Shown piece by piece: positions 1-42,664 of a DNA stretch of 42,664 nucleotides. The stretch lies in the NCBI GenBank assembly GCA_009692805.1, contig SHYM01000004.1, forward strand, positions 1-42,664, written 5' to 3'. Position 1 is the stretch's first letter. Every line of letters starts with the position of its first letter. The notes under the pieces were generated by a model. It did no database searches. It was given only the letters and a program-made list of their open reading frames with translations, and was not told the DNA's origin. A program made the position numbers and the translations under genes. This DNA is from Dehalococcoidia bacterium (lineage in GTDB: Bacteria > Chloroflexota > Dehalococcoidia > SHYM01).

Positions 1-2
1 TG

Positions 3-584
3 GTGACAGCCCACCTGGGGATAGCTCAGGCGCTCCTGGGCGTGCTCATCGCCCTGCTCATCTTCGTGGGGGCGGCGCCGCGGGTGTCCGCCGACGCCAG
101 CCGACTGGCGGGCTTCCGCGGGCTTGCCCTCGGCGCACTGGTGGCGGTCTACCTGCTGCTGCTATCGGGGGCCTACGTGAGGGGCGCGGGCGCGGCGCTG
201 GCCTGCGGCGCGACCTGGCCCCTGTGCGGCGGAGCGCTCCTCCCCAGGGGCGAGCTACCGCTGGTCCACATGGCTCACCGCATCTTGGTGGCCGCGGTGT
301 ACCTCTACCTGCTGTTCGTGGCCTGGCGAGGCCGGGGGCTCGGCCTGCCGACCCTCGCCCGCGCCGCCTGGCTCATGGTGGCACTGTTCCTGGCTCAGGT
401 GTTCATGGGGGCGGCCAATCCCTGGTCCCACGGCGCGCCCTGGGCCCAGGCCTCCCACCTGGCCCTGGGCACCGCCCTCTGGGGCAGCGTCGTCGCCCTC
501 GCGGCTCTGGCTTGGAGGGCGTTCAGCACGGCGCTGGAGAGGCCCCTGGCCGGGGCGGACACCGCGGGGGCTCGGCAGCCATGA
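3..584 (+). CDS. ctaA: Haem A synthase (COX15/CtaA family), 5' end probably outside the window
   Basis: Multi-TM protein with CGATWPLCGG and H(M)AHR motifs typical of COX15/CtaA; directly upstream of ctaB. Confidence 0.8.
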   Translation: MTAHLGIAQALLGVLIALLIFVGAAPRVSADASRLAGFRGLALGALVAVYLLLLSGAYVRGAGAALACGATWPLCGGALLPRGELPLVHMAHRILVAAVYLYLLFVAWRGRGLGLPTLARAAWLMVALFLAQVFMGAANPWSHGAPWAQASHLALGTALWGSVVALAALAWRAFSTALERPLAGADTAGARQP

Positions 585-1450
585 AGAGAGCGCTGCTGGA
601 CTACCTGGCCCTCACCAAGCCGCGCATCATCACGCTGCTGCTGATCACCGCCGTGGCGAGCGCATTCCTGGCTGCGCGCGGCCTGCCGTCGTGGCCCGTG
701 CTGGCGGCCGTGCTAGGGGGAGGGACGCTGGCCGCCGGCGGCGCGGGCGCCCTTAACCATTACCTGGAGCGGGACCTCGATGGGATGATGCTGCGGACCC
801 GTCAGCGGCCGCTCCCCGGCCAGCGCATCTCCCCCAGGAGTGCGCTCCTGTTCGGGGTGGCCCTGAACCTAGCGGCGTTCATACTGTTCGCGACCCTGGC
901 CAACCTGCTGAGCGCCGCCCTCGCCCTGGCCGGCACGCTCTTTTATCTCTTGGTCTATACCCGCTGGCTCAAGCGGTCCACCCCCCAGAACATCGTCATC
1001 GGCGGGGCCGCCGGGGCCTTCCCGCCCCTGGTGGGCTGGGCGGCGGTGACCGGGGGGCTCTCCCTGCCCGCCCTCTACCTATTCGCCATCGTCTTCTTCT
1101 GGACACCACCCCATTTCTGGGCGCTGGCCCTGCTCCTGCGCGAGGACTACGCCCGGGCCGGCATCCCCATGCTGCCAGTGGTCCAGGGGGAGCGGGCGAC
1201 GGCGTGGCAGATCCTGCTCTACACCCTCGTCCTGGTAGCCCTCAGCCTGCTCCTGTTCACCACCCGTGTGCTGGGCTGGGTGTACCTGGCCTCCGCCCTG
1301 GCGCTGGGCGCTCTGTTCGTGTTCTATGCGGTCCAACTGCTGCTCGACCTGCGCCCGGCGCGGGCCAGGCGCCTGTACATGTACTCTCTGCTTTACCTCG
1401 GGCTCCTCTTCGCCGTCGTGATGCTGGACGGCAGTCTGAACCTGTTATAA
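581..1450 (+). CDS. ctaB: Protoheme IX farnesyltransferase (haem O synthase)
   Basis: MKRALLDYLALTKPRI start, NHYLERDLDGMMLRTRQRPLP prenyltransferase motif; ATG at 581 overlaps the ctaA end. The 224 ORF start is an upstream extension. Confidence 0.93.
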   Translation: MKRALLDYLALTKPRIITLLLITAVASAFLAARGLPSWPVLAAVLGGGTLAAGGAGALNHYLERDLDGMMLRTRQRPLPGQRISPRSALLFGVALNLAAFILFATLANLLSAALALAGTLFYLLVYTRWLKRSTPQNIVIGGAAGAFPPLVGWAAVTGGLSLPALYLFAIVFFWTPPHFWALALLLREDYARAGIPMLPVVQGERATAWQILLYTLVLVALSLLLFTTRVLGWVYLASALALGALFVFYAVQLLLDLRPARARRLYMYSLLYLGLLFAVVMLDGSLNLL

Positions 1451-1568
1451 CCGGGGGCAGGGAACTTTGCACAAAGATGGCATCCTGCCGGGCCGCCTGC
1501 GGCGGGAGGGCGTCAAAAAGGGGTCCTCTCGCAGCCTGCTCTGAGCCCGCCGGCGGGCTGGCCGAAGG

Positions 1569-1717
1569 GCCGGGGGTCGAAGGGGGTGTCCCCCTTTCTC
1601 ACTGTCAAACTACCCCCTTCCTGACTAGGAAGGGGGCCAGGGGGATGGTCGAGGGCATACTCATAGAGAGAGCCTGGTCGAGAAAATGCGGCCTTTCGTG
1701 CAAAGCTGGAGCAGGGC
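1569..1717 (+). repeat. Dispersed repeat upstream of the ABC ATPase gene; near-copy at about 31577-31717
   Basis: Shared gccgggggtcgaagggggtgtccccc...cccccttcctg..aggaagggggccagggggatggtcg.gggcatactcat.gagagagcc...gtgcaaagc. Confidence 0.8.
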
Positions 1718-2707
1718 GTGAATGAGGCGGCGGTGATAGAAGTAGAGCAACTCAGTAAACGGTTCGGCGCCACGGAGGCCGTCAGGGGGCTCAGCTTCAG
1801 CGTACCGAGGGGCGAGCTCTTCGGCTTCTTGGGGCCCAACGGGGCCGGTAAGACTACGACTATCCATATGCTCTGCACTCTGCTGGCCCCCACCTCCGGC
1901 CGCGCCCTGGTGGCCGGCTATGACACCGTCCGCCAGCCCGCCCAGGTCAGGCAGGCGATCGGGGTGGTGTTCCAGGACCCCAGCCTGGACGAATACCTCA
2001 CCGCTCAGGAGAACCTGGAATTCTATGCCCTGTGCTACCACGTGCCGCGCTCCCTGGCGCGCCAGCGCATCGCCGAGCTGCTCCAGCTAGTGGAGCTCGG
2101 GGAGCGGCGGCGCAGCCTGGTCCGCACCTTCTCCGGTGGGATGAGAAGGCGCCTGGAGCTGGCCCGCGGCCTGCTGCATCGCCCCCAGGTGCTGTTCCTG
2201 GACGAGCCCACCCTGGGGCTCGACCCCCAGACGAGGGCCCGGATGTGGGAGTACATCGCCGAGCTCCAGCGCCTGGAGGGGACGACCGTCTTCGCCACCA
2301 CCCACTACATGGAGGAGGCCGAGCGCTGCCAGCGCGTCGCCATCATCGACCACGGACAGCTCGTAGCCCTGGATACGCCCGCCGCCTTGAAGGCTCATGT
2401 CGGCGGGGATGTGATCTCACTCCAGGTGCGCGACCCCGCTGTGGCCTCCCAGCTATTGCGACAGGCCCATGGCCTTGAGCCCCAGACGCGGGATGGCATC
2501 CTGGATCTCCGGGTCCAGCAAGGCGACGCCCTGATACCCCAGCTCATGCGGACCCTGGGAGAGCAAACGACAGCCGTGTCGCTGCGCCGCCCTACCCTGG
2601 AAGACGCGTTTCTGGCCCTGACCGGTCGCGGGCTGCGCGACCCCGGCCCCCAGGAATCAGGGGACGCGACCCCGCAGCGGAGGCCCTGGGGAAGACGGCC
2701 CTCATAA
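1718..2707 (+). CDS. ABC transporter ATP-binding protein (DrrA/daunorubicin-resistance type)
   Basis: Walker A GPNGAGKTT, signature TFSGGMRRRLELARGL, Walker B VLFLDEPT; GTG start. Confidence 0.93.
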   Translation: MNEAAVIEVEQLSKRFGATEAVRGLSFSVPRGELFGFLGPNGAGKTTTIHMLCTLLAPTSGRALVAGYDTVRQPAQVRQAIGVVFQDPSLDEYLTAQENLEFYALCYHVPRSLARQRIAELLQLVELGERRRSLVRTFSGGMRRRLELARGLLHRPQVLFLDEPTLGLDPQTRARMWEYIAELQRLEGTTVFATTHYMEEAERCQRVAIIDHGQLVALDTPAALKAHVGGDVISLQVRDPAVASQLLRQAHGLEPQTRDGILDLRVQQGDALIPQLMRTLGEQTTAVSLRRPTLEDAFLALTGRGLRDPGPQESGDATPQRRPWGRRPS

Positions 2708-2723
2708 CGGAGGCGAGCTAGCC

Positions 2724-3596
2724 ATGGCAACGGTCAGGGAGCGGGTCCAGCAACAGCCCGGTCGCCCCCTCATCATCTGCGACTTCTCGCCGCCCAGGGG
2801 GCCTGATGCCGCTGTCCTGAAGCAGGCCCGCGCCCTGGAGGCCGATTTCATCTGCGTCGCCTACAACCCAGGGAAATCGGTGCGGGCGGACTCCGCCTTC
2901 GTCGCCGCCGCCATCGCACGGGAGACGGGCCACCAGACCATCTTCAACCTGGCCCCTCGGGACATGAACAAGCTGGCCCTCCAGAGCCACCTGGAGGGCG
3001 CCGCCCTCCTCGGGCTGCAGAACGTCGTGGTGGTCAAGGGCGACCCCTTCAGCGAGAAGGAGCAGGCCTCTACCCGCCCCGTGAGCGAGCTGAGGCCCAC
3101 GGAGCTGGTCCGCTCCATCGTGGCGCTGAACGCGGGGAGCGACTACAAGGGCCAGCGCCTCGCCGCTCCCACCACCTTCTGCATCGGCGCCGCCCTGGAC
3201 CTGGGCAAAGGCCTGGAGCAGGAGGCCCGCCTGGCCTACAAGAAGGTGCAGGCCGGGGCCGACTTCTTCCTGGCCCAACCCATCTTTGACGTGGCGCTCG
3301 TGGCCGCCTTCCAGCGGCGGTACCGGGACGTGGCCGGGGGCGACCTCACCCCACCCGTCTTCTGGGGGCTGCAGGTGCTGGAGAAGGGGGGGCTGGCCTT
3401 TGGCCCCGTGCCCGAGGCCATGCAGCGGGAGCTGGATAGCGGGCGCCCCGGCCCCGAGCTAGCGCTGGAGATGCTGGAGCGGTTGTTGGCGGTGGGCGTC
3501 CACACCATCTACCTGGTGCCGCCCATCCTGCGAGGCGGGGCGCGCAACTACCAGGCCGCTCAGCAGTTCCTCTCCGCGGCCAAGCGACGGTCCTAG
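2724..3596 (+). CDS. Methylenetetrahydrofolate reductase (MetF)-like protein
   Basis: TIM-barrel MTHFR-like pattern (ICDFSPPRG, HLEGAALLGLQNVVVVKGDP, AGADFFLAQPIFD). Confidence 0.8.
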   Translation: MATVRERVQQQPGRPLIICDFSPPRGPDAAVLKQARALEADFICVAYNPGKSVRADSAFVAAAIARETGHQTIFNLAPRDMNKLALQSHLEGAALLGLQNVVVVKGDPFSEKEQASTRPVSELRPTELVRSIVALNAGSDYKGQRLAAPTTFCIGAALDLGKGLEQEARLAYKKVQAGADFFLAQPIFDVALVAAFQRRYRDVAGGDLTPPVFWGLQVLEKGGLAFGPVPEAMQRELDSGRPGPELALEMLERLLAVGVHTIYLVPPILRGGARNYQAAQQFLSAAKRRS

Positions 3597-3719
3597 TCAG
3601 CCCCAGCAACCCACTCCTCCCGTTGACGCTAGCTGAGAACATGATTTTGAACTTTGTAGTACAATAGCTTGCAGTTGCGACCTGCATCCAGACTGGGGAC
3701 CTGTCGCCCCAGGAGGGCT

Positions 3720-4160
3720 ATGGCGCTTAACCTGGCGAGCTCCCTCACCGACCGGGTGACTGGCATCCTCATCGACGGCCAGAGGCGGGTGCTGCTGGCC
3801 CGCCGCAAGCGGGGCGAATATCCCTGGGACGCCCCGGGAGGCCGCATGGAGGGAGGCGAGAACCCGGAAACCACCCTGCGGCGCGAGCTCCTGGACGGCC
3901 TGGGCGTGGAGGCCCAGGAATACCGGCACTTCGCCACCCTGGAGACGGATGTGCTGGACGACACCCCGGCGACTCACTTCATCTTCCTGGTCACGCGCTG
4001 GGCCGGAGAGCCCCAGAACAAGCGCCCCGAGGCCTATGCCGAGCTGCGCTGGGCAGCGAGCCAGGAGCTCAACGGGCTCGCCCTGATCCCCCTGATGCGG
4101 CGAGGGCTGCAGAGAGTCCTGGAGGCCCGCGCCGGCGTGGGCGCGGAAGAGGAGCGATGA
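3720..4160 (+). CDS. NUDIX hydrolase
   Basis: Nudix-box-like GGRMEGGENPETTLRRELLDGLGVE; ATG at 3720. Confidence 0.85.
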   Translation: MALNLASSLTDRVTGILIDGQRRVLLARRKRGEYPWDAPGGRMEGGENPETTLRRELLDGLGVEAQEYRHFATLETDVLDDTPATHFIFLVTRWAGEPQNKRPEAYAELRWAASQELNGLALIPLMRRGLQRVLEARAGVGAEEER

Positions 4161-4651
4161 AATACCGGCACGCGGCCCTGGTCTACCTGGCGGCCAGCGC
4201 CCTGGAGGCCCTCACCACCATCCTTATCTTGCCCCGGGAGCAGCTCGGCGGCGAGGCCACCTACCTGTTCGTCAGCCTTGGCTTCGTTGTCCTCTTCGCC
4301 CTGGCCCTGTTCAACGCCGCCGACTGGACCGCGGAACGCCCCCTGGCCGAGCGCACGGTGAAGCTCCTCGTATTCGTCCTAGGCGCCAACGCCCTCGTGC
4401 GCGCCGTCCTGCTGGGCTTAAGCCTCCTCCCCCTGGATGTCTCCCTGGTTATCAGCACGGCCGAGTGGACCCGGTCGCCTGCGCTCGTCACCGGCTCGGG
4501 CGGCCCCGCCTTCGCGGTCAGGGCCGGCGCCGAGGCCTGCATCGCCTACGCCATGGGGCGGGCCCTGTGGGACTGGCCACCCGCCCCTCAGGAGTCGAAG
4601 GGCGCCACCAGGGGCAAGGCCGCCGGCCGCCGTTCCTCCAGCCACGCCTAG
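4157..4651 (+). CDS. Hypothetical membrane protein
   Basis: Several hydrophobic helices; 4-bp overlap with the NUDIX gene. Confidence 0.7.
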   Translation: MKYRHAALVYLAASALEALTTILILPREQLGGEATYLFVSLGFVVLFALALFNAADWTAERPLAERTVKLLVFVLGANALVRAVLLGLSLLPLDVSLVISTAEWTRSPALVTGSGGPAFAVRAGAEACIAYAMGRALWDWPPAPQESKGATRGKAAGRRSSSHA

Positions 4652-4687
4652 CCGCCCTCTGCTCATGGCCCCAGCCCACGAGCGGAA

Positions 4688-4790
4688 GAGTGAGTCCAGA
4701 GGGGCGCAGCCCCGAGCCTGCCCTGAGCGTTGTCGAAGGGACGGGGGGCCTGGGGGGTGTCCCCCCAGCTCCTCTTTTTATTCTCACCTA
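4688..4790. repeat. Intergenic repeat/hairpin element related to 28017-28100
   Basis: agaggggcgcagcccc...ggcctggggggtgtcccccc...ctcctctttttattctcac; embedded TGAGCGTTGTCGAAGG module. Confidence 0.7.
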
Positions 4791-4998
4791 CTCCTAGCGG
4801 GGTGAAGGTGAGACGCCACCCTGGCGGGGGCTGGACTCTTCGTCCCGACAAGAGGTCGTCCCGTGCAGTTGGAAGCCGCACCGTGCGACGTTTGGCAGTG
4901 GCAGGCGCGATGCCAAGACCAGGAGACCGCTCCAGAAGCGCACAAAGGTTGAGCCCAGGCCCAATCCCAGCTAGGATGGGCTCGGAGGATGAGCGACC

Positions 4999-6222
4999 TT
5001 GGGCGACGACCTGGAGCGTCGTATCCGCGAGCGGGCCCAGCGAGACGGTCCCCTGACCTTCGCCGCCTTCATGCGCATGGCCCTCTACGAGCCGGGCCTG
5101 GGGTACTACACCGCCGGCGCCGACCGGGTGGGGCCCGAGGGCGACTTCTACACCAGCCCCGCGGCCCATCCTGCCTTCGCCGCCCTACTGGGTCTCCAGG
5201 TGGAGCAGCTCTGGCGCCTGCTGGGATGCCCCCCCACATTCCAGGTGCTGGAGGTGGGGTCCGGCAAGGGCCTGCTGCGGGGCGATCTGCAAGACTTCCT
5301 GGCTCGCTTCGCGCCCGGCTGTGCCCAGGCCCTGCGCTACACCGCCCTGGACCTGGGGACGAGCGCCCGCCCCTGGCCCCCGGCGCCCCTCGTGGGCGCG
5401 ATCATCTCCAATGAGCTGTTCGACGCTCTGCCCTTCCAGCGCCTCAGCATGAAAAACGGCCAGCTCCTGGAGCGCTACGTGGCCCTCCAGGGCGAGGAGC
5501 TAGCCGAGCACCTGGCGGCGCCCGCGGACGAGGCGCTGGCGCGCTACTTGCAGGCGGAGGGCATCGCCCTCGAGGACGAGCAAGAGACGGAGGTCTGCCT
5601 GGAGTCGGGGGCGCTCCTGGAGCGCCTGGGCCATCTGCTGGAGCGCGGGCTGCTTATCACCATCGACTACGGCGATCTGGCCCCCGAGCGCCATTCCCCT
5701 CGACGCCGCCGTGGCACCGCCTTGTGTTACTACCGCCATGGCACCAACGAAGACTTCCTGCGGCGCCTCGGCCAGCAGGACATCACCGCCCACGTGGACT
5801 TCACCGCCCTGGTCCGAGCGGGCGTGGCGGCAGGGCTTCAAACGCTGGGTCTGCTGAGCCAGGCCGAGTTCCTGCGCAACCTGGGATGGGAGGCATTCGA
5901 GGCGCAACTGCGGCGCCGGGGCCTGCCCCAGGCCCAGGAGCGGGCCAACCTCTTTGGCCTCAGGGAGCTGGTCAGACGCGAGGGCTTCGGCGGGTTCCGG
6001 GTGCTGCTCCAGGGGCGCGGCCTCCCCGACGGTGAGCCCGCCGGCCTGCGCTACGATCCCCGGCGGGTGGCGGGCCTGGCCGCGTTGGGGTCGAGCTTGC
6101 CCTTGCCTCTGCTCAACCCGGCCCATACTCCCCTGCTGGCGGGGCGCTACACTCAGGAGGAGGTGGACTGGGGCGCGCGGCTAAAGCAGTGGCTCGAGGA
6201 GGGCGGCCCTAGCGGCCCTTGA
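4999..6222 (+). CDS. SAM-dependent methyltransferase, NDUFAF7/MidA family
   Basis: MALYEPGLGYYTAG...GDFYTSP...VLEVGSGKGLLRGDL, SNELFDALPFQRL. Confidence 0.88.
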   Translation: MGDDLERRIRERAQRDGPLTFAAFMRMALYEPGLGYYTAGADRVGPEGDFYTSPAAHPAFAALLGLQVEQLWRLLGCPPTFQVLEVGSGKGLLRGDLQDFLARFAPGCAQALRYTALDLGTSARPWPPAPLVGAIISNELFDALPFQRLSMKNGQLLERYVALQGEELAEHLAAPADEALARYLQAEGIALEDEQETEVCLESGALLERLGHLLERGLLITIDYGDLAPERHSPRRRRGTALCYYRHGTNEDFLRRLGQQDITAHVDFTALVRAGVAAGLQTLGLLSQAEFLRNLGWEAFEAQLRRRGLPQAQERANLFGLRELVRREGFGGFRVLLQGRGLPDGEPAGLRYDPRRVAGLAALGSSLPLPLLNPAHTPLLAGRYTQEEVDWGARLKQWLEEGGPSGP

Positions 6223-6991
6223 AGTCGGGCTCCCTCTTGTCCACATAAGCCCGGGGGCCCTCCTTGGCGTCTTCCGTCGCCGTGACCAGGGCAAACGCCC
6301 GCTCGTTGGCGGCCATGGCCTCCTCCAGACCCTGGTTCAGCCCCTCGTAGACCAGGCGCTTGCACCAGCGGACAGCCAAAGGCGGCGCCTTGGCCAGACG
6401 CAGGGCTAGGTCCCGCGTCGCCGGCAGCAGGTCCTCGTGGGGGACCACCTGGGCTACGAGGCCGATGCGCAGCGCCTCCTGGGCGTCTATGACCTCGCTG
6501 GTCCAGATCAGCCGGAGGGCCTGCTGGAGGCCGATGATGCGCGGCAGCAGGTAGCAGCCACCGCTGCCGGGGATCACGCCCATGCGGACGTAGCCCATGC
6601 CGAAGCGGGCGCGCTCGGAGGCGATGCGGATGTCGCAGAGGCTGGCGAAGTCGAGGCCGCCGCCCACGGCGGCCCCGTTGATGGCGCCCAGGTAGGGCTT
6701 GGGGAATTTGGCCATCCGCAGGGCCTGGTTTACGCCCCGCGGCCCGCTTTGTTCCGCGCTGGGCCCGTAGTGACGCCGGGCTAGGTCCTTGGGGTTGGCG
6801 CCGGTGTTGAAGTGGCGTCCGTTGGCGGTGACGATCAGCACTCTCACCGCTTCGTCCTGCTCGGCGTCGTCCACCGCCCGGGCCCAATCGGCCATCAGGC
6901 TGCCACCCATGTCATTGTGCTCGGGCCGGTTCAAGGTGATGGTGGCGATGCCATCGGCATCTTTGGTGTAGAGGATGTCCTGGAGGTCCAT
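6209..6991 (-). CDS. Enoyl-CoA hydratase/isomerase family protein
   Basis: Crotonase motifs: ITLNRPEHND, LGAINGAAVGGGLDFASLCDIRIASE, GVIPGSGG. Confidence 0.9.
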   Translation of the reverse strand: MDLQDILYTKDADGIATITLNRPEHNDMGGSLMADWARAVDDAEQDEAVRVLIVTANGRHFNTGANPKDLARRHYGPSAEQSGPRGVNQALRMAKFPKPYLGAINGAAVGGGLDFASLCDIRIASERARFGMGYVRMGVIPGSGGCYLLPRIIGLQQALRLIWTSEVIDAQEALRIGLVAQVVPHEDLLPATRDLALRLAKAPPLAVRWCKRLVYEGLNQGLEEAMAANERAFALVTATEDAKEGPRAYVDKREPDFKGR

Positions 6992-7108
6992 GGCGTCCTT
7001 CCCTGCCTGTCGGGGGCCTTGCCTTGCTGGGGCGATTATAGGGGCCGCTCACCTGGTCGTCCAGACTCAAAAGCCAGGCGTCGACACCTAGCTGCCGGGC
7101 GTGGCGGG

Positions 7109-7588
7109 TTGACGCCGGACCAAACACCCGGCCTGAGCAAGATCATCGTCCCGCTGGATGGCTCGGGTTTGGCGGAGGCGGCCCTTCAGCCAGCGGAGCG
7201 GCTTGCCAGAGGCTTGGGGCCGGGCCTATTGCTGGTGCAGATGGTGGACCCGCGCATTCTCAGCTACGTGGGGCCGGAGATGAGCGGCACCTATCAGAAT
7301 CTTTACACCTCTCTGGACCGCACCGCCAAGGATTACCTGACAGCGCTGGCCGCGGGGCCAGCCAAGGCCGGGCTTGCGGTGGAGACTGCCGTCCTCCAAG
7401 GCCTACCTGGGGGCAGTATCTCCGACCTGGCCCGGAACACCCCTGGCAGCTTGGTGGTCATGTCCAGCCACGGTCGCTCCGGGTTGAGCCGCTGGGCCTT
7501 GGGCAGCGTGGCGGAGAAGGTCGCGCGCGACAGCCTGGCGCTGGTGCTCATCCTCCAGTCCCGAGTGGTCAGACAACAGGCGGGCTAG
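7109..7588 (+). CDS. Universal stress protein (UspA family)
   Basis: KIIVPLDGSGLAEAAL...VMSSHGRSGLSRWALGSVAEKV; TTG start at 7109 in frame with the 6812 ORF. Confidence 0.85.
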   Translation: MTPDQTPGLSKIIVPLDGSGLAEAALQPAERLARGLGPGLLLVQMVDPRILSYVGPEMSGTYQNLYTSLDRTAKDYLTALAAGPAKAGLAVETAVLQGLPGGSISDLARNTPGSLVVMSSHGRSGLSRWALGSVAEKVARDSLALVLILQSRVVRQQAG

Positions 7589-7620
7589 GGCGAGGGCGCC
7601 CTGGCGCCAAGCGCCCCCAG

Positions 7621-8247
7621 ATAAAAAGAGGTCTCCTGGGAGAGGGCCCGCCAGGGCTCTACGTATACCACTGCGCCACCCCGGTCATCCCCCACCACAT
7701 CGCCAGCGGCATGTACGGACTTGTCCTGGTGGAGCCCGCCGGTGGCCTGCCCCCGGTGGACAAGGAGTTCTACCTGATGCAGGGCGAGTTCTACACCCAG
7801 GGCGCCCTGAACGACAAGGGGCTCCAGCCCTTCTCCTTCGCCAAGCTGCTGGCCGAGACGCCCGAGTACGTGGTCTTCAACGGCGCCACGGACTGGCTGG
7901 TGGGCGAGCGGGCGCTGAAGGCCAAGGTGGGCGACCGGGTGCGGCTCTACTTCGGCGTGGGCGGGCCCAATAAGACCTCCAGCTTCCACCTCATCGGTGA
8001 GATCTGGGACCGGGTCTACCTGGAGGGGTCGACCCAGTGGGTGCCCAATGTCCAGACCACTATGGTGCCCGCTGGCGGCGCCACCATGGTGGAGTTCAAG
8101 CTGGACGCGCCGGGGACTTACATCCTGGTGGACCACAGCTTGAGCCGCCTCTTGCGGGGCGCCGCGGGGCTGCTCGTCGCCGAGGGGCCGGACCAGCCCG
8201 AGGTCTTCAAGACGCTACAGCCAGGGGCAGGCTCAGGAGGCCACTAG
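7621..8247 (+). pseudogene. nirK: 5'-truncated copper-containing nitrite reductase (NirK/AniA-like)
   Basis: Frame open upstream of the 7711 ATG reads LYVYHCATPVIPHHIASGMYGLVLVEP (type-1 Cu motif), then a second cupredoxin domain with SSFHLIGEIWDRVY; N-terminal cupredoxin and first-domain His ligands absent. Confidence 0.75.
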
Positions 8248-8266
8248 CTAGGCTGCTGAAAACCCC

Positions 8267-8320
8267 CTTCGACAGGCTCAGGGGGAACGGTTATTTCCGT
8301 TCGTGCTGAGCCTGTCGAAG
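8267..8320. terminator. Long hairpin between convergent genes; bidirectional terminator or repeat element
   Basis: cttcgacaggctcag (8267-8281) / ctgagcctgtcgaag (8306-8320) perfect 15-bp arms, inner arms gaacgg/ccgttc. Confidence 0.75.
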
Positions 8321-8329
8321 CACGCCGGG

Positions 8330-9808
8330 CTAGATGAAATGCTCCGGCCCCAGCCCGGCAACCTTGGGAATGCGGAAGCCCACCTCCACGCAGCGCTTGG
8401 CGTTGGGGAAGACCTTGCCAGGGTTGAACAGCTGCTCCGCGCCGAAGGCCCGGCGGAGCTTGCCCATCGCCGCCAGGTCGGCCTCGGTGAAGAGCCAGGA
8501 CATATACTCCTGCTTCTCGACCCCGATGCCGTGCTCGCCGGTGAGCGTCCCTCCCGCCTCAACGCAGAGGCGCATGATCTCCGCGCCGACTTGCAGCACC
8601 CGCTCCGTGGCGCCGGGCACCCGTTCGTCGAAGAGGACGTTGGGATGAAGGTTGCCGTCGCCGGCGTGAAAGACGTTGGCGATGGCGAAACCGTGCTTGG
8701 CCCCGATCTCCCCCACCCGGCGCAGCACCTCGGGCAGCTTCGTGCGCGGCACCACCCCATCCAGGATGTAGTAGTTGGGCGCCAGCCGCCCCAGGGCGCC
8801 GATGGCCCCCTTACGGCCCGCCCACAGCCGCTCCCGCTCGGCCTCCAGCGAGGCCACCCGCAACTCCTGGGCGCCGTGGCGCTGGCAGATCGCCTGCGCC
8901 GCCTGCGCCTGGAGCTCCTCCTCCTCCTCCGGCAGGCCCTCCACCTCAATCAGGAGCACCGCGCCCGCGTCGGGCGGATAGCCGGCATGGACCGCCGGCT
9001 CCACCGCCTGGATGGTCAGCTTGTCCAGCATCTCCAGGGCCGCGGGCACCATGCCAGCGCCGATGATGTCGGACACCGCCCGGCTCGCCTGGTCCATCTC
9101 CGGAAAGGCGGCCAGGATAGTGCGTACCGCCTGCGGGAGACGGGACAGGCGCAGGACAACCTTGGTCGCAATGCCAAAGGTCCCCTCCGAGCCCACGAAA
9201 GCCCCCGTCAGGTCGTACCCAGGCAGCCCCGCGGTCTTGCCCCCCAGCCACACCAGCTCCCCGCTCGCCAGGCAGACCTCCAGGCCCAGCACGTAGTTGG
9301 TCGTGACCCCGTAGGCCAGGCAGTGAGGGCCGCCGGAATTCTCCGCCACGTTGCCGCCGATGGTGCATGCCTTCTGGCTGGAAGGATCGGGCACGTAGTG
9401 CAGGCCGTAGGGGGCCGCCGCCTGGGAGAGGTCTGCGTTCACCAGCCCGGGTTCCGCCACCCCCACCAGGTTGGCCGGGTCCAGCTCCAGGAGGCGCCGC
9501 ATGCTGCTGGTGCCGATTACCAGTCCCCCGGCGACGGCCAAGGCCCCGCCGCTGAGCCCCGTCCCCGCGCCCCTGGGGACGACCGGTATGCCCGCCGCCG
9601 CCGCCAGCCTCACCACCGCGGCCACCTCCTCCGCGGAGCCAGGCAGGACCACCGCCTCGGGAGCCCCCTTATCGATGGTAGCGTCGTACTCGTAGACCAG
9701 GAGGTCTTCGGGGCGCCAGAGCACGTTGGCGGCGCCGACGATCTGCCCCAGCTCGCGCAGGAGCCATCGCTCCGGCAGGGACTTGGGTAAGGGCCGCGCC
9801 GCGCTCAT
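8330..9808 (-). CDS. glcD: FAD-linked oxidase, glycolate oxidase subunit GlcD-like
   Basis: PRGAGTGLSGGA FAD-binding motif, NVAENSGGPHCLAYGVTTNYVLG, HAGDGNLHPN, GTLTGEHGIGVEK; ATG at 9808. Confidence 0.93.
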   Translation of the reverse strand: MSAARPLPKSLPERWLLRELGQIVGAANVLWRPEDLLVYEYDATIDKGAPEAVVLPGSAEEVAAVVRLAAAAGIPVVPRGAGTGLSGGALAVAGGLVIGTSSMRRLLELDPANLVGVAEPGLVNADLSQAAAPYGLHYVPDPSSQKACTIGGNVAENSGGPHCLAYGVTTNYVLGLEVCLASGELVWLGGKTAGLPGYDLTGAFVGSEGTFGIATKVVLRLSRLPQAVRTILAAFPEMDQASRAVSDIIGAGMVPAALEMLDKLTIQAVEPAVHAGYPPDAGAVLLIEVEGLPEEEEELQAQAAQAICQRHGAQELRVASLEAERERLWAGRKGAIGALGRLAPNYYILDGVVPRTKLPEVLRRVGEIGAKHGFAIANVFHAGDGNLHPNVLFDERVPGATERVLQVGAEIMRLCVEAGGTLTGEHGIGVEKQEYMSWLFTEADLAAMGKLRRAFGAEQLFNPGKVFPNAKRCVEVGFRIPKVAGLGPEHFI

Positions 9809-9928
9809 GCCCCTATGATACGGCACCGCCAGGGGCGGCACCGCTAGAGGCCTCGCCCACTGCCCTCAGCGATACTAGGGAGATATACTTGAGCCCGTCC
9901 CAGTGATGGCTGAGAAGGGGGCTCGTAT

Positions 9929-11263
9929 TTGGATGAAGTTTCGGGGGAGAGGACTCAGCAAGCTCGCGCCCTAGCTGTCCAGCTGCTGCGCCCTGCCCTG
10001 GCCGCCGTCTCGCCTGGAGCCTTCCTCCGGACCGCCCTGCGCTGGGACGGCCACCTGCTGACCGCTGGACCGCGATCCTACGACCTGGACCGCAAGCGGC
10101 GCGTCACCGTGGTAGGCGCCGGCAAGGCGAGCGCGGGGCTGGCCGAGGCCCTACAAAGCCTGCTGGGGGAACGCATCACCACCGGAGTCGTGGTGGTGCC
10201 GCAGGGCATCCAGGCATCCACCGGCCGGGTCCGCCTACAGACCGGCGGGCACCCTCTGCCCGACGCGGGCGGGGTCGCGGGGGCGCGGGCGGCTTTGGAG
10301 CTGGCGGCCAGCGCTGGCCCTGAAGACCTACTGGTATGCCTGTTGACGGGAGGCGCCTCCGCCCTCTGGCCCACCCCGACGGCGGGCTTATCCTTGGAGG
10401 ACAAGCAACTGACCACGGCGCTGCTGGTGCGCAGCGGCGCGGCCATCGGGGAGATCAACACGGTGCGCAAGCACCTCTCGCGGATCAAGGGGGGAGGGCT
10501 GGCCCGGGCGACGGGTGGGGCCGCCCTGCTGAGCCTGATAATATCCGATGTAGTGGGCGACGACCTGGCCACCATCGGCAGCGGGCCCACCGCCCCCGAC
10601 GCCACCACCTACGCCGACGCCATTGCAGTGCTCGAACGCCACGGCCTGTGGGAGAGGCTACCAGGCGCTGTCCGGCAGCACCTTCAGGCGGGCCAGGCGG
10701 GGCTGGCGCCGGAGACGCCCAAGCCGGGCGACCCCTGCTTCCAGCCGGTGCAGAACCTGCTGCTGGGCAACGGCTCCACGGCCCTAGCCGCCGCCGCCGC
10801 GACCGCCCGGGCCCAGGGCCTGCGCCCTATCACCAGCGCCGAACCCGTGCTGGGCGAAGCGCGGCAAGCCGGACGCCGCCTGGGCCGCACCCTGCGGGAG
10901 CTAGCGCATACGCAGCGCGGGGCCTGTTTCCTGGCCGCGGGGGAGCCGACGGTCACCGTCCGAGGGACGGGCATAGGTGGACGCACCCTGGAGCTGGCCC
11001 TGGGCGCGGCCCAGGAGCTCAGCGGCACCGCCGGGGTCGCCTTGCTGGCCTGCGCCACCGACGGGCAGGATGGCCCCTCGGGGGCTGCCGGGGCCATCGT
11101 CGACGGCGTCACCATCCAGCGCGCCGCGGGGCTGGGGCTCGATGTGGAGCGCAGCCTGATGAACAACGATACCCTGCCCCTCTTCCACGCCCTGGGCGAC
11201 CTGATAGTTACGGGGCCCACGGGCACCAACGTGGCCGACATCTACCTGGGAGTGATCCTGTAG
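9929..11263 (+). CDS. Glycerate 2-kinase (DUF4147/MOFRL family)
   Basis: VVGAGKASAGLAEAL, LLTGGASALW, NTVRKHLSRIKGGGLA, ATDGQDGPSGAAGAIVDG, TGPTGTNVADIYLGVI; TTG start. Confidence 0.92.
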   Translation: MDEVSGERTQQARALAVQLLRPALAAVSPGAFLRTALRWDGHLLTAGPRSYDLDRKRRVTVVGAGKASAGLAEALQSLLGERITTGVVVVPQGIQASTGRVRLQTGGHPLPDAGGVAGARAALELAASAGPEDLLVCLLTGGASALWPTPTAGLSLEDKQLTTALLVRSGAAIGEINTVRKHLSRIKGGGLARATGGAALLSLIISDVVGDDLATIGSGPTAPDATTYADAIAVLERHGLWERLPGAVRQHLQAGQAGLAPETPKPGDPCFQPVQNLLLGNGSTALAAAAATARAQGLRPITSAEPVLGEARQAGRRLGRTLRELAHTQRGACFLAAGEPTVTVRGTGIGGRTLELALGAAQELSGTAGVALLACATDGQDGPSGAAGAIVDGVTIQRAAGLGLDVERSLMNNDTLPLFHALGDLIVTGPTGTNVADIYLGVIL

Positions 11264-11273
11264 TGGGGACAGC

Positions 11274-11525
11274 TTGCAACGCCACGCCCTAGTCCTGCTA
11301 GCGGTAGCGGCCAGCTTGCTCCTCGGCTGCGATGGCGGCGCGTTGTCCCAGGACGAGGATGCTCCACCCGCCACGGCGACCGCCCTCGTGGCCCCAGCGA
11401 CTGCGCCGCGCTCTTCTACGCCCACGCTGTTACCCCCAGCGGTGCCGGCGACCGCCACCGCCACGCCCACGGCAACCCCGGCGCTGGCACCGCCGCCGAC
11501 GCTCTCGCCGGCGACGGGCCAACCT
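11274..11525 (+). pseudogene. Lipoprotein N-terminus truncated at the island junction
   Basis: Signal peptide/lipobox VAASLLLGCDG followed by Pro/Thr/Ala linker; after about 11525 sequence becomes antisense to the DrmA-like frame. Confidence 0.55.
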
Positions 11526-12405
11526 GCCGCCGCACGGTTGGGGCTTCGGTACGGGGAATCTCGGCGCGGGGTACAACGACGGTCTTGATACGGTTGGCCC
11601 TGCCGGGTTGGGCCGGCGACGGGGTGGCTTCGACACTGACGCCGTGTCCGGTGGCGAACTCGATGGAATCCCGGTAGAGGAGTTCCAGGGTGCCCTCTTC
11701 CTCTTCCTTTGTGGTGCCGGCTCCGGGGAGGGCCTCCTTGCGGCCGATGAAAGGCGCCTGGCCGTCCACCCCATCGACTACCAGCTCAGCTTGGAAGAGC
11801 CATGCCGAGTCTCCATTGACTGATGGCTTCTCCTGCTCGTTGACGAGGAAGAGGCTGACGTAGCGGGCGTATTTGCGCTTGACGCAGACGCCGCGGACGA
11901 CGACGTCCGGGTAGTCGGTTGTGGGAACGAAGGGGCCGATGGGGCCCTCGGTCAGAGTAAGCAGGAAGCTGCCAGAGATGGGCTCCCTCTGCCACCAGCG
12001 GGAGGGTTTGCCGTCTTTGTCAAGCTTCTCCTCATCTTCGACCTTGGCGTAGCGACCCCAGGAAGCCGTGACGTGGACGTGTTCAGTGCCGGGGGCGGCG
12101 GCGAAAGAGAGGCCGGAGGCGGACGGGAGGAGCATCTTGGCCGCCGTGCGTTCTTCCGGTTCATCGTCGCCAGACTCTTCCTCACCACCTGTGCCCTCGG
12201 CGCTGTTGTCGCGCTCCGGGCCGGCGCCGACGGTGTCGCGCGAGGCAAGCATGCCGAGGGCATACCACTCGCTGATGCGCTCCTCGCCTGGGATTCGTTC
12301 CTCTTCGCCGTTGATGGGACCCAACAGGTCGCGGACAATGAGGTCTTCAAGCTCGGCGCGGAGGGTGGTTGGCGTGGGCTGTACCTGCAGGTTAGTCGTC
12401 GTCAT
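11525..12405 (-). pseudogene. drmA: N-terminal fragment of DISARM DrmA-like helicase
   Basis: TTLRAELEDLIVRDLLGPINGEEERIPGEERISEWYALGMLASRD, KMLLPSASGLSFAAAPGTEHVHVTASWGRY, ending ..VPRAEIPRTEAPTV; ATG at 12405; helicase motor domains absent. Confidence 0.62.
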
Positions 12406-14224
12406 CTTCAGCCTTGTCGTCAGTCGCCGTTGGAGGCGTTTCAGCGCTGGAAACGGCACTGGGCTTGCCCATAGCGGCTTCCACCTTCTGAAGTAACGCG
12501 CGCTCCCGAGCGGCCATGAACGCTCGGAAGTCATCGGAGCGAAGCAGCGCTGGCTCCACGAGATGGGTAGTGACGTTCTGATCGAGCGTCGTTGCGTCAA
12601 TGTCAGCGCCTTTGGCCACCCGCACTACGTAGTCACTAGGGGCACGGCCGCCAATGACGCGGTTCGTACGCGCGGACAGGGGAGTCTTGTTGATGACCGC
12701 ATCATATGCGTTTCGCGGGATCCCCTGACTCTCGCACCAGGCTTGAGGGAAAATGTGATGGATATCGATTGCATTGTCGAAGTACGCCTGAACGCTCGCC
12801 GGCTCTCCGGTCCGCCAGTCTGCCGCACCGGCCTTCAATAGCAAGGCGTATATCCCCTTGTAGGCAGCGCTACCTCGGGTGCGCAGTGTGGAGAGGCGTG
12901 ATGGCTGGAATAGGGCGTCGGCAATGGTCCGCGGTTCTCCGTCGGTGCCGCGCACCCAACCCACGACATCCGGCAGGTCGCGGCTGAACCGTGTCTCGGT
13001 GGTCCCGCCGTAGAGCTCACCGAGCACTCCACACCAGAACCACTTGGCGATCTTCTCTTGAGTGCCCTGGTTCTCGCCCAATGGCCCGAGGACTGTGAAA
13101 ATGGCGGACAAAGGCACGAGTTGGGTGCCATATGGGAGGAAGCGTGGGTCGTAAAAATGTTGGGTGTGCAAGAACTTGGCTGCGCTGCGCAGCCCCTTCA
13201 TGACCTGAGGAGCCCACCGGTCGTACTGTTCCAACTCCAAGTCGAGCATGTCTTCACGGCGGCAGCCGATACGCAGGGCGCGTTCCGTAGGAGCCGCTGC
13301 TTTGAGCGCCGCCTCGCGCTTCTCCTAGGTGGAGACGAGCGTAACTGTCTGGAGAAAGTCTGTGTTGGAGAAGTTGTTGACGATCTTGGTGTCCCACCGG
13401 CGTAACTCCGCCCGTCGGTCGTCCCAGTCCTTGCGCAGGTCGAATTCGTCCGCAGCAAAGGTCGCTGTAAGCAACTCGAACACGTTCAGCGTCACGCCGC
13501 CGGTGTTTACCTTCTCGAACACCTGGCAGACTGCCCGGCGCTCGGTGTCTTTGCCGAGCTCAATGACCGGAAGCTAGTATTTCTCGAAGCGGTCGAGAAC
13601 CTCCCGGTTGAAACGGTTCCAGAGCTGCATCTTGTCCTTGGCGTAGTCCCAGTGCTCCTGGAACCCCATGTACCAGTCGTCGTGATCGAACAGTTGGTTC
13701 AGTGGGAATAGGCGTGCGGCATACTCCCTGTCCCGATCGGAGTAGTCTTCGATAACTTCGCCCCGGAAGTTGCGGAGCTTGCGGTCCGGTGGGAGCCAGC
13801 GGATGGCTTCCTCGCGGTCGGTCTCCCCATCGAGGGCCATTTGCATGTCCATGTACAGCCACCCTTGGATAGGGTGGTTGCGAACGTCGCGCGCCTTCAC
13901 TGGGGTCTGCAGCATAAGCGCCTGGAACAACGATGTGAGGCGTTGCTGGCCGTCGAGAATCAGCCGTTCCGCCTTGGCGCCCGCCGGCGGCGTAGCACCC
14001 TCAATGGCCCGCTGCTTGAAGCGAACGCTATCGCCGCCGGTGCGCAGCATCATGATGGTGCCGACGGGGTAGGCAAGTGAGACGCTGGCCAACAGGCTGA
14101 TAATGTTGGCGTCAGGCCACCGCCAATCGCGCTGGAACTCCGGGAGTTGGGTTTTCCCAGCTTCCACCTCAGCTAGAATCGCCTGCATGAACTCCTTTTC
14201 GATCCCGAAGGCCTCGACTGCCAT
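12392..14224 (-). pseudogene. GmrSD-like DUF262 + DUF1524 (HNH) protein, one frame interrupted by two TAG codons
   Basis: LPEFQRDWRWPD, LILDGQQRLTSLFQAL (DUF262); VFEKVNTGGVTLNVFELLTA; IDIHHIFPQAW...INKTPLSARTNRVIGG (DUF1524-like). TAG at 13574-13576 and 13325-13327; the three ORFs share one frame; real stop TAA at 12392-12394. Confidence 0.8.
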
Positions 14225-14512
14225 TAGTCCTCCCTGTCGGTGAGTAGGTCGTGTTGTCCGGTGAGCGTGGTCTGTCGCTTGCCCCTGCTAGCTGACTTCT
14301 TCTTGTCATGGAGGCCAGCAGCGACCTCGTCGGCGTAGCGTCTGTGATTCAGTTCGAGCAGCCGATCGAGGATTTCGGGACGAGCATCTGGACTGATGGT
14401 GAACCTGAGACCTTGGGACGTTGGATGGAAGCCATGATCCAGCGGTAGATCGTTCCAACCGTAGGCGTCGCGGACCGCGTTGTCGAGCGTTGCGTGTAAG
14501 TCACGCAGCGAG
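14223..14512 (-). pseudogene. C-terminal fragment of an Eco57I/DrmMI-type DNA methyltransferase
   Basis: Translated minus strand: SLRDLHATLDNAVRDAYGWNDLPLDHGFHPTSQGLRFTISPDARPEILDRLLELNHRRYADEVAAGLHDKKKSASRGKRQTTLTGQHDLLTDRED*; TAATG overlap with the GmrSD start. Confidence 0.6.
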
Positions 14513-15703
14513 GGAATCCATCATCTTCCAGACCCTTTCGGCCGTCTCCACGCCTATACCCGGCGAGAGCTCGAATCCCTGCCGTGCCAGGGCCCGTTCC
14601 AGGGCCGAGAGCACCATGAGCGCGTTCTGCTTGCTAGAGGAGTACCCCATGAGCCCGATGCGCCAGATCTTGCCCCGCAGCTCGCCCAGGCCGCCGCCAA
14701 TCTCGATGCCTTCTTCATTGAGCAGGGCCTGTCGGACCCGCAGCTCATCGATGCCATCCGGCACCCGTACCGCCGTCAGGACGCTCAACCTGCGGCCCTC
14801 TTGCGCGAAGAGCTTCAGCCCCATCGCCTCCAAGCCGCCCTGGAGCGCCGCCCCATTGGTCAGGTGGCGTTTGAACTGCGCCGCCAGCCCCTCCGCCAGC
14901 ACCATACGCAGGGCTTCCCGCAGGGCGAGCACGAGAGGGCTGGAGGCGGTGTGGTGGTACGTCCGGGGCGATCCCATCCAGTAATCCCGCAGCAGGGAGA
15001 TATCCAAGTACCAGCTCTGGACCTTGGACTGCCGCTTGGCCAAAGCCTCCAGGGCCCTGTCGCCGAAGGTGATGGGGGCGAGGCCGGGCGGTGCGCCGAG
15101 GCATTTCTGGGTGCCGCTATAGCAGATATCTATGCCCCAGTCGTCGACGGCCACCGCGTGGCCGCCCAGAGAGGTTACCGCATCGACGATGAGGAGCGCC
15201 CCGTGCTCCTGGGCCAGCCGCCCGATGTCTTCCAGGGGCTGCAAGACACCGGTGGAGGTCTCCGCGTGGACCACGGCGATGGCCTTGACCCGGGCCTGGC
15301 GCCGCAGGGCTGACTCAATGGCCTCGGGGGCGATAACGCGCCCCCAATCCGCCTCCACCGGCACCGGCCGCGCGCCGCAGCGGGCCGCCATCTCCATCAT
15401 CCGGGTGCCGAAGTAGCCGTTCACCCCCACCACTATGGTGTCGCCGGGCTCCAGGGCGTTGCAAAGGGCCGCCTCCATCCCCGAGGAGCCGGTGCCAGAA
15501 AGGGGGAGGGTCAGTGCGTTGTGGGTCTGGAATACCTGGCGCAGGAGGGCCATGGTATCGTCCATAACCTTGATAAAGGCAGGGTCCATATGCCCCAGCA
15601 CCGGCGCCGCGAGGGCGGCTGTCACCTGGGGGTGGACGCTGCTGGGCCCCGGCCCCAACAGGACCCTCACGGGCGTCGCGGTCTCACCTGATGGTCCAGC
15701 CAT
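14501..15703 (-). CDS. Alanine/serine-glyoxylate aminotransferase family protein
   Basis: LLGPGPSSVHPQV, LSGTGSSGMEAAL, VDAVTSLGGHAVAVDDWGIDICYSGTQKCLGAPPG; ATG at 15703. Confidence 0.92.
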   Translation of the reverse strand: MAGPSGETATPVRVLLGPGPSSVHPQVTAALAAPVLGHMDPAFIKVMDDTMALLRQVFQTHNALTLPLSGTGSSGMEAALCNALEPGDTIVVGVNGYFGTRMMEMAARCGARPVPVEADWGRVIAPEAIESALRRQARVKAIAVVHAETSTGVLQPLEDIGRLAQEHGALLIVDAVTSLGGHAVAVDDWGIDICYSGTQKCLGAPPGLAPITFGDRALEALAKRQSKVQSWYLDISLLRDYWMGSPRTYHHTASSPLVLALREALRMVLAEGLAAQFKRHLTNGAALQGGLEAMGLKLFAQEGRRLSVLTAVRVPDGIDELRVRQALLNEEGIEIGGGLGELRGKIWRIGLMGYSSSKQNALMVLSALERALARQGFELSPGIGVETAERVWKMMDSLAA

Positions 15704-15839
15704 AGGCCTCCTTTCCTCAGCGCCGCCCATGGTAGCATGTCCGGCGGCTGGCGCACGCGGGGCCGCCTAACTCTTGGCAGGCCGCCGCCGCCTTGGTACA
15801 ATGAGGCGCCGTGATGAAATTCACCATGGGAGGTGGGAC

Positions 15840-16226
15840 ATGACCACGATGAAATCCATCGCAGAGATGACCAAGGTCGCCCTACGCAAGGACCTAACGC
15901 CTGGCACGTCCAAGGCTGTGGAGGCAGGCGGGCAGAAAATACTCCTTGTGTACGCGGGAGGCGACTACTTCGCCCTGGACAACCGCTGCTCGGGCTGCGG
16001 GGGCGAGCTCCAGGACGCCAGGGTATCCGTTGGCATGCTATCCTGCGCTCGGTGCCCCTCCATGTACTATTACCGCCACGGCGGCGTGAAGAGGGCCCCG
16101 GCGGCGGAGCCGCTGAAGGCGTATCAGCTCCGCTACGACTCCGAAGCTATCTACGTGGGGCCGGAGAAGGGGATCAAGATCAAAGAGCACAAGGTGGTTA
16201 CCAAGGAGACTCCCATCAAGTGGTAG
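15840..16226 (+). CDS. Rieske-like small metalloprotein with a four-Cys ligand pattern
   Basis: ALDNRCSGCGGELQDA...MLSCARCPSMYYYRHGG fits the Rieske layout with CSGC/CARC in place of CxH/CxxH; ATG at 15840. Confidence 0.7.
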   Translation: MTTMKSIAEMTKVALRKDLTPGTSKAVEAGGQKILLVYAGGDYFALDNRCSGCGGELQDARVSVGMLSCARCPSMYYYRHGGVKRAPAAEPLKAYQLRYDSEAIYVGPEKGIKIKEHKVVTKETPIKW

Positions 16227-16239
16227 CAGCCTCGCTGCC

Positions 16240-16279
16240 AAGGCAGGGGCGGTGGCTGCGGCCACCGCCCCTGCCTTTT
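16240..16279 (+). terminator. Intrinsic terminator after the Rieske-like gene
   Basis: Perfect 17-bp stem aaggcaggggcggtggc-tgcg-gccaccgcccctgcctt then TT. Confidence 0.88.
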
Positions 16280-16302
16280 GGCCCTTGGACCTGGTCTGCG
16301 AG

Positions 16303-17037
16303 ATGAGTGCCGCGAGCGGGGCGGTAGCCTTTGTCGATTTCGACCGCACCCTAAGCGACGCTGATAGCGTCATGTCTGAGATCCTTGACGGCGTGCTGGG
16401 GCTCACGGGGCTGCAAGCAGTGCAAGCCTTCGCCCAGGCCCACGAGGTGGTCCACGAACGCTACCCCGAACGTCACGACGACCGCCGTCTCACCTTCCAG
16501 CTACTCTTGGAGCAACACCAGCCCCCAAGCAGCGCTGCCGCCGTCGACAAGGTGCAAGAGCGCTACGACGAGGCGTGGAGCAGCTCTTGGCGCTCGCCCC
16601 GTCTCTTCCCCGACGCCCTGCCCTTTCTCCGGGGACTGAGGGCGCAGGGCCTGCGCCTCTACCTGGCCACGGGCGACCACGCGCCACAGAAGGCCGCGCA
16701 CCTGCTCCGCCTCGCGGGCGAGCCCCTCCTGCTGGGAGCCTTCGACCCCGAGGCGCTGGGCCACGAGAAAGGCTCCCGCGGCTACGTGCTGCGCGCCCTG
16801 GAGCTGGCGGGCTCCCCCGCGCCCCAGGCCGTGTGGGTCGTGGGCGATAGCCTGCGCAACGATATCGAACCAGCCCGGCAGGCGGGGCTGCGGGCGCTGT
16901 GGGTGAACCGCAACGGTGCGCCGCTGCGGCCCCAAGACCCGGCGCCCACTTACGCGGTGCGCGACCTCCAGGAAGCCCTGGCCCTCATCTGTCGAGCGCC
17001 AGCACAACGGGGGCCGGAGCGTCAAGACTGGGGGTAG
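16303..17037 (+). CDS. HAD-superfamily hydrolase
   Basis: FVDFDRTLSDADS, ATGDHAPQKA, WVVGDSLRNDIEPARQAGLRALWVNR. Confidence 0.88.
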   Translation: MSAASGAVAFVDFDRTLSDADSVMSEILDGVLGLTGLQAVQAFAQAHEVVHERYPERHDDRRLTFQLLLEQHQPPSSAAAVDKVQERYDEAWSSSWRSPRLFPDALPFLRGLRAQGLRLYLATGDHAPQKAAHLLRLAGEPLLLGAFDPEALGHEKGSRGYVLRALELAGSPAPQAVWVVGDSLRNDIEPARQAGLRALWVNRNGAPLRPQDPAPTYAVRDLQEALALICRAPAQRGPERQDWG

Positions 17038-17068
17038 CCTCATGGCAGCCAGGGCAGACGAAGCTAAA

Positions 17069-17101
17069 AGAAGAGGGGGCCTGCCGCAGGCCCCCTCTTC
17101 T
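17069..17101 (+). terminator. Hairpin terminator after the HAD gene
   Basis: agaagagggggcct / aggccccctcttct perfect 14-bp arms. Confidence 0.8.
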
Positions 17102-17144
17102 ACCACACCCCTGTCACCCGAGCCCGCCGGAGGCGGGCGAAGTA

Positions 17145-17306
17145 GAGCTTCGCACTAAAAGGGCATCCTGCCAGCCCGCCTACGGCGGGAGGGAGTGCAG
17201 AATCCCGATGCTCGGGATCTGCCGGGGATCGAAGTCCCGACCCTCGGGATTCTGACCCTTTTATACTACCCCCTTCCTGGCCAGGAAGGGGGCCGGGGGG
17301 ATGGTC
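17145..17306. repeat. Composite intergenic repeat (tcccgaN..tcggga hairpins plus cccccttcctggccaggaagggggcc module)
   Basis: gaatcccgatgctcgggat...cccgaccctcgggattc; cccccttcctggccaggaaggggg shared with 1610 and 31622 regions. Confidence 0.7.
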
Positions 17307-17308
17307 AG

Positions 17309-17656
17309 CTACTTCTCTACGGGGTAACCTTTTTTGACCCACGCCTCCGTGCCGCCCTCGATGTTGAAGATAGTGGTGAAGCCCAGGGCGGCGGCGTACT
17401 CGCAGGCCAGGGCGCTGCGCTGGCCGACGCCGCAGACGAAGAGGACGTCCCGGTCGCGCGGTATCTCCTGCTGCCGCTTCACCACGTCGTCCACCGGCAC
17501 CAGCTTGGCCCCCGGCAAGTGGCCAGCCTGGAACTCGTTGGGCTTGCGCACATCTATCACCACGCAGCCGTCGCGGCGGTCCAGGCGGGCCTTGGCCTCG
17601 TCCACGGTGATACGCTTGAAGGGCTCTACGATGTTCTGTCGCGGCAGCATGTCCAC
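17309..17656 (-). CDS. Rhodanese-domain sulfurtransferase
   Basis: VVIDVRKPNEFQAGHLPGAKLVPVDDV...VLFVCGVGQRSALAC (active-site Cys loop). Confidence 0.9.
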   Translation of the reverse strand: MDMLPRQNIVEPFKRITVDEAKARLDRRDGCVVIDVRKPNEFQAGHLPGAKLVPVDDVVKRQQEIPRDRDVLFVCGVGQRSALACEYAAALGFTTIFNIEGGTEAWVKKGYPVEK

Positions 17657-17725
17657 CCCCCCCCATCCCCTATCTGTAGGTAACCACCAGTCTAGCGGAG
17701 CGGCAGCCCTCGGCGCAAGCGGGTT

Positions 17726-17756
17726 CGCTCGTGCTGAGCCTGTCGAACCACAGAGC
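17726..17756. repeat. 31-bp direct repeat, copy 1
   Basis: cgctcgtgctgagcctgtcgaaccacagagc; 28/31 identical to 18801-18831. Confidence 0.85.
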
Positions 17757-17906
17757 CGCCATTCGCCGGCCCCCTCGCCTACCTTTACAGCGTCAGCTAC
17801 ACTATCGGTGTCGACGCCAGCGAGGCCTAGCGCAACATCGTCGCCTAGCGGGGGTCGAGGTTGCGGAGAGGGTCATACAGCGTTGTGGCGTGCAACTTGG
17901 GATAGC

Positions 17907-18584
17907 ATGAGAGCGAAATCCGTTTTTGTTCGTCTATCCGATGCGATCTTGTTGTGTGCCTTTGCAGCATCAGCTTGCGGCAAAGTGCCCACCCCCGCAG
18001 CTATTGGGACTCCGATGCCAGGCCCCCACGTTGAGGGCTGGAAGGATGTCGCCGACATCGCCCAGAGCGTTGCTACTGTACTGGCTATTCTTGTGGGTGG
18101 ATACTGGACTTGGATGTTTTTTGTCAGCAAACGGGGAAGGTTTCCTCGTGCAGACATAAAGCACAACATTTCCCACAGACCTTTTGCAAATGGCAAAGTT
18201 GTTCTAAGCGTAAGCGTCATCATCTCTAACAACGGAGATGTCCTTCTTAGTTTGGTAAGCTTAGAAACTAGAGTTCAACAGGTGCTTCCGCCACCGCCTA
18301 ACGTTCTTGACGTTATTGAGACAGGCGGTGATCCTGTCAAGGCCGGAGAAGGAGAGGTCCAGTGGCCCGAGCTATCTTCCCGAGCCCTGAGCTTGAAAAA
18401 GGGGGAGTTTGAAATCGAGCCAGGGGAAAGCGACCATAGGATGTTCGACTTTTTCATAGATGAGGAGGTGCAAACGGTTGAAGTATACAGCTACTTCAAG
18501 AACGTGAAGAAAGACGGGCCGATAGGCTGGGGCCGCACTACTGTCTATGATATATACCAGACCCCAGATAGAACAACGAAGTAG
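17907..18584 (+). CDS. Hypothetical lipoprotein/membrane protein with one central TM helix
   Basis: Signal-like LSDAILLCAFAASACGK, TM IAQSVATVLAILVGGYWTWMFFV, then beta-rich soluble domain; visibly lower GC than the surroundings. Confidence 0.7.
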   Translation: MRAKSVFVRLSDAILLCAFAASACGKVPTPAAIGTPMPGPHVEGWKDVADIAQSVATVLAILVGGYWTWMFFVSKRGRFPRADIKHNISHRPFANGKVVLSVSVIISNNGDVLLSLVSLETRVQQVLPPPPNVLDVIETGGDPVKAGEGEVQWPELSSRALSLKKGEFEIEPGESDHRMFDFFIDEEVQTVEVYSYFKNVKKDGPIGWGRTTVYDIYQTPDRTTK

Positions 18585-18603
18585 CGGTTAAAAGGAGCAC
18601 ACG

Positions 18604-18756
18604 GTGAGCAGAGTAGCGAGAATGAAGCAGCAATCTCCCAAGCCGCAACAACCTCCCAAGCCTCCACAGCAACAACCTCCCGGGCCTCAACCCAAGCGTA
18701 GAGTAGACGCGCACCAACAAGTGCCGAAACCCAAAGTCGGCCCCAAGGAAAGGTAA
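18604..18756 (+). CDS. 50-aa Pro/Gln-rich microprotein
   Basis: GTG start with aaaaggag 6-7 nt upstream; VSRVARMKQQSPKPQQPPKPPQQQPPGPQPKRRVDAHQQVPKPKVGPKER*; not in the supplied ORF track. Confidence 0.55.
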   Translation: MSRVARMKQQSPKPQQPPKPPQQQPPGPQPKRRVDAHQQVPKPKVGPKER

Positions 18757-18800
18757 TCTGAAGCGCCCCCCATGCCCTTCGCACCTGTAAACGGGACGTC

Positions 18801-18831
18801 CGCTCGTGGTGAGCCTGTCGAACCACGTAGC
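18801..18831. repeat. 31-bp direct repeat, copy 2
   Basis: cgctcgtggtgagcctgtcgaaccacgtagc; followed by an inverted ccttcgacatgctcagga at about 18839. Confidence 0.85.
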
Positions 18832-18887
18832 CCGCTATCCTTCGACATGCTCAGGATGAGCGGGCAACTCGACCCGGAGGTTGGGTC

Positions 18888-19697
18888 TTGCCCTACGCTG
18901 CGGTAAACGGCATCGAACTGTATTACGAGACGCACGGGAGCGGGCCGCCCCTGGTCTTCGCCCACGGCTCCGGCGGCAACCACCTCTCCTGGTGGCAGCA
19001 GGTGCCCTTTTTCTCCCGCCATTACACCTGCATCACCTTCGACCACCGCTCCTTCGGGTTCTCTCGCGACGGCGCCCAACCCCTGGGACGCGCCGCCTTC
19101 GCCGACGATCTCAAGGGCCTGCTGGACCACCTGGGCCTCGACCAGATGGCCATCGTCGCCCACTCCATGGGCGGCCGCACCGGCGTCGGCTTCGCCCTGC
19201 GCAACCCCGGCCGCGTGCGGGCGCTGGTGTTGTCAGGCTCCAACGGCGGCTCTACCAGCGACGAGTCGCGCCGAGTCTGGGACGAGCAGCAGGAGCGCAA
19301 CCGCGCCCTGCCCAAGGGCACCATCCGGGGCCTGGCGCCCCGCTTTGTAGCCGACCATCCCGAACGGGCCTTCCTCTACCGCCAGATAATGCGCCTGAAC
19401 CCCAAGCACCCCACCGAGTTCCTGCGCGTCCCCTCCGGCTACCGCGGCTCCACCCACGAGCGGCTGGCCGAGCAGGGCTTCCCCATCCTCTACCTGGTGG
19501 GCGAGGAGGACATCGTGGCGCCGCCCCGCACCATCGAGATCGCCGCCTCCCAGATACCAGGGGCACGGCTAATAGTGGTGCCCAGCGCCGGTCACTCCAC
19601 CTACTACGAGCAGCCGGAGCGTTTCAACGACATCGTCCTGGGCTTCCTGCGCGGGGTGTATGACCCCACCTTGCTGGCGCGGCCGAGGCAGGGCTAA
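18888..19697 (+). CDS. Alpha/beta hydrolase
   Basis: VFAHGSGGNHLSW, VAHSMGGRTGVGFAL nucleophile elbow, SAGHSTYYEQPERFN; TTG start. Confidence 0.9.
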   Translation: MPYAAVNGIELYYETHGSGPPLVFAHGSGGNHLSWWQQVPFFSRHYTCITFDHRSFGFSRDGAQPLGRAAFADDLKGLLDHLGLDQMAIVAHSMGGRTGVGFALRNPGRVRALVLSGSNGGSTSDESRRVWDEQQERNRALPKGTIRGLAPRFVADHPERAFLYRQIMRLNPKHPTEFLRVPSGYRGSTHERLAEQGFPILYLVGEEDIVAPPRTIEIAASQIPGARLIVVPSAGHSTYYEQPERFNDIVLGFLRGVYDPTLLARPRQG

Positions 19698-19700
19698 GCA

Positions 19701-20858
19701 GTGGCGCCAACTCCCCGGACCGCCTCCGTGGTCATCGTGGGCGGCGGCTGCATCGGCGCGTCGGTGGCCTTCCACCTGGCGCGGGCCGGCTTGAAAGACA
19801 TAGTGCTCCTGGAGGCCGGGCGACTCGGCTCCGGGAGCACCGGGCGCTCGGCGGGCGGAGTCCGCCACCAGTTCGCCACCGAGCTGAACGTCCACCTCTC
19901 CCTGGAGAGCATCGCCTTCCTGGAGCGCTTCGAGCAGGAGACGGGGGCCGCGGCCGACCTGCGCCTGACGGGCTATCTGATGCTCGCCCACAGCCCGGCA
20001 GCGTGGCGCGCCTTGCAGGAGAGCGTCGCCCTCCAGAAGTCGCTGGGGGTGCCGGCGCACCTGCTGACGCCGCAGGAATGCCTGGAGTTCGTGCCCCAGC
20101 TCCGCACCGACGGTCTGCTAGGCGCCAGCTTGGGCGAACGCGACGGCCACGCCGTGCCGGAGAACGTGGTCCAGGGCCTCGCCGGAGCGACGCGTCGCCT
20201 GGGCGCCACTATCCTGGAGGGCACCCCGGTGACGGCCATGACACGCCGGGGCGACGCGGTCACGGGGGTGCAGACGCCCGCGGGACCCATCGCGGCGCCC
20301 ATAGTAGTGCTGGCCACCGGCGCCTTCACGCGGCCCCTGGCGCAGGCGGCGGGCCTCGCTATACCCATAGACCCGGTGCGCCGCTGCGTCTATGTCACCC
20401 AGCCCTTCGCCGGCGTCCCGGAGCGCATCCCCATGGTCGTAGACTTCGACACCGGCTTCTACTTCCGCCGCGAGGGCGCGGGGATTATCATGGGCATGCG
20501 CAACCCGGAGGAGCCCCCAGGGATCGGCACCGCCGTGGACTGGGCCTTCTTCGAGCAGGTGTCGCGCCGCGCCGCCTGGGTCTGCCCCGCCCTGGCCGAG
20601 GCGGCTATCCTGCGCGGCTGGGCGGGCCTCCACGAAGATACGCCCGACCACAACGGGATACTGTCGTGGGTGGCGGGCTGGGAAGGGCTCCTGGTGGCCG
20701 CGGGATTCAGCGGACACGGCTTCATGCACTCGCCCGCCATCGGCCGCGTCGCCGCCGACCTGGTCCTGGGCCGCGACTGCGGGCTGGACCTGGCGCCCCT
20801 GAGCCTGGACCGCTTCGCGAGCCTACGGGCGACGGCAGGCGAGGCGGCATTTATCTGA
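19701..20858 (+). CDS. FAD-dependent oxidoreductase (DAO family, sarcosine oxidase beta-like)
   Basis: VVIVGGGCIGASVAFHLARAG dinucleotide-binding motif, GSTGRSAGGVRHQF, GFSGHGFMHSPAIG; GTG start. Confidence 0.9.
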   Translation: MAPTPRTASVVIVGGGCIGASVAFHLARAGLKDIVLLEAGRLGSGSTGRSAGGVRHQFATELNVHLSLESIAFLERFEQETGAAADLRLTGYLMLAHSPAAWRALQESVALQKSLGVPAHLLTPQECLEFVPQLRTDGLLGASLGERDGHAVPENVVQGLAGATRRLGATILEGTPVTAMTRRGDAVTGVQTPAGPIAAPIVVLATGAFTRPLAQAAGLAIPIDPVRRCVYVTQPFAGVPERIPMVVDFDTGFYFRREGAGIIMGMRNPEEPPGIGTAVDWAFFEQVSRRAAWVCPALAEAAILRGWAGLHEDTPDHNGILSWVAGWEGLLVAAGFSGHGFMHSPAIGRVAADLVLGRDCGLDLAPLSLDRFASLRATAGEAAFI

Positions 20859-20907
20859 GATCATAGGGTTTCACATTAGTGGGGACCCCAAAGTCCCAGA
20901 CCATGTC

Positions 20908-21005
20908 ATTGCGAGGCGCGACGAAGGAGGGCCGCGGCAATCTGGCGACGGGGCTCACCCCACCTCCAGATTGCTTCGTCGGCTACCGCCTCCTCGCAAT
21001 AACAA
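20908..21005. repeat. Inverted-repeat intergenic element (CATTGCGAGG...CCTCGCAATA type)
   Basis: tcattgcgaggcgcgacgaagga...gcaatctgg...ccagattgcttcgtcg...cctcctcgcaataa. Confidence 0.75.
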
Positions 21006-21050
21006 TTCGTAAGCGTATTTCGGAGACCGGACGCTAGAAAGCAGAGGCGA

Positions 21051-21794
21051 GTGTTACCCCTCTCCGACCCCGAGCTCCGCCGCCGCTCCTTCCCCGTCGT
21101 CAACGTCTGCCTGATCGCCCTCAGCGCCACCGTTTTCACCTACGAGCTGCTGCTGTCGGACCGCGACCTGGAGCTGTTCCTGTTACGTTTCGCCGTTATC
21201 CCTGACGAGCTGGCCCACGGCGCCTCCTATCACGCCATCCAGATCGGCCGCCAGAGCTTCGATATCACCACCCCCTATTCGGAGTGGCTGACCCCCTTCA
21301 CGGCGCTGTTACTGCACGGGGGATGGCTCCACTTCTTGGGCAACATGCTTTTCCTGTGGGTCTTCGGCGACAACGTGGAGGACCGTATTGGGAAGCTGCC
21401 CTATCTGCTGTTCTACCTGGGGACGGGCCTCGCCGCGGCCTGGCTCCAGATCGCAACTGACAGCCGCTCCGCGCTGCCCAACATCGGGGCCAGCGGGGCC
21501 ATCGCGGGGGTCTTGGGCGCGTACCTGGTGCTCTTCCCCCTCTCTCGCGTTCGGACCATGGTGATCTTCGGCTTCTTTGTCACCACGGCCATGCTGCCCG
21601 CGGCGCTGCTCATCGGCATCTGGATCGCGCTGCAGTTTTTCAGCGGCGTCGCCAGCCTGGGCGCCCAGGCCGGAGGCGGAGTAGCCCACTGGGCGCACAT
21701 CGGGGGATTTGGGACGGGGCTGGCTCTCATGGCCCTGTACAAATTGGTCGTCTTGCGCCAGCCCCTCTGGCCGCGCCGCCCGCCCGCGCACTAG
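21051..21794 (+). CDS. Rhomboid-family intramembrane serine protease
   Basis: LLHGGWLHFLGNMLFLWVFGDNVEDRIG, GASGAIAGVLGAYLVLFP, AHIGGFGTGLALM. Confidence 0.93.
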   Translation: MLPLSDPELRRRSFPVVNVCLIALSATVFTYELLLSDRDLELFLLRFAVIPDELAHGASYHAIQIGRQSFDITTPYSEWLTPFTALLLHGGWLHFLGNMLFLWVFGDNVEDRIGKLPYLLFYLGTGLAAAWLQIATDSRSALPNIGASGAIAGVLGAYLVLFPLSRVRTMVIFGFFVTTAMLPAALLIGIWIALQFFSGVASLGAQAGGGVAHWAHIGGFGTGLALMALYKLVVLRQPLWPRRPPAH

Positions 21795-21889
21795 CAGTAG
21801 CAGCGCCGGCGCCCCGCACCCTTGGGCACACCGCCACCGGGTGTGCTAGACTGCCTAGCCGTAAGGACTAGCTGACAGAAGGAGACCTC

Positions 21890-22339
21890 ATGCCCAAGGC
21901 CATCGGTTGGAAGCGCCTGGACCACGTCAGCATCGCCGTCGACGACGCCAAAAAGTGGGTGGCCTTTTACCGCAAGCTGTTCGGCCTCGACGGCAAGGAG
22001 CACCCGTGGTTCGACGACAAGAAGGAAGGCTTCAAGGGCACCGTGCTGGACCTGCCCAATACCGACGCCCAGCTGGAGGTGATGCAGCCCAACCGCGACG
22101 ACTCTTTCCTGAAGAAGTTCCTGGAGACCAAGGGCAAAGGCGTGCACCATATCACCATCGAGGTGGAGGACATCGAGGCGGCGGCGGCCTACCTGCGCGA
22201 GGAGATGGGGATCGAGCCCTTCCGCGGCGTCTGGTCCGACGGCTCCTGGAAGCAGACCTTCGTCCACCCTCGCGACTCCGGCGGCGTCCTTATCCAGCTT
22301 TACGAGCGGGAGCGTAAGGGCACGCCTCCACCGCCCTAG
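21890..22339 (+). CDS. VOC-family protein, methylmalonyl-CoA epimerase-like
   Basis: LDHVSIAVDDAKKWVAFYRKLFGL...GVHHITIEVEDIEAAAAYL. Confidence 0.8.
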   Translation: MPKAIGWKRLDHVSIAVDDAKKWVAFYRKLFGLDGKEHPWFDDKKEGFKGTVLDLPNTDAQLEVMQPNRDDSFLKKFLETKGKGVHHITIEVEDIEAAAAYLREEMGIEPFRGVWSDGSWKQTFVHPRDSGGVLIQLYERERKGTPPPP

Positions 22340-22450
22340 GGGCAACAGCGGGTGCTACAATTGGGCCCACTGCGTGGCCCCCCGCGAGGGTCCTTGGCGC
22401 CCCCCGGCCCGGCGGCTGCGCTCAGGGTAAATTACGGTCAAGAGGGCGGC

Positions 22451-23581
<1,131 letters not shown>

Positions 23582-23639
23582 CGCTCATTTCAAAACCCTC
23601 TCCCTTGAAGGGCGACGGTGACGATGAAGGAGGAGTGTC

Positions 23640-24041
23640 TTGGCGAAGGTCCCGTCGGAGCTCCGCTACAGCAAGGAACACGAGTGGGTGAAGCTGGAGG
23701 GCGCCACCGCGGTGATGGGCATCACAGACTACGCCCAGGCGGAGCTGGGCGACGTGGTCTATTTGAACCTGCCGCCCAAGGGGACCGCGCTGGTGCAGTC
23801 CCATAAGATGGGGGAGATCGAGTCCGTCAAGGCCGTCTCGGACCTTTTCGCGCCGGTCTCCGGGGTGGTGGCGGAGGTGAACCAGGCCGCCATAGACAGC
23901 CCAGAGCTGGTGAATAAGGATCCCTTCGGGGGGGGCTGGCTGGTAAAGGCTACAGGTATTGAGCCCGGGGAGCTGGCCAATTTGCTGACCGCCGCGGCCT
24001 ACGAGAGCTTCCTGGAAGGGCTGGCCACCAGTGGACACTAG
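23640..24041 (+). CDS. gcvH: Glycine cleavage system H protein
   Basis: YSKEHEWVKLEG, GITDYAQAELGDVVYL, GEIESVKAVSDLFAPVSG lipoyl-Lys motif; TTG start. Confidence 0.95.
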   Translation: MAKVPSELRYSKEHEWVKLEGATAVMGITDYAQAELGDVVYLNLPPKGTALVQSHKMGEIESVKAVSDLFAPVSGVVAEVNQAAIDSPELVNKDPFGGGWLVKATGIEPGELANLLTAAAYESFLEGLATSGH

Positions 24042-25341
24042 CCCCTCTCCCTACATACCCAACACCGAGAGCGACCAGCAAGCCATGCTACAAGCCATCG
24101 GCATCGCCTCGGTAGACCAGCTCTTCGCCGACATTCCAGCGGGCGCCCGCAATCCTGCCCTGCGGCTGCCGGTCCCCCAGTCCGAGCTGGAGCTGCGCCG
24201 GGAGCTGGAGGAGCTGGCGGAGGACGACCTGACGAGCCTGCCCTCTTTCCTGGGCGGAGGGGCCTACCGCCACTTCGTGCCGGCGGTGGTGCGCTACCTG
24301 GTCGGTCGCGGCGAGTTCGCCACCGCCTACACGCCTTATCAGCCCGAGATCAGCCAGGGCACCCTGCAGGGCATCTTTGAGTTCCAGGGCCTGGTCTGCC
24401 AGCTCCTGGCCATGGACGTGGCCAACGCCGGCCTCTACGACGGTGCCTCCGCCCTGGCCGAGGCCTGCCTCATGGCCTGCCGCCTCACTGGCCGGCGCCG
24501 CATCGTGGCCCTGGACAGCGTGTCGCCGCGGCTGTTGGAGGTGTTGCGGACCTATACTCAAGCCCTGGATATCGAGGTCGCTACGCTGCGCGCCCTGCCC
24601 CCATCTCTAAAGAACGATGTCGCCTGCGTGGTGCTCCAGCATCCCAACTTCTACGGCTACCTCGAAGATGCAGAGGGAGCGGCCCGCACCGCCCAGGCCG
24701 CCGGCGCCCTGCTGGTGATGAGCGTGGACCCGATCTCCCTGGGCCTGCTGCGGCCGCCGGGAGAGCTGGGCGCCGACATCGCCGTGGCCGATGGGTCTGG
24801 CCTGGGCGCGGCGGTGAGCTTCGGCGGCCCCTCAGTGGGGCTGCTGGCCTGCCGGCAGCAGTACCTCAGGCAGCTCCCCGGACGCCTGGTAGGACAGACT
24901 CGGGACCTGGATGGCCGCCTGGGCTACGTCTTGACCCTCCAGACCCGCGAGCAGCATATCCGCCGGGAGCACGCCACCTCCAACATCTGCACCAACGACT
25001 CGCTGGTGGCTCTGGCGTCCACAATCTATCTGGCTGCGGTGGGGAAGTCCGGGCTGCGCCAGATCGCGGAGCTGTGTTACCACAAGGCCCACTACGCGGC
25101 CCAACGGATCGCCGCGCTGCCGGGGTACAAGCTGCCCCTGGCGGGGACGTTCTTCAAGGAGTTCCCGATCACCTGCCCCCGCCCTCCCGGCGAGGTGAAC
25201 GCCGCGCTCCGCGAGCGCGGGATCGTGGGCGGACTCGACATCAGCGACCTGGTGCCCAACGGGATGCTGCTCTGCGTGACAGAGCTGCACCGGCGGGCGG
25301 AGATCGATGCCCTAATCGCCGCGCTCAAGGCCGCCGCCTAG
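24031..25341 (+). CDS. gcvPA: Glycine dehydrogenase (decarboxylating) subunit 1
   Basis: PSFLGGGAYRHFVPAVV, TAYTPYQPEISQGTLQGIFEFQ, FGGPSVGLLAC. Confidence 0.95.
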   Translation: MDTSPSPYIPNTESDQQAMLQAIGIASVDQLFADIPAGARNPALRLPVPQSELELRRELEELAEDDLTSLPSFLGGGAYRHFVPAVVRYLVGRGEFATAYTPYQPEISQGTLQGIFEFQGLVCQLLAMDVANAGLYDGASALAEACLMACRLTGRRRIVALDSVSPRLLEVLRTYTQALDIEVATLRALPPSLKNDVACVVLQHPNFYGYLEDAEGAARTAQAAGALLVMSVDPISLGLLRPPGELGADIAVADGSGLGAAVSFGGPSVGLLACRQQYLRQLPGRLVGQTRDLDGRLGYVLTLQTREQHIRREHATSNICTNDSLVALASTIYLAAVGKSGLRQIAELCYHKAHYAAQRIAALPGYKLPLAGTFFKEFPITCPRPPGEVNAALRERGIVGGLDISDLVPNGMLLCVTELHRRAEIDALIAALKAAA

Positions 25342-25351
25342 CACAGCCGCA

Positions 25352-26854
25352 ATGGGAGAACGAAGCATGGCCCTGATTCCAGACTCGGTGGAGGCGACCC
25401 GCCTGCTGCTCATGGAGCGCAGCCGGCCGGGGCGGCGCGGCAGCACACTGCCCGCCCTGGACGTGCCAGCGGCTCCCCTACCCGAGAAGCGCTTCCTGCG
25501 GCGGGAGCTGCCGCTGCCCGAGGTGAGCGAGGGCGAGCTAGTCCGCTACTTCACCCACCTGAGCCACCTGAACTACGCCGTCGACACCGGCTTCTACCCC
25601 CTGGGCTCCTGCACCATGAAGTACAACCCCAAGTGGCACGACGAGGCGGCCTCTCTCCCCGGCTTCTCCCAGCTCCACCCCAGGCAGGACGCGCTCCAGG
25701 CCCAAGGGGCCCTGAGGCTCATCTGGGAGCTGCAGCAGATGCTGGGGGAAATCGCGGGGCTGCCGGGCTGCAGCACGGCGCTGGCCGCCGGAGCGCAAGC
25801 CGAGCTGGCGGGCATGCTCATTGCCCGGGCCTACCACCGGGCCCGGGGCGACGGCGGCCGGCGGCGAACGGTGCTGGTGCCGGACTCCGCCCACGGCACC
25901 AACCCCGCCTCAGCCGCCATGGCCGGCTTCCAGGTGGTCACCGTGCGCTCCAACGCCCATGGCGACATGGACCTGGAGGCGCTGCGGTCGGCCCTATCGC
26001 CCCAGGTGGCGGGCATGATGCTGACGATGCCCACTACCCTGGGGCTCTTCGACGCCCACGTCCAGGAGGTCTGCCGCATCGTCCACCAGGCGGGGGCGTT
26101 AGTCTACGGCGATGGCGCCAACCTCAACGCCATCCTGGGCCGTGCCCGCTACGGGGACCTGGGCTTCGACATGGTCCACCTGAACCTCCACAAGACCTTC
26201 AGCACCCCCCATGGCGGCGGCGGACCGGGCGCCGGCGTGCTCTGCGTCAGCCAGGAGCTGGCCCCCTTACTGCCCGCGCCCGTCGTAGCCCGTTACGAGG
26301 GCGGCAGCCGTCCTCTCTTCGAGGCCGTAACGCCACCCCAGAGCATCGGCCGCCTCCACGGCTTCTTCGGCAACTTCGGCATACTGGTGCGCGCCTACTG
26401 CTACATCCGCTCCCTGGGCGAGGCGGGGCTGCTGCAAGTGAGCGCCAATGCCGTCCTCAACGCCAACTACCTGAGGGTGCGGCTGCGGAGCGCGTATCGC
26501 CTCGCCTATGACCGTCCCTGCATGCACGAGGCGGTGTTCTCCGCGACCGAGCAGAAGGCCCGCGGGGTGCGGGCCCTGGACATCGCCAAGCGGCTCATCG
26601 ATTACGGGTTCTACCCACCCACCATCTACTTCCCCCTCATCGTGGACGAAGCCCTCATGATCGAGCCCACGGAGAGCGAGTCCAAGGAGACGCTGGACAG
26701 CTTTATCGCGGCGCTGCTGGCCATCGACCGGGAGTCGAAGGAGAGCCCGGCCACGGTGCGAGACGCGCCGCGGCGGGCGCCCGTGAGGCGCCTGGACGAG
26801 ACGACGGCGGCCCGCAGGCCGGTCCTGCGGTGGAGTCCTGCAAGAGAGCATTAG
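25352..26854 (+). CDS. gcvPB: Glycine dehydrogenase (decarboxylating) subunit 2
   Basis: HLSHLNYAVDTGFYPLGSCTMKYNPK, DSAHGTNPASAAMAGF, HLNLHKTFSTPHGGGGPGAG. Confidence 0.95.
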   Translation: MGERSMALIPDSVEATRLLLMERSRPGRRGSTLPALDVPAAPLPEKRFLRRELPLPEVSEGELVRYFTHLSHLNYAVDTGFYPLGSCTMKYNPKWHDEAASLPGFSQLHPRQDALQAQGALRLIWELQQMLGEIAGLPGCSTALAAGAQAELAGMLIARAYHRARGDGGRRRTVLVPDSAHGTNPASAAMAGFQVVTVRSNAHGDMDLEALRSALSPQVAGMMLTMPTTLGLFDAHVQEVCRIVHQAGALVYGDGANLNAILGRARYGDLGFDMVHLNLHKTFSTPHGGGGPGAGVLCVSQELAPLLPAPVVARYEGGSRPLFEAVTPPQSIGRLHGFFGNFGILVRAYCYIRSLGEAGLLQVSANAVLNANYLRVRLRSAYRLAYDRPCMHEAVFSATEQKARGVRALDIAKRLIDYGFYPPTIYFPLIVDEALMIEPTESESKETLDSFIAALLAIDRESKESPATVRDAPRRAPVRRLDETTAARRPVLRWSPAREH

Positions 26855-26885
26855 GTTGGGCGCCTGACCACGGCCTCCGGGGGGT

Positions 26886-26905
26886 GAAGGGGGCAGGCCC
26901 CCTTC
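26886..26905 (+). terminator. Hairpin downstream of gcvPB
   Basis: gaagggggc-ag-gcccccttc perfect 9-bp arms. Confidence 0.5.
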
Positions 26906-27018
26906 CGGGGGGCCGGAAGCGGCGGGGCCCCAGCGCGGGCTACTCCTTCCCTGCGCCCTCCCCTATCTAGTCCGCACGGCCACTACCAGCGATATAACCG
27001 GAAAGGGGCTCCTCGCGG

Positions 27019-27939
27019 TCAACCGGGCCCACCGGGCCCTTCCTTCTGACGGCGCTTCAGGATCTCCTCGACCCCCCTCAGGACATCCTCGTGCAGGAGC
27101 GGCTCTTCGCTCCGCGGCTGCGGCCTCTCGTCGGCCGAGGGTGTCTGGGGCCCCACGGTGGCGTCGTAGACCTCCTCCAGCCTGCGGACATAGGCGCGCG
27201 CGTCGGCGTCGGACTGGAGCCCTTGGTCCACCTGCTGGCGGAGCGCCTCTCCGGCCGTCGTCAGCTCTCCCAGGGGCAGCTCCAGCCCCAAGAGGCGGCT
27301 CACTCGTCGCAGGACGGCGTGCCAGACCAGGGGATTGGGCCCCTGCACATAGTGGGGAGCGCCACCCCAGAAGCTAACCCCCTCCAGACCCCGAGTCTGG
27401 GCGGCCAGAAGCAGGCTGGAGTGAATGCTGCTGGGGCCCTCGTAGTCGGAGAAGTCCACGTCCAAAGCTGCCAGCTCGGGCCGTAGCCGCTCGTGGGAGA
27501 AGGCGCAGGAGACCCGCGGCTCCCGACTGTGAGGTATGGCGGACAGGACACCGCCGATGGACAGCGTGCGGACCACCCCTAGACGCTGCGCGAGGTCAAG
27601 CAGCTGGCCGATGAAGTCTTGCCAGCGCAGGTCCGGCTCCACTCCCTGCAGCAAGATGAGATCATGCACGGCGCGGGGATCAGTCCAGGCGTACAGCTTG
27701 CTGGAGGGAAAGTTCAAGCTGTTGACCAGGCCTCCCCGCACGGAGACGATGGGCCGGTGGGAGGAGTTTTGGTAAAAGTCCGCCCCCTCGAACTCGCCGA
27801 ACTTCAGGGCTCCCAGCTTCTCCCGCAGGAAGTGGATGCAGCCGGAGGAGACTTCGGCGGCGTTGGGCCAGCCCTCGAAGCCCAGGACGAGCCACGGGCT
27901 GCGTAGCCGCGGCTCCCAGTCCAGGCGGAGCATATCCAT
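27019..27939 (-). CDS. PAC2-family protein
   Basis: PWLVLGFEGWPNAAEVSSGCIHFL, TLSIGGVLSAIPHSREP, VSFWGGAPHYV. Confidence 0.85.
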   Translation of the reverse strand: MDMLRLDWEPRLRSPWLVLGFEGWPNAAEVSSGCIHFLREKLGALKFGEFEGADFYQNSSHRPIVSVRGGLVNSLNFPSSKLYAWTDPRAVHDLILLQGVEPDLRWQDFIGQLLDLAQRLGVVRTLSIGGVLSAIPHSREPRVSCAFSHERLRPELAALDVDFSDYEGPSSIHSSLLLAAQTRGLEGVSFWGGAPHYVQGPNPLVWHAVLRRVSRLLGLELPLGELTTAGEALRQQVDQGLQSDADARAYVRRLEEVYDATVGPQTPSADERPQPRSEEPLLHEDVLRGVEEILKRRQKEGPGGPG

Positions 27940-28016
27940 GGCGCGCTCTCCTTGATGCCCGGCCTCTATTCTACTCCGTGCCTCGGAAAGACAAGCGCGC
28001 TCGTATCTGTCGTCAC

Positions 28017-28100
28017 GGGGAGTCTAGAGGGGCGGAGCCCCTCTCACCGGGGCCTGGGGGGCGTCCCCCAGAGTTTTCTCATCTGTCTCTCCCTCACTAC
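28017..28100. repeat. Intergenic repeat/hairpin element related to 4688-4790
   Basis: gagtctagaggggcggagcccctctcaccggggcctggggggcgtcccccag...ctctccctcac. Confidence 0.7.
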
Positions 28101-28138
28101 GTCCCCAAATCCCCGCCAAGCCCTTGACACGAAACCGT

Positions 28139-28168
28139 AGCGGGCCTGGCTCGTGAGCCAGGCCCGCT
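28139..28168 (-). terminator. Strong hairpin terminator
   Basis: agcgggcctggctc-gt-gagccaggcccgct perfect 14-bp arms beyond the stop of the minus-strand gene at 28198. Confidence 0.8.
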
Positions 28169-28197
28169 CTAGCGCACTGCAACCCGCACAGGGGGAG

Positions 28198-29031
28198 CTA
28201 CTTCTTGCCGCCCCGATAGTCGTGGAAGGGGCCATCGCGCCAGTCCAGGGCCGCCTTCAGGCCGCGCTCCCGAGACATCGTATTGAACTCGACCACGATA
28301 GGCGCCAGGTGGCCGATAGCATCGTTCTCGGCCGCCAGCCGCTGGAGCAGAGGACGCCCCATAGCGTCCAGCGCCTTGTTGACGATGCTCTTGTTGCAGG
28401 CTAGCAAGTCCCAGGGGACCTTGGACAGGGTGGAGGCCAGCGCGCTGGCCTCGGCCTCCAGCTGGTCAACGGGGGCGGACTTCAGGGCCAGTCCGATGCG
28501 CTCGGCCTGCTGGCCGCTGATGCCGTTGCCCGTCATGAGGGCATACTTCGCCCATTGCGGCCCCACCAGGTAAGTCCACATATGGGTGGGCGGCGAGCCC
28601 ATGGAGCGCACGGGCGGGAAACCAAACGTGGCGTCGTGGGCGCAGATGATAAAGTCGCAGTTGAGCGCCAGGTCGGTGCCGCCGGCCAGGCAGTAGCCGT
28701 GGACCTGGGCGATGATGGGCTTGCTGACATTGGACAGGGTCTGCCAGCGGTTCGCCGTCTGCAGCAGCCCGTAGATGTCTTCCCGGATGGTGCGCTGGCG
28801 CCGATGGGTGGGTTCCTCCTGCCGGGGCGTGATGTCGTAGCCGGCGGAGAAGGCACGGCCGGCGCCTTTGATGACGAAGACCCGCACCTCATCGTCGGTC
28901 TCGCCCTTGAGGACGGCATCCATGAGCTCCCCCTGGAGTTCCTGGCTCAAGGCGTTGAGCTTCTCCGGCCTGTTCAGGGTGATCCGCTCGACGTGATCCC
29001 GCTGCTCCACCGCGATATATTTGTACTCCAT
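28198..29031 (-). CDS. Enoyl-CoA hydratase/isomerase family protein
   Basis: ITLNRPEKLNALSQELQ, QVHGYCLAGGTDLALNCDFIICAHDA, GSPPTHMW. Confidence 0.9.
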   Translation of the reverse strand: MEYKYIAVEQRDHVERITLNRPEKLNALSQELQGELMDAVLKGETDDEVRVFVIKGAGRAFSAGYDITPRQEEPTHRRQRTIREDIYGLLQTANRWQTLSNVSKPIIAQVHGYCLAGGTDLALNCDFIICAHDATFGFPPVRSMGSPPTHMWTYLVGPQWAKYALMTGNGISGQQAERIGLALKSAPVDQLEAEASALASTLSKVPWDLLACNKSIVNKALDAMGRPLLQRLAAENDAIGHLAPIVVEFNTMSRERGLKAALDWRDGPFHDYRGGKK

Positions 29032-29227
29032 GGCATGGCCTCCCTTCGTATCCCCTGGACAACAGGGCGATTGTAGGCCCGCGGCCGAGTCCGGTCAAAC
29101 CACCACGGGCGGCCTTACACCAAAAGTGGCTCCTGCCGGCAAGAGAGGGAGTGCGGAGTCCCGACGTGTCATCCGGATGCACAACAACGGCGCCTGACTG
29201 TGGGCGCGGGGTTCGCCGTGGCAGGCG

Positions 29228-31417
29228 TCAGACTACGCGCTTATGCTTGTTGGAGAGGTAGTCCACCAGGATGTACTCCCCCAAGCGATCCGGGGAGGTG
29301 AAGAACGCCCGCCCGCGGTTGATCTTGGTGACCTGCTGCATGAACTGCATGAGATAAGGGTCCTGCTCCAGCATGAAGACGTTGATGGTGATGTTCTCCT
29401 TGGTGCAACGCTTCACCTCCAGCAGGGTCTGCTGGAAGGTCTTCTGGGTGGGGGGATAGCTGAAATAGGAGCGCCCTCCCTCCATGTGGGCCGTCGGCTC
29501 GCCGTCGGTGACCATGACGACCTGACGGGTGGCGGACTTGTGCTTGTTGAGGAGCTGCCGCGCGATCATCAGGGCGTGGTGCATATTAGTGCCCGGGTAA
29601 TAGCCTCCCCAGCTGGCCTCTGGCAGCGCCTCGCTCTTCAGCTCCCAGGCGTAATCGGCGAAGCCCACCAGGTACAGGTTATCCCTGGGGAACTGGCTCT
29701 TGATAAGGCTATGGAGGGCTAGGGCCACCTTCTTGGCGGCCTCGAAGCAGCCCGTCATGCCCATGGAACGACTCTGGTCGAGCATCAAGACGGTGGCGCT
29801 CTGGTTCATCTGCTCGGCCTTGTAGATCTCGAAGTCGTCCGGGGTGAGAGCGACAGGAGTGCCCGCGCCCTGGCGACGGATGGAGTTGAAGAGGGTGCGC
29901 TCCAGGTTGAGATAAAAGGGGTCCCCGAACTCGTACTTCTTGATGTCGTCGGCGCGCTCGCCCCAACGGCCGTTGGAGCGGGTCTCGTGCTGGCCCATGC
30001 GGTCCTTGCGCAGGCGGGCGAAGATATCGCGCAGGGCCTTGCTGCCGATCTTGCGGACGCCTTTAGGGGTCAGCTCCAGCCGATCGCCCTTTCGCCGGAT
30101 ATACCCCGCCTGCTCCAGCTCCTGCTCCAGCTCCTTCAGCCGCTGTAGCTGGCGCCGCGCATCCTCGCCCAGCAGCTCCTCCACCGCCGCCTCGTCGACC
30201 TCCTCGATCTTGCCGCCGCGACCGGCCTCTTCTAGCTGGCCATGGAGCCGCTCCAGGTCTTGGAGCTGCTCCATGAGGCGCATCGCCTCCTCCAGGGAGA
30301 GATCCTTATCGCCTCGGAACGGGTAGCCCTGCTGCTGCCCCTCGCCGGGCATCAGCCAGCTCATGTTGGCGGCCAGCTGCTGCAGCTGCGCCCTCAGATC
30401 CCCATCCGGAAGGGCCGATTCCAGCAGCTGCTCCAGTTCCTGGCGCATCTGCGGGCTCAGGCTGTTGAGGAGGGAGGACATCTGCGACATCTGCTGTTGG
30501 AGTTGCTCCATGAGCTCTTCGAGGGACTGGGGAGGGTTGTCGCCGAACATGGGGCCCCACTGCTGCATGAACTGCTCGAAATTGGGCTCCTGGCCTTGCA
30601 GCTGCTGTTGCAGCATCTGGTTCAGGTCGGACAGCATCTGCTTGAGGGCCTGCATCTGCTCCGGGGTCATCCGGCTCATCTGCTGCGCCATATTCTGGAA
30701 ATACTGCTGCATGGCCTGCTGCTTGAGCGACTCCAGCAGCTCCTGGAACTCCCGGCGGGCCTCCTGGTCCATGAACTCGTAGTCGGTCAGGGACTTGATC
30801 TGGCCCGGCGCGTCGGGAGGCAGGCGGTTGAGGTAGTCCTGCTTCTTGTTGATGACGTTCTCCAGCAGACGCGAGAGGTCGCCTCCGGGTTCCTGACCTC
30901 CGGACTCTTGGCCTCGGGGCTCCTGCTGACCCTGGCGCTGCTGGCGCTTCCCTGTCCCCGAGCGCTGGCCCGAACCCTGAGCGGAGGGAGCGGCGGTCTG
31001 AGGGCCTTGCTCTCCGGCGTTGTCCTGCCCCTGCTCCCCCGCCTCGCCCGAGAGGGTCTGGTCGGGCCGGGGCTGGCCGCCCTGGGCCTCTTGCATCCGG
31101 CGGTCCAGCGTCCCCCGCTCTTGCTGGAGGATGTGGTCGAGCTTCTCCTTGATCTTGTCGAAGATGCCGCCAAGGTTGTGGCGGTCCAGCTGCTCCTGGC
31201 GCCGTTTTTTGAGCTGACGCAGCAGGTCCTCGATCCCCTCGAAACCCTTGCCGAACTCACCTTTCATGCCCCGGCGCATGAGCTGGCGCAGGGCGCGCCG
31301 CACGTCGCCGTGGGAGGCGAACTCGTCGGAGAGCTCCTCCATGAGGTCCTCGCTGCCCACGTCGAAGGGGTTCTGGGACCCGTCCCAGCGGGCGTAGATG
31401 GCGCTCTTAAGCACCAT
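29228..31417 (-). CDS. VWA-domain protein with long Gln-rich middle region
   Basis: MLDQSRSMGMTGCFEAAKKVALAL (MIDAS DxSxS), VTDGEPTAHMEGG; Gln-rich segment upstream. Confidence 0.88.
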   Translation of the reverse strand: MVLKSAIYARWDGSQNPFDVGSEDLMEELSDEFASHGDVRRALRQLMRRGMKGEFGKGFEGIEDLLRQLKKRRQEQLDRHNLGGIFDKIKEKLDHILQQERGTLDRRMQEAQGGQPRPDQTLSGEAGEQGQDNAGEQGPQTAAPSAQGSGQRSGTGKRQQRQGQQEPRGQESGGQEPGGDLSRLLENVINKKQDYLNRLPPDAPGQIKSLTDYEFMDQEARREFQELLESLKQQAMQQYFQNMAQQMSRMTPEQMQALKQMLSDLNQMLQQQLQGQEPNFEQFMQQWGPMFGDNPPQSLEELMEQLQQQMSQMSSLLNSLSPQMRQELEQLLESALPDGDLRAQLQQLAANMSWLMPGEGQQQGYPFRGDKDLSLEEAMRLMEQLQDLERLHGQLEEAGRGGKIEEVDEAAVEELLGEDARRQLQRLKELEQELEQAGYIRRKGDRLELTPKGVRKIGSKALRDIFARLRKDRMGQHETRSNGRWGERADDIKKYEFGDPFYLNLERTLFNSIRRQGAGTPVALTPDDFEIYKAEQMNQSATVLMLDQSRSMGMTGCFEAAKKVALALHSLIKSQFPRDNLYLVGFADYAWELKSEALPEASWGGYYPGTNMHHALMIARQLLNKHKSATRQVVMVTDGEPTAHMEGGRSYFSYPPTQKTFQQTLLEVKRCTKENITINVFMLEQDPYLMQFMQQVTKINRGRAFFTSPDRLGEYILVDYLSNKHKRVV

Positions 31418-31576
31418 GCCAGCCTCCTGGCCTAGCCACCGATCGGAGGGGAAACTTTAGCCATGATACTACGCCGGCTGCTAACTTCAAAGACCGCTGT
31501 CCCCATCCTAACCTTCCCCGGCCTTGCACAGAAAAGTCGGTCAGTGTAGAGGGAGTGCAGAGGGGCCTCCCCCTCT

Positions 31577-31717
31577 GCCGGGGGCCGAAGGGGGTGTCCC
31601 CCTTCCCTCCCTTTCATACTCCCCCCTTCCTGGCCAGGAAGGGGGCCAGGGGGATGGTCGCGGGCATACTCATGGAGAGAGCCCAATCGAAAAGAGGCGG
31701 CTTTTGGTGCAAAGCCG
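31577..31717 (+). repeat. Dispersed repeat upstream of trmI; near-copy of 1569-1717
   Basis: gccgggggccgaagggggtgtccccctt...cccccttcctggccaggaagggggccagggggatggtcgcgggcatactcatggagagagcc...ggtgcaaagcc. Confidence 0.8.
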
Positions 31718-31763
31718 TCTCTTCCTTGACCCCACCCTGAACCCGCCGTAGAATCGCCAGGCC

Positions 31764-32636
31764 ATGGCACAAGAACGGACCGACGATCTTCAGGATAGCC
31801 CACGCACTCTCCGCGGCCCGCTCCAGGCCGGGGAGCGGGTGCTGCTGGTGGACGACAAGGGCCGGCGCAAGACCCTGCGCCTGCGCCCCGGCCACAGCCA
31901 GGAGTGGCACGTGGGCCTGATCGCCCACGATAGGCTCATCGGCCAGCCCGAGGGCACGGTGCTGGCCACTAACCAGGGCCGCGCCGTCCTGGTCCTGCGC
32001 CAGACCCTGGCCGACTTCGTGCAGAGCATGGCGCGGGCGAGCCAGATCATCTACCCCAAGGACCTGGGGGCCATCCTGATCGACGCCGACATCTTCCCCG
32101 GCGCCCGGGTGTTCGAGAGCGGCGTGGGCTCGGGGGCACTGACCCTGGCCCTGGTGCGGGCGGTCGGCGCCAGCGGGAGCGTCGTCTCCTACGAGGTGCG
32201 GGAGGACATGTTGAAGCGGGCGCGGGAGAACATCCGCGATTTCCTGGGCGCACTGCCGGCGAACTTGCTCCTCCACCAGCGGGATGCTTATGAGGGCATC
32301 GCGGAGGAGGACCTGGACCGGGTGGTGCTGGACCTGCCGGAGCCCTGGCAGATGGTGGGGCATGCGGCCAAGGCCCTGCGGCCCGGCGGCATCTTCTTGT
32401 CCTACCTGCCCACGGTGCTCCAGATACACCAGCTCACCCAGGCCCTCATGGACTCGGGGCGGTTCCACCTCGCGGAGACCCATGAGCTGCTGCTGCGCAC
32501 CTGGCACGTGGGCTCCCGCAGCGTGCGGCCGGACCACCGCATGGTGGCCCACACGGGGTTCATCACCACCGCCCGCCGGGCCGCCGACGGCCCTCCGGGG
32601 GCGCCCTTCCCCCACCCACGCGCCATCAAGGAATAA
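31764..32636 (+). CDS. trmI: tRNA (adenine-N1)-methyltransferase, TrmI family
   Basis: QIIYPKDLGAILIDADIFPGARVFESGVGSGALTLALVRAVG, SYEVREDMLKRARENI, VVLDLPEPWQ. Confidence 0.92.
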   Translation: MAQERTDDLQDSPRTLRGPLQAGERVLLVDDKGRRKTLRLRPGHSQEWHVGLIAHDRLIGQPEGTVLATNQGRAVLVLRQTLADFVQSMARASQIIYPKDLGAILIDADIFPGARVFESGVGSGALTLALVRAVGASGSVVSYEVREDMLKRARENIRDFLGALPANLLLHQRDAYEGIAEEDLDRVVLDLPEPWQMVGHAAKALRPGGIFLSYLPTVLQIHQLTQALMDSGRFHLAETHELLLRTWHVGSRSVRPDHRMVAHTGFITTARRAADGPPGAPFPHPRAIKE

Positions 32637-32699
32637 GGCGCCTATCCCTTCGATGTAAGGGGCGGTGCTCATGCGCCTCTAAGCGTGGCCATGATGCCT

Positions 32700-33493
32700 A
32701 AGTCAGTCCGTAATAAATTGAGACAAGTTGGGAATAACCGTTCTCCGAATGTGGTTGAGCATAAGCTCCAACACGGATATGACAGGGCGTCCTACCCCTG
32801 GCCCGCCTTTATCCAAGGCTACGTCCAATTCAACTTTGATATCCCTCTCCACGCTCGGTTGAGGACGCAGCGAAGGTGTAGCCAACGAGAAATGTATTGT
32901 CTTTGAAGCGTTCCCCTTTGGGCGACGTAAACGAGGTGACATCATTCGGAATGTCCGCGAACGGCAACTCTCCACGGGCCAGCACGTGATAGGCCAAGTG
33001 AATGACACGGTGTTTATCCATGTTACTCATTTCACGCAGTGTCACCAGCGGGTGCGGAAGGTAGCGGTGGACTCGGTTGTACGGCTGCAATAGCTCGAAG
33101 ATTGCTTTTGCTTCTACCCCGACCCCGCGAAGCTCACTCTCTACAGCCTTGTCAAAAAATGGCCTGCTATCGCAGATCAGGAACTGGTTTCTTCTCCAGC
33201 CGCCCGTTCCGATTGGCGGATTCGCCAGCAACCAAGTGAGGTGGTCAAGACTCGAACGCAGATCATGGACGCATTCGCCAATGATGGCACTCCAACGTAT
33301 GGGGGGGCTGATTGGTCGCTTCGAGTCGGTACGTATGCTTGGTTCCATTGTCTTGAATGTCAACGATGATGCGATATGGTTTGAGTTCAAGGAAGGCGCT
33401 GATGTCCTTATCGAGCGCCTTGATTTGCTCTTCTGCCCGCGCGAGTTTCGTGAGAACCCCTATGAGTGGTTCCATGACACTTAGCCTAGGCAC
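32700..33493 (-). pseudogene. Hypothetical protein gene with two frameshifts
   Basis: Three overlapping minus ORFs read as one protein: ...YRLEATNQPP / PIRWSAIIGECVHDLRSSLDHLTWLLA...NTFLVGYTFA / RDIKVELDVALDKGGPGVGRPVISVLELMLNHIRRTVIPNL; first shift at a C7 run (33301-33307). Confidence 0.7.
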
Positions 33494-33585
33494 CTATCCA
33501 TCGCGGCATAAGAAAGGTGGAGTGATACCTGAATTACTGCGGAGACGCTTGGGGGATAATGTCCCTTCTGTTAGAGGCCGCGCGG

Positions 33586-33654
33586 CCCTTCAGCGCCAGG
33601 GGTATGCCCGCCACCAGCAGAAGGCCTCGTCCGCCGCAGCCGCGAGGCGCTGGT
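33586..33654 (-). repeat. Partial duplicate of the cobU 3' end
   Basis: cccttcagcgccaggggtatgcccgccaccagcagaaggcctcgtccgccgcagccgcgaggcgctggt versus 34299-34367. Confidence 0.8.
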
Positions 33655-33666
33655 AGCGCACCCCGG

Positions 33667-33894
33667 CTACGCCGCAACGTACTCGCGCACGTCTACCTGC
33701 ACGCCGCTCCGCACCGCCTCCTCCGCCGTTTCCAGCAGCCGCGCCGTCACGGGTTCCTCGTAGTACCTCTCGCCGCAGTTGTTGCAGACCAGCGCGGGAA
33801 CCTTCTTGAAGACCACTGTCGTGACTCCCCGCTCCAGCGTCACCGTGCCCGTGCCTTGAATGGTCGTGCCTACCTTGCAGATCGCGCACCTCAT
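33667..33894 (-). CDS. YgiT-type zinc-finger antitoxin-like protein
   Basis: MRCAICKVGTT...VVFKKVPALVCNNCGERYYEE, CxxC...CxxC; 4-bp overlap with the upstream DUF4258 gene. Confidence 0.82.
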   Translation of the reverse strand: MRCAICKVGTTIQGTGTVTLERGVTTVVFKKVPALVCNNCGERYYEEPVTARLLETAEEAVRSGVQVDVREYVAA

Positions 33895-34175
33895 CGCTGG
33901 CGCCTCCTACGCTTGAAATCCGGTGGAAGCCACTCCTCCACGCTCGGCTCGTAAGCGGTTACGACAATCGTGACGCCGCTCTCGGTATCGTCCGCCACCA
34001 CGGCGTGAAGGTGTCTACTACTGACACGCCCCACCACGAGGCGGCTGCGCAAGGACTTAGTCTCCTCGTATTCCTCGGCTACCTCGCCGCTCTCCAATAG
34101 CATCCGTATATCTTGGGCCCCGATGCGGCGCTCAAACATGCGCCGAGTCGCGTGATCACTATAGACTAATCGCAT
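33891..34175 (-). CDS. DUF4258 (RelE-like) toxin-like protein
   Basis: YSDHATRRMFERRIGAQDIRMLLESGEVAEEY...LHAVVADDTESGVTIVVTAYEP. Confidence 0.82.
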   Translation of the reverse strand: MRLVYSDHATRRMFERRIGAQDIRMLLESGEVAEEYEETKSLRSRLVVGRVSSRHLHAVVADDTESGVTIVVTAYEPSVEEWLPPDFKRRRRQR

Positions 34176-34282
34176 CTAGCGTCAGCCTCGTGCCCCCCCC
34201 ATCTGACATGGCCCTTCAGGACTTGCCACCAAGTATATCTCTATCCGTGCCAAATCACGCTGCTTGACCGGCCGCGCCATTC

Positions 34283-35020
34283 CTAGCCCCTGCCATCGCC
34301 CTTCAGCGCCAGCGGTATGCCAGCCACCAGCAGATAAACCTCATCCGCCGCGGCTGCGAGGCGCTGGTTCGCCCGCCCCAAGAGATCGCGGTAGGCCCTG
34401 CCCAGGGGGTCCATCGGCACCAGTCCGGCGCCTACCTCATTGGAGACGATCAAAAAGCTGGCCCCGTGGTCCCGGCACGCGGACAGGAGCCCATCGAGCT
34501 CGCGGTCCAGGGCCCGCTGCGCCCGCGCCACCGCGCCCGCTGTCACCTCGGGGCCCGCGCCTGCGCCCGCTAGGGCCTGTTTTAGGACCTCGCAGGAAGA
34601 GTCCAAAGAAGGGGCTGACCCCTTCTTTGGCGCGGGGGGCCTGTGGGGGGGGGGGCCAGATTCAAATCCCGCCCCCTCTCCCTTTGCAAGGGAGAGGGGG
34701 CCAGGGGGTGAGGGTCCTGAGACAACCTCTAGAAGCACGTTGGAGGCCAGCACGGTGACGCAGTCCGCCACCACCGCCTGAGCCCACGCCAGATGGGGGC
34801 GCAGGGCCCGCGCCAGGTGGCGCTCCGCCTCCACCGTACGCCAGGAGGAGGGTCGGCGCGCGCGATGGACGGCGATGCGGCGGGCCATCTCGTCGTCGCC
34901 GGGCGCCGCCGTGGCCAGGAAGACCACCCGAGCGCCAGCCCGGCGGGCGAGCCCCTCGGCGAAGGCGCTCTTGCCGCTGCGAGCACCCCCGGTGACCAGC
35001 ACCAGACGCGGGGCGGTCAC
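34283..35020 (-). CDS. cobU: Adenosylcobinamide kinase/guanylyltransferase with an in-frame repeat insertion
   Basis: LVTGGARSGKSAFAEGLA P-loop, FLATAAPGDDEMARRIAVHRARRP, IVSNEVGAGLVPMDPLGRAYRD; insert SGPSPPGPLSLAKGEGAGFESGPPPHRPPAPKKGSAPSLDSS. Confidence 0.9.
   Translation of the reverse strand: MTAPRLVLVTGGARSGKSAFAEGLARRAGARVVFLATAAPGDDEMARRIAVHRARRPSSWRTVEAERHLARALRPHLAWAQAVVADCVTVLASNVLLEVVSGPSPPGPLSLAKGEGAGFESGPPPHRPPAPKKGSAPSLDSSCEVLKQALAGAGAGPEVTAGAVARAQRALDRELDGLLSACRDHGASFLIVSNEVGAGLVPMDPLGRAYRDLLGRANQRLAAAADEVYLLVAGIPLALKGDGRG
34597..34722 (-). repeat. Repeat element inserted in frame within cobU
   Basis: Perfect hairpins ccaaagaagggg-ctga-ccccttctttgg (34603-34630) and ccccctctccctt-tgc-aagggagaggggg (34672-34700), G11 run 34645-34655, intergenic-type gggggccaggggg tail. 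Confidence 0.75.
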
Positions 35021-36627
35021 CTCTCCATATCCCGAGGGGTTCTTGCGCCTTCTGGCGACCCCTTGAGGGCGAGCATCTGATAGACGCGCCCCATATCGAG
35101 GCTGGCCCGGACGGCGGCGGCGAGCCGGGCGTACTCGGCCTGGCGGTCGAGGCCGCCCGCGTCCGGCCCCGCCGGACGGCGCTGCCAGGGCACGCCCCGC
35201 CGCACCGCCAGGGCCTCCAGGAAGGCGGCGCGATAGCCCGCGTCCTCCAGCAGGCCATGCACATAGGTGCCGGCGATGCCGCCGTCAGGAGTGCAAGCGC
35301 CGTCGGGGTCGGCGCAAGGGCGCCCCAAACGCTCCGTCACCCGGGCGAACCCCGACACGTCGGGGTCCCCAGGGGCCTGCCCTGATCCCGACCTGTCGGG
35401 GCGAAGGGTCCGGCCCATGTGGATCTCGTAGCCGGGCACCGGCCCTGGATACGGGGCTAGGCCCCCCACGATGGCGGCCCGCACCCGCTCCGTCCGCTTC
35501 TCGCACGCAAAGGTGGTGACGACGGGCAGCAGGCCCAGCCCAGGGACATCGGTGCGGGGGGACTCGACGCCGTCGGGGTCCAACAGCCGCTGCCCTAGCA
35601 TCTGGTAGCCCCCACAGATGCCCAGGACAGGGGTGCCGCCGCGGACGAGTGCCAGGATAGCGTCGGCGAGGCCGCTGGTCCGCAGCGAGAGCAGGTCGGC
35701 GACGGTAGTCTTGGTGCCGGGGAGGACCAGCAAGTCCGGGGTCCCTAGCTCCTCCAACGCCTGGGGGAACCGCACGCGGACGCCCGGCTCGGCGGCCAGT
35801 CCGTCGAACTCGTCGTAGTTGGCGATATGAGGCAACCTGATAACGGCGATGTCGAGGCCCCGGTCACCTGCCGCGTCCTGGGGACGTTGAGAGGAAAGCG
35901 CCTCCAGCGCCACGGAGTCCTCCTCCGCCAGGCGCAGATGCGGCAGGTAGGGTATGACCCCCAGCACGGGCAGGGCCGTGCGCTGCTCCAGGAAGTCGAG
36001 GCCCGGTTGCAGCAAGGCGAGATCGCCCCGGAACTTATTGATAACCAGCCCGCGCACGGCCCCTCGGTCCTGGGGCTCCAGCAGCTCCAGCGTGCCCACT
36101 AGAGAGGCGAAGACGCCGCCCCGGTCTATGTCGCCCACCAGGAGCACCGGGGCGCCGGCGTGGCGCGCGACCCGCATGTTGACGATGTCGCTCTCCCGCA
36201 GGTTGACCTCCGCGGGGCTGCCCGCTCCCTCCATGACCACCAGATCGAAGCGGCTGCGCAGGCGCTCCAGGGCTTCTACGACCACGGGCCACAGCTCCAG
36301 CTTACGCTGGAAATACTCGACGGCGGCGTAGCTGCCAGCCGGACGGCCCCAGACCACGAGCTGGGAGCGGGCGTCGGTCTCGGGCTTCAAAAGGATGGGG
36401 TTCATCTCGATGCTCACGGGCACGCCGGCGGCCTCGGCCTGCATCGCCTGGGCCCGCCCCACCTCCAGGCCGTCGGGGGTGACGTAGGAGTTGAGGGCCA
36501 TGTTCTGGGCCTTGAAGGGCGCCACCCTCAGGCCGTCTTCCTTGAAGATGCGGCACAGAGCGGCGACCAGGACCGACTTCCCCACCGACGAGGCTGTCCC
36601 TTGGACCATGAGCGTCTTCGCCGTCAT
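35017..36627 (-). CDS. cobQ: Cobyric acid synthase
   Basis: MVQGTASSVGKSVLVAALCRIF, FKAQNMALNSYVTPDGLEVGRAQAMQA, LGICGGYQMLG; ATG at 36627. Confidence 0.95.
   Translation of the reverse strand: MTAKTLMVQGTASSVGKSVLVAALCRIFKEDGLRVAPFKAQNMALNSYVTPDGLEVGRAQAMQAEAAGVPVSIEMNPILLKPETDARSQLVVWGRPAGSYAAVEYFQRKLELWPVVVEALERLRSRFDLVVMEGAGSPAEVNLRESDIVNMRVARHAGAPVLLVGDIDRGGVFASLVGTLELLEPQDRGAVRGLVINKFRGDLALLQPGLDFLEQRTALPVLGVIPYLPHLRLAEEDSVALEALSSQRPQDAAGDRGLDIAVIRLPHIANYDEFDGLAAEPGVRVRFPQALEELGTPDLLVLPGTKTTVADLLSLRTSGLADAILALVRGGTPVLGICGGYQMLGQRLLDPDGVESPRTDVPGLGLLPVVTTFACEKRTERVRAAIVGGLAPYPGPVPGYEIHMGRTLRPDRSGSGQAPGDPDVSGFARVTERLGRPCADPDGACTPDGGIAGTYVHGLLEDAGYRAAFLEALAVRRGVPWQRRPAGPDAGGLDRQAEYARLAAAVRASLDMGRVYQMLALKGSPEGARTPRDMER
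35349..35400 (-). repeat. Paired palindromes inside cobQ
   Basis: accccgac-ac-gtcggggt (35349-35366) and cccgac-ct-gtcggg (35387-35400). Confidence 0.7.
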
Positions 36628-37292
36628 CGCCCCGCCCGCGTCTTGCCGCGTCGGAGGAACCGGTTGCGCTCCGGAGTGTAGAGGCCGTCGAGATGGCCGG
36701 TGTCGTTGAGCAGCGAGAGGATGACGCTGGAGCGATACATCTCCACCACGGAGAGGGAGCAAGTATCCAGACGGAGCCTCCAGAAGCTATCGGGGCCCAG
36801 CCCCAGGAGATGGCACAACAGCACCCGCAGGGGCCCCCCGTGGCTCACCACCAAGACCGCGCCACTCCGGTGCTCGCCCTGAATAGCCTGCACTCCTTGC
36901 AGCACACGATCGCGCAGCTGGCCCATGTTCTCTCCCCCGGAGGGGGCAGCCGACTCAGGGCTGCGGTAGCGGGCTTGCTGCTCCGCCGGCCAGCGGGCCT
37001 TCACCTCGTCGTAGGTCAGGCCCTCCCAGCGCCCGTAGGAGACCTCCCGCCAGAGGGGGCTGAAGCTGCGGGGGACCTGACGGCCGGCCAGGGCTAGCTG
37101 CAGCGTCTGCCGCGCCCGCCGCAGGTCGCTGCTGTAGGCAGCGGCAAAGCGGATGGACGCCAGGCGCTGGCGCAGCCGACGGGCCTGCTCGCGTCCCCGG
37201 GAGGTCAAAGGCGAGTCTTGATGGCCCTGATAGCGGGCCTCTACGTTGTACGGCGTCTCACCGTGTCTGACCAGATACAGCTTCAGCGGCAT
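36624..37292 (-). CDS. Histidine phosphatase family (alpha-ribazole phosphatase-like)
   Basis: LYLVRHGETPYN, VVSHGGPLRVLL; within the cobalamin operon. Confidence 0.88.
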   Translation of the reverse strand: MPLKLYLVRHGETPYNVEARYQGHQDSPLTSRGREQARRLRQRLASIRFAAAYSSDLRRARQTLQLALAGRQVPRSFSPLWREVSYGRWEGLTYDEVKARWPAEQQARYRSPESAAPSGGENMGQLRDRVLQGVQAIQGEHRSGAVLVVSHGGPLRVLLCHLLGLGPDSFWRLRLDTCSLSVVEMYRSSVILSLLNDTGHLDGLYTPERNRFLRRGKTRAGR

Positions 37293-38356
37293 TTGATGGC
37301 TTCTAGCAAGCGGCGGCACTCCGCCGGGGTGCGCACCCCGATACGCACGTACTGGGGCAGACCAAAGGAGGCGCAGTCCCGCACGCAGACACCCAGCTCC
37401 AGCAGACGGCCCCTAAACGCGGCCCCGTCCCCCACCTTCAGCAGAAAGAAGTTGGCCGCCGATGGCACCGCCGGCAGGCCCAGGGCCGCCAACTCCCCGG
37501 TGAGCCACGCCTTGGTCTCCTCCAGCTGGCGCCGAGTCGTGGGCAGGAACTGGCCATCCTCCAGGCAGGCTAGGCCCGCCGCCTGGGCCAGGGCATTGAC
37601 GCTCCACGGCGGCCGCACCGCCTCCAGCGCCGCCACCGTCTGGGCGCTGCCGATGGCATAGCCCAGTCGCAGCCCGGCTAGGGCGTAGTCCTTAGTCAAG
37701 GAACGGACCAGGACCACCTGGCCGCGCTCCAGGAGGGGCTCCGAGGGCCACGGCGACCCCACGAAACCCAGGAACGCCTCGTCCATGACCAGCAGGCTTT
37801 GCGAGCAGAGCCCCAATATCTCCTCCACCAGCCCCCGCTTCAGGTAGAGGCCAGTGGGGTTATTGGGATTGCACAGGAATACCAGCCGCGGCCCCTGAGC
37901 TAGCGCCCGGCGTAGCGCCGCCAGGTCCGGGGCCCAGCCAGCGGCCTCGGAGGCCACCATCTCCACCGGCTGGGCCCCGAAGATGCGGGCCAGCCGGGCG
38001 TATTCGCCAAAGGTAGGTCCCAGGATGAGCGCCCGATCGCCGGGGCGCAGGTAGGCCAGGCCCAGCAGCCACAAAAGCTCCATGGAGCCGTCCCCCACGC
38101 AGACCTGGGACTCCGCCACCCCCGCGCGCTGGGCGAGGGCGGCCCGCAGCTCTGCTGAGTCGCTGTCGGGGTAGCGGGCGATAGCGGCCCGGGACACGGC
38201 GGCGGCCACCGCCAGCGGGGGCCCGTAGGGGTTGACGTTGAAGCTGAAGTCTAGGACTTCCCCAGGGTCCAGGCCCCGGGCACGCGCCTCACGCGGAGAG
38301 AGGACCCCGTGGGGACAAGATTCAATCGCGGCTTCATGCCTAGGCGAAGTAGCCAT
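37283..38356 (-). CDS. PLP-dependent aminotransferase, threonine-phosphate decarboxylase-like
   Basis: LDFSFNVNPYGPP, FLCNPNNPTGLYLKRG, LVRSLTKDYALAGLRLGYAIG. Confidence 0.88.
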   Translation of the reverse strand: MATSPRHEAAIESCPHGVLSPREARARGLDPGEVLDFSFNVNPYGPPLAVAAAVSRAAIARYPDSDSAELRAALAQRAGVAESQVCVGDGSMELLWLLGLAYLRPGDRALILGPTFGEYARLARIFGAQPVEMVASEAAGWAPDLAALRRALAQGPRLVFLCNPNNPTGLYLKRGLVEEILGLCSQSLLVMDEAFLGFVGSPWPSEPLLERGQVVLVRSLTKDYALAGLRLGYAIGSAQTVAALEAVRPPWSVNALAQAAGLACLEDGQFLPTTRRQLEETKAWLTGELAALGLPAVPSAANFFLLKVGDGAAFRGRLLELGVCVRDCASFGLPQYVRIGVRTPAECRRLLEAIKCR

Positions 38357-39272
38357 AACGGACCCCCAGGGCAGCCATGGCCAGCAGCGCCGCCGCTCCC
38401 ATGCCCCAGAGCACTATAAGGGTGGCTCGAGTAATCAGGGCCGGCTCCAGAGCGGCGCCGGGGTCGCCCAGCTCGTACTGCCCCTCTTTCTCCAAGCGCG
38501 TCCCCAAGGCCCCGGCCATGGCGGCCATCGTCCAGCCCGCGTTGGGGCTCTCGGTACGCCCATGATCGCGCCAGACCACCCGCCAGGCAGCGCCCGCCCG
38601 GCCCCTTGCTACGGGACACACCGCCACCAGGAGCAGGGTCGCCAGACGGGCCGGGATGAAGTTTAGCAGATCGTCGGCGCGGGCGGCCACCTTCCCCAGG
38701 TATTCGTAGGGCCCGTGATAGCCGATCAGGGCGTCCAGGGTGTTAAGGGCCCGGTAGGCCAGAGCGCCCGGCAGCCCCAGCAGCACGAAATAGAACAAGG
38801 GGGCCACGAAGGAGTCGTTGAAGTTCTCCGCCACCGACTCGATGGTGGCCCCGACCAGGCGGGGCTCGTCGTAGCCCGCCGTGGCCCGGCTCACCAGGCT
38901 GGTCATCCCCGCGCGGGCCAGGGGGAGGTCCCGCCGTCCCAGGGCGTCGCGCACCCGGTGGGCGGCGGCTATGAGCTCTCGCGCCGCGAAGGTGGAGGTC
39001 GCCAGGGGCACCGCCAGCAGCAGGTAGGCCAGCGTGTTCTGGGGTTTCAGGTAGTGCACCAGCGCCCAGGCCGGCGCCGTGAACAGCGCCACCACCGCCA
39101 GCACCAGGGCGGCGCCATAGACCAACTGGAGCGCGCGGCCATGCGCCGGGGCCCTGCGCTCCAGGGCGCTGGCCGCCTTGCCCATCCAGGCCACCGGGTG
39201 GATAGCCAGGGGCAGCTCCCCCAGGAGCGCGTCCCAGGCCAGGGCCAACACGAGGACGACAATGTCATCCAT
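38340..39272 (-). CDS. cbiB: Adenosylcobinamide-phosphate synthase
   Basis: LAWDALLGELPLAIHPVAWMGK, DEPRLVGATIESVAENFNDSFVAPLFYF. Confidence 0.93.
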   Translation of the reverse strand: MDDIVVLVLALAWDALLGELPLAIHPVAWMGKAASALERRAPAHGRALQLVYGAALVLAVVALFTAPAWALVHYLKPQNTLAYLLLAVPLATSTFAARELIAAAHRVRDALGRRDLPLARAGMTSLVSRATAGYDEPRLVGATIESVAENFNDSFVAPLFYFVLLGLPGALAYRALNTLDALIGYHGPYEYLGKVAARADDLLNFIPARLATLLLVAVCPVARGRAGAAWRVVWRDHGRTESPNAGWTMAAMAGALGTRLEKEGQYELGDPGAALEPALITRATLIVLWGMGAAALLAMAALGVRYGYFA

Positions 39273-39275
39273 GGG

Positions 39276-40010
39276 TCAGCGCCAGGGGCCGCTGGCGGCG
39301 ACGGCGAGGATGCCCGCCTCCACCAGGTGGGCGCCGGCGCCGTAGAGGTCGCCCGTCAAGCCCCCCAGGCGCCTCGCTGCAAAACGTCCCAGGGCCCAGA
39401 CGACGGGGACAGCGCCCGCCACGGCCACCAGCCCCAACGTGCGACCGAAGCCCCACCCGACCGCCAGCGCCAGCGCCAGGCCCAGCCAGGCCATCCAGGG
39501 ACGGCTGGCGTCCTTGAAGGCGGCGCCGGCGCCCGCGGGCCGGGCGTAAGGGAACCAGCCGATGGCGGCAACCATGGCCCAACGCCCCGCCGTCAGGGCC
39601 ACGGCTAGGGCGCCCGCCGCTGAAACCGGCAGCGAGGCTAGGGCGCCGTACTTCACCAGCAGCACCAGCACCGCGCCCAGGACACCGAAGGCGCCCACCC
39701 GCGCGTCCTGCATGATCACCAGCCTCTCCTGGGGAGTGCGGCCTCCGAAGAGGCCGTCGCAAGTGTCCATGAGGCCATCGGTGTGGAGGCCGCCCGTGAG
39801 CAGCTCCCAGACGGCCAGCAGCAAGGCCGCCGCCAGGAGGGGCGGCAGATAGCTCGTGAGTAGCCAGTGGAGCCCGGTCAGGGCCAGGCCCAGCAGCAAG
39901 CCCACCACCGGGAAGTAGAGCTGGGAGCGGCCCACCCGCTCCGGCGTCGCCGAGGCGGCAGCCGGCACGGGCAGTACGGTCAGGAATCCCAGCGCCGCCA
40001 GCAAGCCCAT
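39276..40010 (-). CDS. cobS: Adenosylcobinamide-GDP ribazoletransferase
   Basis: ALGFLTVLPVP, LTGGLHTDGLMDTCDGLFGGRTPQERLVIMQDARVGAFG. Confidence 0.93.
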   Translation of the reverse strand: MGLLAALGFLTVLPVPAAASATPERVGRSQLYFPVVGLLLGLALTGLHWLLTSYLPPLLAAALLLAVWELLTGGLHTDGLMDTCDGLFGGRTPQERLVIMQDARVGAFGVLGAVLVLLVKYGALASLPVSAAGALAVALTAGRWAMVAAIGWFPYARPAGAGAAFKDASRPWMAWLGLALALAVGWGFGRTLGLVAVAGAVPVVWALGRFAARRLGGLTGDLYGAGAHLVEAGILAVAASGPWR

Positions 40011-40025
40011 AGTCAGCCTCTCCAG

Positions 40026-41108
40026 CTAGCCAGAGGACTTTCCCGAGACCCCGGCCTCGCCGAAGGTGGCCATCTCGTCCAGTATCCTCGCCGCCGCCTG
40101 CACGATGGGGATCGCCAGGGCCGCCCCCGTGCCCTCGCCCAGCCGCAGCTCCAGGTCCAGCAGCGGACGCAGTCTCAGGTGCTTCAGGGCCACGGCGTGG
40201 CCCGCCTCCACGGAGCGATGCCCGGCGATGAGATAGGGCCTGGCCCCAGGACAGAGGGCGACCGCGATGAGCGCCGCCGCCCCGGCGATGAAGCCGTCCA
40301 GGACAACGGGCGTGCGGCGGCTGGCGGCGGCCAGCACGACGCCCGCCATGCCGCCGATCTCGAAGCCACCCACCTTGGCCAGCACGTCCAGGCCGTCGGT
40401 GGGGTCGGGACGATTCACCTGCAAGGCGCGGCGGATGACGGCCACCTTGCGCGCCAGCCCCGCGTCGTCCACGCCGGTGCCGCGGCCCGTGACCAGCTCG
40501 GGTGCGCAGCCACAGATGACGGCGGTGATGGCGCTGGCGGTGGTGGTGTTGCCGATGCCCATGTCGCCCGTGGCCATCAGATCGAGCCCGCGGGCCGCCT
40601 CTTGCTCCACCAGCCCGATGCCCGTCTCCAAGGCTTGCACCGCCTGAGCCCGGCTCATGGCGGGGCCGAGCGCCATGTTGGCGGTGCCCCAACCCACCTT
40701 GGCGGGGACAAGCGCCGGGTTTGGGGGCAGCTCAGCCGCCACCCCCATGTCCACCACCACCAGGCGGGCGCCCACATGTCGCGCCAGGACGTTGATGGCG
40801 GCGCCGCCCCTCAGGAAGTTGAGCACCATCTGTGGCGTAACCGCGGCGGGATAGGCGCTCACCCCCTCCGCCGTCACCCCGTGGTCGCCCGCTATGACGA
40901 TGATGGCGGCGCGCTCCAGCCTAGGGCGGGACCGGCCGGTGATGCCCGCGATCTGACCCGTGATGCCCGCTAGCTGGATCGACAGCTCCTCCAGACGGCC
41001 CAGGCTGCCGGGAGGCTTGGTGAGGCTGTCCTGGCGCTGGCGCGCAGCAGCGGCGGCGGCCTCGTCCGGTGGCCCGATGGCGGCGATGGTGCGCTGGAGC
41101 AGCTCCAT
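40026..41108 (-). CDS. cobT: Nicotinate-nucleotide-dimethylbenzimidazole phosphoribosyltransferase
   Basis: LTKPPGSLGRLEELSIQLAG, IVIAGDHGVTAEGVSAYP, MATGDMGIGNTTTASAI. Confidence 0.95.
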   Translation of the reverse strand: MELLQRTIAAIGPPDEAAAAAARQRQDSLTKPPGSLGRLEELSIQLAGITGQIAGITGRSRPRLERAAIIVIAGDHGVTAEGVSAYPAAVTPQMVLNFLRGGAAINVLARHVGARLVVVDMGVAAELPPNPALVPAKVGWGTANMALGPAMSRAQAVQALETGIGLVEQEAARGLDLMATGDMGIGNTTTASAITAVICGCAPELVTGRGTGVDDAGLARKVAVIRRALQVNRPDPTDGLDVLAKVGGFEIGGMAGVVLAAASRRTPVVLDGFIAGAAALIAVALCPGARPYLIAGHRSVEAGHAVALKHLRLRPLLDLELRLGEGTGAALAIPIVQAAARILDEMATFGEAGVSGKSSG

Positions 41109-41114
41109 GGGAGG

Positions 41115-42632
41115 TTATTGACTCTCTGTGGGCGCTGCCGCGCGCGGCGAGGTCAGGTGCTCCGCCCTGGAGCAGCGCCGACACTCCGGCGGCAGCGCCC
41201 ACAGGGGACGGCCACCGGCGGCGACGCCATTAGCGCGCAGCAGGTCCTGCAGAGCGCAGAGGGGCAGGCCCACCACATTCTGATAGCACAGGTCCCATGA
41301 CTCCACCGGATGGAAGGCTGCAAACTGGATAGCGTAGGCGCCGGCCTTGTCGAAGGGATCGCCCGAGGCGATGTACGCCTCCAGCTCCTCGTCGCTGTAC
41401 TCTCTCATCGTGACGCGGGTCGCCTCATACGATGTGGCCTCCAGGGCGCCTGCGCCCCTCACCAGCGCCAGGCCGGTGATGACGCGGTGCTCCTTGCCCC
41501 GCAGCCGCCGCAGCATCGCCGCCGCCTCGACGGCATCGCGGGGCTTGCCCATGACGCCGGCCTCATCGACGACGATGGTGTCGGCGGCGAGGACCACCTT
41601 CTCTGGCGCAGCGGCGGCGATGCGGCGAGCCTTAGCCAGGGCATTCGCCTGCGCCAGAGCCTCGGGGGACGCGCCCGCTGTAGCCTCCCCGACGCCCTCC
41701 GCGGGCTCGATCTCGAAGGCCAGATCAAGGTAAGGCAGCAGCTCCTTGCGGCGCGGCGAGGCGGAGGCCAGCACCAACGGCGCCCGCGCTACCGCTACGC
41801 TCGCTGGCGCCCCCGCTGATGTTTGAGGCGGAGCGCCGGTCCGTGGCCTGTCGGCGGGCCACTCCAGGGTAGCGACACACTCGATGTGGTAGGTCTGGGG
41901 GAACATGTCCACCGGCTGGACCATGCGCAAGGCATAGCCGCCGTCCACCAGCAAACGCAGGTCCCGGGCCAGGGTGGCGGGGTCGCAGGAGACGTAAGCC
42001 AGCCGCCGCGGTCGCAACTCCAGGAGCGCTTGCACCACCTCGGAGGCGCAGCCGGCGCGGGGCGGGTCCAAGATCACGGCGTCCGGCGGCGGGCTCAGAC
42101 CCGGCAGCACCGCCTCGGTCTTGCCGGTCAGATAGCGCACGTTGGACAGCGCCCCCAGGTTGATCATGGCATCCTTGGCAGCCGAGGCCGCCTCTTCGAT
42201 GGCGATCACCTGGCGCACCCGCGCCGCCAGGAGGCGCGCGAAGGTGCCCACGCCCGCGTAGGCGTCCACGACGGTCTCGTCTCCCTGGAGCGCCAGGGCC
42301 TCCAAGACCAGCTCCGCCAGGGCCTCCGCCTGGGGGGTGTTGACCTGGAAGAAAGAGGAGGCGGAGATATGGAACCGCTCGCCCAGCAGCCCCTCCAGAT
42401 GGTAGCGCTGCCCTGAGGGAAAGGAACTTTCACCCTCCGGCAGCTTGGGCTGGACCAGGAGCGAGCCGGTGCTGACCCCGACCCGCACCGAGAGTTGACG
42501 CACGTCGGGACAGTGCCCCTGCAGCTCGGCCAGCACGGCGTTGATGGTGGGGTGCATGATGAGGCAGCGCTCGATGGGTATGAAGGTGCGGCCGTTGCGC
42601 CCCACGAAGCCTATGTCCCCGCGGCGGCCCAC
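41115..42632 (-). CDS. Fusion: TrmA/RumA-like RNA methyltransferase plus Maf-family nucleotide pyrophosphatase (5' end likely outside the window)
   Basis: N-part: FFQVNTPQAEALAELVLEAL, VVDAYAGVGTFARLLA, VILDPPRAG, YVSCDPATLARDL; C-part: LVLASASPRRKELL, VVLAADTIVVDEAGVMGKPRD, DKAGAYAIQ. Confidence 0.88.
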   Translation of the reverse strand: MGRRGDIGFVGRNGRTFIPIERCLIMHPTINAVLAELQGHCPDVRQLSVRVGVSTGSLLVQPKLPEGESSFPSGQRYHLEGLLGERFHISASSFFQVNTPQAEALAELVLEALALQGDETVVDAYAGVGTFARLLAARVRQVIAIEEAASAAKDAMINLGALSNVRYLTGKTEAVLPGLSPPPDAVILDPPRAGCASEVVQALLELRPRRLAYVSCDPATLARDLRLLVDGGYALRMVQPVDMFPQTYHIECVATLEWPADRPRTGAPPQTSAGAPASVAVARAPLVLASASPRRKELLPYLDLAFEIEPAEGVGEATAGASPEALAQANALAKARRIAAAAPEKVVLAADTIVVDEAGVMGKPRDAVEAAAMLRRLRGKEHRVITGLALVRGAGALEATSYEATRVTMREYSDEELEAYIASGDPFDKAGAYAIQFAAFHPVESWDLCYQNVVGLPLCALQDLLRANGVAAGGRPLWALPPECRRCSRAEHLTSPRAAAPTESQ

Positions 42633-42664
42633 GCTGAAGCGGGCGTGATTGCGGTAATACCAGG

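Follow-up and report, generated by a model that had tools for sequence, protein, structure and literature searches.

A GmrSD/BrxU-like gene with two in-frame TAG codons, probably a decaying pseudogene, in a DISARM remnant of a Dehalococcoidia bacterium

The window considered here (the whole stretch of 42,664 nt that was analysed) belongs to a Dehalococcoidia bacterium known from a fragmented metagenome assembly (1.35 Mb in 86 contigs, 71 % complete). On its minus strand, a GmrSD-like gene lies within an island of ~3 kb, at both sides of which similarity to the DISARM defence system ends abruptly (Table 1). The 91 codons directly upstream of the GmrSD-like gene (14499–14227) show up to 69 % identity to the C-termini of DISARM-associated adenine methyltransferases, and directly downstream, from 12405 to about 11530, the codons align with the N-terminal ~290 residues of DrmA (PADLOC E=5.4e-40). 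The TAA stop of the methyltransferase gene drmMI, located at 14226–14224, overlaps the gmrSD start as TAATG, and the drmA start lies 14 bases inside the gmrSD end. Given these two overlaps, drmMI, gmrSD and drmA probably formed a single operon before truncation.

Table 1. Coordinates of the features in and around the island (positions in the window)
Feature	Position	Strand	Remarks
GmrSD/BrxU-like gene, probable pseudogene	12392..14224	-	610 codons + TAA, one frame, 2 internal TAG
Internal TAG #1, codon 217	13574..13576	-	Homologues: Gln commonest
Internal TAG #2, codon 300	13325..13327	-	Variable column, Gln rare
drmMI-type adenine methyltransferase, 3′ end	14224..14510	-	Last 91 codons and a few more; right edge about 14500–14515, approximate
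drmA, 5′ end	11520..12405	-	~290 codons; left edge about 11520–11535, approximate
Host class-V aminotransferase, apparently complete	14501..15730	-	Last codons and stop extend into the drmMI fragment
Lipoprotein-like host ORF	11274..11588	+	Extends into the left junction; probably truncated

At the right junction the drmMI fragment meets the 3′ end of the class-V aminotransferase gene, with which its edge overlaps; at the left junction the drmA fragment meets the lipoprotein-like ORF, which has a lipoprotein-like start (LLLGC) and a Pro/Thr/Ala-rich stretch. Junction repeats are limited to weak, chance-like ones, with no long repeats and no mobile-element ends at the junctions. No pre-insertion empty site was recovered from the aminotransferase orthologues of six genomes, which belong to other families and do not share a conserved flanking gene order. 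The GC content of the GmrSD-like gene is ~61 %, against 68 % in the window, and its GC3 is likewise below that of the host genes, a composition such as acquired DNA may have.

Translation of the minus strand across the GmrSD-like gene gives 611 codons including the terminal stop, in a single frame with no frameshifts. The frame starts at M1 and ends with a TAA at 12394–12392. An earlier note on this DNA had described three minus-strand ORFs that share one frame and are interrupted by two TAG codons alone, and translation bears this out with the same coordinates. The three listed ORFs are present (14224–13574, 13522–13325 and 13249–12392); as listed, the second and third begin at an internal GTG/ATG, and homology extends from stop to stop. 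Across the gene, the remaining two minus-strand frames contain 11 and 18 stops, which, together with the full-length homologue matches, discards a chance origin of the open frame.

The first piece alone matches GmrSD_N/DUF262 (PF03235) with E=1.8e-17. When TAG is read as Q the match covers residues 22–256 with E=2.1e-27 and 97 bits, so that the window protein passes the curated cut-off of 33.2, with its N-terminal half only. The DGQQR motif at residue 91, which together with a GmrSD_N (DUF262) domain served to judge membership of the GmrSD/BrxU family, is intact, as is HHIFPQAW at residue 489. The C-terminal half matched no Pfam family at 0.01, and no DUF1524 match was obtained. Within a 19-member family alignment the HNH-like HHIFP motif is invariant, and HNH_4 is weakly matched in 2 of the 19 members. 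A family profile searched against the PDB found 7p9k, the DUF262 protein BrxU (PMC8565348), as the best structure (E=3.5e-9), followed by SspE; the likeness to 7p9k is confined to the N-terminal ~90 residues. Judged by its predicted product, the gene is a single-chain GmrSD/BrxU-type restriction enzyme gene (DUF262 plus an HHIFP HNH-like motif). Further hallmarks of such enzymes are a C-terminal HNH nuclease domain of DUF1524 type (DHIYP-like) and an NTP-dependent activity that cuts DNA carrying modified cytosines.

A genome scan yielded 48 loci with GmrSD homologues, 45 of which gave alignments spanning the two stops. The top matches are mainly from Streptomyces and relatives, the best having 59.5 % identity over 588 residues. 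All 45 aligned homologues are continuous through codons 217 and 300; none splits at either point, and Gln is the commonest residue at codon 217 but not at codon 300. At codon 217 the aligned residues are Gln in 20/45, His in 9/45 and Lys in 7/45, while at codon 300 they are Ala (15), Arg (11), Leu (8), Tyr (4) and Gln (2). The earlier proposal that both TAGs derive from CAG is therefore supported at one site only: from the aligned residues, CAG ancestry is likely for codon 217 and unproven for codon 300. In this gene, 108 of the 186 single-base nonsense routes yield TAG, or 33 of 61 when transitions alone are counted (54–58 %), and the chance that two of two stops are TAG is ~0.3 from these counts. 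Thus, two TAGs are unremarkable and require no special cause.

Conservation was measured at 105 columns, defined as positions at least 95 % conserved, with 20 relatives used for comparison. The window protein departs at 5 of the 105, in each case conservatively, and the 20 relatives depart at 0–6. As the motifs are intact, the deviations few and conservative, and the gene without indels, its decay is judged to be recent. Premature stops relative to intact homologues and a lost functional context, which mark a pseudogene, are both present; relaxed selection (dN/dS near 1) or a lack of expression would be a further mark. Broken copies also occur among the homologues. A distant GmrSD-like homologue from an uncultured Erythrobacter MAG (locus L044, 5047–6813) contains an in-frame TGA and an in-frame TAA along with an internal deletion of ~50 residues; by its sequence it is an independent pseudogene that would have met the same fate without amber codons. 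A Hydrocoleum homologue (locus L043, 3461–5226) lies in two frames and is apparently a frameshifted copy.

Stop codon usage was taken from the 20 Pfam-supported genes of the window (1–42664), of which 14 terminate with TAG, 4 with TGA and 2 with TAA. An amber-recoded code would use TAG seldom or never as a true stop, and neither applies here; host amber recoding is excluded by these counts. TGA is expected as the dominant stop in a genome of 68 % GC, although TAG is the commonest in these genes. The natural stops within the island are TAA, as previously reported, though those of the surrounding host genes are mostly TAG. A search for an amber-suppressor tRNA, which the earlier note had proposed, found no CUA anticodon among the 35 tRNA matches in the 71 %-complete genome; every anticodon that ARAGORN read there belongs to a sense codon.

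Both neighbours of the GmrSD-like gene are incomplete. In contrast to class-1-type DISARM (drmD – drmMI – drmA – drmB – drmC), with which the order and strand of drmMI and drmA agree, only fragments remain here: drmB, drmC and drmD are absent from the island, and where a DISARM system would have a methyltransferase with complete DrmA, DrmB and DrmC, this locus keeps the 3′ end of drmMI and the 5′ end of drmA. No further DrmA was found in the genome, nor any DrmB by PF09369. The sole MZB/DUF1998-type protein encoded elsewhere in the genome was considered as a DrmB and rejected, being a HRQ1/MrfA-type helicase. The island is a DISARM remnant, not a system.

The GmrSD-like gene is most probably a pseudogene in decay, within what is left of a dead DISARM operon (probability roughly 0.87). 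A single-chain GmrSD/BrxU-type gene would formerly have stood in the middle of a DISARM operon of class-1 type (drmMI – gmrSD – drmA), of which a fragment of ~3 kb would have been left between host metabolic genes. With the methyltransferase reduced to its last ~91 residues and DrmA to its first ~290, the operon would be dead, the enzyme would no longer have been under selection, and the TAG stops would have arisen by a pair of ordinary point mutations. Since TAG is a true stop in the host, the product would comprise 216 residues and lack the last part of DUF262 and the entire nuclease domain. Truncation may have preceded or followed the stops, and expression was presumably lost. Of the options raised previously, nonsense mutation in a silenced nuclease is the one that gains support, from the truncation of both neighbours, the continuity of the homologues and the use of TAG as a real stop. 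Against a pseudogene stand the otherwise well-kept protein with intact catalytic motifs and the fragmented, 71 %-complete assembly, as the absent DISARM parts could be in unassembled DNA.

The same fragmentation of the MAG, together with the abrupt junctions, the genes truncated on both sides and the step in GC, is also what a chimeric metagenome join might leave, and the TAGs themselves could be consensus errors or a strain mixture. However, the contig carries on with host-like genes on both sides, the junctions lack long repeats that could mislead an assembler, and two independent stop-making base errors would be unlikely in an otherwise clean 3 kb coding stretch; an artefact of this kind appears improbable. 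Division of the enzyme into three separate functional proteins has a precedent of sorts, GmrS and GmrD being two distinct proteins in the original GmrSD system (PMC10952713). Yet the breaks miss the DUF262/HNH boundary, the first falling within GmrSD_N, and the third listed ORF would begin 25 codons past the second stop. With every aligned homologue continuous across both stops, independent subunits were rejected, and a split enzyme is the least credible of the explanations weighed.

Two other options from the earlier note would give the amber codons a meaning. If the TAGs were decoded, for example as Gln, a full enzyme would be made, which would suit the kept frame, the intact catalytic motifs and the frequent Gln at codon 217. 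This is very unlikely, as TAG is the host's main true stop, none of the 35 tRNAs offers a candidate, Gln is rare at codon 300 and the operon partners are truncated. Origin in an amber-recoded phage or plasmid, which would leave the gene untranslatable in its present host, would fit an island GC below that of the host, but its neighbours are bacterial DISARM genes without internal TAG. A scan of IMG/VR returned no relatives, and phage records gave three matches only, at 25–44 % identity; a viral origin was rejected on this basis, and recoded ancestry is as slight a prospect as readthrough.

With the gene read as a probable pseudogene, its place between drmMI and drmA is the feature left for comparison with known systems. 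In intact plasmid DISARM operons drmMI and drmA occur in the same order, sometimes with extra genes in between. The cargo of this slot varies, and includes a GIY-YIG nuclease, and an ATP-binding protein with an O-methyltransferase (L119, 7967–8251; L121, 5883–8297). Upstream of drmA in loci L142–L157, ends of UvrD-like helicases and an HNH-like ORF were seen by eye in the translations. In a small survey of 29 DrmA loci from a sample of the phylum, in which up to ~1.5 kb upstream was seen, the slot never held a GmrSD-like gene of this family; conversely, neither a drmA nor a drmMI match lies beside the 48 GmrSD homologue loci. None of the papers searched treats DISARM together with GmrSD and drmA. 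According to a review of domains that recur in different defence systems, DUF262 occurs in GmrSD, BrxU, SspE, Menshen, Dazbog and PD-T4-2; DISARM is absent from that list (PMC10952713).

The nearest parallel in arrangement is BrxU, a single-chain DUF262-DUF1524 type IV restriction enzyme within a BREX locus, the gene for which is positioned between brxC and pglX (PMC8565348). Shared with BrxU are a DUF262 domain with DGQQR, a C-terminal HNH-like motif and a single chain of ~600 residues, as well as placement inside another defence operon, adjoining an adenine methyltransferase gene. Unlike brxU, the gene here lies in a DISARM operon (drmMI – gmrSD – drmA), encodes HHIFP in place of DHIYP, and is interrupted by stops. 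An ancestral order drmMI-gmrSD-drmA with overlapping genes would be to DISARM what BrxU is to BREX. The odds seem evenly balanced that the island descends from a functional DISARM variant with a GmrSD/BrxU-type enzyme gene built in between drmMI and drmA and translationally overlapping both; one operon would then have acted against unmodified as well as modified phage DNA, as BREX does with BrxU.

The locus can thus be struck from the candidates for amber recoding or readthrough, the plain and most likely reason for its stops being a truncated operon. What it offers instead is a lead: the drmMI-drmA slot appears to accept variable cargo, here a GmrSD/BrxU-like enzyme, in a kind of partnership known from BREX.
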